From Sphingobacteriales bacterium (GTDB lineage Bacteria; Bacteroidota; Bacteroidia; UKL13-3), in NCBI GenBank assembly GCA_021298155.1, contig JAJTEN010000011.1, forward strand, positions 1-57,777: 57,777 nt of DNA. Direction: 5' to 3'. The position numbers and the translations under genes were made by a program. Below the pieces are notes generated by a model, which worked only from the letters and a program-made list of their open reading frames with translations, was not told the DNA's origin and did no database searches. Below, in pieces: positions 1 through 57,777 of this stretch; position 1 is the stretch's first letter, and each line of letters opens with the position of its first letter.

Positions 1-343
1 CATTGCCAAAATACAATTTATTACCAACCCTAATTTTCCTTGCAGGATCAACTAAAACATCCCAGAGCTTCATTTCTTTATTAAGCTCCCTCAAAAGAAA
101 AACTTCAATTTTAGCACCCGTTTTTTCTTTACTACCATATAATCTAGCAGGAAAAACCTTGGTATTATTTAAAACCATTACATCTCCATCGTTGAACATT
201 CCAAGAATATCCGAGAATTTCTTATGTTCAATTTTCCCAGTTGCTCGGTTTATAACCATGAGTTTCGACTCGTCTCTAGCGTCTGTTGGGTGTTTAGCAA
301 TTAATGATTCGTTGAAGGCAAATTTAAATTGTGATAATTTCAT
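1..343 (-). CDS. queA: QueA, tRNA ribosyltransferase-isomerase (5' part, runs off window)
   Basis: S-adenosylmethionine:tRNA ribosyltransferase-isomerase transfers and isomerises the ribosyl part of SAM onto preQ1-modified tRNA to give epoxyqueuosine in the wobble position of GUN-anticodon tRNAs. Only the first 114 codons lie in the window; translating the minus strand from the ATG at 341-343 gives [19 protein letters not shown], followed by [29 protein letters not shown] and [10 protein letters not shown], which match the conserved N-terminal half of QueA. The frame is open to the window edge, so the gene is cut by the window rather than broken. It is separated by 222 bases and a bidirectional terminator from the protease gene transcribed in the same direction, so it is probably its own unit. 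The tRNA-His seen in this window has a GTG anticodon and would be a substrate of the pathway. Confidence 0.9.
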
Positions 344-513
344 TGTATCGGTAAAGGTTGTTATTGTATTTTCGGTCTGAACCTAAATATGAAAAGCGCA
401 CAATTAGGACGAATAACCAAAAAAACGGAAGCAAATGTAAGCTCGAATTGGCCGAAACCGACAGAACGAAGAATTTTTTTATTTAAATACTTATAAATCT
501 GAAATATACAAAT

Positions 514-551
514 AAAAAAGCCTCCTGTATTCTCGTACAGGAGGCTTTTTT
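514..551 (-). terminator. Bidirectional intrinsic terminator
   Basis: A 10-bp perfect stem (GCCTCCTGTA at 520-529 with its complement at 536-545) closes a 6-base loop and is flanked by six A on the left and six T on the right. It lies about 15 bases past the stop of the minus-strand metalloprotease gene and should terminate it; the symmetric flanks would also stop plus-strand transcripts. Confidence 0.85.
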
Positions 552-565
552 ATGTAGCATTAAAC

Positions 566-3100
566 TTATTTTTCTAAGCCTTTGCTTATTTTTTGGTGTA
601 ACAATTGAGTTTGAGCCCTTGCCTCTTCGCCACCTGAGATAGTAATTTTCTGAATGTTTTTCAACTGGGTTAAAGCAGCTGCCTGAGAAATGGCATCATA
701 ATTTTTACCATTAACTATTTCTAGAAGCATATCTACATATGCATCTTGCAGATTAAACCTTTGCGTTGGAACTGCGCCATTGTCTCCTTTAACAATAGCA
801 TTAGTTAGGTCGTTAAACATGGCTAAAACAGAATAAGAATTTCCATATAATCGAGAATTGCTCATTCTTTTGAGTACGGTTGGGTTACTCAAATGTGAAA
901 GTATAATGCTTTGAAAGCCTAAAATACGTTCATTGATTTTTGGGTCTTCGGTACTACTAAAAAAGCCAAATCCTCTACGTTGACTTTGTAAATAAGGATA
1001 TAAATTGCTTTGAAAGCCAAATGAATTATTGGCGAAAGCATATTGAGTTAAAGCATTCATCGCTCTTTTTTGATCGGCTAAAGATACTGGCATGTATGCC
1101 TTTCCAGCACCTGGTTGTCCAACAAATGCGCGGTTTACATACACACCACCAATGTACTTTACAATTACATTTGCTTGTTGGAAATATTCGTTCAATAAAA
1201 CAGAATGAGCTTGCTTTAATTCCTGATAGCTTTGGTTTGGCTTCGTATACTTATCTTTAATTTTATCCATTAATTCTAAGCTCAATTGCATGCGCTCAAT
1301 TCCATATGTAATAGCATCGCCACTTAAATCATTCACATTAACTCGCGGATCAATACCACTGCTTGAACCACGCATATCATCTGCATCATTCCCAAAAATC
1401 AATAAGGTGTCATTTGCACGCGAGAGTAATTGCAACTGGCGTTCTGCTTCCAGTTTTGGATCAGACAAAGAAGGAGTATAACCAAATTCTATTGCCCATA
1501 AATCGTATGGCCCCGGACGAGTAGTAAAGTAATCGCCTTGCTTAGCTTTGTCGTTAGCGATGTTTGCGGCAGGATAATCCATTACTGAGGCTATTAATCC
1601 AATTTCACGGGTAATGGTTTTGTTATGAATTTGAGTTGGCTTGAGCATCTGACTGGCTTTCATATTATGGTTTAGGCCCAGTGTGTGCCCCATTTCATGT
1701 AATACCAAGTAATAAAGTGATTGCTTCATGTAATCACGCTTTTCAATTTCAGATAAACCTTGAACTGTTAACACTTGATTTCCAAAAAGTGTAGATTGGT
1801 GAAGGTGGTCATGTGCATCACAAAAGTTCTTAAAACGTGTATTTTCAAGTTCAGATTGCATGCCCTCAGAAACAAATAGCTTTTCTTGGCGCAATCTGTT
1901 TGTAACAAAAATGTACTCCAACATAATATCTGCACCGAGAATTTGTCCGGTTCTAGGGTCTACAAAACTTGGTCCGTATCCACCAAAAGGAGGCTGAGGC
2001 GAGCTTGTCCAACGCAATACATTATAACGTATGTCACCTGCATCCCAATCGGCAGTATCTGGCTGCTCTTTTACCACAACAGCATTCCTGAAGCCTGCTT
2101 TTTCAAAAGCAATATTCCACTTTTCACCAGCTTCTTTAATAGTAGCTCTAAACTCGTGTGGAGTAGTATTTTCTATCCACCAAACAATTGGCTCAACTGG
2201 TTCAGAAATGGCGGCGTTAGGGTCTTTTTTTACTAAGTGCCAGCGGTGAATTAAATCCTTATATGCCACTGCATTAGTGCTCGTCATATCCTCTACTTGC
2301 TCAGAGAAATAACCAATTCTCGGGTCGTCTGCGCGCGGAACAAACCCATTGTTTGGCGCTTCTATCAGCGTGTGTTGCACCACTATACTAACTGATCGAG
2401 CGTCGGTAACTTCCTTACCTCCACCGCCAAGTGGATTAGTATTGTCGTACACATATTCTACAATTAAGTCGGTATTTTTCTCATAATTCCTAAGGCTTAC
2501 AAACTTTGTTTTATCTTTACTTAAAGCGCCTAATTGAAAGCCCATAGAACCCGGACGAGCAGAAGGTTTAATTTGTTGCAAAGACTCGCTTAAGAAAATG
2601 GCGCTTGCATCAATTAAAATCTCTCCAGTTTTAGCGTCTTCAGCAATAATTTTCTGACTACTTAAAATAGCATCACTGATATTCGCTTTAGCGGCTTTGC
2701 TTACAGGGTTATTGGGGTCGAAATAAAAATTGGTATTTAACACAACAAACTCAATTTTATCAAAATGTCGCTTTATAGTAAACACCTTGTTATCTCTGAA
2801 ACTTCCTCTGAAATGACCCGCAGCTACTACGCCATCTACTGTATACGAGAAGTAGATATAATCTTTCTCTAGTTGCTCTTTTTTAAGCAACATAAGTACA
2901 CTACCTGTTGCAGTATCTTGATATAATGGAAATAAGCCGCTCAGTTTTTTGCTCGATTTAACTTTATCTTTGATCGTAGCTGTTTTCGCCGCGGCACTTG
3001 TAGTTGAAGCTGCTGCTGCAGGTTTTTTCTTTGTTTTTGATCCGGCACATGCCCCAAAAAGCAAGGAAATTGAAATCCCAGCAAGTAGAATTTTATTCAT
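566..3100 (-). CDS. Lipoprotein zinc-dependent metalloprotease (DUF5117/DUF5118, metzincin motif)
   Basis: A large predicted zinc protease of the family carrying DUF5118 and DUF5117 N-terminal domains and a DUF4953-like catalytic domain, common in Bacteroidota. The N-terminus (MNKILLAGISISLLFGAC) is a lipoprotein signal with Cys18 as the lipidation site, so the mature protein is expected on the cell surface or in the periplasm. An Ala/Lys/Thr-rich linker follows. The zinc site HEMGHTLGLNH is at residues 468-478, with ligands His468, His472 and His478 and catalytic Glu469; this is the extended HExxHxxGxxH form of metzincins. The 844-residue length is normal for the family. The substrate is unknown. 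The ATG at 3098-3100 directly precedes the signal peptide. The gene is single, followed by the terminator at 514-551. Confidence 0.85.
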   Translation of the reverse strand: MNKILLAGISISLLFGACAGSKTKKKPAAAASTTSAAAKTATIKDKVKSSKKLSGLFPLYQDTATGSVLMLLKKEQLEKDYIYFSYTVDGVVAAGHFRGSFRDNKVFTIKRHFDKIEFVVLNTNFYFDPNNPVSKAAKANISDAILSSQKIIAEDAKTGEILIDASAIFLSESLQQIKPSARPGSMGFQLGALSKDKTKFVSLRNYEKNTDLIVEYVYDNTNPLGGGGKEVTDARSVSIVVQHTLIEAPNNGFVPRADDPRIGYFSEQVEDMTSTNAVAYKDLIHRWHLVKKDPNAAISEPVEPIVWWIENTTPHEFRATIKEAGEKWNIAFEKAGFRNAVVVKEQPDTADWDAGDIRYNVLRWTSSPQPPFGGYGPSFVDPRTGQILGADIMLEYIFVTNRLRQEKLFVSEGMQSELENTRFKNFCDAHDHLHQSTLFGNQVLTVQGLSEIEKRDYMKQSLYYLVLHEMGHTLGLNHNMKASQMLKPTQIHNKTITREIGLIASVMDYPAANIANDKAKQGDYFTTRPGPYDLWAIEFGYTPSLSDPKLEAERQLQLLSRANDTLLIFGNDADDMRGSSSGIDPRVNVNDLSGDAITYGIERMQLSLELMDKIKDKYTKPNQSYQELKQAHSVLLNEYFQQANVIVKYIGGVYVNRAFVGQPGAGKAYMPVSLADQKRAMNALTQYAFANNSFGFQSNLYPYLQSQRRGFGFFSSTEDPKINERILGFQSIILSHLSNPTVLKRMSNSRLYGNSYSVLAMFNDLTNAIVKGDNGAVPTQRFNLQDAYVDMLLEIVNGKNYDAISQAAALTQLKNIQKITISGGEEARAQTQLLHQKISKGLEK

Positions 3101-3260
3101 ATTTTAATTAATTTTAAGGCAATAACAGAAATATTATTGAAATATGCGAATAATATTAGGTAAAATTTACAATCAATCATGTTGTATTCAAGATATGTAT
3201 CCGTCTAAGTAAAGCAACAACAATTTCTTTATATAAAAGCAATCAGACGAGCTCTTTTAG

Positions 3261-6260
3261 CTAGTATCTGGGGTCCGACTTAGTAGGTAGTTTAGCCATT
3301 TTTTCTATTTCTAATGAGTAAAAATTAAACTCTTGCACTACTTTTCCTAATAACAAGTAGACTCCCCTTCCTGTAAACGGGTATTTAGAGAACGATTGCG
3401 CAAAGTGTGTTGTATCAAAAAAAGTAAAAGCTGCATCGTAAAAAGTTCCAAAAGCCATATAATCACCTTTACTTGTTTTAACGCCTTTTGTAGTTACGTA
3501 AAGTCCTACCATCTTAACAGTTTGCCCTAAATACTTGCTCATATCTGCAGCTAGAATATCTCCCCTATACTCACTTTGTAATAAGTCGAAATCACTTATA
3601 CTTATTGGAAAGCCAAGCAATTCAATTTCATCATAAGCATCTTCAATAGCATGATGTGTAAGAGCAGGCAAGCTAAATGCTGAATGCTTTTTGGTATCAA
3701 GAAACAACTCGATTGTTTCTTGTATGGGAGTTGGATTTGCTTTTGCGTGCTTGCCACAATTACTGTTCATGACTATTTGGCCTGAACCTAAGTTTCGTTC
3801 AAAAGAATATGCCTGCCACATTAAGTGTTTTTTACCCACATTGCAAAACCTAAATGCACCAACTTTAATAAGTATTTTTATTTGCAATACACCTATGGAA
3901 ACCCGCTCTATAAAATCGAATAAGCTTAAAAATGGTCCATTTTGTGTACGCTCATCTAATATAGCTTGAATAGATTTTTGAGTTAAACTTTCTATATGAG
4001 TAAAACCTAAAAACACATCTTGATTACAGATATTAGTTTGCAAATCTGAATTATTTACACATGGTAAATGTACTTTTGCCCCCGTTTTTTGGAGCTCTCT
4101 TATATAAACCCAAGTTTGATAAAATCCACCGAAATTATTGATCACTCCAACCATAAATTCCATCGGATAATATGTTTTAAGAAATAAACTTTGAAAACTC
4201 TCAACAGCAAATGAAGCAGAATGTGCTTTACTAAATGAGTAACCTGCAAAGCTTTCTATTTGTCGCCACACTTCTTTAGTAAGTTCATCTGAATACCCTT
4301 TAGCGCTACAATTATCAAAAAACTTATCTATTATTTTTTGAAACTCTGCTTTAGATCTGAACTTACCACTCATGGCTCGCCTCAACACATCTGCATCGGC
4401 TAAATCTAAATCAGCAAAATGATGACAAACTTTCAGTACATCTTCTTGAAAAACCATTACCCCGAACGTTTCTTCGAGCTGCTCCTTCATAACTGGATGC
4501 AAATAATTAATGGCATCTGGCTTGTGAAACCTTTCGATATACGCGCGCATCATTCCAGATTTAGCTACTCCCGGACGAATAATAGAGCTGGCTGCAACCA
4601 AATGAATATAGGTGTCGCAATGGAGCTTTTTTAAGAGTCCACGCATAGCAGGACTCTCAATATAAAAACAACCAATAGAGTTTGCTTGCTTAAGTTGCTC
4701 TTTTATGAGCGGGTCAGTTTTAAAATTTTGCACATCATGCACATCAACACGAATGCGCTTATTTTTCCATACAAGGTCGGCAGCATCTTTTATATGTCCA
4801 ATTCCACGTTGCGACAAAATGTCAAATTTTTCAAAGCCAATCTCCTCCGCCATATACATATCCCATTGTACCGTGGGTAAGCCAACTGGAGGTAAATCAA
4901 GTGCTGAATATTGCACAATAGGCTCTTCTGAAATAAGTACTCCACCTGCATGTATAGATCTATGATTGGGGAAGTCTTTCAATTGCTCTCCCACTTCTAA
5001 AATGCGAGCAATGAGATGGGCATTCCTATCTGCTTTATCTGGATAATCAGCTAAAATATCAATTTCTCTTTTAGGTAAACCATATACCTTACCTAATTCT
5101 CTATAAATTGAATTTCGCTTAAATGTAGATATAGTACCTAACAAGGCCGTATGGTCTTTGCCATAGCGTTTGAAGATATAATCGTGTACTTGTGGCCTTT
5201 CTTTCCAACTGTAATCTATATCAAAATCTGGAGGAGAGCTACGTTTAGGATTTAAAAATCGTTCAAAATATAGATTCAATTCTATAGGATCTACATCGGT
5301 AATGCGCAAACAATAAGCCACTACACTATTGGCGCCGCTTCCTCTACCTACGTGGTAAAATCCGCGCGACATAGAATATCTTATAATATCCCACGTGATT
5401 AAAAAATAAGCAGAGAACCCTAATCTATCTATAATATCTAACTCTTTTTGAACCCGCTGTTTGGCTACTTCATTATTGCTACCATATCTATATACCAAAC
5501 CATCGTATGCTAAGGTTTGCAACAATTGCTTATCATCATAAGCAGATGACGAATACACTTTTTTATTTTTATGTGTTTTAAAATCAACACACACACTGCA
5601 CCTGTCTATAAAAGCAATGGTATTGCTTATTATATAATGATGATAACGACAGGCATGTATAATGTCTGGCTCGCTCATTAAATATTCATCATACCCCGCT
5701 ACACTTTGCGCATCAAGCCTGCTTAATAGTACATTGGCATCAATGGCTCTTAAATGAGTATGCAAGGTGTAGCTACCTGCATTTTTGTAGGTAACAGGCT
5801 GCTGTAAAATAAGCTTATTTTTAATTTTGCTACTATCTAAACGAGCTAATTTATTGAGCTCAGACAAGCGTACCCCAATAAGCTCATAATCATTTAAAAT
5901 TGGCGGATAATTACTTAAAGGATAAACAATATAGGTATGTTGCAGATACTTAATTTTATCGGCATACGTTGCTCCGTATAAATTGTGATCAGACAGAAGT
6001 TTATTAATTTCTGCTATGCCACTTGCGTTTTTGGCAACAGCTGTAAAAAGTAGGTAATTATTTTCTCGAAACTCAATTCCTGCTAAAGGTTTTATACCAT
6101 GCTGTTCACAGCATTTTACAAACTCAAAAATACCTGTTGAACAGTTTATATCTGTAATTCCCAGCGAACTTAAGCCAAGCATTTGAGCTTGCTTAACCAG
6201 TTCTTGTACCGACATGGTGCCGTAACGTAAACTGTAATAAGTATGTGTATTCCAGATCAA
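3261..6260 (-). CDS. dnaE: DnaE-type DNA polymerase III alpha subunit of a mutagenesis cassette
   Basis: A C-family DNA polymerase of 999 residues, shorter than the replicative DnaE (about 1150-1500), as expected for the accessory, damage-associated form (ImuC/DnaE2-like). An N-terminal PHP domain (residues 1 to about 200) begins NTHTYYSLRYG; the usual TDH metal motif reads TDIN, so the PHP site looks partly degenerate. The polymerase aspartates are in PPDFDIDY (around residue 345), the fingers motif ADADVLRRAMSGK is near 620, and an OB-like domain lies at the C-terminus. The start is TTG at 6258-6260: no ATG or GTG lies upstream in frame, and the next ATG (Met16) would remove the PHP histidine motif. 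It lies 121 bases downstream of dinB on the same strand, and a copy of the candidate cassette operator (6273-6287) sits 12 bases before the start. Assignment as the mutagenic rather than replicative enzyme is an inference from length and neighbours. Confidence 0.88.
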   Translation of the reverse strand: MIWNTHTYYSLRYGTMSVQELVKQAQMLGLSSLGITDINCSTGIFEFVKCCEQHGIKPLAGIEFRENNYLLFTAVAKNASGIAEINKLLSDHNLYGATYADKIKYLQHTYIVYPLSNYPPILNDYELIGVRLSELNKLARLDSSKIKNKLILQQPVTYKNAGSYTLHTHLRAIDANVLLSRLDAQSVAGYDEYLMSEPDIIHACRYHHYIISNTIAFIDRCSVCVDFKTHKNKKVYSSSAYDDKQLLQTLAYDGLVYRYGSNNEVAKQRVQKELDIIDRLGFSAYFLITWDIIRYSMSRGFYHVGRGSGANSVVAYCLRITDVDPIELNLYFERFLNPKRSSPPDFDIDYSWKERPQVHDYIFKRYGKDHTALLGTISTFKRNSIYRELGKVYGLPKREIDILADYPDKADRNAHLIARILEVGEQLKDFPNHRSIHAGGVLISEEPIVQYSALDLPPVGLPTVQWDMYMAEEIGFEKFDILSQRGIGHIKDAADLVWKNKRIRVDVHDVQNFKTDPLIKEQLKQANSIGCFYIESPAMRGLLKKLHCDTYIHLVAASSIIRPGVAKSGMMRAYIERFHKPDAINYLHPVMKEQLEETFGVMVFQEDVLKVCHHFADLDLADADVLRRAMSGKFRSKAEFQKIIDKFFDNCSAKGYSDELTKEVWRQIESFAGYSFSKAHSASFAVESFQSLFLKTYYPMEFMVGVINNFGGFYQTWVYIRELQKTGAKVHLPCVNNSDLQTNICNQDVFLGFTHIESLTQKSIQAILDERTQNGPFLSLFDFIERVSIGVLQIKILIKVGAFRFCNVGKKHLMWQAYSFERNLGSGQIVMNSNCGKHAKANPTPIQETIELFLDTKKHSAFSLPALTHHAIEDAYDEIELLGFPISISDFDLLQSEYRGDILAADMSKYLGQTVKMVGLYVTTKGVKTSKGDYMAFGTFYDAAFTFFDTTHFAQSFSKYPFTGRGVYLLLGKVVQEFNFYSLEIEKMAKLPTKSDPRY

Positions 6261-6272
6261 AGCGTTTATTTT

Positions 6273-6287
6273 GTTAATTAAATTATC
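6273..6287. promoter_or_regulatory. Candidate operator of the mutagenesis cassette (dnaE copy)
   Basis: GTTAATTAAATTATC differs at one position from the perfect dyad GTTAATTAAATTAAC found in front of dinB. It lies 12 bases upstream of the dnaE TTG start. Its repetition at the genes of the cassette suggests it is the binding site of the XRE/S24 regulator at 7698-8411; this is an inference, with no binding evidence. Confidence 0.5.
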
Positions 6288-6381
6288 TTTTATATGTTAA
6301 TAATAATAGCAATTTAAAAACAAGTTGTCAAGAATAAATACCAATAAAACAATAAAGCACTGATTTAAAAGGGTAAAATAT

Positions 6382-7515
6382 TTAACCTCCTTTTCTTATT
6401 GCCTTTTTTCCGTACCAATGTTTTATTTGATCTAAAGCTTGGTATAGTTTTATCATTTCTACGCTGTCTTCAAATAAGTTTATTTGCTGTGCGCCATAGA
6501 CTAGATTACTCACTTTAACGCCAATTAAGCGAATGAGCAATCTCCTGTCATACAACTTAGTAAGCAGCTCTTTTGCTTTAGTAAGAATCACATGGTCGTA
6601 TGAGGTGTAAGCCACACGTACTTGAGCAGTATGTGTTTGAAAATCTGAGTAACGCAACTTAAGCGTTATTGTGGCACATAAGCGATTCTGTTTTCGCATA
6701 TCAAAACATATGTCCTGCACCATTTTAGAGAGCACTTCATGTAAAAATTTAATATCAGTAGTATCTGTTTCAAAGGTTCGTTCTGAACCAATAGACTTTT
6801 GTTCGTGGTATGGTTGTACTGGACGATTATCAATTCCGTTTGCCTTTTCCCATATTTGTTTACCGTTTTCACCCATTACTCTTACTAAGAGTTCGGGTGG
6901 CATATTGGATAAGGTTTCAATGTATACAATCCCCATATCTCTTAGTGTATGATAAGATTTATCTCCAATACCTGGAATTTTTTTAATAGAAAGCGGATTC
7001 AAAAAAGGCCTTACCAGCGGAGCAACAACTTCTTTTTCACCATTGGGCTTAGCCTCCCCTGTTGCAATTTTAGAAACTGTTTTATTAACAGATAAGCCAA
7101 ATGAAATAGGTAGGCCCGTTTCTTTTATAATACGCATGCGCAACTCGTGCATCCATTTTTTTGTACCAAAGAACCGATCCATACCCGTCACATCTAAATA
7201 ATGCTCATCTATAGAAGCCTTCTCTACCAAAGGTGCTTCGGATGTTATAAGCTCTGTTACCAAATGAGAAAGTCTGCTGTATTTATCCATATCACCCCTG
7301 ATCCAAATGGCTTGTGGGCAAATTCTTCGAGCTAATTTACCGGGCATAGCAGCATGAACACCAAACTTTCTCGCCTCATAGCTACAACTAGCCACCACAC
7401 CCCTGTCTGAAAAACCACCAATAATAACTGGTTTTCCTAATAAAGATGAATTCTCTAAACGCTCTGCCGATACAAAAAAAGTATCTAAATCCATGTGTGC
7501 TATTATCTTTTCCAT
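6382..7515 (-). CDS. dinB: DNA polymerase IV (DinB), Y-family translesion polymerase
   Basis: An error-prone Y-family polymerase that extends primers across damaged bases. The catalytic acidic residues are present: Asp9 and Asp11 in MDLDTFF at the N-terminus, and Asp103-Glu104 in KASIDEHYLDVTG. The helix-hairpin-helix region (KKIPGIGDKSYHTLRDMGI) and the little-finger domain follow. The length of 377 residues is slightly above the E. coli enzyme (351). There is no obvious C-terminal beta-clamp motif of the simple QLxLF type, although QQINLFED near residue 350 resembles one. It is divergent from the S24 regulator and lies upstream of the dnaE-like gene; two candidate operator copies (7518-7532, 7541-7555) stand immediately before its start, which points to damage-inducible control. 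Confidence 0.93.
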   Translation of the reverse strand: MEKIIAHMDLDTFFVSAERLENSSLLGKPVIIGGFSDRGVVASCSYEARKFGVHAAMPGKLARRICPQAIWIRGDMDKYSRLSHLVTELITSEAPLVEKASIDEHYLDVTGMDRFFGTKKWMHELRMRIIKETGLPISFGLSVNKTVSKIATGEAKPNGEKEVVAPLVRPFLNPLSIKKIPGIGDKSYHTLRDMGIVYIETLSNMPPELLVRVMGENGKQIWEKANGIDNRPVQPYHEQKSIGSERTFETDTTDIKFLHEVLSKMVQDICFDMRKQNRLCATITLKLRYSDFQTHTAQVRVAYTSYDHVILTKAKELLTKLYDRRLLIRLIGVKVSNLVYGAQQINLFEDSVEMIKLYQALDQIKHWYGKKAIRKGG

Positions 7516-7517
7516 GA

Positions 7518-7532
7518 GTTAATTAAATTAAC
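7518..7532. promoter_or_regulatory. Candidate operator, perfect dyad (dinB-proximal)
   Basis: GTTAATT-A-AATTAAC is a perfect 7+1+7 inverted repeat two bases upstream of the dinB start codon. Near-identical copies are at 6273-6287, 7541-7555 and 7604-7618. A site here would block dinB transcription or early elongation when occupied. Confidence 0.55.
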
Positions 7533-7540
7533 ATATAAAA

Positions 7541-7555
7541 GTTAGTTAAAATAAC
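7541..7555. promoter_or_regulatory. Candidate operator, second dinB copy
   Basis: GTTAGTTAAAATAAC matches 13 of 15 positions of the perfect dyad at 7518-7532 and starts 23 bases from it, about two helical turns, so both copies would lie on nearly the same face of the DNA. It abuts a possible minus-strand -7 element (TAACTTTT). Confidence 0.45.
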
Positions 7556-7603
7556 CTATTCAATATATACAAGCAAATATTTCATATAAAATCTTATTAT
7601 TAA

Positions 7604-7618
7604 GATAATTTTATTAAC
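7604..7618. promoter_or_regulatory. Candidate operator, regulator-proximal copy
   Basis: GATAATTTTATTAAC is, on the reverse strand, GTTAATAAAATTATC, matching 13 of 15 positions of the dyad at 7518-7532. It lies just upstream of the -35-like TTGACA of the regulator promoter, in a position suited to autoregulation. Confidence 0.45.
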
Positions 7619-7624
7619 TAATAC

Positions 7625-7653
7625 TTGACATTTAAAATATCATTTACTATATT
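7625..7653 (+). promoter_or_regulatory. Predicted promoter of the S24 regulator
   Basis: TTGACA (7625-7630) is followed after 17 bases by TATATT (7648-7653), 44 bases before the ATG of the regulator. The spacing is unusually close to the general sigma-70 form for this phylum. The flanking operator copy at 7604-7618 supports negative autoregulation. Confidence 0.5.
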
Positions 7654-7697
7654 GCGTGAATAATTAGATTTAAAATAATTAGTTAAACAAGCTTATT

Positions 7698-8411
7698 ATG
7701 TATTTATCCAGTAACATCAAATTTCTTCGTAAACGAAAGAATTTAAGTCAGGAAGAAATGGCTATTGCCATAGACTCTAAACGCTCTGTTTTGAATAGCT
7801 ATGAAAACAATATAGCTTCTCCTCCACTAGAAATGGCTATGCGTATTTCAGACTATTTTCGAATAAGCTTAGATACATTATTACGCATAGATTTAGTTAG
7901 ATTACCCGAATATAAAGTGGGTGAACTAGAGCGTGGACTAGAAGATTATATGAAAGGTAAATACCTTCGTGTAATTGCCACCACCACCAATCACGAAAAC
8001 ATAGATAATATCGAGATGGTTTCTGAAAAAGCGCGTGCAGGCTACACTTCTGGATATAGCGACATTCAATTTATTTCAGAATTACCACAGTTTAGTTTAC
8101 CTTTTTTAGATAGACGCAAAAAGTATCGTAGTTTTCAAATTAGTGGAGATTCTATGTTACCTATTCAAGACAAAACCTATGTTACCTGCGAATATGTTGA
8201 AGATTGGACAAGCTTAAAAGATGGCTTGTGTTATGTTATTTTAACTAAAGAAGATGGTATTGTATTTAAACGCGTCTATAATGATATTGCTAAAAACAAA
8301 ACCTTAGCTTTGGTATCAAATAACCCTATATACAAGCCTTATGAAGTAAAAATTGAAGATGTGCTAGAAATTTGGAAATACGTGATGGATCACAGCAAAA
8401 CATTGGATTGA
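7698..8411 (+). CDS. XRE-type HTH repressor with S24 (LexA-like) autocleavage domain
   Basis: A 237-residue regulator built like phage CI or LexA. Residues 1-65 form an XRE helix-turn-helix (LSQEEMAIAIDSKRSVLNSYE). Residues 105-230 form a peptidase S24 domain with catalytic Ser152 (SGDSMLP) and Lys191 (GIVFKRV); the likely self-cleavage bond is Ala114-Gly115 in EKARAGYTSGY. All three elements needed for RecA-stimulated self-cleavage are therefore present. It is divergent from dinB, and the shared intergenic region holds three copies of a dyad also found before the dnaE-like gene. The inferred role is repressor of the translesion-polymerase cassette, derepressed by DNA damage. Whether it also serves as the genome's general LexA cannot be told from this window. 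Confidence 0.88.
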   Translation: MYLSSNIKFLRKRKNLSQEEMAIAIDSKRSVLNSYENNIASPPLEMAMRISDYFRISLDTLLRIDLVRLPEYKVGELERGLEDYMKGKYLRVIATTTNHENIDNIEMVSEKARAGYTSGYSDIQFISELPQFSLPFLDRRKKYRSFQISGDSMLPIQDKTYVTCEYVEDWTSLKDGLCYVILTKEDGIVFKRVYNDIAKNKTLALVSNNPIYKPYEVKIEDVLEIWKYVMDHSKTLD

Positions 8412-8436
8412 ACATTCAATCTGATTGATTACAGCA

Positions 8437-8462
8437 AAAAGGCAGCCCTAAAGCTGCCTTTT
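8437..8462 (+). terminator. Bidirectional terminator between convergent genes
   Basis: GGCAGC (8441-8446) pairs with GCTGCC (8453-8458) around a 6-base loop, extended by A and T runs on either side. It lies between the stops of the S24 regulator (plus) and the nuclease-fold gene (minus) and can serve both. Confidence 0.85.
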
Positions 8463-8469
8463 GTATTTA

Positions 8470-9684
8470 CTACCTGCTTATCATTAATCTATTTGTATAA
8501 ACAGCATGCTTACTTAAAGCACGCAATGTATATATACCTGGCGATAACAAACCAGTACTAATTTCTGCAGTATTCGAGTTGAGCACTTGCTCGCAAACCT
8601 TCTGACCATTTAAATGGTATATTTCAACACGCTCTAAAATTTCATTGCTTTCTATTAACACAAGATGATTCGCTGGGTTTGGATACATATTTATATTCAA
8701 ATTAACAGTTGACTCATACACAGTAGCTGGAATTATTCTAGTTGTTAATTTCTTCCAATTATAAAACGCATATACAGGAAAATGATCTGAGGTATTATTG
8801 CTAAAATTACTGACATAAGTGCTTGCATCATCAAATACTTTGGCACTCCCCTTTACGTAAAAAGAATCTAATGTTTTACTTTGCATAATATGGTCTATCA
8901 TGCTAGTATTAAATGCGTAACTCGACTTACCCGCATCTGTTAATTCCTTACTTGGAAAAGTATACTTGGCATTTAATAAACCTAAATAAGGAGTTGGTAG
9001 CGCATTATAGATGGACGCGTCTAAATCATCATTCCAATCACCTAAAACGATAAACTTCTTATTGATTAAATTATTTTCTACATATAATTTCAGTGCATTT
9101 GCTGCATTTTGTCGACGTGTGTACGACTCAAACCTACCGGCATCTGTGCTTTCTGTTTGTGCTTTCATGTGAATTACCAAAATGTACAGAGTGTCTATTT
9201 TGGTTCCACCAAGCGTTTTTAAACATACCTGCAAAGGTGGACGAGAAGCAAATGCGTAGTTGTCAGAAGAGTTTAGTGGTATATTTAATGTAAAATCAGA
9301 CACGAGTTCGAACATGCTTTTTCGCCAAAACAGCGCAGTTTTTTGCGTTTGTGAAAAATCAGAAATAAAGGCATCATACTTGTTTGTTAGTGCTAAACCA
9401 AGACTATTAAAAGTACTCGGATTGCTTACCTCTTGTAGCGCAAGAACATCTAACTCTGTTTTATTCATCAATGCTAGTACGTTATTGTATTGCACAGTTT
9501 CATCTGTTGGTCCATTAGTTGTACTACCCAGCCATTCTACATTCCAGGTAGCAATATCTAATAAAGTATCATTACCTAATTTTGGAAAATTCTGTGCAGA
9601 TATACGCTGCGTGAGCGCTAGTACAATAATTGCGACTATGGCAAGTGCTTTATTATTGTATAATTTGTTTTTATTTTTTTGCAT
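8470..9684 (-). CDS. Secreted endonuclease/exonuclease/phosphatase-fold protein with T9SS sorting domain
   Basis: A 404-residue exported protein. A signal peptide covers residues 1-30 (ending RISAQ). The EEP (DNase I-like) domain spans about 40-315: DIATWNVEWLG supplies the metal-binding Asn, LQEVSN the Glu, VIHMKAQ a conserved His, LGDWNDDLD the Asp/Asn pair and TSDHFPVYAF the C-terminal Asp-His. The last 75 residues (from INMYPNPANH to TNRLMISR) are a T9SS type A sorting domain, so the enzyme is predicted to be secreted or surface-anchored by the type IX machinery. The substrate may be extracellular DNA or another phosphodiester; this is not determined. It is the last gene of a three-gene minus-strand operon, 6 bases after the flippase-like gene. 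Confidence 0.85.
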   Translation of the reverse strand: MQKNKNKLYNNKALAIVAIIVLALTQRISAQNFPKLGNDTLLDIATWNVEWLGSTTNGPTDETVQYNNVLALMNKTELDVLALQEVSNPSTFNSLGLALTNKYDAFISDFSQTQKTALFWRKSMFELVSDFTLNIPLNSSDNYAFASRPPLQVCLKTLGGTKIDTLYILVIHMKAQTESTDAGRFESYTRRQNAANALKLYVENNLINKKFIVLGDWNDDLDASIYNALPTPYLGLLNAKYTFPSKELTDAGKSSYAFNTSMIDHIMQSKTLDSFYVKGSAKVFDDASTYVSNFSNNTSDHFPVYAFYNWKKLTTRIIPATVYESTVNLNINMYPNPANHLVLIESNEILERVEIYHLNGQKVCEQVLNSNTAEISTGLLSPGIYTLRALSKHAVYTNRLMISR

Positions 9685-9690
9685 TTTAAC

Positions 9691-10653
9691 CTAAGCATTA
9701 ATTTTATTTTTACCCAGCAACCAAACATATGCTATTATTCCAAATAACAATGTAAATACAGTTTGAAATCCATGAATTAATAAGGCTAATGCGCTAGCTA
9801 CAACATTTCCGATACCTAATATCATAAGTGCCTTCCCTACTATAAAATGATATGCACCAGCTGACCCCGCCTGAATAGGCAAAGTTCTTGCAATTACACC
9901 CAATACCATCACCAAAAAAGCCTGATACATACTTAATCCACTTGATTCTTTAAATAAGAAAAACCATAAGTATGTCATTAAATAAAAGCCTATCCAAATT
10001 ATTACTGTATGAAATAGAAACCAGCCTCTATTCCTCATATACACTATCTTTGTAAATACCTCAATAAACTGCTTCACCCAAATACTTACCTTATCTTTTC
10101 TTTTTTTTATCCAATAATAATATCCTACCCCAAACGCCATGATAATCAGTGCAACCAATAATTTATTCTTGCTAAAAAAAGTTACCCCATCTGTAAATTC
10201 GTTTAAAAACGACCCATGAGATAATAACTCTAATAAAAATGCTGAAATTAAGATTACTACCAAACATAATACATCTGTTATTCGTTCAAAAATAATAGTT
10301 GACAAACTTTGGTGTATGGGGATGTTTAGCCATTTTTTTAATACTATAGCCCTACTAAATTCACCCAACCTGGGCACAACAAAGTTAACTAAGTAGCCAC
10401 TTGCTAGCGACGCAAAAAGAAAATTGGCAGGAAGCTTCTCTCCTGTTGCTTCAAACAAAATTTGCCACCTTTTTACACGAGAGAAATACACCAATAACGA
10501 TACAAGAAATACAGGAACAACAACATAATAATCCCCTCTTTTTAGGGTATTAATTAGTGATAATAAATCAAGCTTTTGAAAACTTAGATAAATCAAAACT
10601 ACACCGATACATCCAAACAAGATCGATTGTAAAACTATGCTTTTAGGCCTCAT
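9691..10653 (-). CDS. Flippase-like integral membrane protein (LPG synthase TM / UPF0104 family)
   Basis: A 320-residue polytopic membrane protein with about eight hydrophobic segments, matching the lysylphosphatidylglycerol-synthase transmembrane (YbhN/UPF0104) family. Family signatures visible are FSRVKRWQILFEATG near residue 60, NFVVPRLGEFSRAIVLKK near 90 and LPIQAGSAGAYHFIVGKAL near 260. Members are thought to move lipids or lipid-linked molecules across the inner membrane; the substrate here is unknown. The catalytic aminoacyl-transfer domain of MprF is absent. It starts one base after the stop of the upstream 908-residue gene and ends 6 bases before the nuclease-fold gene, so the three are surely co-transcribed. 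Confidence 0.82.
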   Translation of the reverse strand: MRPKSIVLQSILFGCIGVVLIYLSFQKLDLLSLINTLKRGDYYVVVPVFLVSLLVYFSRVKRWQILFEATGEKLPANFLFASLASGYLVNFVVPRLGEFSRAIVLKKWLNIPIHQSLSTIIFERITDVLCLVVILISAFLLELLSHGSFLNEFTDGVTFFSKNKLLVALIIMAFGVGYYYWIKKRKDKVSIWVKQFIEVFTKIVYMRNRGWFLFHTVIIWIGFYLMTYLWFFLFKESSGLSMYQAFLVMVLGVIARTLPIQAGSAGAYHFIVGKALMILGIGNVVASALALLIHGFQTVFTLLFGIIAYVWLLGKNKINA

Positions 10654-10654
10654 T

Positions 10655-13381
10655 TTACTTTATTTTGTATAGGTTTAATTTGTGCTCCTTATCTGAAAAT
10701 ATTAGCCAATGATCTCCTTCATTAAATAAATTTCCTATTGTATACTTTCCTGATGTTTGCATTGGAAAGGGTGAATAGGCCTCTCCATTCATTTGTAAAA
10801 CATGTAAGTTGTTAGTATATTTTTCCTGATACGTTATTTTAGCACCTTCGCCCAATGGCAAATAGTCTGCTTTTGCAATTTTAAAATCAAATACATCCTT
10901 TTTGAATAATATATCGCCCATCTCATTTTTTACTACCATTTGCGAATCATTATAAAAGAAATATTCTGGTTTGTAACTTGAATTTGATACCACTTTATAA
11001 TGCCCAAATCCTTTTGCAGGTATTTTACTAATGATTGGTTTTTTTCCGGATGTATAGGTGATTTTGGTGAAATTATTTGAATCTAATCCGCTAATTACAA
11101 ATGAAGTTGTATCTATTAATGAAATACTCATTGTATTAAATTTATATATACTGTCGAGTAAAATTTGTGTGTGTTTCTTGGCTTCTTTGTTCATAAATTG
11201 AATGATACCCGCATCATTAAGATACCAATAAACCTGGCTCCCTTTATAAAAGAAACTACCTATACTTGATTTGATATTTGGCCAAACCTCTTTTGGGTTC
11301 CAATACGACAAAGGCCTTCCTAGACCATTAAATGCGGTAATTTTAAAGTATTGACCAGATACAAAAATTTGAAAATTGTTATCCTCATATGGATCAAATA
11401 CACTTACAGGATATTTTGTTCCGGTTGGTATCCATGCAGGCCAACCTTGGCAATTATTTCCGTTATCATGTATTACATAAATCTGATGCGCAGTATTAAA
11501 AATCCATTGTCTTTTTCCATTTTTAAACAAATCTATTTCTGAAATGGGTGAAATGATAGCGCCATCTATTTCTTTTTTCCAAAGTATAGCACCATCCCTA
11601 TCAATGGCATATAATTTATTTGTCTTATCCTGAGCCAAGATAATCTGAGCACCAAGACTGTAATTCATTACTACCTGAGGCTCACTTAATAAAGCTGAGT
11701 CTAATTGAATTGCCCAAACCTGCTCTGTTTTCTCTGTTTTTGCTAGGTTAAACTGCGCATAAATTTGAGTAGCAAAAATTTTATCATTACTTCCTGCAAA
11801 CTGAATGCCTATATGATCTACTTTTTTAATTAAACCTAGATTTTGATTTAACAGGCTAAACCATTCATTGTTTACAAAATGTAAAGCATATTTAGTAGCA
11901 TGAGATGGGTGTATGTATATTTCTAAATTACTGTTTGGTGCTAGTTTTTTTTCAAATGATTTATATCCTTCATTTTTATATAAATATTTTTCATTTGTCC
12001 AGCTATTTTTCAGACTTGAAAGCGCTCTTGTATTATTTGTGAAGAAAAAGTATTTCCCTTGTTGTATATAATATTTGGCCTGATATTTACTAAAAAGATC
12101 TGTATATAAATATTTAAATATACCTACTACGGGTGCTTGCAAAAATGTTGTATGTGTAGAGTCTTTATGTGGATTTAAGCTATCAACAGTTTCATATCTT
12201 GCTTGCATTTGCTTTAATAGCTCAGCCAAATTTGTTTCGTTTACTGATTCCACAGCAATTACAAAACAACTATCTTTCCCAAGACCAGGTTCATCTAACA
12301 TAAATATACCCGCATGATTACCCAAATTTTCTTTGAATTGCTGTATGAATAACATATTCAGAGACTTCTCCATGCTATCAACGTAGCTTTGATAAGCCAA
12401 TTGTAAGTTTTTATTAATTAAGTATTCCTTTACATTTTTTGCGAAAGAGGCATATCCATTAAATCCTAGCGTGTATGCAAAGTGAATTTTTTCTGGTAAT
12501 AAATTTCTCAATGAGTTTTCAATTGGAGCCTGCGCATGCAATAAATCTAAGAATTCAAAATTTGTTTCGTGTGTTTGCGCGGCACCTTTCATCAAAATAC
12601 CTTCATCTTCCAGAGAAATATTATGCACTGCCCTTTGAGCAAAATTTTCCAAAATTTCAAATTTAGCTGCACTATCAGACGGAAGTACTGTATTTAATAA
12701 TTGGGCAAAATGAGCATAATGTATATGAAAATTAAGTCCGATACCACTATTTTTGACAAACGTTAGCTTGTCTTCCCCTAAGGGCTCATTATTTACCTTA
12801 TTAATTTTCACCAAAGCGCTTTCTACTAAATTTCCATGTACCGAAAAGAGCATCAATTTACTTTTAAAGGCCAATGTAAATTTCAATTTGGTTTTAAAGT
12901 CGGTAAAGTCATACACATTTTCTTGCAAGAATTTTCGCTTAACAAAGTTGTATCTGCCAGGGAAATTGGTCTGAAAAAACGCTAGGGCATCCATCTCATT
13001 AACCTCTCTTAGCGTTTGAACAGCCATAAAAAAAGCCAAATCATTGTTTGGTAACTTATGAAATGAATATACTGCTTGTCCCTGATCAAACCAATTATAA
13101 ATGGTTTCATTCGTTTTTATGAGACTATCAAAATAATATAACTCATTCATGAATTTTGCTAATTTTTCATGAGTCATCAATTTTGCCATAAAGTCTAATG
13201 ACTTAACCTTTTTTAAATGGTCTCTGCTCGAATTTGATTCTAAAATTAGGGCGTAGTTGTCAGGAACAATGCTTACAGGGCGCAAATTTTTATCTTCTAT
13301 TTGGTCGAAATATAAATATATTGCCAATGCTAATACTAAAGAGAAGATGAGACTTAAAATACTTAAAAATTGCTTATTCAT
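10655..13381 (-). CDS. Membrane-anchored protein, DUF3352-like with C-terminal propeller-like region
   Basis: A 908-residue protein with one N-terminal membrane segment (residues 6-26), so most of it is expected in the periplasm. Residues 35 to about 560 resemble DUF3352-type proteins (VPDNYALILESNSSRDHL and later long alternating segments). From about 575 the sequence has short beta-rich repeats such as DKTNKLYAIDRDGAILWKKEI and QWIFNTAHQIYVIHDNG, the style of a PQQ/WD-like propeller. No catalytic motif is visible and no function can be assigned. It heads the operon with the flippase-like and secreted nuclease-fold genes. Confidence 0.65.
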   Translation of the reverse strand: MNKQFLSILSLIFSLVLALAIYLYFDQIEDKNLRPVSIVPDNYALILESNSSRDHLKKVKSLDFMAKLMTHEKLAKFMNELYYFDSLIKTNETIYNWFDQGQAVYSFHKLPNNDLAFFMAVQTLREVNEMDALAFFQTNFPGRYNFVKRKFLQENVYDFTDFKTKLKFTLAFKSKLMLFSVHGNLVESALVKINKVNNEPLGEDKLTFVKNSGIGLNFHIHYAHFAQLLNTVLPSDSAAKFEILENFAQRAVHNISLEDEGILMKGAAQTHETNFEFLDLLHAQAPIENSLRNLLPEKIHFAYTLGFNGYASFAKNVKEYLINKNLQLAYQSYVDSMEKSLNMLFIQQFKENLGNHAGIFMLDEPGLGKDSCFVIAVESVNETNLAELLKQMQARYETVDSLNPHKDSTHTTFLQAPVVGIFKYLYTDLFSKYQAKYYIQQGKYFFFTNNTRALSSLKNSWTNEKYLYKNEGYKSFEKKLAPNSNLEIYIHPSHATKYALHFVNNEWFSLLNQNLGLIKKVDHIGIQFAGSNDKIFATQIYAQFNLAKTEKTEQVWAIQLDSALLSEPQVVMNYSLGAQIILAQDKTNKLYAIDRDGAILWKKEIDGAIISPISEIDLFKNGKRQWIFNTAHQIYVIHDNGNNCQGWPAWIPTGTKYPVSVFDPYEDNNFQIFVSGQYFKITAFNGLGRPLSYWNPKEVWPNIKSSIGSFFYKGSQVYWYLNDAGIIQFMNKEAKKHTQILLDSIYKFNTMSISLIDTTSFVISGLDSNNFTKITYTSGKKPIISKIPAKGFGHYKVVSNSSYKPEYFFYNDSQMVVKNEMGDILFKKDVFDFKIAKADYLPLGEGAKITYQEKYTNNLHVLQMNGEAYSPFPMQTSGKYTIGNLFNEGDHWLIFSDKEHKLNLYKIK

Positions 13382-13454
13382 AATACACCTTCAAAATTAA
13401 TTTGACAATTTTAATTCTAAGCCGTTATTTGTTCACAAGTTTTAAAATAATCTA

Positions 13455-13943
13455 ATGAAGCATACACATCGAAAATATGTAAAAACTGGTTTTTTTCTGG
13501 CAGGATTGAGCGTAGTATTTGGAGCTTTCGGTTCACATATACTAAAAAGTAGAATAGATGAAACAGCCTTAAATACCTTTGAAATTGGAATACGATATCA
13601 AATGTTTCATGCTTTGGCATTAATCATTCTGGGTTTAAACCATAGGAAATTTAGCGAAACCAAGTTGAATATAGCATTGCGACTCATGATAGCCGGTGTT
13701 ATTATTTTCTCAGGTAGTTTATATTTTTTGGCAACAAGAGCAATATGGACAAGCGAATCGTATGCCTTCGTTGGAGCAATAACTCCAATTGGTGGATTGT
13801 CATTTATTTCCGCGTGGCTCATTTTATTTTTTGGTGGATTTTCAAATACAGAAAAATACGCTGCTGAAAAAGAGGAGCTTGAAGAAAATTCAGAGAAAAA
13901 ACGGCATCGTTCCAAAAAATCACAAGCTCAACTTAACGATTAA
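13455..13943 (+). CDS. DUF423 family membrane protein with basic C-terminal tail
   Basis: A small inner-membrane protein of the DUF423 (YgdD) family: four hydrophobic segments in residues 10-130, with the family motif GAFGSHILKSRI near the first segment, IRYQMFHALALI in the second and GAITPIGGLSFISAW before the last. The family core is about 120 residues; this protein adds a hydrophilic, charged tail of about 35 residues (EEKEELEE then KKRHRSKKS) that is not part of the domain. Function of the family is unknown. It precedes sucC by 74 bases on the same strand. Confidence 0.82.
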   Translation: MKHTHRKYVKTGFFLAGLSVVFGAFGSHILKSRIDETALNTFEIGIRYQMFHALALIILGLNHRKFSETKLNIALRLMIAGVIIFSGSLYFLATRAIWTSESYAFVGAITPIGGLSFISAWLILFFGGFSNTEKYAAEKEELEENSEKKRHRSKKSQAQLND

Positions 13944-14017
13944 ATTTACACAATCCGTTTAAAATACTTTCAAATGTGGATTGATTGCGTATTTTCGCAA
14001 CAAAATTTTACATAATA

Positions 14018-15238
14018 ATGAATATTCATGAATACCAAGCCAAGCAGATTTTGAAATCATTTGGCGTTGCCGTTCAGGAAGGCATAGTTGCCGAAACTGC
14101 TGACGAAGCCCATGCGGCTGCTTTAAAACTTAAAGAACAATTTGGAAGCGACTTTGTGGTTGTAAAGGCTCAAATCCACGCGGGTGGTCGCGGAAAAGGT
14201 AGCATTATTGGCAAAGAGCAAAGAGGTGTTGCTGTTGCTAAGAATGCTGAAAAAGCTAAAGAAATTGCTGGGAATATTCTTGGAGGCACTTTGGTTACTA
14301 TTCAAACCGGGCCAAAAGGTAAACTAGTAAGTAAAGTATTGGTTGCACAAGATGTATATTACCCTGGCGTTGCTGAACCTAAAGAGTATTACATGAGTGT
14401 GATGCTTGATCGTGGTCAAGGTAAAAATATTATCGTATATTCTACTGAGGGTGGAATGGATATTGAACATGTTGCGGAGCATACTCCTCATTTGATTCAT
14501 AAAGAAACAATTGACCCAAAAGTAGGTTTACAAGGCTTTCAAGCTCGTAAAATTGCATTTAATTTAGGTTGCGAAGGCGATGCATTTAAACAAATGGTGA
14601 AGTTTGTAAGTGCATTATATACAGCATACGTTAAATCTGATTCAGCTATGTTTGAGATTAATCCAGTATTGCGCACCTCAGATAATAAAATCATTGCAGT
14701 AGATGGTAAAGTAAATATTGATGATAATGCTTTGTATCGTCATCCAGACTATGAAGCCATGCGTGATACCTCAGAAGAAGACCCAACAGAGGTTGAAGCT
14801 GCAGCCTTCAACCTAAACTTCGTAAAGTTAGATGGAAACGTGGGTTGTATGGTAAATGGTGCCGGTTTAGCAATGGCTACTATGGATATTATCAAGTTAT
14901 CTGGTGGTGATCCTGCAAATTTTTTAGACGTAGGTGGTTCTGCTAATGCAAAAACCGTTGAAGCTGGATTTAGAATTATCTTGAAAGATCCTAACGTAAA
15001 AGCTATATTAATTAATATTTTTGGTGGTATCGTTAGATGCGACCGTGTGGCGCAAGGTGTTGTTGATGCATACAAAAACATTGGCAATATTCCAGTTCCA
15101 ATTATAGTGCGCTTACAAGGTACAAATGCAGAGCTTGCAAAAACTTTAATAGACGAATCAGGACTAAAAGTTTATTCAGCTATTGTTCTTAAGGAAGCTG
15201 CTGATTTGGTTCAACAAGCCGTTGCAGGAAAATTGTAA
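14018..15238 (+). CDS. sucC: Succinyl-CoA synthetase beta subunit (ADP-forming)
   Basis: The beta subunit of succinyl-CoA ligase, which with SucD makes ATP or GTP from succinyl-CoA in the TCA cycle. The start is placed at the ATG 14018, giving MNIHEYQAKQILKSFG, the conserved N-terminus; an 11-residue upstream extension in frame has no counterpart in the family. The ATP-grasp domain has KAQIHAGGRGKG near residue 50 and FEINPVLRT near 210; the C-terminal CoA-ligase domain carries GCMVNGAGLAMATMDII and the phosphate-binding INIFGGIVRCD loop. The 406 residues are close to the usual length. The sucD partner is not adjacent, which is common in this phylum. Confidence 0.95.
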   Translation: MNIHEYQAKQILKSFGVAVQEGIVAETADEAHAAALKLKEQFGSDFVVVKAQIHAGGRGKGSIIGKEQRGVAVAKNAEKAKEIAGNILGGTLVTIQTGPKGKLVSKVLVAQDVYYPGVAEPKEYYMSVMLDRGQGKNIIVYSTEGGMDIEHVAEHTPHLIHKETIDPKVGLQGFQARKIAFNLGCEGDAFKQMVKFVSALYTAYVKSDSAMFEINPVLRTSDNKIIAVDGKVNIDDNALYRHPDYEAMRDTSEEDPTEVEAAAFNLNFVKLDGNVGCMVNGAGLAMATMDIIKLSGGDPANFLDVGGSANAKTVEAGFRIILKDPNVKAILINIFGGIVRCDRVAQGVVDAYKNIGNIPVPIIVRLQGTNAELAKTLIDESGLKVYSAIVLKEAADLVQQAVAGKL

Positions 15239-15262
15239 ATTCATTTACCAACAATAGTTAGT

Positions 15263-15297
15263 AAGGTCGCTTGATATTTTTTGTATCTTGCGACCTT
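15263..15297 (+). terminator. Stem-loop after sucC
   Basis: AAGGTCGC (15263-15270) pairs perfectly with GCGACCTT (15290-15297) across a 19-base loop, followed by ATTTATTTA rather than a clean T run. It lies 24 bases past the sucC stop and just before the YciO-like start, so it could be a weak terminator or a leader structure. Confidence 0.4.
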
Positions 15298-15314
15298 ATT
15301 TATTTATAACCAAC

Positions 15315-15929
15315 ATGTTATTACCTTTACATGCTAAAAATCCAAACCCAAGAGACTTAAAGAAAGTCATATTATCATTGGATAATGATGGGGTTATTAT
15401 TGTGCCTACAGACACCATTTATGCCATGGTTTGTAAGATGGATTCAAAAAAAGGTATCGAAAGAATGAGTAAAATAATGGGTAAAAAACCTGAAAAAGTG
15501 TTCTACTCGATCCTTTGCTCCGACTTATCAAACATATCTGAAGTAACAGCACCTATTGATAAAAATATTTTTAGGATGTTAAAAAACAATCTCCCTGGTC
15601 CGTTTACTTTTATCTTAAAAGCAAATGCGCAAGTGAGTAAATATTTTATTGGAAACAGAAAAACCATTGGTATTAGAGTTCCGGATAATAACATAACTCA
15701 AGCCATTATTCAAGAGCTAGGAACACCCTTGGTGGCTAGTACAATTCATCATGACGATGAAATTATTGAGTATATGACAGATCCCCAGGAAATTTATGAA
15801 AAATTTGAGCACCAAGTCGACTTAGTAATAGATGGTGGTGCGGGTGGTAATATTCCGTCAACCATAATTGATTGCACGGCCGATGATCCAGAAATTGTAA
15901 GAGAAGGTAAAGGCCTAGTTAATTTTTAA
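15315..15929 (+). CDS. YciO-like Sua5/YrdC-family protein (threonylcarbamoyl-AMP synthase homologue)
   Basis: A 204-residue member of the Sua5/YciO/YrdC/YwlC family. Its order of motifs resembles E. coli YciO more than the tRNA-modifying TsaC: LHAKNPNPRDLKKVI at the N-terminus, GVIIVPTDTIYAMVCKM (nucleotide-binding KxR/SxN region altered), LPGPFTFILKA, RKTIGIRVPDN and IPSTIIDCTAD. TsaC makes threonylcarbamoyl-AMP for the t6A modification; the role of YciO-type proteins is less certain. The start is the ATG at 15315; a TTG nine codons upstream lies inside the stem-loop at 15263-15297 and is unlikely. It follows sucC by 76 bases. Confidence 0.85.
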   Translation: MLLPLHAKNPNPRDLKKVILSLDNDGVIIVPTDTIYAMVCKMDSKKGIERMSKIMGKKPEKVFYSILCSDLSNISEVTAPIDKNIFRMLKNNLPGPFTFILKANAQVSKYFIGNRKTIGIRVPDNNITQAIIQELGTPLVASTIHHDDEIIEYMTDPQEIYEKFEHQVDLVIDGGAGGNIPSTIIDCTADDPEIVREGKGLVNF

Positions 15930-15945
15930 AGTTAAACAGCAAGAA

Positions 15946-16620
15946 TTATTTAATTGCAAATTGGGAGAATAACAATCCGATTTGAAAATTAAAATAGTTG
16001 TTTTTATACATTCCTGGGTAATACACCTTATTGTAATTATAATTTTCAAAAACATCTTGAAATGGTGCATCGCCAATTAACTTCATTCCTGTTGTAAAGC
16101 CATATTTAAAGGCCATAGTTTTACCCACATTTACTAAATACGAAAGTTCTACCTCTAGGCCGGCATAGCTATTCTCTTCTCTTGAATAAGAATTGTAATC
16201 TCCTCTAATAGGGTCATTTAAATGTAGTTGGTTAAGCCAATCCTCTGAATAGCCTATAGGCAACCCAAAAGAGATAACAAAGGTAGACCTTTTATTTTCC
16301 TTGGTATAAGCAACAAATTGAGGAATAATGTAAAAATACTCAGCCTTTCGCTCATACTCTGTGGAGCCAAGCAATGGACTTGAAAATCTTTGCCCTTTGA
16401 GATATATCAAACCATTTTCTATTTCTCTTCCAACACCAGCTTTCAAGCCCCAACCCTTATTTTCTTTATTTAATTGATAGTAGGAAATGAATACAGGCGC
16501 ATTCAAAGAGTTTTGAATATGAATACCAAACAAATTCTTGGGTTGATTGCTCTTTACTATTTGAGCAACTATATTACCCCCAAGTGCAAGTAAAATTAGA
16601 CAACAAAAATACTTTCTCAT
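15946..16620 (-). CDS. Secreted protein, probable small outer-membrane beta-barrel
   Basis: A 224-residue protein of unknown function. A signal peptide covers residues 1-19 (ending NIVAQ). The rest alternates aromatic and polar residues in beta-strand fashion (FGIHIQNSLNAPVFISYYQL, AEYFYIIPQFVAYT, STFVISFGLPIGYS, NYFNFQIGLLFSQFAIK) and ends in a hydrophobic strand, as small outer-membrane barrels do. Its ATG overlaps the stop of the upstream lipoprotein gene by 4 bases (ATGA), so the two are translated together and may work as a pair. Confidence 0.6.
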   Translation of the reverse strand: MRKYFCCLILLALGGNIVAQIVKSNQPKNLFGIHIQNSLNAPVFISYYQLNKENKGWGLKAGVGREIENGLIYLKGQRFSSPLLGSTEYERKAEYFYIIPQFVAYTKENKRSTFVISFGLPIGYSEDWLNQLHLNDPIRGDYNSYSREENSYAGLEVELSYLVNVGKTMAFKYGFTTGMKLIGDAPFQDVFENYNYNKVYYPGMYKNNYFNFQIGLLFSQFAIK

Positions 16621-17084
16621 TCTATGATTAGGCTATCAATAAATTCAATGGTTCTACTGTAAGAATAAGGCACACCAATGATGTTTATTTCACTCTTAGC
16701 TTGCCTGATTTTTTTTGCACTGCTTTGTACTACCTCAATTTTATCTAATTTTTTAACAAATATTTCATCATTATACTCATCCGATTCATCATCCATTTTG
16801 AACTTCATTTTTATTTCAAAAGTATACTTTGATGTGCCATCACTGAGCTCAAACCGCGTATTTTCATTAGGGGAAATTTTTAAATTGGCTGCGCTTGAAT
16901 TGGGATAGTCTATTTTTAAACCATCGAAATAATTTATTTGCTTGATGACCCGATTAGTATCGCTAAATCGAATAACTTGTCTATAGCTGTAATTGTAATA
17001 ATTATAATCGTAATAATCGTAACCACTGCTACATGAAGATAGCAGAGCAAATAAAGCAACAAATTTTAGTATGTTTTTAATCAT
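16617..17084 (-). CDS. Small lipoprotein with Tyr/Asp/Asn-rich segment
   Basis: A 155-residue protein with a lipoprotein signal (MIKNILKFVALFALLSSCSS; Cys18). Directly after the lipid site comes a low-complexity run dominated by Tyr with Asp and Asn (YDYYDYNYYNYSY), then a beta-rich domain of about 120 residues with no recognised family. The tyrosine run sits where a surface lipoprotein usually has an acidic export signal. It is translationally coupled to the barrel-like gene at 15946-16620. Function unknown. Confidence 0.6.
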   Translation of the reverse strand: MIKNILKFVALFALLSSCSSGYDYYDYNYYNYSYRQVIRFSDTNRVIKQINYFDGLKIDYPNSSAANLKISPNENTRFELSDGTSKYTFEIKMKFKMDDESDEYNDEIFVKKLDKIEVVQSSAKKIRQAKSEINIIGVPYSYSRTIEFIDSLIIE

Positions 17085-17091
17085 AGGACTA

Positions 17092-17121
17092 CGAATATAT
17101 CAATTAATTTAAAATATTCAA
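17092..17121 (-). promoter_or_regulatory. Candidate promoter of the lipoprotein/barrel pair
   Basis: Read on the minus strand: TTG (17121-17119), a 19-base spacer, then TATATTCG (17099-17092), one base off the phylum's TAnnTTTG -7 box, 8 bases before the ATG at 17084. The transcript would have an almost absent leader. Confidence 0.35.
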
Positions 17122-17189
17122 ACGAATAGTACTGTCTATAGATTTTTAAAATTAACAACTAAAAAATAAAAAATAAGATATTTGTAAAC

Positions 17190-18215
17190 ATGGAAAATCC
17201 AATATTGGTTCAAATTTTTAGAGGAGGTGTATTAGAAAGTTATCACCGTGGAAGCGTTTGTGTTGTGAATGCACAAAATGAAATTGTATTTCAATTGGGT
17301 AATTCGCAACAAATTTGCTATCCCCGTTCAGCCTTAAAATTAATTCAGGCCTTACCTTTAATTGAGTTGGGTGGCATAGAAAAATTTGGATTAACTGCGG
17401 AAGAAATTGCCATTACTTGTGGTTCTCATAATGGCGAAGAAATACATGTTACGGTGGTTCAAAGCATACTCCAAAAAATTGGCCTGAACCAAACCCATTT
17501 AAGTTGCGGAACACAATATCCAACAGACAAGGCATCGAGTGAGACATTTATAAAAACAAACACAAAGCCCAGTGCTATTCACAACAATTGTAGTGGAAAA
17601 CATGCTGGCATGTTAGCCCTGTGCATACTCCTAAATCACCCTATTGAAAACTATTTAAATCCCTCCCATCCTATTCAAAAACTGATATTAAGTTATGTGG
17701 AGGAATTGTATGAATATCCTGCATCTAAAATGGTTTGTGCATTAGATGGATGCACAGCACCAATCTATAGTATTCCGATATACAATCAAGCCATTGCCTA
17801 CAAAAATTTGGTTGAACCCAGTCGGTTTAGACCTGAATTACAAAAGGCCTGTAAAATTATTGTTGATACAATTGCAGAAGAACCATATATGATTGCCGGA
17901 AATGGTCGGTATTGCACTGAAATGATGGAAATAACAGCGCCAAAAGTAATAGGTAAAACAGGGGCTGAAGGCGTTTTTTGCATGAGTTTTACAGAACAGA
18001 AATTAGGGGTTTGCATTAAAATAGACGATGGTAAAATGTTGCCGCAATACCAAGTTGCCCAGGCCCTAGTGGAAGCAAGCGGAATATTTGCACCAGCGCA
18101 ATTAGCACCCATTCATAAGTATGCAAAAAAAGATATCAAGAACTTTAATCATTTGGTGTGCGGTGAAACCACTGTAGATACAACGCTCTTCACCCGTTTT
18201 TCCCAGCTATTTTAA
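17190..18215 (+). CDS. Asparaginase (asparaginase II / PF06089 family)
   Basis: A 341-residue member of the thermolabile Rhizobium-type asparaginase family, which hydrolyses L-asparagine to aspartate and ammonia and is unrelated to the E. coli AnsA/AnsB fold. Family signatures are RGGVLESYHRGSVCVV at residues 10-25, YPRSALKLIQALP near 50, ITCGSHNGEE near 75, the serine-beta-lactamase-like SxxK and NNCSGKHAGMLA near 130, and CALDGCTAPIYSIPI near 180. No signal peptide is seen, so it is cytoplasmic. It stands alone, 102 bases before gyrB; the operon relation is unclear. Confidence 0.88.
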   Translation: MENPILVQIFRGGVLESYHRGSVCVVNAQNEIVFQLGNSQQICYPRSALKLIQALPLIELGGIEKFGLTAEEIAITCGSHNGEEIHVTVVQSILQKIGLNQTHLSCGTQYPTDKASSETFIKTNTKPSAIHNNCSGKHAGMLALCILLNHPIENYLNPSHPIQKLILSYVEELYEYPASKMVCALDGCTAPIYSIPIYNQAIAYKNLVEPSRFRPELQKACKIIVDTIAEEPYMIAGNGRYCTEMMEITAPKVIGKTGAEGVFCMSFTEQKLGVCIKIDDGKMLPQYQVAQALVEASGIFAPAQLAPIHKYAKKDIKNFNHLVCGETTVDTTLFTRFSQLF

Positions 18216-18311
18216 GAGGGGAAAATTTGTGGATAAAGAAAAGCTAAATCGCCTTGCATAATTTGGTTCAGACCAAGTTATAAACTATTTTTACGCTTTG
18301 AAATAAGCTAA

Positions 18312-20273
<1,962 letters not shown>

Positions 20274-20292
20274 TACCTAAATTTCCTGTGTA

Positions 20293-20311
20293 CCCCCACG
20301 CACGATGGGGG
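20293..20311 (+). other. GC-rich stem-loop downstream of gyrB
   Basis: CCCCCA (20293-20298) pairs with TGGGGG (20306-20311) across a 7-base loop, and is followed directly by a smaller AAGG/CCTT hairpin. No T run follows. It could protect the 3' end of the gyrB message or aid termination at the next hairpin. Confidence 0.3.
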
Positions 20312-20343
20312 AAGGAAATAACCTTCTAGGTTGTTTATAAATA

Positions 20344-20382
20344 AAAGTCCTACATTGTAAAATGTGGGACTTTCTTTTTATT
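20344..20382 (+). terminator. Terminator of gyrB
   Basis: A 13-bp stem with one G-T wobble (20344-20356 with 20361-20373) closes a GTAA tetraloop and is followed by a T-rich run. The sequence overlaps the end of the convergent SDR gene, so it may work in both directions. Confidence 0.8.
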
Positions 20383-21190
20383 GAAATGGTGAATTTTTTT
20401 CTCTTGAAACAACCCGATAAACCAATCTATCGACAAAACTTGGGAAAAGTTTATTAATCCAATACATTAACTTCCCAGTAAATGTAATTACATGATACTT
20501 TCGCCGCGTAATTACCATCTTAACAATAAATTTAGCAACAGTTTCAGCTGGCATTAGTTTTGATTCATTGAGCGGACTTTCCTCTTGGGCTTGTGCTTGT
20601 GAATTAAGTGCAGTATTTCTAATATTTGATTGCGTATACCCTGGAAAAATGGATCCAACATGTAAACCGGTTTTTAAATTTTCAACCCGCAACGACTCCA
20701 TGAAACCTAGCATGGCAAATTTAGATGCTGTATACCCGGTTCTAGCAGGCAAACCTGTAAATCCTGCCCATGAATTAACCGCTATAACACTACCTTTTTG
20801 TTCAATCAAAAAAGGCAGTGCTAGTTTTGTACAATAAACTGTTCCCCAAAAATTCGTATCCATTAACTTTTGAAGCACTACCAAATCTGTGTCCCTGAAC
20901 AAAGCACGCATACTAATACCTGCATTATTAACTAACACGTCAATTTTACCAAATCGCTGAACAGTGCTATCAATTAATGATCTACATTCATCTATTCGAC
21001 TCACATCACAGGTTTTTACCATGATTTCCTGACCACTTTTTGAAATAGTATTCGCAATACTTTGCAGTTTTTCTGTATTTCTGGCTGCTAACACAACTTT
21101 AGCACCAGCTTTTGAAAATTCATATGCACAAGCCTCACCTATTCCAGAGGAAGCTCCAGTAATTATTACAACTTTATTTACAAGCAACAT
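20378..21190 (-). CDS. SDR-family NAD(P)-dependent oxidoreductase
   Basis: A classical short-chain dehydrogenase/reductase of 270 residues. The Rossmann glycine motif TGASSGIG is at residues 11-18, NNAGIS near 90, the catalytic Ser in VNSWAGFTG near 140 and the catalytic YTASK at about 153-157, all intact. The C-terminus from about 225 is long, hydrophobic and basic (KLMYWINKLFPSFVDRLVYRVV), as in DHRS7-like or acyl-CoA-reducing members, and may touch the membrane. The substrate is unknown. It is convergent with gyrB and possibly co-transcribed with the redoxin gene 57 bases upstream. Confidence 0.87.
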   Translation of the reverse strand: MLLVNKVVIITGASSGIGEACAYEFSKAGAKVVLAARNTEKLQSIANTISKSGQEIMVKTCDVSRIDECRSLIDSTVQRFGKIDVLVNNAGISMRALFRDTDLVVLQKLMDTNFWGTVYCTKLALPFLIEQKGSVIAVNSWAGFTGLPARTGYTASKFAMLGFMESLRVENLKTGLHVGSIFPGYTQSNIRNTALNSQAQAQEESPLNESKLMPAETVAKFIVKMVITRRKYHVITFTGKLMYWINKLFPSFVDRLVYRVVSREKNSPFQ

Positions 21191-21247
21191 TTTTTAGGGC
21201 TAGAAAACGATGCGTATGACTAAACTAAAATTTACAATAAAGCCTCG

Positions 21248-21787
21248 TTATTTTTTCCAAATTATTGGACTCCCGATCGCTTCAGTTTCAGGAAAATCTA
21301 TCTCCATTCCATCTAATGTTTCTTCAATGGCATCTTCTAGGTGAACAGTGGTTACCATTGCTTCATTTTCCCAACAATCATCAATTGCTCCTTTGTATAC
21401 CAACTCTCGGGTTCTGTTGAATAGAAAAACCTCAGGATTTACACGCGCGCCAAATAATTTGGCTAACGATTGCGTTTCGTCGTATAAATGTATAAAATGT
21501 CTTTCGTTTAATTTTAAATTTTCTGCTGATTGAACCATGTGGGCAAAATCATCTTCCGGAGATTGGACTACATCATTGGAATAAATCCCAATCATTCCAA
21601 TACTATCCTCTTCATACTTTTCAAATAATTTCATTAAGCGTTTACTGTATGCTTTTGAAATTGGTGAACTATTACTTGTAAAGACTACCGCCAAGGCATA
21701 TTTATCTGCATGATCAAAATTTGTATAAAAGTTTCCGTCTGATCCTTTTAATTTAAACTCTGGTAATTTATCTCCTATTTGCAACAT
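21248..21787 (-). CDS. Thioredoxin-fold redoxin without catalytic cysteines
   Basis: A 179-residue AhpC/TSA-like thioredoxin-fold protein. It follows a family in which the N-terminal strand ends in a CxxC-like TCNxCP motif and the C-terminus ends GCSIKWK. Here the first motif reads TSNSSP (residues 37-42), with Ser38 and Ser41 where Cys is expected, and the C-terminus reads IGSPIIWKK, also without Cys. The only remaining Cys is in DDCWENE near residue 138, where the family usually has Asn. A thiol peroxidase or disulfide activity is therefore unlikely; a binding or structural role is possible. The protein is otherwise full length and not decayed. Confidence 0.75.
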   Translation of the reverse strand: MLQIGDKLPEFKLKGSDGNFYTNFDHADKYALAVVFTSNSSPISKAYSKRLMKLFEKYEEDSIGMIGIYSNDVVQSPEDDFAHMVQSAENLKLNERHFIHLYDETQSLAKLFGARVNPEVFLFNRTRELVYKGAIDDCWENEAMVTTVHLEDAIEETLDGMEIDFPETEAIGSPIIWKK

Positions 21788-21881
21788 ATTTGATTCATTT
21801 AATGCCGCAAATTAATGAATTCGAACCAATGTAAAAATACTTATTTGTCAATTTCAAAATCTATTTAGAAATTCGCTGAAT

Positions 21882-23006
21882 ATGCAAGTTGTAGAAGTTA
21901 CTAACAAAATTATTGAAAACGAATTTATTCAATTCCCAAAATCACTTTATAAAGATGATTTAGAATGGATTGCACCTTTAGATGAGGACATTAAATCGGT
22001 ATTTAATGCAAAAACAAACAATTATTTCTTAAGCGGTGATGCAATAAGATGGATTGTAAAACGAAACAATACCATTGTTGGTAGGATAGCCGCTTTTTAT
22101 AAGAAAGAAGGCGATCAAATGAAAGGCGGAATTGGTTTTTTTGAATGTATTCATGATCAAAGTGTGGCTAATGTTATGTTTGATACAGCCAAAAAGTGGT
22201 TACAATCTAAACATTGCAACTTTATGGAAGGGCCAATCAACTTTGGTGAAAAAGATAAGTACTGGGGACTGATGATCCAGGGATTTAAAAACCCATCTTA
22301 TCAAGAAAATTATAATTTCCCCTACTATCAAATACTTTTTGAACAATATGGCTTTACAAAGATATTTGAGCAAACTACCTCAGAAATAAATTCATCCGAC
22401 TTTAAATTTGAACGTTTTTATAAACTATCAGAACGCGTTTTTAGAAATACCCAATACCAATATAAGCACTTTAAAATGGCTGAAATTAGTCGATTTTCAG
22501 ATGATTTTATCCATATTTATAATAAAGCATGGGCACATAGAACAGATTTTATTCCACTTACCAAAATCAAAATTGAAAGCACATTGCAATCTTTGAAACC
22601 AATTATGATTGAAGAAGCCATTTGGTTCGTATACGCAAATAATGAACCTGCAGGCTTTTACGTTAACGTGTTAGATGTAAACCAAATATTTAAACACTTG
22701 AACGGAAAAATGAATTGGTTCAATAAACTAAGGTTTTTATATCATAGGCATTTTAGTAAAATAAACAGGGTACGTGGAATAGTCTTTGGAGTAATACCAC
22801 AATACCAAAATCTAGGATTAGAAACGGGACTCATCATTAAATTTTATGAAGCAATGCGGAAATCCTACCCGCAATTTACCCAAGCGGAGCTTTCTTGGAT
22901 TGGCGACTTTAATCCGAAAATGCACAGTCTTTTTGAAGCATTGGGTGCTAAAACCACCAAAATTCATTATACTTACAGATTCAATTTTACTGCTGCTAGT
23001 GTCTAA
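21882..23006 (+). CDS. GNAT-like acyltransferase (YghO-like)
   Basis: A 374-residue cytoplasmic protein resembling the YghO-type GNAT family: an N-terminal domain starting with FPKSLYKDDLEWIAPLDEDIKSVF, the conserved MEGPINFGEKDKYWGLMIQGF near residue 120, and a C-terminal GNAT-like domain with GIVFGVIPQYQNLGLETGLI near 300 (the acetyl-CoA loop region) and ELSWIGDFNPKMHSLFEALGA near 350. The acyl donor and acceptor are unknown. It is 17 bases before the first of two tandem secreted paralogues and may head their operon. Confidence 0.7.
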   Translation: MQVVEVTNKIIENEFIQFPKSLYKDDLEWIAPLDEDIKSVFNAKTNNYFLSGDAIRWIVKRNNTIVGRIAAFYKKEGDQMKGGIGFFECIHDQSVANVMFDTAKKWLQSKHCNFMEGPINFGEKDKYWGLMIQGFKNPSYQENYNFPYYQILFEQYGFTKIFEQTTSEINSSDFKFERFYKLSERVFRNTQYQYKHFKMAEISRFSDDFIHIYNKAWAHRTDFIPLTKIKIESTLQSLKPIMIEEAIWFVYANNEPAGFYVNVLDVNQIFKHLNGKMNWFNKLRFLYHRHFSKINRVRGIVFGVIPQYQNLGLETGLIIKFYEAMRKSYPQFTQAELSWIGDFNPKMHSLFEALGAKTTKIHYTYRFNFTAASV

Positions 23007-23023
23007 TACCGGAAGTACAACCT

Positions 23024-24415
23024 ATGAAACTATTTATACAATATTGGTTCAGCCTATTATTCGTTTGTAATTATACATACGCACAAGATGCATACAAAAT
23101 CAAATTGTTAGCCAATTATAATAATCCAAATTTACCAAAAGTAGATGGCACAGATATTTGGAACGATTTAACGGGCTATTACAATCCTATAAATAACAAA
23201 GAATATATTATTTGCGGGAGCACTGATAGTATATATTTTTTTGAAATTGGAGATGCCAATAAGCTAAAATTAGTAGATGTTGAGCATGGTAAATCAATAT
23301 TTGCTAGAAATAGGGATTTCGAAATATATAAGCATTATGCCTATTGTGTCTCAGATCAAGCAAGTGGCATAGGTGCACTTCAAATATTTGATTTGCAGTA
23401 TTTACCAGATTCAGTTCATAAGGTATATGAAAGTAATGTCCTAGGAACTTTTACCCATACCATTTTCATAGATTCTGTGCTTGCTAAAATGTATATGTGT
23501 ACCAATTTGGGTCAGTTTGGTATTTCAGCTATGGATGTTATCTCACTAGCAGATCCGGTTAATCCAATATTACATACAAGGCTTAAAGTTCCAATTAAAC
23601 CGGGTGGATTCCCTTTGTTCAATAGGGTTCATGAAATGTATGCAAGGAAAGATACAGTATATTTAAGTTGTGAGCAAAGTGGGTTATATATTTTTAACCT
23701 TAAAGATTCTGCTAATCACATTTTTTTAGGTTCAATTACTAGTTATCCTGATCAAGGATTTAATCATAGTAGTTGGTTAAATGAAAGCGGTAGATTTATT
23801 TTATTTACAGATGAAAACAAGGGTTTAGATATGAAGATATTCGACCTTGAAAATTTAGGCGATCCAAAATTTGTAAGTCAGTTTAATAGTCACCCCGATG
23901 CAACACCTCACAATGCCTTTTGGGTTGGAGATTTAGCTTATGTTTCCGCTTATCATGATGGGTTACGCATCTATAACCTAAAAAATCCTTATAAACCAGA
24001 GGAGGTAGCTTGGTACGACACTCACCCTGTTGTTCCAGAACAATATGGGGGGTATAGAGGTTGTTGGGGCGTGTATCCATTTTTACCAAGTAAAAAAATT
24101 ATCGCAAGCGATTTAACCGCAGGAATATTTGTATTTGAGGTAGATTCTAATTTAGTGGGTAATGAAGAAAAAGTAGCAGAACCAACTTATTTTAGTTTAT
24201 TTCCTAATCCAAGCGTTAGCCAAATCAATTTGCATTTTTCTGGTCAAGCAACCGGACAATATGAGGTTTTTAATTGGCTTGGGTCGTTAGAAATAAAACA
24301 AAGCTTCAACAATAATAAGTTTACGATAGATGTGTCGCATTTGCCTTCAGGCCAATATGCAATTAAAGTTAGCACTTCAACAGGCAACAGTTTTAAGAAA
24401 TTTATTAAGCAATGA
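23024..24415 (+). CDS. Choice-of-anchor B family T9SS protein, paralogue 1
   Basis: A 463-residue secreted protein. Signal peptide residues 1-20 (ending YTYAQ); then a beta-propeller-like region of LVIVD-type repeats with GSTDSIYFFEIGD, NRDFEIYKHYAYCVSD, NLGQFGISAMDVISLADP and FNHSSWLNESGRFILFTDE; then a T9SS type A sorting domain from about 385 (YFSLFPNPSVSQ to FKKFIKQ). Proteins of the choice-of-anchor B family are surface or secreted and of unknown function. Its stop overlaps the start of the paralogous gene by 4 bases. Confidence 0.82.
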   Translation: MKLFIQYWFSLLFVCNYTYAQDAYKIKLLANYNNPNLPKVDGTDIWNDLTGYYNPINNKEYIICGSTDSIYFFEIGDANKLKLVDVEHGKSIFARNRDFEIYKHYAYCVSDQASGIGALQIFDLQYLPDSVHKVYESNVLGTFTHTIFIDSVLAKMYMCTNLGQFGISAMDVISLADPVNPILHTRLKVPIKPGGFPLFNRVHEMYARKDTVYLSCEQSGLYIFNLKDSANHIFLGSITSYPDQGFNHSSWLNESGRFILFTDENKGLDMKIFDLENLGDPKFVSQFNSHPDATPHNAFWVGDLAYVSAYHDGLRIYNLKNPYKPEEVAWYDTHPVVPEQYGGYRGCWGVYPFLPSKKIIASDLTAGIFVFEVDSNLVGNEEKVAEPTYFSLFPNPSVSQINLHFSGQATGQYEVFNWLGSLEIKQSFNNNKFTIDVSHLPSGQYAIKVSTSTGNSFKKFIKQ

Positions 24416-25818
24416 GATTCATTCTAAATATTGTTTTAGTAGTCTTGCTTGCATCTAGCAATAATTTTGTTTATGCGCAAAAATCAAAAAATATTGAATT
24501 ACTAGGCAAGTGGAATAATCCGAATTTACCCAAGTTAAATGGCTACCAAATATGGAGTGATTTAACAACCTATTATGATAGTGCAAGCAAAAGAGAATAT
24601 GTAATTGCAGGTAGCACAGACAGTATTTATTTTTTCGATATTACTAATCCCGCAAATATTATTTTATGCGCAGTAAAAAGTGGGAATTCAAAAGGAGTTG
24701 TGAACAGAGATTTTGAATGTTATAGTCACTATGTGTATTGTGTGAGTGATAATAAAGCAAGAGGAAGTCTCCAGGTTTTCAACTTAAAAAATCTTCCAGA
24801 TTCGGTTCAAAAAGTATACGACAGCGATACACTTGCTTTTAATACACACAGTATTTTTATAGAAGCCAAAAGCAAACGTTTATACATGTGTATTAATAGA
24901 CTGAGCGCAGGTGGGGTTGTTGGAATGGACATTTTAAGTTTAGAGAATCCTGAAAACCCAACTTGGGCAGGGAGACTAAAAGTTCCAACTTTTGGAGATG
25001 GCGCCCCATTTTTCAGAAATGTTCATGAAGTATTTGTAAAAAATGATACCGCATATTGTTCAGTTGAATTTCATGGTATTTGGATTTTTGATTTGAGCGA
25101 TTTGAATAACCAACGTTGGCTTACAGCCATTAGAGATTACCCAGAAAATGGCTATAATCACAGTAGCTGTCTTGACCCTACGGGAAAGTATTTGATGTTT
25201 ACAGATGAAATTCCTAATGGGATGTCGATTAAGATATTCGATATCAATAACATATTCGATCCCAAACTGGTAAGTATGTTCAGATCAAATCCAGGTGCAA
25301 CAGCCCATAATGCGCATTGGCTAGGTAATTTTGCATATGTCTCCTATTACCATGACGGAGTTTATGTTTTTGATTTGAGTAAGCCTTCAAATCCATTTGT
25401 TGTGGGTTATTATCATACACCTTCTGTTTGGCCACCCACTAGTTATGAGGGATTTAAAGGCTGCTGGGGAGTTAATCCTTTTCTTCCATCCGGACATTTA
25501 GTGGCAACTGATATGACAGAAGGAATTTTTGTTTTAAAACCAGATCCAAAAATAACTGGATTAAAGCCTAAAATAGAATTTGAACCCATCCGGATTTTCC
25601 CAAATCCGTTCAGAGATTTAATCAATATTGAAAATCAGAACTACGGAAATAAAACCATTGAAGTAAAAATCTACAACTTAGATGGAGAATTGCTTTTGCA
25701 AAAGATAAGCCTTGAACCTACCTTTGAAACCGAGACCCAAAATTGGCCTGCTGGAGTATATATCTTACAGGCAAGTACTGACGATAAAATTTGGATCCGA
25801 AAAATAGTCAAACAATAG
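24412..25818 (+). CDS. Choice-of-anchor B family T9SS protein, paralogue 2
   Basis: A 468-residue secreted protein and clear tandem paralogue of its upstream neighbour. Both share NNPNLPK, GSTDSIYFF, NRDFE, HYxYCVSD, NHSSxL and GCWGVxPFLPS in the same order. A signal peptide ends at VYAQ (residue about 23), followed by the LVIVD-repeat region and a T9SS type A sorting domain from about 395 (IRIFPNPFRD to WIRKIVKQ). Four-base overlap with the upstream gene and 6 bases to the porin-like gene indicate one transcript. The partner pair may form a surface complex; this is an inference. Confidence 0.82.
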   Translation: MRFILNIVLVVLLASSNNFVYAQKSKNIELLGKWNNPNLPKLNGYQIWSDLTTYYDSASKREYVIAGSTDSIYFFDITNPANIILCAVKSGNSKGVVNRDFECYSHYVYCVSDNKARGSLQVFNLKNLPDSVQKVYDSDTLAFNTHSIFIEAKSKRLYMCINRLSAGGVVGMDILSLENPENPTWAGRLKVPTFGDGAPFFRNVHEVFVKNDTAYCSVEFHGIWIFDLSDLNNQRWLTAIRDYPENGYNHSSCLDPTGKYLMFTDEIPNGMSIKIFDINNIFDPKLVSMFRSNPGATAHNAHWLGNFAYVSYYHDGVYVFDLSKPSNPFVVGYYHTPSVWPPTSYEGFKGCWGVNPFLPSGHLVATDMTEGIFVLKPDPKITGLKPKIEFEPIRIFPNPFRDLINIENQNYGNKTIEVKIYNLDGELLLQKISLEPTFETETQNWPAGVYILQASTDDKIWIRKIVKQ

Positions 25819-25824
25819 GTAATT

Positions 25825-27717
25825 TTGATACAAAAAACTATTCGCATAAATTGGATTTGGTTAAGCTTAAACCTGCTGCCAATCTTTACCTTCGGGCAAA
25901 TAGATAGCTTGCCTAAGCGCAAGTTTCCTACAAGCTATTTAAGTGAACAGGCGATAGATAGAAACTTACCAGAGCAGCTAGAAGATACTGCTATTAATCA
26001 CAATGAAATATATCACCCATATTATAGAAACTTTGGCATTTTTCAAGATTTAGGCAATATTGGAACCCCAGGTAGAAGTCAGTTTTTTAGTTTTAACCGC
26101 CCAAACGATTTTGTGCTTGGCTTTAATCCATATCAGGTTTTTTATAAAAGAGCGGAGGATACGAAGTATTATAAAACGAAACTACCCTACACAGATTTTA
26201 ATTATACTCAAGGCCAAAAAGAGTTATTGTTATTAGCCGCAAAATTTTCTTACAATTTTAGCCCAAGGCTAAATCTGGGAGTAGACTATAACCGCGTAAC
26301 TTCTGAAGGATTTTACCCGAGACAGTATACAAGTCTGTATTTTACCAAAATTTTTGGCAGCTATCACAGTAAAAATAACAGATACACCCTACTCGGCAAT
26401 ATCATTTGGAATCGAGGCATATTAGATGAAAGCGGAGGAATAAGAAGTGATTCATTATTCGAAACTTTAAAAGGCGCAAATAAAGCTGTTCCTGTGCATT
26501 TAAGTAACAGTCAGAGTAGGTTTAGAAACAGTGTTATCTATGCGAAGCAGTATTTTTATTTAGGTAAAATGCAAGCGCAAATAAAAGATGACGATACCAG
26601 CTACAGAATGAGTAAAGCTGGCTTTATTGCACATACCTTTAAATCTGAAAAAGATAATTTTTACTTTGATAATCCGGAAGGAGATACAAGTAGCTTGTTG
26701 TTTCCGAGCAATAGCAGCATAGACAGTTCAGGAATTTTTTATGATTCTATCAGTAGTTATTCCATCATGAATCGCTTATCATACGCCTATTGGACCAAAA
26801 GCAATGAACGCCAACAAAGCTATATAGAGTTTGCTATTTCACACAAGTATATTGAGGTTCAACAACTAGAAGAAAGGCGTAATTTTCATAATGTGTGGAC
26901 AGAAGCTAAAATGGAAAGAATTCCAAAAAACGATTATAATATTGGCCTTAAATTAGCCGGTAACTATTGTTTTACAGGTTATAACCAAAACGACTTTAAC
27001 ATACAAGGTGAATTATTATTTGCTACTAAGAAATTTAATATAAGTGGGGCATTTAATAACCAACTTTTTACCCCAGATTACACCCAAGTGCATTATCGTT
27101 CCGCTCCATTTAGTTGGAATAATAACTTTTCAAAAATAAATGTTACTCACTGGAGAGCTTCATTGCAAACAAAAGCGTTTAGACATAATCTATTTATTTC
27201 CTTAAATCAATATCTTATTGCTAATTGGGTGTATAATGGCACCCAAGTTTCACCCGAGCAAAGCAATAAAATTTTAGTTATTAACACCTTAGAGGCCAGT
27301 AAAACATTTCAGGCCAGTATTGCGTATTTTGAACATAGAATTTGGGTTCAACAAGCTAATTTAGATTTAGTTAGACTCCCTACATTTGGTGGATTTGCTC
27401 GGTATTATTTGTCGGGAAAAATTTTCAAAAAAGTACTTGAAATACAAGTTGGAGCAGAAGCATTCTACAATACTGCCTTTAATGGAAATGCATATCACCC
27501 ATCTGCGCGTGTATTTTATTTGCAAAACAATACCCAAATTGGCAATTATCCCATGCTTGATTTTTTTGTCACCGGAAAAGTTATGACAGCTATAATTTAC
27601 GCCAAATATGAGCATGCTAATATGGACTGGATGCGCACAGGATTTTACAATACGCCTCATTATCCGCTACCAGTTCGTGTATTTAGATTAGGCTTACGAC
27701 TCAGATTATATAACTAG
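25825..27717 (+). CDS. Putative porin, outer-membrane beta-barrel
   Basis: A 630-residue protein resembling the Bacteroidota putative porin family (Porin_10). A signal peptide of about 24 residues (IQKTIRINWIWLSLNLLPIFTFGQ) is followed by a linker and a long series of amphipathic strands, ending in RVFRLGLRLRLYN, a C-terminal strand of barrel type. The start is TTG at 25825: the upstream gene's stop is only three codons before it in frame, and no ATG exists before the signal peptide would be lost. Co-transcribed with the two choice-of-anchor B genes; those may be its surface partners. Substrate unknown. Confidence 0.75.
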   Translation: MIQKTIRINWIWLSLNLLPIFTFGQIDSLPKRKFPTSYLSEQAIDRNLPEQLEDTAINHNEIYHPYYRNFGIFQDLGNIGTPGRSQFFSFNRPNDFVLGFNPYQVFYKRAEDTKYYKTKLPYTDFNYTQGQKELLLLAAKFSYNFSPRLNLGVDYNRVTSEGFYPRQYTSLYFTKIFGSYHSKNNRYTLLGNIIWNRGILDESGGIRSDSLFETLKGANKAVPVHLSNSQSRFRNSVIYAKQYFYLGKMQAQIKDDDTSYRMSKAGFIAHTFKSEKDNFYFDNPEGDTSSLLFPSNSSIDSSGIFYDSISSYSIMNRLSYAYWTKSNERQQSYIEFAISHKYIEVQQLEERRNFHNVWTEAKMERIPKNDYNIGLKLAGNYCFTGYNQNDFNIQGELLFATKKFNISGAFNNQLFTPDYTQVHYRSAPFSWNNNFSKINVTHWRASLQTKAFRHNLFISLNQYLIANWVYNGTQVSPEQSNKILVINTLEASKTFQASIAYFEHRIWVQQANLDLVRLPTFGGFARYYLSGKIFKKVLEIQVGAEAFYNTAFNGNAYHPSARVFYLQNNTQIGNYPMLDFFVTGKVMTAIIYAKYEHANMDWMRTGFYNTPHYPLPVRVFRLGLRLRLYN

Positions 27718-27768
27718 TTAACAAATTATAGTTAACTTTGGTTCAATACAAACAATAGTAACATACTT

Positions 27769-28524
27769 ATGAAAGATTTTAAAACCAGCAGAAAAAATTT
27801 CATTAAAGCTTCTGCCTTAGTGGGTTTAGGAACATTTGCCTTCGGCATTGAGGCAAAAGGAAATAATAAACCTACACGCGAAAATCAGGCAAGTGATATA
27901 CTGCCAATAAATGGAAAATTTGAGCTTGCCCCCTTACCCTATCCAGCCAACGCCTTAGAGCCATTTATTGACACCCAAACCATGGAGATACATCACGGCA
28001 AGCACCATCAAGCTTATGTAAATAAATTGAATGACGCCCTGGTATTAATGCCTAGTTTACAGAATAAATCTTTGGAAAACTTGTTAGTTAATATTTCAGA
28101 TTTACCAGAAAATATCCGAAATACTGTAAGAAATCACGGAGGTGGTCATTGGAATCATACCTTCTTTTGGAAAAGTCTAAAAGTGGGCACTAAAATGGGG
28201 CCAAAGTTCACTGATTTAGCATCCAAGTCGTTTGGCAGTATCGAACAATGTAAAGCCAATTTTGAAAAATTGTCACTTGGTATTTTTGGTTCTGGATGGG
28301 CCTGGTTAATTGTGCAAGACGGGCAACTAAAAATGGTAACGAGTGCAAATCAAGACAACCCGTTGATGGATGCCGGCAAAGAACCAAAGAGAATGCCTAA
28401 AGTAATATTAGGAATTGATGTGTGGGAGCATGCGTATTACTTAAAACACAAAAACAAGAGAGCAGATTATGTTAGTTCATTTTGGAATGTGGTTAATTGG
28501 GATGAAATTGAGACACTTCTATAG
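27769..28524 (+). CDS. Exported Fe/Mn superoxide dismutase with Tat-like signal
   Basis: Fe/Mn-family superoxide dismutase, which converts superoxide to oxygen and peroxide. The metal ligands are present: His in EIHHGKHHQAYVNKLN, His in GGHWNHTFFWKSL, and Asp/His in GIDVWEHAYYLKH. The enzyme core starts at about residue 50 (FELAPLPYPANALEPFID). The first 31 residues form an export signal with SRKNFIKAS followed by a hydrophobic stretch, a twin-arginine motif with Arg-Lys in place of Arg-Arg. The protein is thus predicted outside the cytoplasm, folded with its metal before export. At 251 residues it is about 50 longer than a cytoplasmic SOD. A -7-like TAACTTTG lies at 27733-27740. Confidence 0.9.
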   Translation: MKDFKTSRKNFIKASALVGLGTFAFGIEAKGNNKPTRENQASDILPINGKFELAPLPYPANALEPFIDTQTMEIHHGKHHQAYVNKLNDALVLMPSLQNKSLENLLVNISDLPENIRNTVRNHGGGHWNHTFFWKSLKVGTKMGPKFTDLASKSFGSIEQCKANFEKLSLGIFGSGWAWLIVQDGQLKMVTSANQDNPLMDAGKEPKRMPKVILGIDVWEHAYYLKHKNKRADYVSSFWNVVNWDEIETLL

Positions 28525-28540
28525 TATTTGAAAAATATTT

Positions 28541-28570
28541 TTGCATATATAAGAACCTTTCTTACATTTG
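28541..28570 (+). promoter_or_regulatory. Promoter of tRNA-His
   Basis: TTG (28541-28543), a 19-base spacer and TACATTTG (28563-28570) match the Bacteroidota primary-sigma consensus exactly. The expected start point is about 8 bases before the tRNA. The sequence TACATTTGCAG is shared with the tRNA-Arg promoter on the other strand. Confidence 0.75.
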
Positions 28571-28584
28571 CAGTCCCTAAAAAT

Positions 28585-28659
28585 GGTGGTTTTAGCTCAG
28601 TTGGTTAGAGCGCCTGATTGTGGTTCAGGAGGTCGTCGGTTCGAGCCCGATATTCCACC
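28585..28659 (+). tRNA. tRNA-His (GTG)
   Basis: The cloverleaf is clear: D stem GCTC/GAGC, anticodon stem CCTGA (28613-28617) with TCAGG (28625-28629) and anticodon GTG at 28620-28622, T stem GTCGG/CCGAT with loop TTCGAGC. The extra 5' guanosine (28585) facing C73 (28659) is the histidine identity element. The acceptor stem has two adjacent U-U mismatches at pairs 5-68 and 6-67. CCA is not encoded. A terminator follows at 28671. Confidence 0.95.
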
Positions 28660-28670
28660 CATCTTATAAA

Positions 28671-28699
28671 GCTCTCGATTTATCGAGGGCTTTTTTTTT
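28671..28699 (+). terminator. Terminator of tRNA-His
   Basis: GCTCTCGAT (28671-28679) pairs with ATCGAGGGC (28682-28690), with one T-G wobble, and is followed by nine T. It lies 12 bases past the tRNA. Confidence 0.9.
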
Positions 28700-28715
28700 A
28701 CATTACTTTTTAGGC

Positions 28716-28749
28716 AAAAAAAACTCCACGTAAATGTGGAGTTTTTTTT
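28716..28749 (-). terminator. Terminator of tRNA-Leu (bidirectional)
   Basis: A 14-bp stem made of ACTCCAC (28723-28729) and its complement (28736-28742), extended by A and T runs on both flanks, lies 4 bases past the 3' end of the minus-strand tRNA-Leu. With the hairpin at 28671 it forms a double barrier between opposing tRNA genes. Confidence 0.88.
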
Positions 28750-28752
28750 GTG

Positions 28753-28836
28753 TACCCAGAGCCGGGGTCGAACCGGCACGAGGGTGAGCTCACTGGTGTT
28801 TGAGACCAGCGCGTCTACCAATTCCGCCATCTGGGC
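28753..28836 (-). tRNA. tRNA-Leu (CAA)
   Basis: Minus strand, starting GCCCAGATGGCGGAATTGG and ending TCTGGGTA. It has the long variable arm of class II tRNAs; the anticodon stem CTGGT/ACCAG encloses CTCAAAC, giving anticodon CAA (28800-28802), which reads UUG. G1-U72 is a wobble pair. CCA is not encoded. The tRNA begins right after the T run of a hairpin that follows tRNA-Arg, and no separate promoter was seen. Confidence 0.94.
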
Positions 28837-28838
28837 AA

Positions 28839-28871
28839 AAAAGCCACTAGCTGTTAGGCTAAGTGGCTTTT
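28839..28871 (-). terminator. Hairpin between tRNA-Arg and tRNA-Leu
   Basis: AAAAGCCACT (28839-28848) pairs with AGTGGCTTTT (28862-28871). On the minus strand it follows tRNA-Arg by one base and ends in a six-T run that abuts tRNA-Leu. It has all the parts of an intrinsic terminator but would cut off tRNA-Leu; it may be leaky or serve as a processing signal. Confidence 0.7.
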
Positions 28872-28872
28872 G

Positions 28873-28946
28873 TGGTCTCGACAGGATTCAAACCTGTAAC
28901 CTTCTGATCCGTAGTCAGATGCTCTATTCAGTTGAGCTACGAAACC
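28873..28946 (-). tRNA. tRNA-Arg (ACG)
   Basis: Minus strand, starting GGTTTCGTAGCTCAAC and ending CGAGACCA. The acceptor stem GGTTTCG/CGAGACC is fully paired (one G-U). The anticodon stem TCTGA/TCAGA encloses CTACGGA; the anticodon ACG (28910-28912) is expected to be deaminated to ICG by TadA. CCA is not encoded. Confidence 0.95.
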
Positions 28947-28958
28947 CTTAGTGGGCTG

Positions 28959-28988
28959 CAAATGTAACCAAACTATCTTTAAATACAA
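28959..28988 (-). promoter_or_regulatory. Promoter of tRNA-Arg (and probably tRNA-Leu)
   Basis: On the minus strand TTG (28988-28986), a 19-base spacer and TACATTTG (28966-28959) give an exact Bacteroidota promoter, starting transcription about 6 bases before the tRNA. Same core as the tRNA-His promoter. Confidence 0.75.
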
Positions 28989-29036
28989 ACGGGTTTCATA
29001 AAAAAAACCAAGCTATCTGTATTCCAGCTACAAATT

Positions 29037-29507
29037 TTAATTTAAACGAGCTATTGTATCGTTAATTGCCGCAAAATTAGGTAAATCACCAGCGCTTTCT
29101 AATACTTCGGCATATTGGATAATTCCATGTGCATCGATTACAAATGCAGCACGTTTACTTACTCCCTTTAAACCCAATATCCAATTTTCGTAAATAGCGC
29201 CATATGCATGTGAAGCATCTTTGTTAAAATCTGAAAGTAAAGTAAAGTTTAAATTTTCCAATTCTTTAAACTTACCTAATGTGAAAGGAAGATCTACTGA
29301 GATAGCTACTACATCGCAAGAATCATTATGATACATTCCAATAGCGTCTCTTACAGTACACAATTGAGTAGTACATACACCCGTAAATGCAGCTGGAAAA
29401 AAATGTACAATTAGATTTTTTCCTTTAAAATCTTCTGAAGACACTTCTTTTTTGTCTGAATCAATTAATTTGAATAATGGAGCTTTATCTCCTGCTTTTA
29501 AAGTCAT
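29037..29507 (-). CDS. Peroxiredoxin (AhpC/TSA family)
   Basis: A 156-residue thiol peroxidase that reduces hydrogen peroxide and alkyl hydroperoxides. The active site FFPAAFTGVCTTQLC gives peroxidatic Cys45, with a second Cys at 50 that could resolve the sulfenate; the catalytic Thr and Pro of the motif are also present, and Arg in VSKRAAFVID supplies the conserved arginine near residue 118. The motif and length fit the AhpE/Prx5-like single-domain group rather than the long 2-Cys AhpC. No signal peptide. A probable single-gene unit. Confidence 0.9.
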   Translation of the reverse strand: MTLKAGDKAPLFKLIDSDKKEVSSEDFKGKNLIVHFFPAAFTGVCTTQLCTVRDAIGMYHNDSCDVVAISVDLPFTLGKFKELENLNFTLLSDFNKDASHAYGAIYENWILGLKGVSKRAAFVIDAHGIIQYAEVLESAGDLPNFAAINDTIARLN

Positions 29508-29573
29508 AGTTTTAATTTTTAGTTTAGATATATAATGATTGAGTATTGATTTAATTATAGTAGAACAGATTTT

Positions 29574-30362
29574 TTAAAGATTTGTTTCTTTTAAAATACG
29601 CTTAATACATTTTAGTATGTGGGTATGCTTACCTTGCTTTTCATCAAAAATTCCATGACTATCTATCTTGTCTATTCTTACTTTTCCACTCGCATGTATC
29701 ACTTTACCATCCCCTAGTAGAAGTCCAACATGGGTTACTTTATCTGCATCATTAACAAAAAAAGCTAGGTCACCAACCTTAGCTTGATCCAAAAATACAA
29801 CAAATTCCCCCAATTCGGCTTGTTGATAGGCATCCCTTGGTAGTTGAACACCATTTAGCTTATATACAAGTTGCGTAAATCCAGAGCAATCAATACCTAA
29901 AAAAGTTCTACCTCCCCACAAATAAGGTGAATTCAATAATAATTTTGACGTATTTAAAACACCCATGTTATTTACCTTAGAAACAACGCTACGGTTCAAC
30001 AGCATTTGATATGAGGTATTATTTATTTTGAAAAAAGTATGCGAATCAGTATGTGTTGGTTCATGCAAAATACTCCCAGAAAGCAAGTTTACCTGTTGAT
30101 TAGTTTCCAAATCCATAGCAATAGAAAAAGGAAAAGTATCTAAAACCAATTGATTAGCAGAAATTTCATCCCATGACTCAAATTGATTATAACTCATCCA
30201 GGCTTCATATTGGTCGGCGTCAGTTTTGATTTTAACCCAATCTTCACGCGATTCAAGAACTGAATACGTTTCACCAAATAAAAGCTGTGTTACCATTTCA
30301 CTCCTGCTGCTTGGTTCAGATCGTATTGGAATAACACTTAATTTGCAAATACCTTTTGGCAT
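29574..30362 (-). CDS. NlpC/P60 (C40) cell-wall peptidase with SH3 region
   Basis: A 262-residue predicted peptidoglycan endopeptidase cutting D-gamma-Glu to diamino-acid bonds. An SH3-like part (residues 1-110: PIRSEPSSRSEMVTQLLFGE, EDWVKIKTDADQYEAWM) precedes an NlpC/P60 domain with catalytic Cys159 in GIDCSGFTQLV and His in VTHVGLLLG near 210. No signal peptide is evident, as with several Bacteroidota homologues. The ATG at 30360-30362 is preferred; a TTG seven codons upstream is possible but the family starts near PKGICKLSVIPIR. It is divergent from the Hpt gene. Confidence 0.87.
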   Translation of the reverse strand: MPKGICKLSVIPIRSEPSSRSEMVTQLLFGETYSVLESREDWVKIKTDADQYEAWMSYNQFESWDEISANQLVLDTFPFSIAMDLETNQQVNLLSGSILHEPTHTDSHTFFKINNTSYQMLLNRSVVSKVNNMGVLNTSKLLLNSPYLWGGRTFLGIDCSGFTQLVYKLNGVQLPRDAYQQAELGEFVVFLDQAKVGDLAFFVNDADKVTHVGLLLGDGKVIHASGKVRIDKIDSHGIFDEKQGKHTHILKCIKRILKETNL

Positions 30363-30424
30363 AAACAGTAAAATTTTATGCAATTAAAATAAAATTATGT
30401 ATAGTTGTGGTATAATTTAGCCAT

Positions 30425-30772
30425 ATGTCAAAAATTATCAAACTTACTTATTTAGAAGATATATCAGGCGGTGATACAAAATTCATAAAAGAAATGTTGG
30501 AATTGTATCTTTCAACCACAGCTACTGAAGTATCTGAGTTAAATGAATTATTTGATAAGAAAGATATTATAGCCATTGGCCAGCTGGCACATAAACTAAA
30601 GGCACCCATTCAGATGCTTGGAATTACCGAGCTTTACAACATTATTAAAGGGATTGAAGAGAGTTGTAAAACGGGAATTCATCTAGAGTTTTTGCACAAA
30701 AATATTCAAACCGCCATAGCACTTACGCTTGAGTCGGCCCAGGAGGTAAGAAGCATATTAAATAGTTATTAG
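30425..30772 (+). CDS. Stand-alone histidine phosphotransfer (Hpt) protein
   Basis: A 115-residue helical protein consisting only of an Hpt domain. The phospho-accepting His56 lies in IGQLAHKLKAPIQMLG, the typical AHxLK context. Such proteins shuttle phosphoryl groups between hybrid histidine kinases and response regulators, or buffer them. No kinase or receiver gene is near, so its partners are elsewhere in the genome. It is 166 bases before map and has no clear operon partner. Confidence 0.85.
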   Translation: MSKIIKLTYLEDISGGDTKFIKEMLELYLSTTATEVSELNELFDKKDIIAIGQLAHKLKAPIQMLGITELYNIIKGIEESCKTGIHLEFLHKNIQTAIALTLESAQEVRSILNSY

Positions 30773-30938
30773 TATACCTACTATTTGGGTATGATTTAAA
30801 TTTTTCCTCTACAGAGTAGCATTTACTTTAACTCGACTTAATTTTCATGCATATTTCGAGAGAACATACTGTAACATTATTTACAAGTTAGGTTAAAGTT
30901 CATGCAAAAAAGTTTATTTTTGTCAAAATTATAAAACA

Positions 30939-31745
30939 TTGGCATTTCGCGACACGAAAAGTAAAATTATTATCAAAACGCCTGAACAAATCGAAGGCAT
31001 AAGGGCTAGCAGCATTTTGGCAGCCCAAACACTAAAAGCAGTTGAACCTTTTGTAAAACCTGGCACCACTACCCAATTTTTAAATAAAGTTTGTGCAGAC
31101 TTTATGCTATCTAACCATGCACAGCCAGCTACGCTCGGATACCATGGATATCCAAAAGAATCTTGCATTTCAGTGAATGATGTAATTTGCCACGGTATAC
31201 CAGGGCCACTTGAATTAAGAGATGGAGATATTGTTAATATCGATGTAACCACAATCTATAAAGGATATTTTGGAGATACTTCAAAAACCTATTTTGTTGG
31301 TGAAGTGAGTGAACATGCAAAAAAATTAGTATCCGTTACCAAAGAATGTTTGAAACTAGGTATAGATCAGTGTTTTTCTGGTAATTACCTAAATAACATA
31401 GGTTACCACATTAATAAACATGCAGTAAGTCATGGTTACACCACGGTTTACGAGTTTTGTGGTCATGGAGTAGGCATTCGATTTCATGAAGAACCAGAAG
31501 TTTGTCACATTGCCGATAAAAATACAGGTCCGATTTTAGCACCTGGAATGATTTTCACCATTGAACCCATGATTAATGCTGGAAAAGCAAGAGCCAAAGT
31601 AGATAAAAAGGATGGTTGGACTGCCAGAACCATAGATGGTAAATTATCTGCTCAATTTGAACATACCATTTGTATTACATCGGGAAAACCCTTTGTTCTA
31701 ACAGACATTGACAATGAATTTGAAATTCCAGCATCTATTTTTTAA
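30939..31745 (+). CDS. map: Methionine aminopeptidase, type I
   Basis: Removes the initiator methionine from nascent proteins. The metal-binding residues are visible in order: Asp in VNIDVTTIYKGYFGDTSKTY (two Asp), His in CGHGVGIRFHEEP, Glu in FTIEPMIN and Glu in QFEHTICIT. At 268 residues with no N-terminal zinc-finger extension it is a type Ia enzyme. The start is TTG at 30939-30941 (then AFRDTKSKIIIKTPEQIEGI); no ATG lies in frame before the conserved region. A -7-like TATTTTTG lies at 30915-30922, with no good -33 element. Followed 19 bases later by a cysteine desulfurase. Confidence 0.95.
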   Translation: MAFRDTKSKIIIKTPEQIEGIRASSILAAQTLKAVEPFVKPGTTTQFLNKVCADFMLSNHAQPATLGYHGYPKESCISVNDVICHGIPGPLELRDGDIVNIDVTTIYKGYFGDTSKTYFVGEVSEHAKKLVSVTKECLKLGIDQCFSGNYLNNIGYHINKHAVSHGYTTVYEFCGHGVGIRFHEEPEVCHIADKNTGPILAPGMIFTIEPMINAGKARAKVDKKDGWTARTIDGKLSAQFEHTICITSGKPFVLTDIDNEFEIPASIF

Positions 31746-31764
31746 CACAATTAAAAATAAATAA

Positions 31765-32904
31765 ATGAGCATCTATTTAGATAACGCAGCTACTACGCCT
31801 ATGCACCCTGAAGTTATAAAAGAAATAACTCAAATGATGCAAGAAGAATATGGCAATCCTTCTTCAACTCATTCTCACGGAAGAGTTGTAAGAACTAGAA
31901 TTGAAGAAGCTCGAAAAAAAATTGCATCGTATTTAAATTGTACACCAGGAGAAATATTTTTTACGAGCGGCGGAACAGAGGCTGATAACATGGCTATTAG
32001 AAAATCTGTAAGCGATTGTGGTGTAAAAAACATAATTAGTTCTGTGATTGAACACCATGCGGTAACACATACCATAGAAGAATTGGTTCATGAGGGATTA
32101 GTAGTGAGTCACCATGTAGATTTATTACCTAACGGACATATCAACTTAAATCATTTAGAAGATCTACTTAAACAACACCCGAATGCACTAGTTAGTTTAA
32201 TGCATGCCAATAATGAAATTGGGAACTTACTAGATATCGACAAAGTTGGTGAACTATGCGAAAAATATAGTGCTTTATTCCATTGCGACACGGTTCAAAC
32301 CATGGGTCATCTGCCCATTGATTTAAACAAAACGAACATTACTTTTTTGGCTTGCGGCGCACACAAATTTAATGGACCAAAAGGTGTTGGCTTTATTTAT
32401 ATTAATCACAAAACTAAAATAACACCATACCTAACGGGCGGTTCACAAGAGAGAAATATGCGTGGTGGAACAGAAAATGTATATGGAATTGTGGGAATGG
32501 CAAAAGCATTATCGCTTGCTTATGATCATTTAGCGCATGAAAAAAATCAAATTCAAGGTATCAAATCGTACATGATTGAACAACTAGTTGAGCACATTCC
32601 TGGAGTAAAGTTTAATGGTGATGCTTTTGAATCATCACTCTACACTGTGTTAAATGTGAGTTTTCCACCAAGTCCGTTCTCAGAAATGCTTCTATTTAAA
32701 CTAGATATTTCCGGCATTTCGGCTTCAGGAGGCAGCGCATGCTCTTCAGGATCTAGTATTGGATCACATGTTTTGGCGGCGTTAAAATCTGATCCAACTA
32801 GGGCAAATGTTCGCTTCTCTTTTGGCAGACAAAACACCAAAGAAGAAATTGATTATGTAATAGGTAAACTGAAAGAAATGTTTGTTGGTGCGTCGAATAG
32901 CTAA
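31765..32904 (+). CDS. Cysteine desulfurase (NifS/IscS-like)
   Basis: A PLP-dependent enzyme of 379 residues taking sulfur from cysteine for Fe-S clusters or tRNA thiolation. Visible motifs are YLDNAATTPMHPEV, GNPSSTHSHGR, FTSGGTEADNM, the aspartate in FHCDTVQTMG, PLP-lysine in GAHKFNGPKGVGF near residue 205, and the sulfur-accepting Cys in SGGSACSSGS near 325, which is of the short group I loop type. The ATG at 31765 is 19 bases after map; 5 bases separate it from the DUF3078 gene. No scaffold (IscU/SufU) gene is adjacent. Confidence 0.9.
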   Translation: MSIYLDNAATTPMHPEVIKEITQMMQEEYGNPSSTHSHGRVVRTRIEEARKKIASYLNCTPGEIFFTSGGTEADNMAIRKSVSDCGVKNIISSVIEHHAVTHTIEELVHEGLVVSHHVDLLPNGHINLNHLEDLLKQHPNALVSLMHANNEIGNLLDIDKVGELCEKYSALFHCDTVQTMGHLPIDLNKTNITFLACGAHKFNGPKGVGFIYINHKTKITPYLTGGSQERNMRGGTENVYGIVGMAKALSLAYDHLAHEKNQIQGIKSYMIEQLVEHIPGVKFNGDAFESSLYTVLNVSFPPSPFSEMLLFKLDISGISASGGSACSSGSSIGSHVLAALKSDPTRANVRFSFGRQNTKEEIDYVIGKLKEMFVGASNS

Positions 32905-32909
32905 TTTAA

Positions 32910-33809
32910 ATGAAGACAGGATTCTTGTTAAACTTATTTTTATTAAGTTTTTCAATATGTTCAGCACAAACTGACAGCCTTTTAGATGCACCCAAACCAA
33001 TAAAATTCAAGCATAATTTTCAAACGGGAATAAGCATAAATCAATCTACCTTTAGTGATAATTGGAAAGCAGGTGGCGTGAGTAGTTTTGCATTTGGATG
33101 GTTTCTCAATTATACTGTTAAGCATAAAACACCACATTGGGATTTCAACAGTGATTTACAACTTCAGTTGGGATATCAAGAAAATAAAGGTGATGTAAGG
33201 AGAAAGAATGCCGATCGGATTTTTTATGATTTGAAAGCAGGATACATGCTTCATAAAAAGTTGAATGTTTTTGGTTCAATAAACTTTTTATCACAATTTA
33301 CAGATGGATTTGATGCAAAAACAAAGAGTAAAATTGAACCTAGTAAAGACTCTTTGATTTCAAAACTATTTTCTCCAGCGTACCTAACAAGCTCTATTGG
33401 TATGGAATATAAACCACTCTCCTACCTGTGGATGCGACTGGGAATTGGGACACTGCGACAAACAATAGTTTTAGATAAATCGATTTCAAATGCTCAGCTA
33501 TACGGACTCGAAAAACCCGGTGACAATATCAGAAATCAATTTGTATTACAGTGTGTGGTTAACTTTGATAAAGATTTGGTTCAGAACATAAATTTTAAAA
33601 CGAGATATATGGTTAATTTTGATTATTTTAAATCTGGTGACCCAAGCGCTTTTGTTCATATACTCAATGCCAACCTTACATTAAAAGCAACAAAATATAT
33701 AAGTACTAATTTTCAAATCAATATGATAAAGGATTTTGATCAAGATACCGATATTCAATGGTCTCAAATCTTATCATTGGGAATGACTTATTCTTTATCT
33801 AGACAATAA
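32910..33809 (+). CDS. DUF3078 outer-membrane protein
   Basis: A 299-residue secreted protein with signal peptide 1-20 (ending CSAQ). The DUF3078 region starts with the conserved FQTGISINQSTFSDNWKAGGVSSFAFG and continues in beta strands typical of an outer-membrane barrel (FLNYTVKHKTPHWDFNSDLQLQLG, FYDLKAGYMLHKKLNVFGSINFLSQ). Function unknown. It begins 5 bases after the cysteine desulfurase stop, suggesting joint transcription with map. Confidence 0.85.
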   Translation: MKTGFLLNLFLLSFSICSAQTDSLLDAPKPIKFKHNFQTGISINQSTFSDNWKAGGVSSFAFGWFLNYTVKHKTPHWDFNSDLQLQLGYQENKGDVRRKNADRIFYDLKAGYMLHKKLNVFGSINFLSQFTDGFDAKTKSKIEPSKDSLISKLFSPAYLTSSIGMEYKPLSYLWMRLGIGTLRQTIVLDKSISNAQLYGLEKPGDNIRNQFVLQCVVNFDKDLVQNINFKTRYMVNFDYFKSGDPSAFVHILNANLTLKATKYISTNFQINMIKDFDQDTDIQWSQILSLGMTYSLSRQ

Positions 33810-33878
33810 AACACAAACTATTTAGAAAGAGTCTTGTTAAATTAGTTACTTGCAAAATTATAAGCAAGCTTTAAAATT

Positions 33879-34433
33879 ATGACATACAAAATTTATACAA
33901 AAACAGGTGATACAGGCGAAACATCTTTAATTGGTGGAGTTCGTGTTTCTAAATCACATATTAGAATTGAATCATATGGAACAGTAGATGAGCTTAATTC
34001 ATACTTGGGTTTAATTAAAGATCAACTCAATTCAACAGAATTATCAGAACTTATTTATGAGATTCAGGATAGATTATTTACGATCGGCTCTGTGCTGGCA
34101 TCAGATCCTGAAAAATCAAAAATGAAAATTCCAGATTTACATGAAGAGGATGTAATTGTTTTAGAACATGCAATTGATCAAATGAATGAAGTACTTCCCG
34201 AATTAAAGAACTTCGTTTTGCCTGGCGGAAATATTTTAGCTTCTCATTGTCACGTGGCAAGGTGTATTTGCAGAAGGGCTGAAAGACTGGTTGTATTGTT
34301 GGCTCAGAACGCCCCTGTACCAGAATTAATTATACGCTATCTAAATCGTTTAAGTGATTACTTATTTGTATTAGCCAGGTTTATAGTATTTAACCACAAT
34401 GGTATTGAAGTGGCTTGGCGACCAAGATTATAA
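33879..34433 (+). CDS. Cob(I)alamin adenosyltransferase, PduO type
   Basis: Adenosylates cob(I)alamin using ATP to make coenzyme B12. The 184 residues contain the ATP-binding KTGDTGETSLIGG at the N-terminus, VDELNSYLGL near residue 40, and the conserved FVLPGG, CRRAERLVV and LNRLSDYLFVLAR of the PduO-type helical bundle. It would serve B12-dependent enzymes such as methylmalonyl-CoA mutase, which are not in this window. Convergent with the SPOR gene, with only 4 bases between stops. Confidence 0.93.
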   Translation: MTYKIYTKTGDTGETSLIGGVRVSKSHIRIESYGTVDELNSYLGLIKDQLNSTELSELIYEIQDRLFTIGSVLASDPEKSKMKIPDLHEEDVIVLEHAIDQMNEVLPELKNFVLPGGNILASHCHVARCICRRAERLVVLLAQNAPVPELIIRYLNRLSDYLFVLARFIVFNHNGIEVAWRPRL

Positions 34434-34437
34434 AAGG

Positions 34438-35838
34438 TTATTGAGCTGCGTAAATCCAAATTGATGGATAATCTGATTCTTTACTTTTTAATTGCTCAAG
34501 TGCATTGGTTAAGTTATTGTTTTTCTTGAAACTAACCAAATAGTAAGGATATTTACTTGGCTTGAAAACCAAGGCAGATGTATTACCTGAGTTATATAAT
34601 TGATCTCTGTATTTTTTTGCATTTTCAGCCACTTTAAACGCTCCGGCTACAACATAATATCCTTCTTCAATATTATTTAGGTTTGCCTCAACATTAACCA
34701 TGTAGGGTAGATCAGATTTTTCAGCTATAGTTGGTTCAGTAACTTGTTTAGATTTTGAACCATTGATAACAAGTTTATTGGGTTCAGGTTCTTTGGGCAA
34801 GCGTGCTAATTCCTCTTCAATTTCCTGCGCTTGCGACACCTCTGTCGGTGGTATTATTTCCGAAACTTGCTCAATAACAGGTGTATACAACATACTATCA
34901 AACTCAAAATTACCCCTATTCATAAATGAACCAATAGTGGCTCTTGTATCATCGTTTACAGTAAGTTCGGGAATAATTGAATCCTTTTTCACAGCAGGGG
35001 TCAAATCCGCTGTTTCTGTTTTAGGTTGTTGCACCAAATTTGTTGTGGTTGCGGTTTGTTGCGAATCAATTAGCGCTGTAGCATTTCCAGCAATATTCAT
35101 TTCCGAGATTTGCTGTTTCAGGCCATTTACTGGCCCTTTATACAAAAACAAGGCTAGGTTTACCAATAATATAAGCGTTAAAACTGAGGCTATTATTGGG
35201 AATGCTTTACTATTTTTTTGAGGTTGAATACTTTCTGAAATGCGTGCATTGTCTAATAAAACTTTTAATTCTTTAAGTGCGCTCTCACGCATTTCAACCA
35301 AAGCAAGATCCTCCTCCTCTGGCGTTTCAACAACAATGCGTTTGGTTTTTAATAGATTAGCCGCAAAATGCACTGGCTTGAGTCCAAATGTATTATCAAA
35401 AAACAAATCTTGATGGGTAGATTCAAATTCTATTTCTTCAATTACGTTGTATTTAAAAACACCAAGATTTTCAATTTCAATGCGTTTATTAACCTGCAGT
35501 AATTTGTTAAAACGATTGATGAAGTTTTCTAAGTTATGAACAATTTCTACTTCATCACAAGTTAAGAGATGGGCACAGAAAGTGAGAAATTCGGGTGAAT
35601 GTTCAAAATTACCTGGTTGGAAATGTATTTTTTTGTGAGCAGGTATTATTTTTTTTGCCATTGGATCCACAAAAAACGCATTGGATTGAGCAGCAAATCT
35701 ACCCAAACCATACAAACACAACTCCTTGTTTTTATGCAAGTAATGTGTAATTATACGCCAAATATGTTGCTCTTTGATTTCCAAAATTTCAGTACCTATA
35801 TTTACAAAGTAAGTTGGTAAACGCCTGTTTATTTCCAC
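34438..35838 (-). CDS. HU-CCDC81-like and SPOR-domain membrane protein
   Basis: A 466-residue single-pass membrane protein. Residues 15-165 look like the bacterial HU/CCDC81 double domain (IWRIITHYLHKNKELCLYGLGRF and NKRIEIENLGVFKYN); a transmembrane segment lies at about 210-230 (AFPIIASVLTLILLVNLALFLY); a Pro/Glu-rich linker follows; residues 385-466 form a SPOR domain (GYYVVAGAFKVAENAKKYRDQL) that binds denuded peptidoglycan at division sites. The HU-like part would be cytoplasmic and SPOR periplasmic, so the protein may link DNA or cytoplasmic partners to the wall. The start codon is GTG at 35836-35838. Confidence 0.8.
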   Translation of the reverse strand: MEINRRLPTYFVNIGTEILEIKEQHIWRIITHYLHKNKELCLYGLGRFAAQSNAFFVDPMAKKIIPAHKKIHFQPGNFEHSPEFLTFCAHLLTCDEVEIVHNLENFINRFNKLLQVNKRIEIENLGVFKYNVIEEIEFESTHQDLFFDNTFGLKPVHFAANLLKTKRIVVETPEEEDLALVEMRESALKELKVLLDNARISESIQPQKNSKAFPIIASVLTLILLVNLALFLYKGPVNGLKQQISEMNIAGNATALIDSQQTATTTNLVQQPKTETADLTPAVKKDSIIPELTVNDDTRATIGSFMNRGNFEFDSMLYTPVIEQVSEIIPPTEVSQAQEIEEELARLPKEPEPNKLVINGSKSKQVTEPTIAEKSDLPYMVNVEANLNNIEEGYYVVAGAFKVAENAKKYRDQLYNSGNTSALVFKPSKYPYYLVSFKKNNNLTNALEQLKSKESDYPSIWIYAAQ

Positions 35839-35863
35839 AAGCTTTCCACAAAAAAGAATTTAC

Positions 35864-35892
35864 TTGTTAATAAAACAATTAAATTATATTTG
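35864..35892 (+). promoter_or_regulatory. Promoter of the PKD/T9SS gene
   Basis: TTG (35864-35866) and TATATTTG (35885-35892), 18 bases apart, match the phylum's promoter; the ATG is at 35921. Confidence 0.55.
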
Positions 35893-35920
35893 ACTTTAAA
35901 TACATCTATATCGCTTTCTC

Positions 35921-37507
35921 ATGAAAATAAAACTACTTATTCTACATTTAATTTTATTATCCAATTTAACTTGGGGGCAAATTAGCATTTTAAATGCAGA
36001 TATGCCAAAAGTAAATGATACCCTAAGATACAGCAATGCAAGCAATAACTTGCTACCAAATACTTTTGTAGGTTCTGGAGCAAATTACACTTGGGATTTT
36101 ACTAATTTAACTATTCAAAATCAGGAAGTTCAGCGATATTTCCCTCCTACTGCAACCCCTTATCTCATTCAGTTTTTTAGCGCCTCCTACGGAATACCCG
36201 AGGGTAATCTTAATTTAGGTCCGGTTGGTGGTGGCACTGCGAGTAATGCCTTTAGTTTCTATAGAACCAATAATCAGTCGCTGGTGCAAGTTGGCAGAGG
36301 TGCAACCATTCAAAATTTGCCATTAGGAATTGTGTATACACAACGCGATACCATCTATAAATTTCCACTTGATTTTGGTGATACATTAAATGGAAATTAT
36401 AGCGGTGAGGCCAGTTTTCAAGCACTTGGAACATTGAAACAAATAGGAAGCAGAAATACGGTTGTTGATGGATGGGGCAATATTTCAACACCATTTGGTA
36501 CGTTTAACTGTTTACGTATAAAATCAAGGGTAATTGGTTCAGACTCTATTGTATTTGGCGGTTTCGGAATTCCAATTCCAAATGACAGAACAGAATATAT
36601 TTGGTTAGCGAAAGGAGAAAAGTACCCAATTCTAGAAGTGATTGTGAATAATTTAACCAATCAAATTACCAGTATTCGATTTAAAGACAGATATAGGCCC
36701 GAAGCGTATCTGAATAACGCAAACTTTACTGCAAACAGAACAATAGCCTCAACCGCTGATACAATTACACTTACAAGTACTTCATTAGGTAATCCAACAA
36801 ATTATTTTTGGGAAATAACTCCCAATAAATTTAATTATGTTTCGGGTACAAATGCATCTAGTGCTAGTCCGCGTTTACTTTTCACAGACACCGGAAATTA
36901 TACTGTTAAATTGAGAGTTACCTATTTTGGAGGGGGTGATGATACTGTAAAAGTGAACTATATTAAAATTAGACAAGCAGCCAAAGCTGCCTTTACGATT
37001 AGTAATAACTTTCCCAAATTAAATGAAACAGTATCCATTCAAGATGAAAGTACGGGTGATATTTTAACCTGGCAATGGACATTTACGCCGAATACAGGAA
37101 TTACGTATTTGGACGGAACGAGCAGTATTAGTAAAAATCCAGTCTTTAAATTCACACAAACTGGAACTTATGCCATACAATTAAGGGTTACTAATGTTGC
37201 TGGTGCAAACACACTTAGAAAAAACGATTATGTGCAGGTTTGGCCTACAGGAGAAGCGGAGCTAAAAAATGAAAGCATATTATCTTTTTTCCCAAATCCT
37301 GCATTTAATTCAATTCATATAAAATCAAATAATGCTGAACCAATACAGGTAAAAATAACTGACATATTAGGACATACTGTGATTAGCAAACGTATTGCAA
37401 ATGAAAGTGATAAAGAAATTAATATCGAACATTTACCGAAAGGTATTTATTTTATAGAATTGGTTCAAGGCAAACACAGCGGTATAGATCGACTCATTTT
37501 GAGATAA
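35921..37507 (+). CDS. Secreted PKD-domain protein with T9SS sorting domain
   Basis: A 528-residue secreted protein with signal peptide 1-20 (ending TWGQ). Residues 30-260 form a beta-rich domain of unknown family. Two PKD-like domains follow: about 265-345 (FTANRTIASTADTITLTST to TGNYTVKLRVTYFGG) and about 350-440 (AKAAFTISNNFPKLNETV to TGTYAIQLRVTNVAG). The C-terminal about 75 residues (ILSFFPNPAFNSI to IDRLILR) are a T9SS type A sorting domain. It is predicted to be surface-exposed or secreted; the binding target is not known. Confidence 0.82.
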   Translation: MKIKLLILHLILLSNLTWGQISILNADMPKVNDTLRYSNASNNLLPNTFVGSGANYTWDFTNLTIQNQEVQRYFPPTATPYLIQFFSASYGIPEGNLNLGPVGGGTASNAFSFYRTNNQSLVQVGRGATIQNLPLGIVYTQRDTIYKFPLDFGDTLNGNYSGEASFQALGTLKQIGSRNTVVDGWGNISTPFGTFNCLRIKSRVIGSDSIVFGGFGIPIPNDRTEYIWLAKGEKYPILEVIVNNLTNQITSIRFKDRYRPEAYLNNANFTANRTIASTADTITLTSTSLGNPTNYFWEITPNKFNYVSGTNASSASPRLLFTDTGNYTVKLRVTYFGGGDDTVKVNYIKIRQAAKAAFTISNNFPKLNETVSIQDESTGDILTWQWTFTPNTGITYLDGTSSISKNPVFKFTQTGTYAIQLRVTNVAGANTLRKNDYVQVWPTGEAELKNESILSFFPNPAFNSIHIKSNNAEPIQVKITDILGHTVISKRIANESDKEINIEHLPKGIYFIELVQGKHSGIDRLILR

Positions 37508-37522
37508 AATTAGACAACTCTG

Positions 37523-37555
37523 TTGAAAAACGCTGAAGCGCTTTCTATATATTTG
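37523..37555 (+). promoter_or_regulatory. Weak candidate promoter of recN
   Basis: TATATTTG at 37548-37555 is a full -7 match; the nearest TTG (37523-37525) is 22 bases upstream, slightly too far. No copy of the cassette operator GTTAATTAAATTAAC is present. Confidence 0.35.
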
Positions 37556-37565
37556 TTGCCAAATC

Positions 37566-39236
37566 ATGTTAAGGGAATTAAAAATTAGAAATTATGCTAT
37601 CATTCGTGAAACTGAAATAAAGTTTCATGAAGGATTAAGCATTATAACAGGTGAAACCGGTGCAGGAAAATCAATATTAATGGGTGCACTTGGGTTAATT
37701 TTGGGTGATAGAGCAGATTCTAAAGTGATTTTAGAAGGAACAGACAAATGTATAGTTGAGGCAACCTTTGCCATTGAAACCTGCAAACTCCAAGATTTTT
37801 TTGAGCAACATGAGTTAGATTATGAAGCAGTTTGCGTGATCAGAAGGGAACTTACAAGCAGTGGGAAATCTCGCGCATTTATTAATGATACGCCAGTAAA
37901 CTTACCCGTTCTAAAGCAACTTGGCTATAAACTGATAGATATTGTTTCTCAACATGAAACACTTGAGTTAAATGAAGGACAATTTCAATTAAGCGTTTTA
38001 GATGCAATGGCAGATGTGTTGCAGTTGAAAACCGCCTACAAATCGAGCTTTAAGGAATATAAATCTAAACAGCAAGAATTAGACGAGCTCATCAAAAAAG
38101 AAGCAAAGGCGAAACAGGATGAAGATTACCTCCGTTTTGTATTGAATGAGATTGTAGACCTAAATCCCCTTGAAAATGAACAAGAGGAATTAGAAAAAAA
38201 ACTAGATGAATTAAGTCACGCAGAAACTATACAACAAGCTTGTATACATGCAAGTCATGCCTTTGAGGGTTCAGAGTCAGCAATATTGGATCAGCTTAAA
38301 AACGTAAAACAGATTTTAACAGGTGCAGCTAAGCACCATTTAGGCATTCAGAATTTGCTGCCAAGGATTGAGAGTAATTGGGTAGACCTAAAAGATATTT
38401 CGCAAGAATTATCTCAAATAGTAGAAAAGACAGTCTCAGATCCAAATGCCTTAAATGCTGTTGAACATAGGTTGCAAAGTATTTATGCATTACAAAAAAA
38501 GCATCGGGTTCAAAGCAATTTAGAAATTATTGAATTAAAAGAAAAGTTTGAAAAACAACTGCATGATTTAAGCTCACTAGAATCTCGTATTGCAGAAATT
38601 TCTGCTATGTTGCAAAAGTTAGCCATTGAAACAGAAGAATTGGCTCATCAACTTAGAGTGAAACGCAAGCATACAATTCCTGAAATAGAAAAAAGCGTTA
38701 ACGCTTTGCTAGAAGAAGTGGCGCTCATGAACGCGCATTTTGAAATAGAATTTCATGAGTTAAATTTTAACCAAGCGAGTATTCATGGCATAGATGAAAT
38801 AGTTTTTCTATTTAGTGCCAATAAAGGATTTAAGCCGCAACCAATTAACAAGGTAGCAAGTGGAGGAGAATTAAGCCGACTTATGCTTTGCATTCAATCA
38901 CTCATGGCTAACAAAATGGAATTGCCAAGTATGGTATTTGATGAAATAGACACGGGAATTTCAGGAGAAGCAGCTCAGAAAGTTGCAAATGTTATGCGAA
39001 AATATGCGCAATCACATCAAGTAATTGCGATTTCACACTTGCCACAAATTGCTGCAAAAGCAGACGAACACTTGTATGTATATAAAAGTTCGGATGGCTC
39101 GCATACACAAACCGCCATTAAACAATTGAATACAACAGAACGCATCCAAGAGATTGCTAGAATGCTGAGTGGAGAAAACCCTTCTGAGAAGGTTTTAGCC
39201 GCCGCTAGCGAGCTAATTGGGATTTCTGATAATTAA
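37566..39236 (+). CDS. recN: DNA repair protein RecN
   Basis: An SMC-like ATPase for double-strand-break repair. Residues 1-160 hold the Walker A GETGAGKS (29-36) with ILMGALGLILGDRAD; a long coiled coil fills about 160-400; the C-terminal head has the ABC signature VASGGELSRLML and Walker B MVFDEIDTGISG, followed by the HLPQIAAKAD D-loop/His region. At 556 residues it is normal length. It is transcribed with the DUF4290 gene 21 bases downstream. Confidence 0.95.
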   Translation: MLRELKIRNYAIIRETEIKFHEGLSIITGETGAGKSILMGALGLILGDRADSKVILEGTDKCIVEATFAIETCKLQDFFEQHELDYEAVCVIRRELTSSGKSRAFINDTPVNLPVLKQLGYKLIDIVSQHETLELNEGQFQLSVLDAMADVLQLKTAYKSSFKEYKSKQQELDELIKKEAKAKQDEDYLRFVLNEIVDLNPLENEQEELEKKLDELSHAETIQQACIHASHAFEGSESAILDQLKNVKQILTGAAKHHLGIQNLLPRIESNWVDLKDISQELSQIVEKTVSDPNALNAVEHRLQSIYALQKKHRVQSNLEIIELKEKFEKQLHDLSSLESRIAEISAMLQKLAIETEELAHQLRVKRKHTIPEIEKSVNALLEEVALMNAHFEIEFHELNFNQASIHGIDEIVFLFSANKGFKPQPINKVASGGELSRLMLCIQSLMANKMELPSMVFDEIDTGISGEAAQKVANVMRKYAQSHQVIAISHLPQIAAKADEHLYVYKSSDGSHTQTAIKQLNTTERIQEIARMLSGENPSEKVLAAASELIGISDN

Positions 39237-39257
39237 AATTATATTGCCAAACATAAG

Positions 39258-39944
39258 ATGACATTAAGTTTAGAATACAACACAGAAAGAGGCAAATTAC
39301 ATATTTCTGAATATGGAAGAATTATTCAGCGATTAATTGCATTTGCCGTAAGCGAGCCAAGCCGCGAACGCCGCCAAATAATTGCAAATGATATCATCAA
39401 ACTTATGGGGCAACTCAATCCACATTTGCGAGATGTTGCAGACTACAAGCATAAATTATGGGATCACCTATTTGTAATGAGTGATTTTAAGCTAGACGTT
39501 GACTCACCCTACCCAAAACCGAGTCCGGAAACCATTAAATCTAAACCGAGTCCACTAGCCTACCCTCAATCAAAGATCAAATTTAGATTCTATGGAAAAA
39601 TAGTTCCTAAAATGATTGAAAAAATTTCCGATTTTGAGGAAGGTCCTTCAAGAACAGCCTATATTAATGCCATTGGATCATTTATGAAAATGAGTTCTAA
39701 GGCATGGAACCTAGAGATGCTTAACGATGAAGAAGTAATGAATCATCTTGAAAGCTTAAGTCAGGGTAAAATTAGTGTTAACGAAAGCGATGATTTGCAA
39801 TTTAAAAACATGCAACAACGAAAAGTGACAGCGATTGGTGAGGATAAATTTACCAATCATAGAAATAATAACAATAATCAGAATCGCAATAAATTCAATA
39901 AAAACAAGAACAGAAATTTCAAGAATTTCAAAAATGGGCGCTAA
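39258..39944 (+). CDS. DUF4290 protein with Asn/Lys/Arg-rich tail
   Basis: A 228-residue member of the Bacteroidota-specific DUF4290 family: the conserved N-terminus has LEYNTERGKLHISEYGRIIQ and the core has LWDHLFVMSDFKLDVDSPYP. The last 35 residues are low-complexity Asn, Lys and Arg with some Phe, probably disordered and nucleic-acid-binding. Function unknown. The pairing with recN is common enough in this phylum to hint at a chromosome-related role, but this is an inference from position only. Confidence 0.85.
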   Translation: MTLSLEYNTERGKLHISEYGRIIQRLIAFAVSEPSRERRQIIANDIIKLMGQLNPHLRDVADYKHKLWDHLFVMSDFKLDVDSPYPKPSPETIKSKPSPLAYPQSKIKFRFYGKIVPKMIEKISDFEEGPSRTAYINAIGSFMKMSSKAWNLEMLNDEEVMNHLESLSQGKISVNESDDLQFKNMQQRKVTAIGEDKFTNHRNNNNNQNRNKFNKNKNRNFKNFKNGR

Positions 39945-39998
39945 CAGCTAGTGCGCTGCAATCTTGTTTGTATTTTTAATGATACCTATGAAAATTCA

Positions 39999-40811
39999 TT
40001 AAACGGCTACCTCATGATCACGAAGGGCTTGATTTAATGATGTTTTTAAGTCGGTACTCTCTTTACGTTTACCAATAATTAATGCACAAGGTACTTGGTA
40101 TGAGCCTGAAGGAAATTGTTTGGTATAAGAACCTGGAATAACCACAGACCTTGCTGGTACTTTACCTTGATAGGTAATAGGCTCTTCACCTGTTACATCA
40201 ATAATTTTTGTGCTCATGGTAAGGGTAACGCCAGCCCCTAAAACGGCTTCTTTTTCTACGTGAACACCCTCTACTACGATACATCGAGAGCCAATAAAAC
40301 AATTGTCTTCAATAATGACTGGAGCGGCCTGAACAGGTTCTAATACACCTCCAATACCAACGCCACCAGATAAGTGAACATGTTTTCCAATTTGTGCGCA
40401 ACTACCCACAGTAGCCCAAGTATCAACCATTGTTCCTTCATCAACGTATGCCCCAATATTTACATAACTTGGCATTAAAATAGTCCCCTTACTTAAATAA
40501 GCGCCATATCTTGCAATTGCATGTGGCACTACCCTAACACCTAAAGCTGCATAATTTTTCTTCAATGCCATTTTATCATGAAACTCCATGGGTCCTATCT
40601 CAATTGTTTCCATTTTGCGAATTGGAAAGTATAAAATAACTGCTTTTTTCACCCAATCGTTCACCTTCCAACCTGCTGGTGTTGGCTCTGCTACGCGCAA
40701 TTTACCTTTATCTAATAACTCAATTACTTCGTTTATGGCATCTTGTGTATCAATTGCTGATAAAAGAGAACGATCTTCCCACGCTGCTTCAATAATGTGT
40801 TGTAAATTCAT
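39999..40811 (-). CDS. dapD: Tetrahydrodipicolinate N-succinyltransferase
   Basis: DapD catalyses succinylation of tetrahydrodipicolinate in the lysine/meso-diaminopimelate pathway. The 270 residues show an N-terminal helical domain and the left-handed beta-helix hexapeptide repeats with GTILMPSYVNIGAYVDEGTMVDTWATVGSCAQIG and VHLSGGVGIGGVLEPVQAAPVIIEDNCFIGSR, the family signature. Start ATG at 40809-40811. It is divergent from ung with 47 bases between the starts. Confidence 0.95.
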   Translation of the reverse strand: MNLQHIIEAAWEDRSLLSAIDTQDAINEVIELLDKGKLRVAEPTPAGWKVNDWVKKAVILYFPIRKMETIEIGPMEFHDKMALKKNYAALGVRVVPHAIARYGAYLSKGTILMPSYVNIGAYVDEGTMVDTWATVGSCAQIGKHVHLSGGVGIGGVLEPVQAAPVIIEDNCFIGSRCIVVEGVHVEKEAVLGAGVTLTMSTKIIDVTGEEPITYQGKVPARSVVIPGSYTKQFPSGSYQVPCALIIGKRKESTDLKTSLNQALRDHEVAV

Positions 40812-40858
40812 GTGGCAAATGTGAACTTCAAAAGCTTAAATTGCAAGAAAAAAATAGC

Positions 40859-41530
40859 ATGCTGAACCAAACAGCGGATACAGATTGGAATAACATTTTA
40901 AAGGATGCATTTGCCCAAGAAAGTTATGCGCAATTGATGGCATTTCTTGAAGGTGAATATCAGGGTAAAATCCCTATACTTCCTCCAATTTCTGAGGTTT
41001 TTGCTTGCTTTGAGCTTACACCCTTTCAACAAGTTAAGCTTGTTATTATTGGTCAAGATCCCTACCACGGTTCGAACCAAGCTCATGGATTATGCTTTTC
41101 TGTTCATACTGGTGTAAAAACCCCACCTTCTTTAAGAAATATTTTCAAAGCCCTAGCATATGATTTTCCGGGCTACCAAACGCCAAATCATGGTAATTTA
41201 ACACATTGGGCAAAACAAGGTGTATTACTATTAAATTCGGTATTAACAGTGAGAGAAAACATGGCAGGATCTCACCAAAATAAAGGATGGGAATTATTTA
41301 CCGATACAGTTATTGAACAAATAAGTAAACAAAAAGAACATGTAGTTTTTTTATTATGGGGCAATGCAGCCATCAAGAAGAAGGATTTAATTAATAGTTC
41401 TAAACACCTTGTTTTAGAGGCGCCACATCCATCTCCATTATCTGCTCATAAAGGGTTTATAAATTGCAAACACTTTTCAAAAGCCAATGAATATCTATTG
41501 GCAAATGAGCAACAAGCCATCGTTTGGTAG
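40859..41530 (+). CDS. ung: Uracil-DNA glycosylase
   Basis: Family-1 UDG that removes uracil from DNA. The catalytic motif GQDPYHG is at residues 65-71 (Asp67), and the His motif APHPSPLSAHKGF near 186; the uracil-binding Phe and Asn (LCFSV, LLLNSVLTV) are also present. The start is the ATG at 40859, giving 223 residues; a TTG six codons upstream is possible but the family does not require it. It is convergent with the START-like gene, 7 bases apart. Confidence 0.95.
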   Translation: MLNQTADTDWNNILKDAFAQESYAQLMAFLEGEYQGKIPILPPISEVFACFELTPFQQVKLVIIGQDPYHGSNQAHGLCFSVHTGVKTPPSLRNIFKALAYDFPGYQTPNHGNLTHWAKQGVLLLNSVLTVRENMAGSHQNKGWELFTDTVIEQISKQKEHVVFLLWGNAAIKKKDLINSSKHLVLEAPHPSPLSAHKGFINCKHFSKANEYLLANEQQAIVW

Positions 41531-41537
41531 TTTGGTT

Positions 41538-41924
41538 TTATTCTGTATAAAAATCAATCAAAGAACCAACATACTCATTCGTCCAACCTTCAATTAAGTC
41601 ATTATATTCTTCATCTGGAATATTTGTTTGCCTTACCTCTAGTGATGTTCCTTGATTGTGTGCATGCAATTTAAGCGTTACTATACTTGGGGCTTCTGCT
41701 TCTTCATCTCCAAAATACCATTGCTGAACCAATTTTTTATTGGGCTCAAATTCTAAATTTTTGCCAATGATGCTTCCATCCCAAAGCGAAAACTCGGTAT
41801 TGGGTTCAGCCACAAAAGTTGCTTGATCGCCTGTCCACAACATGATGGTTGGCTCCTGGGTTAGTGCTAAGTATACATCTTCTGGAGGGGCCGGGATGAT
41901 GTAATATTTTTTGAAATCTTTCAC
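41538..41924 (-). CDS. START-like (SRPBCC/AHSA1) domain protein
   Basis: A 128-residue single-domain protein of the SRPBCC superfamily, similar to AHSA1-like: it starts FKKYYIIPAPPEDVYLALTQ, with WDGSIIGKNLEFEPNKKLVQQWYFGD in the middle and TNEYVGSLIDFYTE at the end. These proteins bind hydrophobic ligands in a deep cavity; the ligand is unknown here. The start codon is GTG at 41922-41924. Confidence 0.82.
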   Translation of the reverse strand: MKDFKKYYIIPAPPEDVYLALTQEPTIMLWTGDQATFVAEPNTEFSLWDGSIIGKNLEFEPNKKLVQQWYFGDEEAEAPSIVTLKLHAHNQGTSLEVRQTNIPDEEYNDLIEGWTNEYVGSLIDFYTE

Positions 41925-42000
41925 TTGGTAAAAGTAAAGAAATGAAATGATATTTTATATTTTGGTTTAATGAACGAATATGTTTTAGTTTGCTATTGAT

Positions 42001-43191
42001 ATGGAATTAGCATTAAAAATTAAAGCGGCGGCGACCGATATAGCCGAAGAATTAGTAGCCATAAGGAGGCATTTACATAGTCATCCAGAATTGTCTTTTC
42101 AAGAATACAATACGGTGGCTTATGTTAAAGCGCAGCTTGAAAGTATGGGGATAACCCGAATAAAAAGTTTAGCTCAAACCGGATTAGAAGTGTTAATTGA
42201 AGGCATAAACCCGCATAAAAAAGTTGTAGCCTTAAGAGCCGATATGGATGCATTACCTATTTTGGAGGCTAACGAGGTAACGTATAAATCTAAGAATATT
42301 GGCGTAATGCATGCATGTGGTCACGACGTGCACACCGCATGTTTATTGGGTGTTGCCAAAATTTTGAATACTATTACCGATCAATTTGAAGGTACTGTAA
42401 AATTAATTTTTCAACCCGGTGAAGAAAAGTTACCCGGCGGCGCCTCAGTTATGATTGCAGAGGGCGTTTTAGAAAATCCTAACGTGAATGCCATTATTGG
42501 ACAACATGTGATGCCTTTAATACCTGTTGGTAAAATTGGCTTTAGAAGTGGTTTGTATATGGCCAGCACCGATGAGTTGTATGTAACCATTAAAGGTAAA
42601 GGTGGACACGGAGCTATGCCCCACTTGTGCATAGACCCTGTTGTAATTTCTGCACAGATGATTATTGCTTTGCAACAATTGGTAAGCAGACAAGCAAATC
42701 CAATATTACCAAGTGTATTAAGCTTTGGTAAGGTAATAGCTAATGGAGCTACTAATGTGATTCCAAATGAAGTTTATCTGGAGGGCACCTTTAGAACTTT
42801 AGACGAGTTATGGCGTAAAAGAGCTCATGAATTAATGCTCAGAACAGCAAAATCTATTGCTGAAGGCATGGGGGCGGAGGTAAATTTTGAAATCAAAAGA
42901 GGGTATCCTTGCCTTCACAATAATCCCGAGTTAACAGCTCGCAGCAAGGCAGCAGCAATTGAGTACATGGGATCTGAAAATATTATAGATTTAGATATCT
43001 GGATGGCTGCAGAGGACTTTGCCTATTACTCTCAGGAAACTACGGCTTGTTTTTACAGGCTTGGAACCAGAAATGAAGCAAAAGGTATTACATCAGGTGT
43101 TCACACACCAAGCTTTGATATTGATGAAAACGCCTTAGAGATTGGAACGGGACTAATGACCTATTTAGCCCTTAAAGAACTTAGTGCTTAA
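42001..43191 (+). CDS. M20-family amidohydrolase
   Basis: A 396-residue metallopeptidase of family M20D, hydrolysing N-acyl amino acids or hippurate-like amides. Metal-binding residues are in HACGHDVHTACLLG (His, Asp/His), the catalytic Glu pair in FQPGEEKLPGGA, His in GHGAMPH, and the C-terminal His in GVHTPSFDID. The dimerisation domain lies at about 185-300. Its TAA stop shares bases with the stop of the convergent LysR gene (TTAA at 43188-43191). Confidence 0.92.
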   Translation: MELALKIKAAATDIAEELVAIRRHLHSHPELSFQEYNTVAYVKAQLESMGITRIKSLAQTGLEVLIEGINPHKKVVALRADMDALPILEANEVTYKSKNIGVMHACGHDVHTACLLGVAKILNTITDQFEGTVKLIFQPGEEKLPGGASVMIAEGVLENPNVNAIIGQHVMPLIPVGKIGFRSGLYMASTDELYVTIKGKGGHGAMPHLCIDPVVISAQMIIALQQLVSRQANPILPSVLSFGKVIANGATNVIPNEVYLEGTFRTLDELWRKRAHELMLRTAKSIAEGMGAEVNFEIKRGYPCLHNNPELTARSKAAAIEYMGSENIIDLDIWMAAEDFAYYSQETTACFYRLGTRNEAKGITSGVHTPSFDIDENALEIGTGLMTYLALKELSA

Positions 43192-44111
43192 TATTCTTCG
43201 TACCAACTAAATTTTTCTTCAACAATAGACGTCTTTTCTTTTTTCAAATGTGCTAAAAAAGCCGAGGCTACGGGTGATAGTTTTTTATTCTTTAGCCAAA
43301 TCATACTCCAATTAGATTTTATTGGTAAGCCTGGAGTTGGAATAATATGTAATTCTTTGTTATGGAGTTCATTTTTAATTCCGATTAAAGGCATTATAGA
43401 ATAACCCAATCCGGCCATTAATGCTTGTTTCACAGCTTCATTAGAAGACAACTCCAATTTCTTTAAAACCGAAATTTGTTTTTGTTGAAAATAACGCTCC
43501 ATGATTTGCCTGGTACCTGAACCTTTTTCTCTAAAAATAAGCGGCAAATCTTTAAACACATCCTTTGGTGAGCCTCCAATTTTTTCCTCTGGTATTTTAC
43601 TGCCAACTAAATACAATTTATTATACAACAAGTTTAGTTTTTCAATTTGCATATTTGCTGGTAAAATAGATACCAAGGCAAAATCAATTTCATTGTTTTC
43701 TAAACTCTCGGCAACCATTTGTTTATTTGTTACCTCAACATTTAGTTCTATCCCATCATTTTCTGCTATAAATTTGGATAAAAAATAAGGTAATACATAT
43801 TTTCCTGTTGAAACCACAGATATTTTCAATCTACCGGTTAATTTACCTTTAAATGCTTGGGTTTTATAGTTTATGGCACTAACTTGATTCAGGATATTTT
43901 CAGCAGCTAGAGCAATTTCCTTTCCAAATTCAGTAATATAAATTTTTCTTCCAATTATCTCTGTAAGTGGAATATCAAATTGATCTTGAAAGTTTTTTAA
44001 TTGAATTGAAACAGCTGGTTGGGTTAAATTCATTGCTTCAGAAGCTTTTGTAACGCTTTTTAATTGCACAACTTTTAAAAATATCTGCAATTGGTTTAGG
44101 GTATAGTTCAT
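43188..44111 (-). CDS. LysR-family regulator, probable control of sbtA
   Basis: A 307-residue LysR-type transcription factor. Residues 1-60 are the winged HTH (FLKVVQLKSVTKASEAMNLTQPAVSIQLKNFQ); the effector-binding domain follows with LPLIFREKGSGTRQIMER. It is divergent from the SbtA transporter gene, the usual layout of a LysR activator and its target, and the overall layout recalls the CmpR/CbbR type of regulator for carbon uptake. The 161-base region between them holds a 7-5-7 dyad at 44135-44153. The effector is unknown. Confidence 0.85.
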   Translation of the reverse strand: MNYTLNQLQIFLKVVQLKSVTKASEAMNLTQPAVSIQLKNFQDQFDIPLTEIIGRKIYITEFGKEIALAAENILNQVSAINYKTQAFKGKLTGRLKISVVSTGKYVLPYFLSKFIAENDGIELNVEVTNKQMVAESLENNEIDFALVSILPANMQIEKLNLLYNKLYLVGSKIPEEKIGGSPKDVFKDLPLIFREKGSGTRQIMERYFQQKQISVLKKLELSSNEAVKQALMAGLGYSIMPLIGIKNELHNKELHIIPTPGLPIKSNWSMIWLKNKKLSPVASAFLAHLKKEKTSIVEEKFSWYEEY

Positions 44112-44134
44112 TAATTTTATTTATGTTTATTATG

Positions 44135-44153
44135 AATATTTCAAATAAATATT
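44135..44153. promoter_or_regulatory. Candidate LysR binding site between lysR and sbtA
   Basis: AATATTT-CAAAT-AAATATT is a perfect inverted repeat with 7-base arms and 5-base spacer, containing the T-N11-A framework of LysR boxes. It lies 24 bases upstream of the LysR start, where autoregulation is usual. Confidence 0.45.
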
Positions 44154-44272
44154 AATTAAAGTTAAGAAGTTTCTTTGTATTATCAAACTATTTATTTATA
44201 TTAAAGTTTTTAATCATTAATATAAATTATACAAGATTCAATAATTTTCTCTCGACTTATCACATATTTATA

Positions 44273-45235
44273 ATGAATTTAAATCTACTCATAGAAAATT
44301 TAACCAACCCAGCTTTACTATTTTTTGCACTTGGAATTTTAGCTGTGTATCTAAAAAGTGATTTAGAAATTCCGCCCAACTCTTCAAAATTCATTTCCTT
44401 ATACTTACTCTTTGCAATTGGATTTAAAGGTGGTCAGGAATTATCGCACCAAGATATCAACAGTGAAATCATTTTGTCAATCCTATTTGGAATAAATATT
44501 TCAATGATTATTCCACTCTACTCTTTTTTCATATTGCGGCGTAAGCTTAACATCTTTGATTCAGGCGCCATAGCTGCAGCATACGGTTCTGTTAGCGCTG
44601 TTACCTTTGTTACAGCGGCTTCGTATCTAGAATCACAACAGCTGAACTTGCATGGTCACATGGTAGCCATCATGGCGTTAATGGAATCTCCAGCAATTAT
44701 AATTTCATTGGTACTTATCTCTGTGGCAAATAAGGATAGTAAAGAAAACCTAAAAAAAGGAAATGTAATTCGTCATTCCTTCACCAACGGTAGTGTGTTA
44801 TTAATTATTGGAAGTTTAATTATTGGTTATGTTGCAAATGCCAAGCAAGCGGAGGGTATTAAACCATTTACCAATGATTTATTTAAAGGTTTCTTGGCTA
44901 TATTCCTGTTAGACATGGGAATTAGTAGTGGTAAAAAACTAAAATCTTTTTTCGCATTTGGATGGTTTCCAGTAATTTTTGCTGTGTTTATGCCACTCAT
45001 TAATGGTTGTTTGGTGGCGTTTTTTAGCCAGTATGTAACCAGCGATATAAGTAACCGATTTATGTTTGCGATTTTAGCTGCAAGTGCTTCATATATAGCA
45101 GTCCCAGCCACCATGAAAATATCTGTTCCAAAAGCCAATCCGGGATTGTTTTTACCGATGGCTTTGGCGCTTACCTTTCCGGTGAATATTACTGTTGGAA
45201 TGCCATTGTATTTTTTAGTAGTTCAAAATTTCTAA
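44273..45235 (+). CDS. sbtA: Sodium-dependent bicarbonate transporter (SbtA family)
   Basis: A 320-residue inner-membrane protein with about ten hydrophobic segments, matching the SbtA family of high-affinity Na+/bicarbonate symporters: LSHQDINSEIILSILFG, YGSVSAVTFVTAASYLE near residue 105, HMVAIMALMESPAIIISL near 130, ASASYIAVPATMKISVPKANPGLFLPMALALTFPVNITVGMPLY at the C-terminus. First known from cyanobacteria; also found in heterotrophs that fix CO2 by anaplerotic carboxylation. No SbtB regulator or carbonic anhydrase gene is adjacent. Its stop overlaps that of HMG-CoA lyase by 4 bases. Confidence 0.88.
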   Translation: MNLNLLIENLTNPALLFFALGILAVYLKSDLEIPPNSSKFISLYLLFAIGFKGGQELSHQDINSEIILSILFGINISMIIPLYSFFILRRKLNIFDSGAIAAAYGSVSAVTFVTAASYLESQQLNLHGHMVAIMALMESPAIIISLVLISVANKDSKENLKKGNVIRHSFTNGSVLLIIGSLIIGYVANAKQAEGIKPFTNDLFKGFLAIFLLDMGISSGKKLKSFFAFGWFPVIFAVFMPLINGCLVAFFSQYVTSDISNRFMFAILAASASYIAVPATMKISVPKANPGLFLPMALALTFPVNITVGMPLYFLVVQNF

Positions 45236-46089
45236 GCAACTGGAAAAACATTTTTCGCCAATAAAATACTGTTTTCGAGTTCTTTTGAGTTCAAACCTGT
45301 TGACACAGATTTCGCTTCCAAAAACGAAACAATATTTTCAGTAGCCATATTTCCGGTAAGTTGATCTGTGGCCATTGGACACCCTCCAAGTCCCATGATG
45401 GCTCCGTCAAATCTCCTGCAACCTCCCTCCCATGCTGCTTCCATTTTTTCTTGCCAATTAAAAGGTGTGGTATGCAAATGTGCCCCAAATTCGATATGCG
45501 GTAATTGTTGGATTAGCGCTTTAAATAAGTAGGATATACTTGTTGGCGTGGCCATCCCAATTGTATCACTAAGTGATAATATTCGAATACCCATATTGTT
45601 CATTTGTTCAACCCAATGTGCAACCAAATCTGCATTCCATTCATCACCATATGGATTACCAAAACCCATACTTATGTATACAACCATTTCTTTTTCGTGT
45701 TTGTTGCATAAATTTTGAATAGCTTCTACCGTTCTCAAACTTTCTTTAATAGTGCTATTGGTATTGCGTTGTTGAAATGTTTCTGAAATGGAAAAAGGAA
45801 ATCCAAGGTATTTAATTTCTGGGTATTTACATGCCTCTTCAGCACCTCTTGTATTCGCAATAATGGCTAATAATTTGGTTCGAACCGATTCTAAATGAAG
45901 CATTCCTAAGACTTCTGCTGTATCTTGCATTTGCGGAATAGCCTTTGGTGAAACAAAACTACCAAAATCTAAAGTATCAAATCCAACCTTTAATAATTGA
46001 TTTAAATATGCTGCTTTTTGTGGGGTTTTTATAAATTGATGAATGCCTTGCATAGCATCTCTCGGACATTCAATGAGTTTGACCTGCAT
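45232..46089 (-). CDS. Hydroxymethylglutaryl-CoA lyase
   Basis: Cleaves HMG-CoA to acetyl-CoA and acetoacetate, the last step of leucine degradation. The DRE-TIM barrel enzyme shows ECPRDAMQG at the N-terminus (catalytic Arg/Asp), metal His in EFGAHLHTTPFNW, and the catalytic Cys in MGLGGCPMATDQLTGNMATE. The start is the ATG at 46087-46089 (MQVKLIECPRDAMQG), giving 285 residues; a longer frame back to 46188 would overlap the start of the divergent DUF349 gene. No other leucine-degradation gene is in the window. Confidence 0.92.
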   Translation of the reverse strand: MQVKLIECPRDAMQGIHQFIKTPQKAAYLNQLLKVGFDTLDFGSFVSPKAIPQMQDTAEVLGMLHLESVRTKLLAIIANTRGAEEACKYPEIKYLGFPFSISETFQQRNTNSTIKESLRTVEAIQNLCNKHEKEMVVYISMGFGNPYGDEWNADLVAHWVEQMNNMGIRILSLSDTIGMATPTSISYLFKALIQQLPHIEFGAHLHTTPFNWQEKMEAAWEGGCRRFDGAIMGLGGCPMATDQLTGNMATENIVSFLEAKSVSTGLNSKELENSILLAKNVFPVA

Positions 46090-46179
46090 AAACGGATAAT
46101 TTTTAATAAATACAAGTACAAAAATATCGGATTTAAACTTATTTTTGACCTCATTTTTATTTGAATGTAAAACAACACC

Positions 46180-48102
46180 ATGAATCAAGACTTGGAAAAT
46201 GTAACCAATGAACCTGCGGAGGAATCAACTCCAGTGGTTAACCTATCAGAAACTAACTCAGAAGAAATAGTTTCTATGAATGCACCTGTAGTAACGTCAA
46301 CTGCTCCCACTAAAACAATTGAATCAATTGTTGATGAAGATTCTATTTTAGAATCAGTAGAAGAATTGCCAGATTACACCCACTTATCAAAAGCTGAATT
46401 GTTACAAACCGCATTAAAAGCGAGTAACGACAAAGAATTGGGTGAAGCATTGAATATCTTTAAAGCAATTAAACCTTATTTGGATCATTTAATTGCAGAA
46501 GAAAAGTCGGAAGCGCTAGCCAAATTTTTAGAGGAAGGCGGAGACAAAGACGCTTTTGAGTTTAAAGGTGATCATACAAAAGACGAATTTAATAGCGCAT
46601 TTATTGCCTTAAAACAGCGAAAAGAGGATGCACGCAAAAGACAAGAAGCTGAAAAACAAGATAACCTATTAAAAAAGGAAGCCATCTTAGAGGAAATTAA
46701 AAAATTAAACGAAAGCGAAGAAACAGCAAATAGCTTAAAGCGTTTAAAAGAATTACAATCTGAATGGAAAACAATCAAAAATGTTCCCAAAGAACATATA
46801 GATAATTTATGGGAAAGTTACCGCGTTCTAAATGAAATATTTTATGACCGCCTGTCAATAAATAACGAATTAAAGGATTTGGACCGCAGTAAAAATCTAG
46901 ACCATAAAATTGAATTGATTTCGAAGGTGAGTGATTTATTGCAGGAAGACAACATCAAAAAGGCACTGATTAATGTAAAAAAATATCAGGAAGAATGGCG
47001 TTTTATAGGTCCAGTTGCGCGCGAAGCCTCAGATGATATTTGGAATAGGTTTAAAGCCGAAGTGGATAAGGTATATGAAAAAGTAAAGGCTAAAACAGAG
47101 GAACTAGAAGAAGTTCGTAAACAAAACCTATTAGCAAAACAAGAATTATTAGCAAAAGCAAAAGAATTAGCTCAAACTAAAACCATTCGAATTAAAGAAT
47201 GGATGGAAAACAGCGTTACATTAAATGAATTAATGGAGGCTTGGAAGAAAATTGGACATGTGCCAATAGCCCATAGAGAAGAGGTATGGAATGAGTTTAG
47301 AGAGGCAAGAAATACATTCTATGTGAATAAAAATGTATTTTTTAAATCAATGCATGCCGAAAGGAATGCAAACCTAAAAGCGAAAGAAGACTTGTGCGAA
47401 AAAGCAGAATCAATTGCAGCGAATCCAATAGATTGGAACAAGCAAACCGATGAGTTAAAGAAATTACAAGAAGCATGGAAAAAAATAGGTCATGCTCCTG
47501 ATAAAGTAAATGATGCCGTATGGCGCAGGTTTAGAACTGCATGCGACAGTTTCTTTGCGAAAAAATCTGAAAGGTATGCGAGTCAGATTACTGAACAAAC
47601 GGAAAACTTAAATCAAAAGCTTGCCTTAATCAATAAATTAGAAGCATTAAATAGCGCTGAAAATAGCGGCAATATTTTTGCTGAATTAAAGCAAATTCAA
47701 ACAGATTGGAATGCCATTGGCTTTGTTCCAGCTGCAAAAAAAGAGGCAATAAACAAGCAGTACAACGATTTATTAGATAAGTTATACAGCAAGCATAAGC
47801 AGCTTAACAAGGAGATGCGTGAAGATCGCGACAAACAAAATTTTGAACTGTTAGCCAGTTCGCCAAATGGTTTACAAAAACTACAACGCGAAGAAAAGAT
47901 TTTATTAGAACGCATTAGAGGCATGAAAAAAGATATTGAAACTTGGGAAAACAACTTAGGTTTCTTTAAAAGCGGAAATAGTAAAAATCCATTAGCAGAA
48001 CAAATTCAATCTAAAATTGAAATTGCCCACAAGCATATTGGTGGACTTGAAGATAAGCTAAAAGCCCTTAAAGCATTGAAAAATAAACCGGCAGAAGAAT
48101 AG
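46180..48102 (+). CDS. DUF349 protein (multiple repeats)
   Basis: A 640-residue acidic/helical cytoplasmic protein. An acidic N-terminus of about 100 residues precedes several DUF349 repeats of about 75 residues, each with a WK-x-I motif: LQSEWKTIKNVPKEHID, YQEEWRFIGPVAREASD, LMEAWKKIGHVPIAHREEVW, LQEAWKKIGHAPDKVNDAVW and IQTDWNAIGFVPAAKKEAI. The family is helical and of unknown function; in several bacteria it is linked to stress. It heads a run with the methyltransferase 7 bases downstream. Confidence 0.88.
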   Translation: MNQDLENVTNEPAEESTPVVNLSETNSEEIVSMNAPVVTSTAPTKTIESIVDEDSILESVEELPDYTHLSKAELLQTALKASNDKELGEALNIFKAIKPYLDHLIAEEKSEALAKFLEEGGDKDAFEFKGDHTKDEFNSAFIALKQRKEDARKRQEAEKQDNLLKKEAILEEIKKLNESEETANSLKRLKELQSEWKTIKNVPKEHIDNLWESYRVLNEIFYDRLSINNELKDLDRSKNLDHKIELISKVSDLLQEDNIKKALINVKKYQEEWRFIGPVAREASDDIWNRFKAEVDKVYEKVKAKTEELEEVRKQNLLAKQELLAKAKELAQTKTIRIKEWMENSVTLNELMEAWKKIGHVPIAHREEVWNEFREARNTFYVNKNVFFKSMHAERNANLKAKEDLCEKAESIAANPIDWNKQTDELKKLQEAWKKIGHAPDKVNDAVWRRFRTACDSFFAKKSERYASQITEQTENLNQKLALINKLEALNSAENSGNIFAELKQIQTDWNAIGFVPAAKKEAINKQYNDLLDKLYSKHKQLNKEMREDRDKQNFELLASSPNGLQKLQREEKILLERIRGMKKDIETWENNLGFFKSGNSKNPLAEQIQSKIEIAHKHIGGLEDKLKALKALKNKPAEE

Positions 48103-48109
48103 TAAAATT

Positions 48110-48883
48110 TTGAACATTCATTATATCAAACATTTTTGTTTGCATTATTTAACTGCAAAATGGATAGATGTTTTGCACTCTCCTTTTGTATTTAATTTGT
48201 ATCAAACATGTATCAAAAGAGAAAATGATTTATCGGCTTATGCAAACATCGAACTTCAAAGAGCGCATTTATTGAAAGATAAACGCGCTCTTTTTTATGA
48301 TGATTTTGGCGCTTCAGCTAAAAGTAGAAATTTATTTGTTAAAACATTAGCAAAGCAACATCTAAAACCCGCTCGTATAGCTCAAGTATTAAGTAGAATC
48401 AACAGATATTTAGCTTATAAAAACAGCATAGAACTAGGCACATCATTGGGTATTACTACGCAATATTTAGCCCTTGGTTCACTTGATAAAAAGACCATTC
48501 ATACCATAGAAGCCAGTCAGAAAGTGCGTGAAATTGCGCTTGAAGGTTTTAAAAATACTCATTCCATCACATCTCATTTAGGTACATTTGATCAGGTATT
48601 ACCCGAGGTGTTAGAAAAGATTAAAACCCTAGATATGCTTTTTATAGATGGAAATCATAGTTACGATGCTACTATGCGCTATTTTGAAATGTGTAAACCT
48701 TATCTGCACAATCAAAGCTTAATTGTATTCGATGATATTTATTGGAGCAAAGGAATGACCCAAGCATGGAAAGAAATTAAAGCTGATCCGATTGTTACAG
48801 TGAGCATTGATTTATTCTTTATTGGATTGGTTTTCTTTAGAAAAGAACAGGTAAAAGAAAATTTCAAACTGCGCATCCTATAA
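48110..48883 (+). CDS. Class I SAM-dependent methyltransferase
   Basis: A 257-residue methyltransferase with the Rossmann motif I SIELGTSLGITTQYLALG near residue 105, motif II HTIEAS near 135, and FIDGNHSYDATMRYFEMC with LIVFDDIYWSKGMTQAW, the pattern of the O-methyltransferase/MTase_24 group. The substrate is not known. The start is TTG at 48110-48112, 7 bases after the DUF349 stop; no ATG lies in frame before the conserved core. Confidence 0.8.
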   Translation: MNIHYIKHFCLHYLTAKWIDVLHSPFVFNLYQTCIKRENDLSAYANIELQRAHLLKDKRALFYDDFGASAKSRNLFVKTLAKQHLKPARIAQVLSRINRYLAYKNSIELGTSLGITTQYLALGSLDKKTIHTIEASQKVREIALEGFKNTHSITSHLGTFDQVLPEVLEKIKTLDMLFIDGNHSYDATMRYFEMCKPYLHNQSLIVFDDIYWSKGMTQAWKEIKADPIVTVSIDLFFIGLVFFRKEQVKENFKLRIL

Positions 48884-48954
48884 TGTAGACAAGCAACCAA
48901 AATCCGGTGGGTTTCTTATTATGAAATGTTATTCAATAATACTAAGTTCGAAAC

Positions 48955-51645
48955 ATGAGTAATCGAATAAAAATTGGTATTTTCTTCGGCGGATGCAGCA
49001 GAGAAAGAGAAGTATCTTTTGCCGGTGGCAGAACGGTTTATGATAATTTAGACAAATCAATTTTTGAGGCTATACCCATATTTGTGGATAGCTTTAATAA
49101 TTTCATTTTACTCGATTGGAAATATATTTATAAAGGTTCTATTCGAGATTTTTATCCGGATGTTAGCTTTCTAAGGGGCGCTAAACACGAAGTACAAGTT
49201 TATGCAGAAAACTTAAAAAATGCTTATAAAGACCAGGGTAAAGGCATGGCAAAAAAAATTGGCCGATTGGTTCAATCTTCTGAGCTAAAATCCCTTATTG
49301 ATTTTGCATTTTTAGCGTTACATGGTAATTATGGAGAAGATGGCACAATCCAAGGTTTATTAGAATGGCATGGTATTCCCTACTCTGGCTCTGGAATAAT
49401 GCCTTCCGCCATTGGCATGAATAAACGTATTCAGAAAGATTTTATGCAAGCTGCGGGCTTGCCTGTACCTGCTTATTACAGTTTCACAAAAGATAGTCTG
49501 AACCAAATCAAACAGCATTACAAAAATGCCATAGAAAAAGTAGGATTTCCAATGGTAATTAAACCGGCTAACCAAGGTAGTTCTGTTGGTGTAAGTGTTA
49601 TTAAATTGGATCATTTTAAATCTTTTGAACAAGCCGTTGAAAAAGCATTCTTCATTCAAAAGGTAATTGCCGCAGATTGGCTCGGAAAAAGTAAAAGTGA
49701 ACGTACCCAGTTTATTCAAAAGATTACAGATGTTAAGGAAGGTATTGGCCTACCAGTTAGGGTAAATGAACAAATTATTTATCATCCAGATGAACTCTGG
49801 AGTTACTTTGATAAGGAGTTTAAAAGTAAAGATTTTATAAGCATTGCAAGTGTGTATAGTGAATCAGAATGCTTAATTGAAGCATTTATCGATGGTAGAG
49901 AATTTTCATGCATTGTTCTCAGAAATGAGAATGGCTCTGCAGTTGCTTTACCGCCTACAGAAATTGTAAAAGGCGATGAAGTTTACGATTATAAAAGTAA
50001 ATACTTACCCGGACTTAGCAGAAAAATTACTCCAATTAATATCTCAGACACTAAAATTGAAGAAATTAGAAAGGCTTGTAGTAAATTATTTAGTTTTTTC
50101 AACTTCCATGTATATGCCCGCATAGATGGATTTATTGATAAAAAAGGTGAAATTTTTCTGAACGACCCAAATACAACTTCAGGAATGATGCCATCTTCTT
50201 TCTTTTTTCACCAAGCTGCAGAAATTGGCCTAAACCCATCACAATTTTTAACCTATATCATTAGAACTTCTATACAAGAAAGAATAAGTAGTTTATCTGT
50301 TAACCATCAATTTAATGCCTTATTAAACAAACTAGATCACTCAATTAAACAGAATAAAGTTGCTACAGGAAAGAAAAAAAGAGTGGCCGTATTTATGGGT
50401 GGCTATAGCACAGAACGGCATATTTCAGTAGAAAGTGGCAGAAATATTTATGAGAAATTAGCATCATCAGAAAAATATGAACCTTTTCCTGTTTTTGTTA
50501 CCGGTGATGATACGCATCATGAACTCTATTTACTGCCCATACAGGTAATGCTTAAAGACAATGCAGATGACATTAAAGAAAAAGTAATGCATTTCCATAG
50601 ACCTAAAATTATGAATAGCATTGCCAAAGAATGTGAAGAAATCCTAATAAAATATAGTAAAAATAATCTATTTGAACCTAAGAAGATAACGTATAAAGAG
50701 TTAAAAACAATAAGCGATAGCGTTTTTATTGCCTTACATGGTAGACCAGGTGAAGATGGCACGGTTCAAAAAGAATTGAATAAAATAAAACTGCCATTTA
50801 ATGGATCGGATGTGGAAAGTTCACAAATTACCATTAATAAATATGATACCAATACCCTATTAAAAAAGAAAGGTTTTTTGGTTGCAGACCACTTTTTAGT
50901 TAGAGAAAATGATTTCCTAACTGATGCAGAAGCGCTGTACAAGAAAATTGAAAAGATTGGTTACCCACTCATTGCCAAACCTGCCGATGATGGTTGCAGT
51001 TCTGCAGTTAAAAAAATTAAAACCAGGGCTCAACTTGCTGCATATACCGAAGGTGTTTTTAGACCAAATCCTGAACTTAGTATACCAATGCGCAATGCTT
51101 TAGAACTTGGTGCCAAAGAAGAATTTCCTAAAAAATCTTTTTTCTTGGTTGAAAAGTTTATTGAAAAAGGCAAAGCAAAACATTTTTTAGAAGTTACTGG
51201 TGGAATGGTAACACATTTTAAAAAAGGAAAACTTTTTTATGAAACTTTTGAACCAAGTGAAACTTTAGCTGAAAGTGAAATTCTAAGTTTAGAGGAAAAA
51301 TTCCTCGCTGGCCAGGGTCAGAATATTACACCAGCAAGATACTCCGCTAGTCCACTTGCAAATAAAAAAATTAGCGCTTTGGTTCAAGAACAGTTAAAAA
51401 ACGCTGCCAAAGTATTGGGTATTGAAGGGTATTGTCGCATTGATGCATTCGTTCGTATTTACAGCACTTCAAAGATTGAGGTAATCATTATTGAAGCCAA
51501 TTCTTTACCTGGTATGACACCTGCAACGGCTATTTTTCACCAATGCGCTTTAAACCAATATAAACCTTACGAGTTTATAGACCAAATCCTGAGCTTTGGA
51601 GAAGAAAGATTGAAAATAAAAAATCAAAAAACAGTAAAAAAATAA
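48955..51645 (+). CDS. ddl: Tandem-fused double D-alanine--D-alanine ligase
   Basis: An 896-residue protein with two complete Ddl/ATP-grasp modules in tandem; ordinary Ddl has about 300-370 residues. Module 1 (1 to about 465): Glu17 in GGCSREREVS, ALHGNYGEDGTIQG, ATP-binding Lys203, omega-loop YDYKSKY (344-350), metal motif NDPNTTSGM (403-411) with Asp where Glu is usual. Module 2 (about 473-896): Glu487 in GGYSTERHIS, ALHGRPGEDGTVQK, Lys675, no YDYxxKY omega loop, but a canonical IEANSLPGMT (846-855). Each module also has an insertion of about 70 residues in the ATP-grasp region. The product is presumed D-Ala-D-Ala for peptidoglycan; which module is active is unknown. It follows the methyltransferase by 71 bases. 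Confidence 0.85.
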   Translation: MSNRIKIGIFFGGCSREREVSFAGGRTVYDNLDKSIFEAIPIFVDSFNNFILLDWKYIYKGSIRDFYPDVSFLRGAKHEVQVYAENLKNAYKDQGKGMAKKIGRLVQSSELKSLIDFAFLALHGNYGEDGTIQGLLEWHGIPYSGSGIMPSAIGMNKRIQKDFMQAAGLPVPAYYSFTKDSLNQIKQHYKNAIEKVGFPMVIKPANQGSSVGVSVIKLDHFKSFEQAVEKAFFIQKVIAADWLGKSKSERTQFIQKITDVKEGIGLPVRVNEQIIYHPDELWSYFDKEFKSKDFISIASVYSESECLIEAFIDGREFSCIVLRNENGSAVALPPTEIVKGDEVYDYKSKYLPGLSRKITPINISDTKIEEIRKACSKLFSFFNFHVYARIDGFIDKKGEIFLNDPNTTSGMMPSSFFFHQAAEIGLNPSQFLTYIIRTSIQERISSLSVNHQFNALLNKLDHSIKQNKVATGKKKRVAVFMGGYSTERHISVESGRNIYEKLASSEKYEPFPVFVTGDDTHHELYLLPIQVMLKDNADDIKEKVMHFHRPKIMNSIAKECEEILIKYSKNNLFEPKKITYKELKTISDSVFIALHGRPGEDGTVQKELNKIKLPFNGSDVESSQITINKYDTNTLLKKKGFLVADHFLVRENDFLTDAEALYKKIEKIGYPLIAKPADDGCSSAVKKIKTRAQLAAYTEGVFRPNPELSIPMRNALELGAKEEFPKKSFFLVEKFIEKGKAKHFLEVTGGMVTHFKKGKLFYETFEPSETLAESEILSLEEKFLAGQGQNITPARYSASPLANKKISALVQEQLKNAAKVLGIEGYCRIDAFVRIYSTSKIEVIIIEANSLPGMTPATAIFHQCALNQYKPYEFIDQILSFGEERLKIKNQKTVKK

Positions 51646-51703
51646 ACAGAAAGCATTTGATTTTCATTTCAATTTATATAATTTCACATTTAAATTTAAC
51701 ATA

Positions 51704-52362
51704 ATGGAAGCTAATATACTTACAACAATTATTCTACCTGTTGCACTTGGAATTATTATGCTTGGCTTGGGACTCGGACTCAGCCTAGATGATTTTAAGA
51801 GAGTGGCATTATATCCCAAAGCAATCATCATTGGTTTATTCTGTCAGATGATAGTATTACCTATTATCTGTTTTGGCATTGCGATTACATTGCAGTTACC
51901 AGCAGAATTAGCTGTGGGTTTAATGTTGTTATCAGCATCGCCAGGAGGCCCTACGGCTAATTTATATAGCCACCTTGCCAAAGGTGATGTGGCATTAAAC
52001 ATTAGTTTAACGGCCATTAACAGCTTACTTACCTTAATAAGTCTTCCATTAATTGTAAATTTTTCAATTCAATATTTTTTGGCTAGTGAACAAGCTATAC
52101 CAATGCAATTTAAAAAGATTATTGAGGTCTTTTTGATTGTATTAATTCCTGTAATTATAGGGATGTTGATTAAAGCGAATAGACCAAAAATTTCGGAAAA
52201 GATGGATAAACCGGTTAGGATTTTATCTGCACTTTTTTTGGTTTTAATAATTGTGGCGGCCGTTTTGTAATGAGTATTCCAGCAGCAATTTATAGTTTGA
52301 TTATGTTCTTTACAGCTGCTATTTTTGGCTACTTAGTAAACAAAAACAATGTAAGCCACTAA
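51704..52362 (+). pseudogene. Bile-acid:sodium symporter family gene with internal deletion
   Basis: The frame at 51704-52270 encodes 188 residues of a BASS-type transporter (LGLGLGLSLDDFKRV, LSASPGGPTANLYSHLAKGDVALNISL), ending at LVLIIVAAVL, well short of the usual about 290-320. The last helix of the family is found right after, in another frame: the ATG at 52270 (overlapping the TAA) opens MSIPAAIYSLIMFFTAAIFG and runs to a stop at 52360-52362. Helices between the two pieces, roughly 70 residues, are missing. An out-of-frame deletion thus removed the middle of the C-terminal half. The product is unlikely to transport. A sequencing or assembly error is the alternative. Confidence 0.75.
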
Positions 52363-52380
52363 CTTTGTCAGCCATTAAGT

Positions 52381-52866
52381 CTAGGCAAGCATGGCCTGAA
52401 TGCGTTTTTCAATCGTTTCTGGCTTTGTTGTGGGAGAAAAACGTTCTACCACTTTACCCTCTTTATCTATTAAAAATTTAGTAAAATTCCATTTAATGGC
52501 TGAACCCAATAAGCCACCTTTTTTAGCTTTTAAATAGGCAAAAACGGGATGAGTTCCACTCCCATTCACCATTATCTTAGCAAACATGGGGAATGTTACA
52601 CCATAATTCCTTAAACAGGTATTTACTATCGAATGTTCGTCACCTGGCTCTTGATTCCCAAATTGATTGCAAGGGAATCCTAAAATTACGAATCCCTTAT
52701 CCTTATATTTTTGATACAATTGTTCTAATCCTGTGTATTGCGGGGTGAGTCCGCATTTGCTCGCAGTATTTACAACCAAGATTGTTTTGCCAGCATATTC
52801 TTTCATGCTAATTTTATGATTTTGTATTGATTTAGCTGATAAGTCGTAAAAATTATTGATATTCAT
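52381..52866 (-). CDS. Glutathione peroxidase family protein
   Basis: A 161-residue thiol peroxidase of the Gpx family. The catalytic Cys38 lies in NTASKCGLTPQY (Cys rather than selenocysteine), with the tetrad partners Gln in PCNQFGNQEPG and Trp-Asn in IKWNFTKFLIDKEG. The second Cys in GFPCNQFG can act as resolving thiol with thioredoxin as reductant. No signal peptide. It is convergent with the broken symporter gene and 140 bases from the S1 gene start on the other strand. Confidence 0.92.
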   Translation of the reverse strand: MNINNFYDLSAKSIQNHKISMKEYAGKTILVVNTASKCGLTPQYTGLEQLYQKYKDKGFVILGFPCNQFGNQEPGDEHSIVNTCLRNYGVTFPMFAKIMVNGSGTHPVFAYLKAKKGGLLGSAIKWNFTKFLIDKEGKVVERFSPTTKPETIEKRIQAMLA

Positions 52867-52944
52867 TTTGTTGCAATTACTTACACTATGAACCCAAGAA
52901 AATTAAAAAGGTTCAGAAAAGACGAAAAAAAACCTTTAAGTAAC

Positions 52945-52974
52945 TTGCCATTCAATAATTTAGAATTATATTTG
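52945..52974 (+). promoter_or_regulatory. Promoter of rpsA
   Basis: TTG (52945-52947), a 19-base spacer and TATATTTG (52967-52974) match the Bacteroidota consensus exactly, placing the start about 26 bases before the TTG start codon. Confidence 0.75.
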
Positions 52975-52990
52975 CAGGCTTTTTTAAGCG

Positions 52991-52997
52991 AAAGGAG
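52991..52997 (+). promoter_or_regulatory. Shine-Dalgarno sequence of rpsA
   Basis: AAAGGAG lies 9 bases before the TTG start codon. Such a strong match to the anti-SD sequence is unusual in this phylum, where most genes lack one, and it decides the choice of the TTG start. Confidence 0.6.
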
Positions 52998-53006
52998 ATT
53001 ATTTTA

Positions 53007-54806
53007 TTGTCAAACATTATTAACCAAAACACACCAACTCCCGATGCAGATTTCGATTGGAGTATGGACAAAGCCGGATTTGGCGGCTACTCGAAAGAGG
53101 AACACCAAACGTTAGCCTCTCTCTATGAAAACACTTTAAACGCTTTCAACGAAAAAGAAATCGTAAAAGGTGCAGTAGTAGGTTTCACAGAAAAAGAAGT
53201 TGTATTAAACATCGGCTTTAAATCTGATGGCTTAATTGCCAAAACAGAGTTTCGTGACATGCCAGATTTAAAAGTTGGGGATGTAATCGAAGTTTTGTTA
53301 GAAACCAAAGAAGATCCCAACGGACAGCTTATTTTGAGTCGCAAAAAAGCGATGAGCGAAAGAGCATGGGAAAACATCCTGCAGGCTCAGGAAAATGATG
53401 TGATTGTTAACGGTTACGTTAAAACGCGCACCAAAGGCGGTTTAGTTGTTGAAGTATTTGGTATTGATACTTTCTTACCAGGTTCTCAAATAGACACTAA
53501 GCCAATTAAAGATTACGATGTATACGTGGGTCAAACCATGCCATTCAAAGTAGTTAAGGTAAATCATGCTTTTAAGAATGTAGTTATTTCTCACAAAGTA
53601 TTGATTGAAGAAGATATTGAAAAACAAAAGTCAGATATCTTATCTAAACTTGAGAAAGGTCAAGTTTTAGAAGGAACAGTTAAAAACATGACTTCTTTCG
53701 GTGTATTCATCGATTTAGGTGGTGTTGATGGCTTGTTACATATTACCGATATTTCTTGGGGACGTATCAATCATCCAGAAGAGGTACTACAATTAGATCA
53801 GAAGATTAATGTGGTAGTATTGGATTTTGATGATGAGAAGAAGCGTATCTCTCTTGGATTAAAGCAATTAGGTGCTCATCCATGGGATTCTTTAGCAGAA
53901 AACTTAGTAATGGGTGCTAAAGTAACTGGTAAAATTGTAAATATCGCAGATTACGGTGCATTCTTAGAAATTGCTCCAGGCGTAGAAGGTTTAATTCACG
54001 TAAGTGAAATGAGCTGGAGTCAGCACTTGCGCTCACCGCAAGATTTCTTGAAAATGGGTGACGATTTAGAAGCTGTAATCTTAACATTAGACAAAGACGA
54101 ACGTAAAATGTCTTTAGGCGTTAAGCAATTAAAGGCTGATCCTTGGGTAAATATCCAAGAAAGATATCCTTTGAACTCGCGTCAAAAAGGTATTGTTCGC
54201 AATATGACAAACTACGGTTTATTTGTTGAACTTGAAGAAGGAGTTGATGGATTAGTTCACGTTTCAGATTTAAGCTGGACTAAGAAAATTAAGCATCCAA
54301 ATGAGTTTGTAAAAGTAAATCAAGAATTGGAAGTATTGGTATTGGAAGTTGACTTAGAAAATCGTCGTTTGAGCCTAGGCCACAAACAATTAGACGAAAA
54401 TCCTTGGGAAGCTTTTGAAACTTTATTCTCTGTAGGTTCAGAGCATGAAGGTACCATCTTAAAAATTGAAGATAAGAGTGCTATTGTTGCATTACCATAC
54501 GGTGTAGAAGGTTACGCTCCATTAAAACAATTACAAAAAGAAGATAAGAAAACCGCTAAAGAAGATGAGGTACTTACTTTTAAAGTAACTGAGTTTAATA
54601 AAGACAACCGTCGTATAGTATTATCTCATACTGCCCTTTGGAAAGAAGAAGAAATTGTGAAGAAAGACGCAGAAGTAAAAACCAAAGAAGTAGAAAAAGA
54701 AAAAGTAGCTAAAGCCGCTAAGAAAATCAATGAGTCGAATGAAAAATCAACTTTTGGTGATATTGGTGGATTAGCCGAGTTAAAAGCCAAAATGGAAGGC
54801 AATTAA
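53007..54806 (+). CDS. rpsA: 30S ribosomal protein S1
   Basis: S1 helps unfold and place mRNA on the 30S subunit. The 599 residues have six S1 (OB) repeats: about 48-112 (VKGAVVGFTEKEVVLNIG), 130-200, 215-290 (LEGTVKNMTSFGVFIDLGG), 303-375, 390-460 (QKGIVRNMTNYGLFVELEEG) and 475-545, then a Lys/Glu-rich tail. Repeats 3-5 are the best-conserved, as expected for RNA binding. The start is TTG at 53007-53009: SNIINQNTPTPDADFDWSMD fits the family N-terminus and an AAAGGAG precedes it. A terminator follows at 54822. Confidence 0.95.
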   Translation: MSNIINQNTPTPDADFDWSMDKAGFGGYSKEEHQTLASLYENTLNAFNEKEIVKGAVVGFTEKEVVLNIGFKSDGLIAKTEFRDMPDLKVGDVIEVLLETKEDPNGQLILSRKKAMSERAWENILQAQENDVIVNGYVKTRTKGGLVVEVFGIDTFLPGSQIDTKPIKDYDVYVGQTMPFKVVKVNHAFKNVVISHKVLIEEDIEKQKSDILSKLEKGQVLEGTVKNMTSFGVFIDLGGVDGLLHITDISWGRINHPEEVLQLDQKINVVVLDFDDEKKRISLGLKQLGAHPWDSLAENLVMGAKVTGKIVNIADYGAFLEIAPGVEGLIHVSEMSWSQHLRSPQDFLKMGDDLEAVILTLDKDERKMSLGVKQLKADPWVNIQERYPLNSRQKGIVRNMTNYGLFVELEEGVDGLVHVSDLSWTKKIKHPNEFVKVNQELEVLVLEVDLENRRLSLGHKQLDENPWEAFETLFSVGSEHEGTILKIEDKSAIVALPYGVEGYAPLKQLQKEDKKTAKEDEVLTFKVTEFNKDNRRIVLSHTALWKEEEIVKKDAEVKTKEVEKEKVAKAAKKINESNEKSTFGDIGGLAELKAKMEGN

Positions 54807-54821
54807 GGCTAATACGATTAA

Positions 54822-54862
54822 AAAAAATCCTCCTTTGTGCAAACAAAGGGGGATTTTTTTTT
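54822..54862 (+). terminator. Terminator of rpsA
   Basis: AATCCTCCTTTG and CAAAGGGGGATT pair (one T-G wobble) around a 6-base loop, with A and T runs outside; 16 bases past the rpsA stop. Confidence 0.9.
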
Positions 54863-54902
54863 GATTTTTTTAGTATCATTGTGTGAAAGTCAATACATTG
54901 CA

Positions 54903-56360
54903 ATGAATATAACCATGAAACATTACCTACAAACTGCCCTATTGTGCTTAGTTTTTCTTTCAAGCGTTCATGCCCAACATATCGCATTAGATCCAACTTT
55001 TAAACCTAATGGACTAACCGTAGGTTCGATTACCCAAATGGCTTTGCAAGCAGATGGAAAGATCATTATAATAGGAAACTTTACTCAATATGACGGTATT
55101 GAGGCCAAAGGTATCGCTCGTATTCATAGCAATGGAAGAATAGATACTAGCTTTAAAACTGGACTAGGATTTATGGTAGGTATAAATCATTTACCACATA
55201 CCATTCATATTCAAAACAATGGAAAAATTTTAATTGGTGGTAGGTTTAATAGCTACAATACCTCTTATGCCATAAATATCGTTAGGCTGAACCAAGATGG
55301 ATCCACAGATACTAGTTTCAATGCAACCCAAGTATCAGGATTTAATGATGGAAAAGGCAATGTATATTGTATAAAAACCCAACCTGATGGAAAAATTATT
55401 GCTGGTGGTAATTTTGCTATTTCAGACAAATTTGAAAGTTGGAACCTGGTGCGTTTTAACGCTGATGGCACACTCGATAAAACATTTTCCTTAATAGGTG
55501 GGAGTCACGCTCCTGCCGCCGTAAAAATAAATAATGGTTCAGCGAACGTTACTGATTTGGCCATTCAAGAAGATGGGAAAATCATTTTGGTAGGGAATTT
55601 TACAAAATACAATCTACTCACCGTAAATCACTTGATTAGGCTAAATGCAGATGGAACAATAGATTCTAGTTTTAACAAAGGTTCTGGTGCCAACCAAATC
55701 ATTCAATCAGTTACCCTACAAAAGGACGGAAAAATTTTATTGTCGGGTTGGTTTGATAGTTTTGATGGTAAGAAAAGAACTAGCATGGCCAGATTACATT
55801 CAAGCGGAGTATTAGATACAAGTTTTGTTCCCGATATTACCCAATGCGGTAATTTTTGTGTTATGAAACATAAATCATTGCCTGATGGTAGAATTTTAAA
55901 TAGCTCCAATTGGCTCGTGTTAAATCAAAACGGATCGAAAGATACGACACTCTGGCAAGAAACATTTTTTGAATATGGATCCATTACTGATGTGTTGGAT
56001 CAGCCAGATGGAAAAATATTGGTGAGTGGCTATTTTGGCAATTACCAAGGAACAAGCACCCCAAGAATATTGCGGTTTGAAGCACAAGCTGTTGGACTAC
56101 CTGACAATGAAAGCAATTATTTACCATTCGAAATCTGGCCAAATCCCATGCAAAATGATACAGAAATAAGATTTGAAAAGCCAATAACAAACGCTACTCT
56201 TTTGCTTAGGAATGTATTGGGAGAAAACATGTTAACCTTAAAACAAATTTCTGGCACAAGTATCCGAATAGAACGCCGTTTAATTCCTGAGGGTATATAC
56301 TTTTTAAGCATCGAAAGTGGCCATTCAACGGGCACTCAAAAACTTATAGTTGTAGATTAA
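54903..56360 (+). CDS. Delta-60 repeat T9SS protein
   Basis: A 485-residue secreted protein. Signal peptide: MNITMKHYLQTALLCLVFLSSVHAQ; the ATG at 54903 is used, with 54915 an equally possible start. A frame extending back to 54837 lies inside the rpsA terminator and is rejected. Six or seven delta-60 repeats of about 50 residues follow, each of form LQADGKIIIIGNFTQYDG ... RIHSNGRIDTSF. The last about 80 residues (EIWPNPMQNDTEI to TQKLIVVD) are a T9SS type A sorting domain. Such proteins form surface beta-propellers of unknown function. Confidence 0.85.
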   Translation: MNITMKHYLQTALLCLVFLSSVHAQHIALDPTFKPNGLTVGSITQMALQADGKIIIIGNFTQYDGIEAKGIARIHSNGRIDTSFKTGLGFMVGINHLPHTIHIQNNGKILIGGRFNSYNTSYAINIVRLNQDGSTDTSFNATQVSGFNDGKGNVYCIKTQPDGKIIAGGNFAISDKFESWNLVRFNADGTLDKTFSLIGGSHAPAAVKINNGSANVTDLAIQEDGKIILVGNFTKYNLLTVNHLIRLNADGTIDSSFNKGSGANQIIQSVTLQKDGKILLSGWFDSFDGKKRTSMARLHSSGVLDTSFVPDITQCGNFCVMKHKSLPDGRILNSSNWLVLNQNGSKDTTLWQETFFEYGSITDVLDQPDGKILVSGYFGNYQGTSTPRILRFEAQAVGLPDNESNYLPFEIWPNPMQNDTEIRFEKPITNATLLLRNVLGENMLTLKQISGTSIRIERRLIPEGIYFLSIESGHSTGTQKLIVVD

Positions 56361-56382
56361 AATAGGAATTTATTCTAAAATA

Positions 56383-57777
56383 CTAGGGCTGAACCAAAAT
56401 CTTGTACATTACCTTACGCTCATTTTGTTTGATATGCACTAGGTATAAACCTGCCGGCCAGTCTTGGGTTTGGATGTTTAATTCATTCATATTGTCGGCT
56501 TGTATAAACATATTTTTACCTTTCAGATCTTGCACTTGCACCTCGAAAGTTCCCTTGGTTTGAACCGAAATAAAAGAACTTGCTGGGTTGGGATAAACCT
56601 GAATTTCTTTCTCAATTGCATTTTCTACTAATGAGGTTGGTGGCGCAGTTTCGAACCAACGTGTAGCCCAAGCACTAGTGAAGTTGCCGTTTCTGCCTCT
56701 TACACGCCAATAATAGCGGGTATTGCCTTGCATACCAGAAAACTGAGAGGCATTTCCAAGCGCATTTCCGCTGGCAATGATGGTACTAAAATCTTCGTTT
56801 TGAGAAACTTGAACATCGAAACTCAAGGCATTAGAAGAAAAATTCCAGCTTAATAAAAGTGGCGTTAAAGGTATATTCTTAGCCCCTTGTGCCGGTGAAA
56901 CCAATACAGGAACACCAATTACTGGAGGCGGTATGGTGTTAAAATATTGAATAGGCGACCAACGGCTGGTATCTTTCGCATGAAAAACCCTTGCACGCCA
57001 GAAGTAACGGGTACCATGAACCAAATTTACGGTAATTTCTGAAATGGCATCTTTAGGCAAGGTAACAATAGGTTTGGTATCAAATAAACTATCAGTAGCA
57101 ATTTGATATTGATACCTAGAATCAAAATTACTGCCCTGTAAACCCCAATCTAGTTTAGTACTAACGGGTATATTTACCGCTGCATTAGCAGGAGAAGTTA
57201 ACCATACATTTTGCGTAGTAACAAAATTAAATGTTGCCGACCAATTGCTGGTATCTACGCTATTTATGCACCGTGTGCGCCAAAAGTATTTAGTATGAAA
57301 TAACAAATCGCCAGGCATGTTTGCTACAATATATTTGGGATCAAAATCATCTGGAACATGCGGGTCTACCCCACTTGCATATTGATTGGAGTTGAACAAA
57401 TTGGTGGTATCAATTTCCCACTGTAGACGAGTTGAACCCGTTATTCCTGTCACTAATCCATTGGTTTGTGGTCCGGTACCAATAAAATTATTTGGTGGAA
57501 AATAAAGCGTTGGTGCCGAAGGCGTAGTGAACAAACGAGAAGTTGGTTCAGCCTGCTCCTGCCCTTTCATAGCATAAACACGCCAAATATATTTCTGTCC
57601 ATACAGTAGCGTTGTATCAGCATAGAACATTGTTCCAGACTTCATAAAAGTGTCTATCCTGATGTAATAAGAAGAGGGATTAGCTGGCCACACTATTCCA
57701 GTATCGATTTCCATAACATGCGAACTGGCCCATGAATAGGAGTAAAAACTTAATTGGGGTCGAACCGTGGTTAAATT
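56383..57777 (-). CDS. T9SS protein with FN3-like repeats (C-terminal part, runs off window)
   Basis: The minus-strand frame is open to the window edge, so the visible 464 residues are the C-terminal part of a larger protein; a Met at 57712-57714 is internal. At least four fibronectin-III-like repeats are marked by a W-R core: KYIWRVYAMKG, KYFWRTRCINSVDTSNW, RYFWRARVFHAKDTSRW and RYYWRVRGRNGNFTSAW, spaced about 85-110 residues apart. The C-terminal about 75 residues (IQVYPNPASSF to MYKILVQP) are a T9SS type A sorting domain. It is convergent with the delta-60 gene, 22 bases apart. Confidence 0.82.
   Translation of the reverse strand, partial: NLTTVRPQLSFYSYSWASSHVMEIDTGIVWPANPSSYYIRIDTFMKSGTMFYADTTLLYGQKYIWRVYAMKGQEQAEPTSRLFTTPSAPTLYFPPNNFIGTGPQTNGLVTGITGSTRLQWEIDTTNLFNSNQYASGVDPHVPDDFDPKYIVANMPGDLLFHTKYFWRTRCINSVDTSNWSATFNFVTTQNVWLTSPANAAVNIPVSTKLDWGLQGSNFDSRYQYQIATDSLFDTKPIVTLPKDAISEITVNLVHGTRYFWRARVFHAKDTSRWSPIQYFNTIPPPVIGVPVLVSPAQGAKNIPLTPLLLSWNFSSNALSFDVQVSQNEDFSTIIASGNALGNASQFSGMQGNTRYYWRVRGRNGNFTSAWATRWFETAPPTSLVENAIEKEIQVYPNPASSFISVQTKGTFEVQVQDLKGKNMFIQADNMNELNIQTQDWPAGLYLVHIKQNERKVMYKILVQP

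Follow-up and report, generated by a model that had tools for sequence, protein, structure and literature searches.

The closest described relatives of the system reported here belong to a non-canonical LexA family of the Bacteroidetes (Sanchez-Osuna 2021, PMC8565304). According to the main-text parts of that paper, the family uses the motifs CTAA-N5-TTAG and GGA-N5-TCC, and both binding (by EMSA) and induction by mitomycin have been shown for family members. Several promoters carry two or more sites, and error-prone polymerases show the largest induction, which fits the paired sites at polymerase genes described below. In Elizabethkingia anophelis both the regulator gene and the polymerase gene opposite it are induced by mitomycin. 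Diverged palindromes are counted within the family and, for this reason, we have not treated a CTAA or GGA operator as a defining criterion. The regulator considered here is best placed as a diverged member of this family, and the principle of the system is thus already known. Neither the motif GTTAA-N5-TTAAC nor pairs of sites at 23 bp were found described in the main-text parts of PMC8565304, where the string 'cooperativ' is absent and 'spacing' is used only for the dyad spacer. A search of the literature on pairing or cooperativity and on the motif string found no further paper.

The window (that is, the whole stretch of DNA analysed, 57,777 nucleotides) is contig C14 of a 2.5-Mb genome in 71 contigs. 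The features used in this analysis are the following:

3261..6260, minus strand: dnaE2-like gene; 999 amino acids, TTG start; Pfam domains PHP, DNA_pol3_alpha, finger and HHH_6
6273..6287, no strand: candidate operator, inner site of the dnaE pair, GTTAATTAAATTATC, 1 mismatch
6296..6310, no strand: candidate operator, outer site of the dnaE pair, GTTAATAATAATAGC, 2 mismatches
6303..6331, minus strand: predicted dnaE promoter, TTGACA-17-TATTAT; consensus match only
6382..7515, minus strand: dinB; 377 amino acids; Pfam domains IMS and IMS_C
7518..7532, no strand: candidate operator, inner site of the dinB pair, perfect palindrome, GTTAATTAAATTAAC
7541..7555, no strand: candidate operator, outer site of the dinB pair, GTTAGTTAAAATAAC
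7604..7618, no strand: candidate operator for the regulator gene, GATAATTTTATTAAC, stopping 6 nt short of the -35
7625..7653, plus strand: predicted regulator promoter, TTGACA-17-TATATT; place kept in relatives
7698..8411, plus strand: regulator gene; 237 amino acids, CI-type HTH plus S24 peptidase, non-canonical LexA family

The window contains five copies of GTTAATnnnATTAAC, with the general form GTTAA-N5-TTAAC. Four of these form tandem pairs, at 6273/6296 (dnaE2-like gene) and 7518/7541 (dinB), each with its members exactly 23 bp apart, while the copy at 7604 (regulator gene) is single. A sequence-only reading of this DNA had described the perfect 7-1-7 inverted repeat at 7518-7532, which is borne out. 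It had also listed four copies of the motif, all of which lie where it placed them, but it missed the fifth (6296-6310) and the 23-bp pairing. Its proposal that the copies occupy the control regions of two polymerase genes and of the regulator gene is supported, and the copies are conserved at orthologous promoters (see below). The predicted -10 of dnaE lies inside the 6296-6310 copy. For dinB, the one promoter match found is weak (7590-7562, 9/12 bases).

The dnaE2-like gene encodes the second, shorter DnaE of the genome; the other copy is found in a 1195-aa frame on contig C12. Since the protein scores below the cut-off of the NCBIfam 'error-prone DNA polymerase' model (476.6 of 939 bits), the name 'dnaE2-like' is to be taken as a reading. 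dinB encodes the sole Y-family polymerase found in the genome (one match in a PF00817 search).

The regulator carries an N-terminal HTH_3 domain (PF01381, E 8.2e-12) and a C-terminal S24 domain (PF00717, E 4.4e-09), both above the gathering score. The residues named in the sequence-only reading as those of LexA-type self-cleavage (Ala114-Gly115, Ser152 and Lys191) are correctly identified and are invariant in a 20-protein alignment. No match to LexA_DNA_bind (PF01726) was found in the regulator or elsewhere in its genome, and the genome yielded no canonical LexA. The same genome yielded no paralogue of the regulator. Among the 19 genomes of the genus there is one LexA_DNA_bind match (L137, G015:C37:1292-1453; 42.8 bits), which may represent contamination or a real second system.

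An AlphaFold2 model of the regulator has a mean pLDDT of 81 and a pTM of 0.59. Compared over its whole length, the model first matches a lambda-186 hybrid repressor and LexA, with poor superposition (TM 0.28-0.39). When the domains are taken apart, the C-terminal domain resembles LexA and lambda CI and the N-terminal domain, which is all-alpha, resembles P22 c2 and SinR. The protein shares 36-40% identity with four proteins whose genes are preceded by CTAA sites. In a tree of 21 proteins, with no GGA-cluster reference included, the genus falls outside the CTAA clade, and the branch that joins the two is weakly supported (0.498). Relatives at 85-99% identity come from metagenome-assembled Bacteroidetes/Bacteroidota genomes. 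The regulator ends directly after S24 and does not carry the C-terminal extension (approximately 25-30 residues) of most of the homologues compared (L033-L043, L107, L110 and L111); L036 is also without it. The N5 spacer of the operator is fixed although this extension is absent from the regulator. In the main-text parts of PMC8565304 it is speculated that the spacer is set by an additional helix at the C-terminus, which may or may not correspond to the extension compared here.

Conservation was assessed in 19 genomes of the genus, including the source genome. Promoters were scored by one rule (14 for dinB, 9 + 5 for dnaE, 17 for the regulator and 18 for recA); the genomes are related and the counts do not represent independent events. 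The motif put forward in the sequence-only reading is kept in the orthologous cassettes across the genus: a site with at most one mismatch is present at 14/14 dinB and 17/17 regulator promoters. All 18 recA promoters have a site with at most two mismatches (15 with at most one), and in an alignment of 16 recA upstream regions the site is one of the few conserved blocks. The 170-nt stretch scored upstream of dinB extends as far as the site of the regulator gene in G000, G004 and G006, and in each of these the dinB-proximal pair was seen separately.

The dnaE gene carries sites in nine of 14 cases. The five site-less copies are located 5-103 nt behind dinB; three copies located 120-132 nt behind it (G000, G001 and G006) each have a pair; five that are separated from dinB or carried on a different contig (G004, G008, G010, G013 and G017) all have sites, as does that of G002, which is at a contig start. 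This division into dnaE genes with their own promoter and those behind dinB was made after the sites had been seen. In two genomes (G003 and G013), other ORFs separate dinB and the regulator gene, and each gene keeps its own site or pair. We regard this tracking of the genes by their sites as the strongest evidence for function. The sites, their conservation, their spacing and their association with these genes can all be read from the nucleotide sequence itself.

Outside the genus the picture is different. In the closest other genus in the comparison, represented by G027 (60% identity), the genes have the same dnaE-dinB-regulator order but the motif is absent in front of the regulator gene, a further case of motif drift. 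The short intergenic region upstream of the regulator gene contains instead an inverted repeat, TTTGACA-N7-TGTCAAA (L032), which suggests that the operator has been switched. TTAA-N5-TTAA is also absent from the upstream regions (up to 300 bp) of 12 regulators from other genera with 44-60% identity.

Exact copies of the palindrome GTTAATNNNATTAAC number two in the 2.5-Mb genome, one at 7518 (dinB/regulator) and one at C5:15661. The latter precedes the recA start by 148 nt and lies in the interval that separates recA from an ssb-like gene (identified by eye). The genome-wide scan proposed in the sequence-only reading thus gave a divided answer: at loose settings the motif occurs at random frequency, while the exact palindrome is found only at dinB/regulator and recA. 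We also used a profile (R1) derived from 31 sites of other genomes, which excludes recA sites, the source genome (G000) and the near-identical G006. In the window, the five sites are the five best distinct places, the fifth (6296) tying in bits with 51007. In the genome, the three best places are dinB, recA and dnaE (150 of 4079 first-look candidates were scored); the recA site had not figured in the earlier reading.

The symmetric pattern has 17 one-mismatch places in the source genome. Two are the window sites 6273 and 7604, 14 are inside ORFs and one lies across an ORF junction (the ORFs here being mechanical ones), and we do not claim further regulon members among these 15 places outside the window. 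A one-mismatch site across a two-ORF junction (L013, G000:C27:18684) is found in a cluster that, by eye, resembles an SMC/Wadjet-like operon. Two two-mismatch candidates (C18:29800 and C20:4403) were rejected and lie inside ORFs. Exact palindromes number 28 in the 19 genus genomes, compared with 32 for the reversed control, and 17 of the 28 are at the four genes. Of the other 11, eight were inspected (seven inside ORFs, one between genes); the remaining three are in G018, G004 and G016. With loose counts no higher than chance, and exact palindromes across the genus no more numerous than their reversed control, these searches cannot pick out weaker members of the regulon. The regulon looks small: dinB, the dnaE2-like gene, the regulator gene and recA. 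In a single genome (L060, G015:C60:104640), an exact palindrome is flanked by a gene that, by eye, is recQ-like and by a divergent gene; according to the main-text parts of PMC8565304, recQ is among the genes predicted to belong to the SOS response of the non-canonical LexA family.

The 23-bp pairing differs between promoters. A partner at this distance with at most two mismatches is found at 10/14 dinB promoters, 8/9 dnaE promoters with sites, 1/17 regulator promoters (G018) and 0/18 recA promoters. With at most three mismatches, the corresponding values are 10/14, 9/9, 7/17 and 0/18, so that the regulator gene is intermediate. Not every polymerase promoter is paired, and pairs are not confined to the polymerase genes: four of the 14 dinB promoters (G005, G008, G010 and G017) have no second site at two mismatches or fewer, the regulator promoter of G018 is paired, and six more regulator promoters have a three-mismatch word at 23 bp. 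Around sites with at most one mismatch, a second site was found at offset 23 in 19/59 cells compared with 7/4144 at the other offsets between 15 and 100; the genomes behind these cells are related, and a pair in which both sites are strong enters the count twice. If pairs are defined as one site with at most one and another with at most two mismatches, 15-100 bp apart, the genus contains 20, of which 15 are at exactly 23 bp; the other five (63, 86 and 95 bp) join dinB-side to regulator-side sites.

A 38-bp pair model (R2) was built from nine genus pairs and searched genus-wide, with 150 candidates scored per genome. At E below 1e-4 it identified 14 distinct places, all of them dinB, dnaE or the G018 regulator, including five outside the training set. 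The dinB pair of the source genome was found at E 0.0017, while its dnaE pair did not appear among the places reported up to an E of 1.

In 247 Bacteroidota genomes, exact CTAA-N5-TTAG pairs are not enriched (40 in 31 genomes compared with 49 for the reversed control). Twelve of the 40 are 22-24 bp apart, with 29 distances possible (binomial 0.0005; control spacings not compared). Seven of the 12 were viewed with their neighbourhood, and several of the 40 are inside genes. Three of the 12 lie before regulator genes of the same kind (L107, L110 and L111). In another family (L115, G242), CTAA-N5-TTAG sites at 1501 and 1534 are located between a dinB-like gene and a divergent regulator gene; these are 33 bp apart, approximately one helical turn above 23.

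From these observations, and from published work on the family, we infer binding, cleavage, repression, induction and cooperativity. The palindrome is very probably the binding site of the S24 regulator. A regulator dimer on each palindrome would repress dinB, the dnaE2-like polymerase gene, recA and the regulator's own gene. On DNA damage, RecA filaments would stimulate the regulator to cut itself at Ala114-Gly115 by means of Ser152/Lys191, and repression of the genes would be lifted. The polymerase promoters would be served by two operators, 23 bp from centre to centre and near the transcription start, recA by one and the regulator gene by one good site. Adjacent dimers would probably bind cooperatively, so that the mutagenic polymerases would be held down most tightly. 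Repression and RecA-stimulated release are suggested by the published work on the family and the conserved residues, and the geometry suggests that two neighbouring dimers would repress the polymerases more strongly. Taken as a whole, a diverged non-canonical LexA acting on GTTAA-N5-TTAAC, with a small SOS regulon and paired sites at the polymerases, is in our judgement the best explanation and one in which we have high confidence.

Several other explanations must be weighed. The simplest is that these are A/T-rich words repeated by chance, and at loose settings the counts are just what this would predict. With up to three mismatches the window contains 12 matches compared with 12.8 expected from shuffles, and with up to two mismatches of the symmetric consensus 11 compared with 9.4 (66/200 shuffles reach that number); genome-wide, 343 two-mismatch matches compare with 581 for the reversed control pattern, and the exact palindromes across the genus do not exceed their control either. 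Chance does not, however, explain the arrangement. Five sites with at most two mismatches lie within 1,345 bp, the span having been set by the data themselves, and none of 200 dinucleotide shuffles reaches five (the maximum is four). The two 23-bp tandem pairs in the window have no counterpart in any of the 200 shuffles, and the places of the sites are conserved across the genus. It is therefore clustering, 23-bp tandem pairs and conservation at orthologous promoters that are above chance, while loose counts do not separate the motif from it, and we consider an origin by chance alone scarcely credible. Another regulator, or the transcription machinery itself, might instead read the palindrome, which is A/T-rich like the promoters of this organism, with the S24 regulator simply adjoining. 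This we find very improbable: the genes with sites are the core SOS set (dinB, dnaE2-like, recA and the regulator), the motif is one base per arm from the CTAA-N5-TTAG of the family, and the genome has neither a second member of the regulator family nor a LexA_DNA_bind match.

The role of the individual sites is less certain. The regulator's own site is upstream of the -35 and not over the core promoter. At 14/17 regulator promoters of the genus it ends exactly 6 nt before a TTGnnn -35, which is followed by a 17-nt spacer and a TAnnTT -10. This distance could reflect weak autorepression or contact with RNA polymerase. The site might thus be a positive or weakly modulating one, with the repressor touching RNA polymerase at the -35 as phage CI does, and such a strict distance would not be needed for simple occlusion. 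Nevertheless, the centre of the site is at approximately -50 relative to the expected start, whereas phage CI binds closer to the start at its own promoter. In four of the 17 promoters a degenerate partner, 23 bp further, lies over the core promoter and would fit repression. Published family members, moreover, are damage-induced at their own gene, that is, autorepressed (PMC8565304, main-text parts). A positive or modulating role is accordingly an unlikely one for this site.

The two sites of a pair may also be bound independently, the 23-bp spacing being only the fit of two dimers around the start site. Cooperativity is not readable from sequence, and one good site suffices at the four unpaired dinB promoters. 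The exact 23-bp distance of 15 of the 20 genus pairs argues against independent binding, as do the 12 of 40 CTAA pairs at 22-24 bp, though CTAA pairs as a whole are outnumbered by those of the reversed control (40 compared with 49). We take independent binding to be a real possibility, if not the outcome we would expect. The adjacent operators of phage CI/c2 repressors are approximately 23-24 bp apart. A wider proposal is that the SOS repressors of this phylum have kept the operator logic of a phage ancestor: cooperative dimer pairs at approximately 23 bp at the polymerases, a single site at recA and, at the regulator gene, one good site whose partner is weak if present at all. Pairing, beyond site strength alone, would then set the order and threshold of the SOS response. 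This proposal is weakened by the total number of CTAA pairs, which does not exceed the control, and by the degenerate partner at some regulator promoters; we advance it tentatively and incline somewhat against it.

Compared with known systems, the diverged LexA proposed here is most similar to the CTAA-N5-TTAG group (PMC8565304, main-text parts). Both have HTH_3 and S24 domains, the Ala-Gly bond, the Ser-Lys pair and an N5 palindrome in the regulator's own promoter, together with a regulon that includes dinB, recA and dnaE2. A dinB-like gene divergent from the regulator with CTAA sites between them also occurs in this group (the L115 locus mentioned above). The window system differs in its operator, GTTAA-N5-TTAAC, which is one base per arm from CTAA-N5-TTAG, in its protein (36-40% identical, no C-terminal extension) and in a regulon that seems small. 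The Elizabethkingia anophelis regulator, as presented in the main-text parts of the same paper, shares a diverged N5 palindrome (TTAC-AAATT-GTAA) and a position opposite an error-prone polymerase gene, but its arm sequence is different and some species of that family have up to five homologues compared with the single copy found here. With canonical LexA, the system shares the S24 self-cleavage residues and the SOS gene set, but the regulator is without LexA_DNA_bind and the operator differs. With phage CI/c2 repressors, it shares an all-alpha N-terminal and an S24 C-terminal domain in the model and adjacent operators, but it is chromosomal and its sites are at DNA repair genes. The comparison places the regulator of a genus met only as metagenome-assembled genomes in the non-canonical LexA family and provides it with a candidate operator. 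It also offers a simple, testable rule, with paired sites at the polymerases and one site at recA, by which a repressor of phage origin could grade the SOS response. The system is very probably a variant of an SOS switch already known in the phylum, the new elements being the motif GTTAA-N5-TTAAC and the 23-bp pairs.
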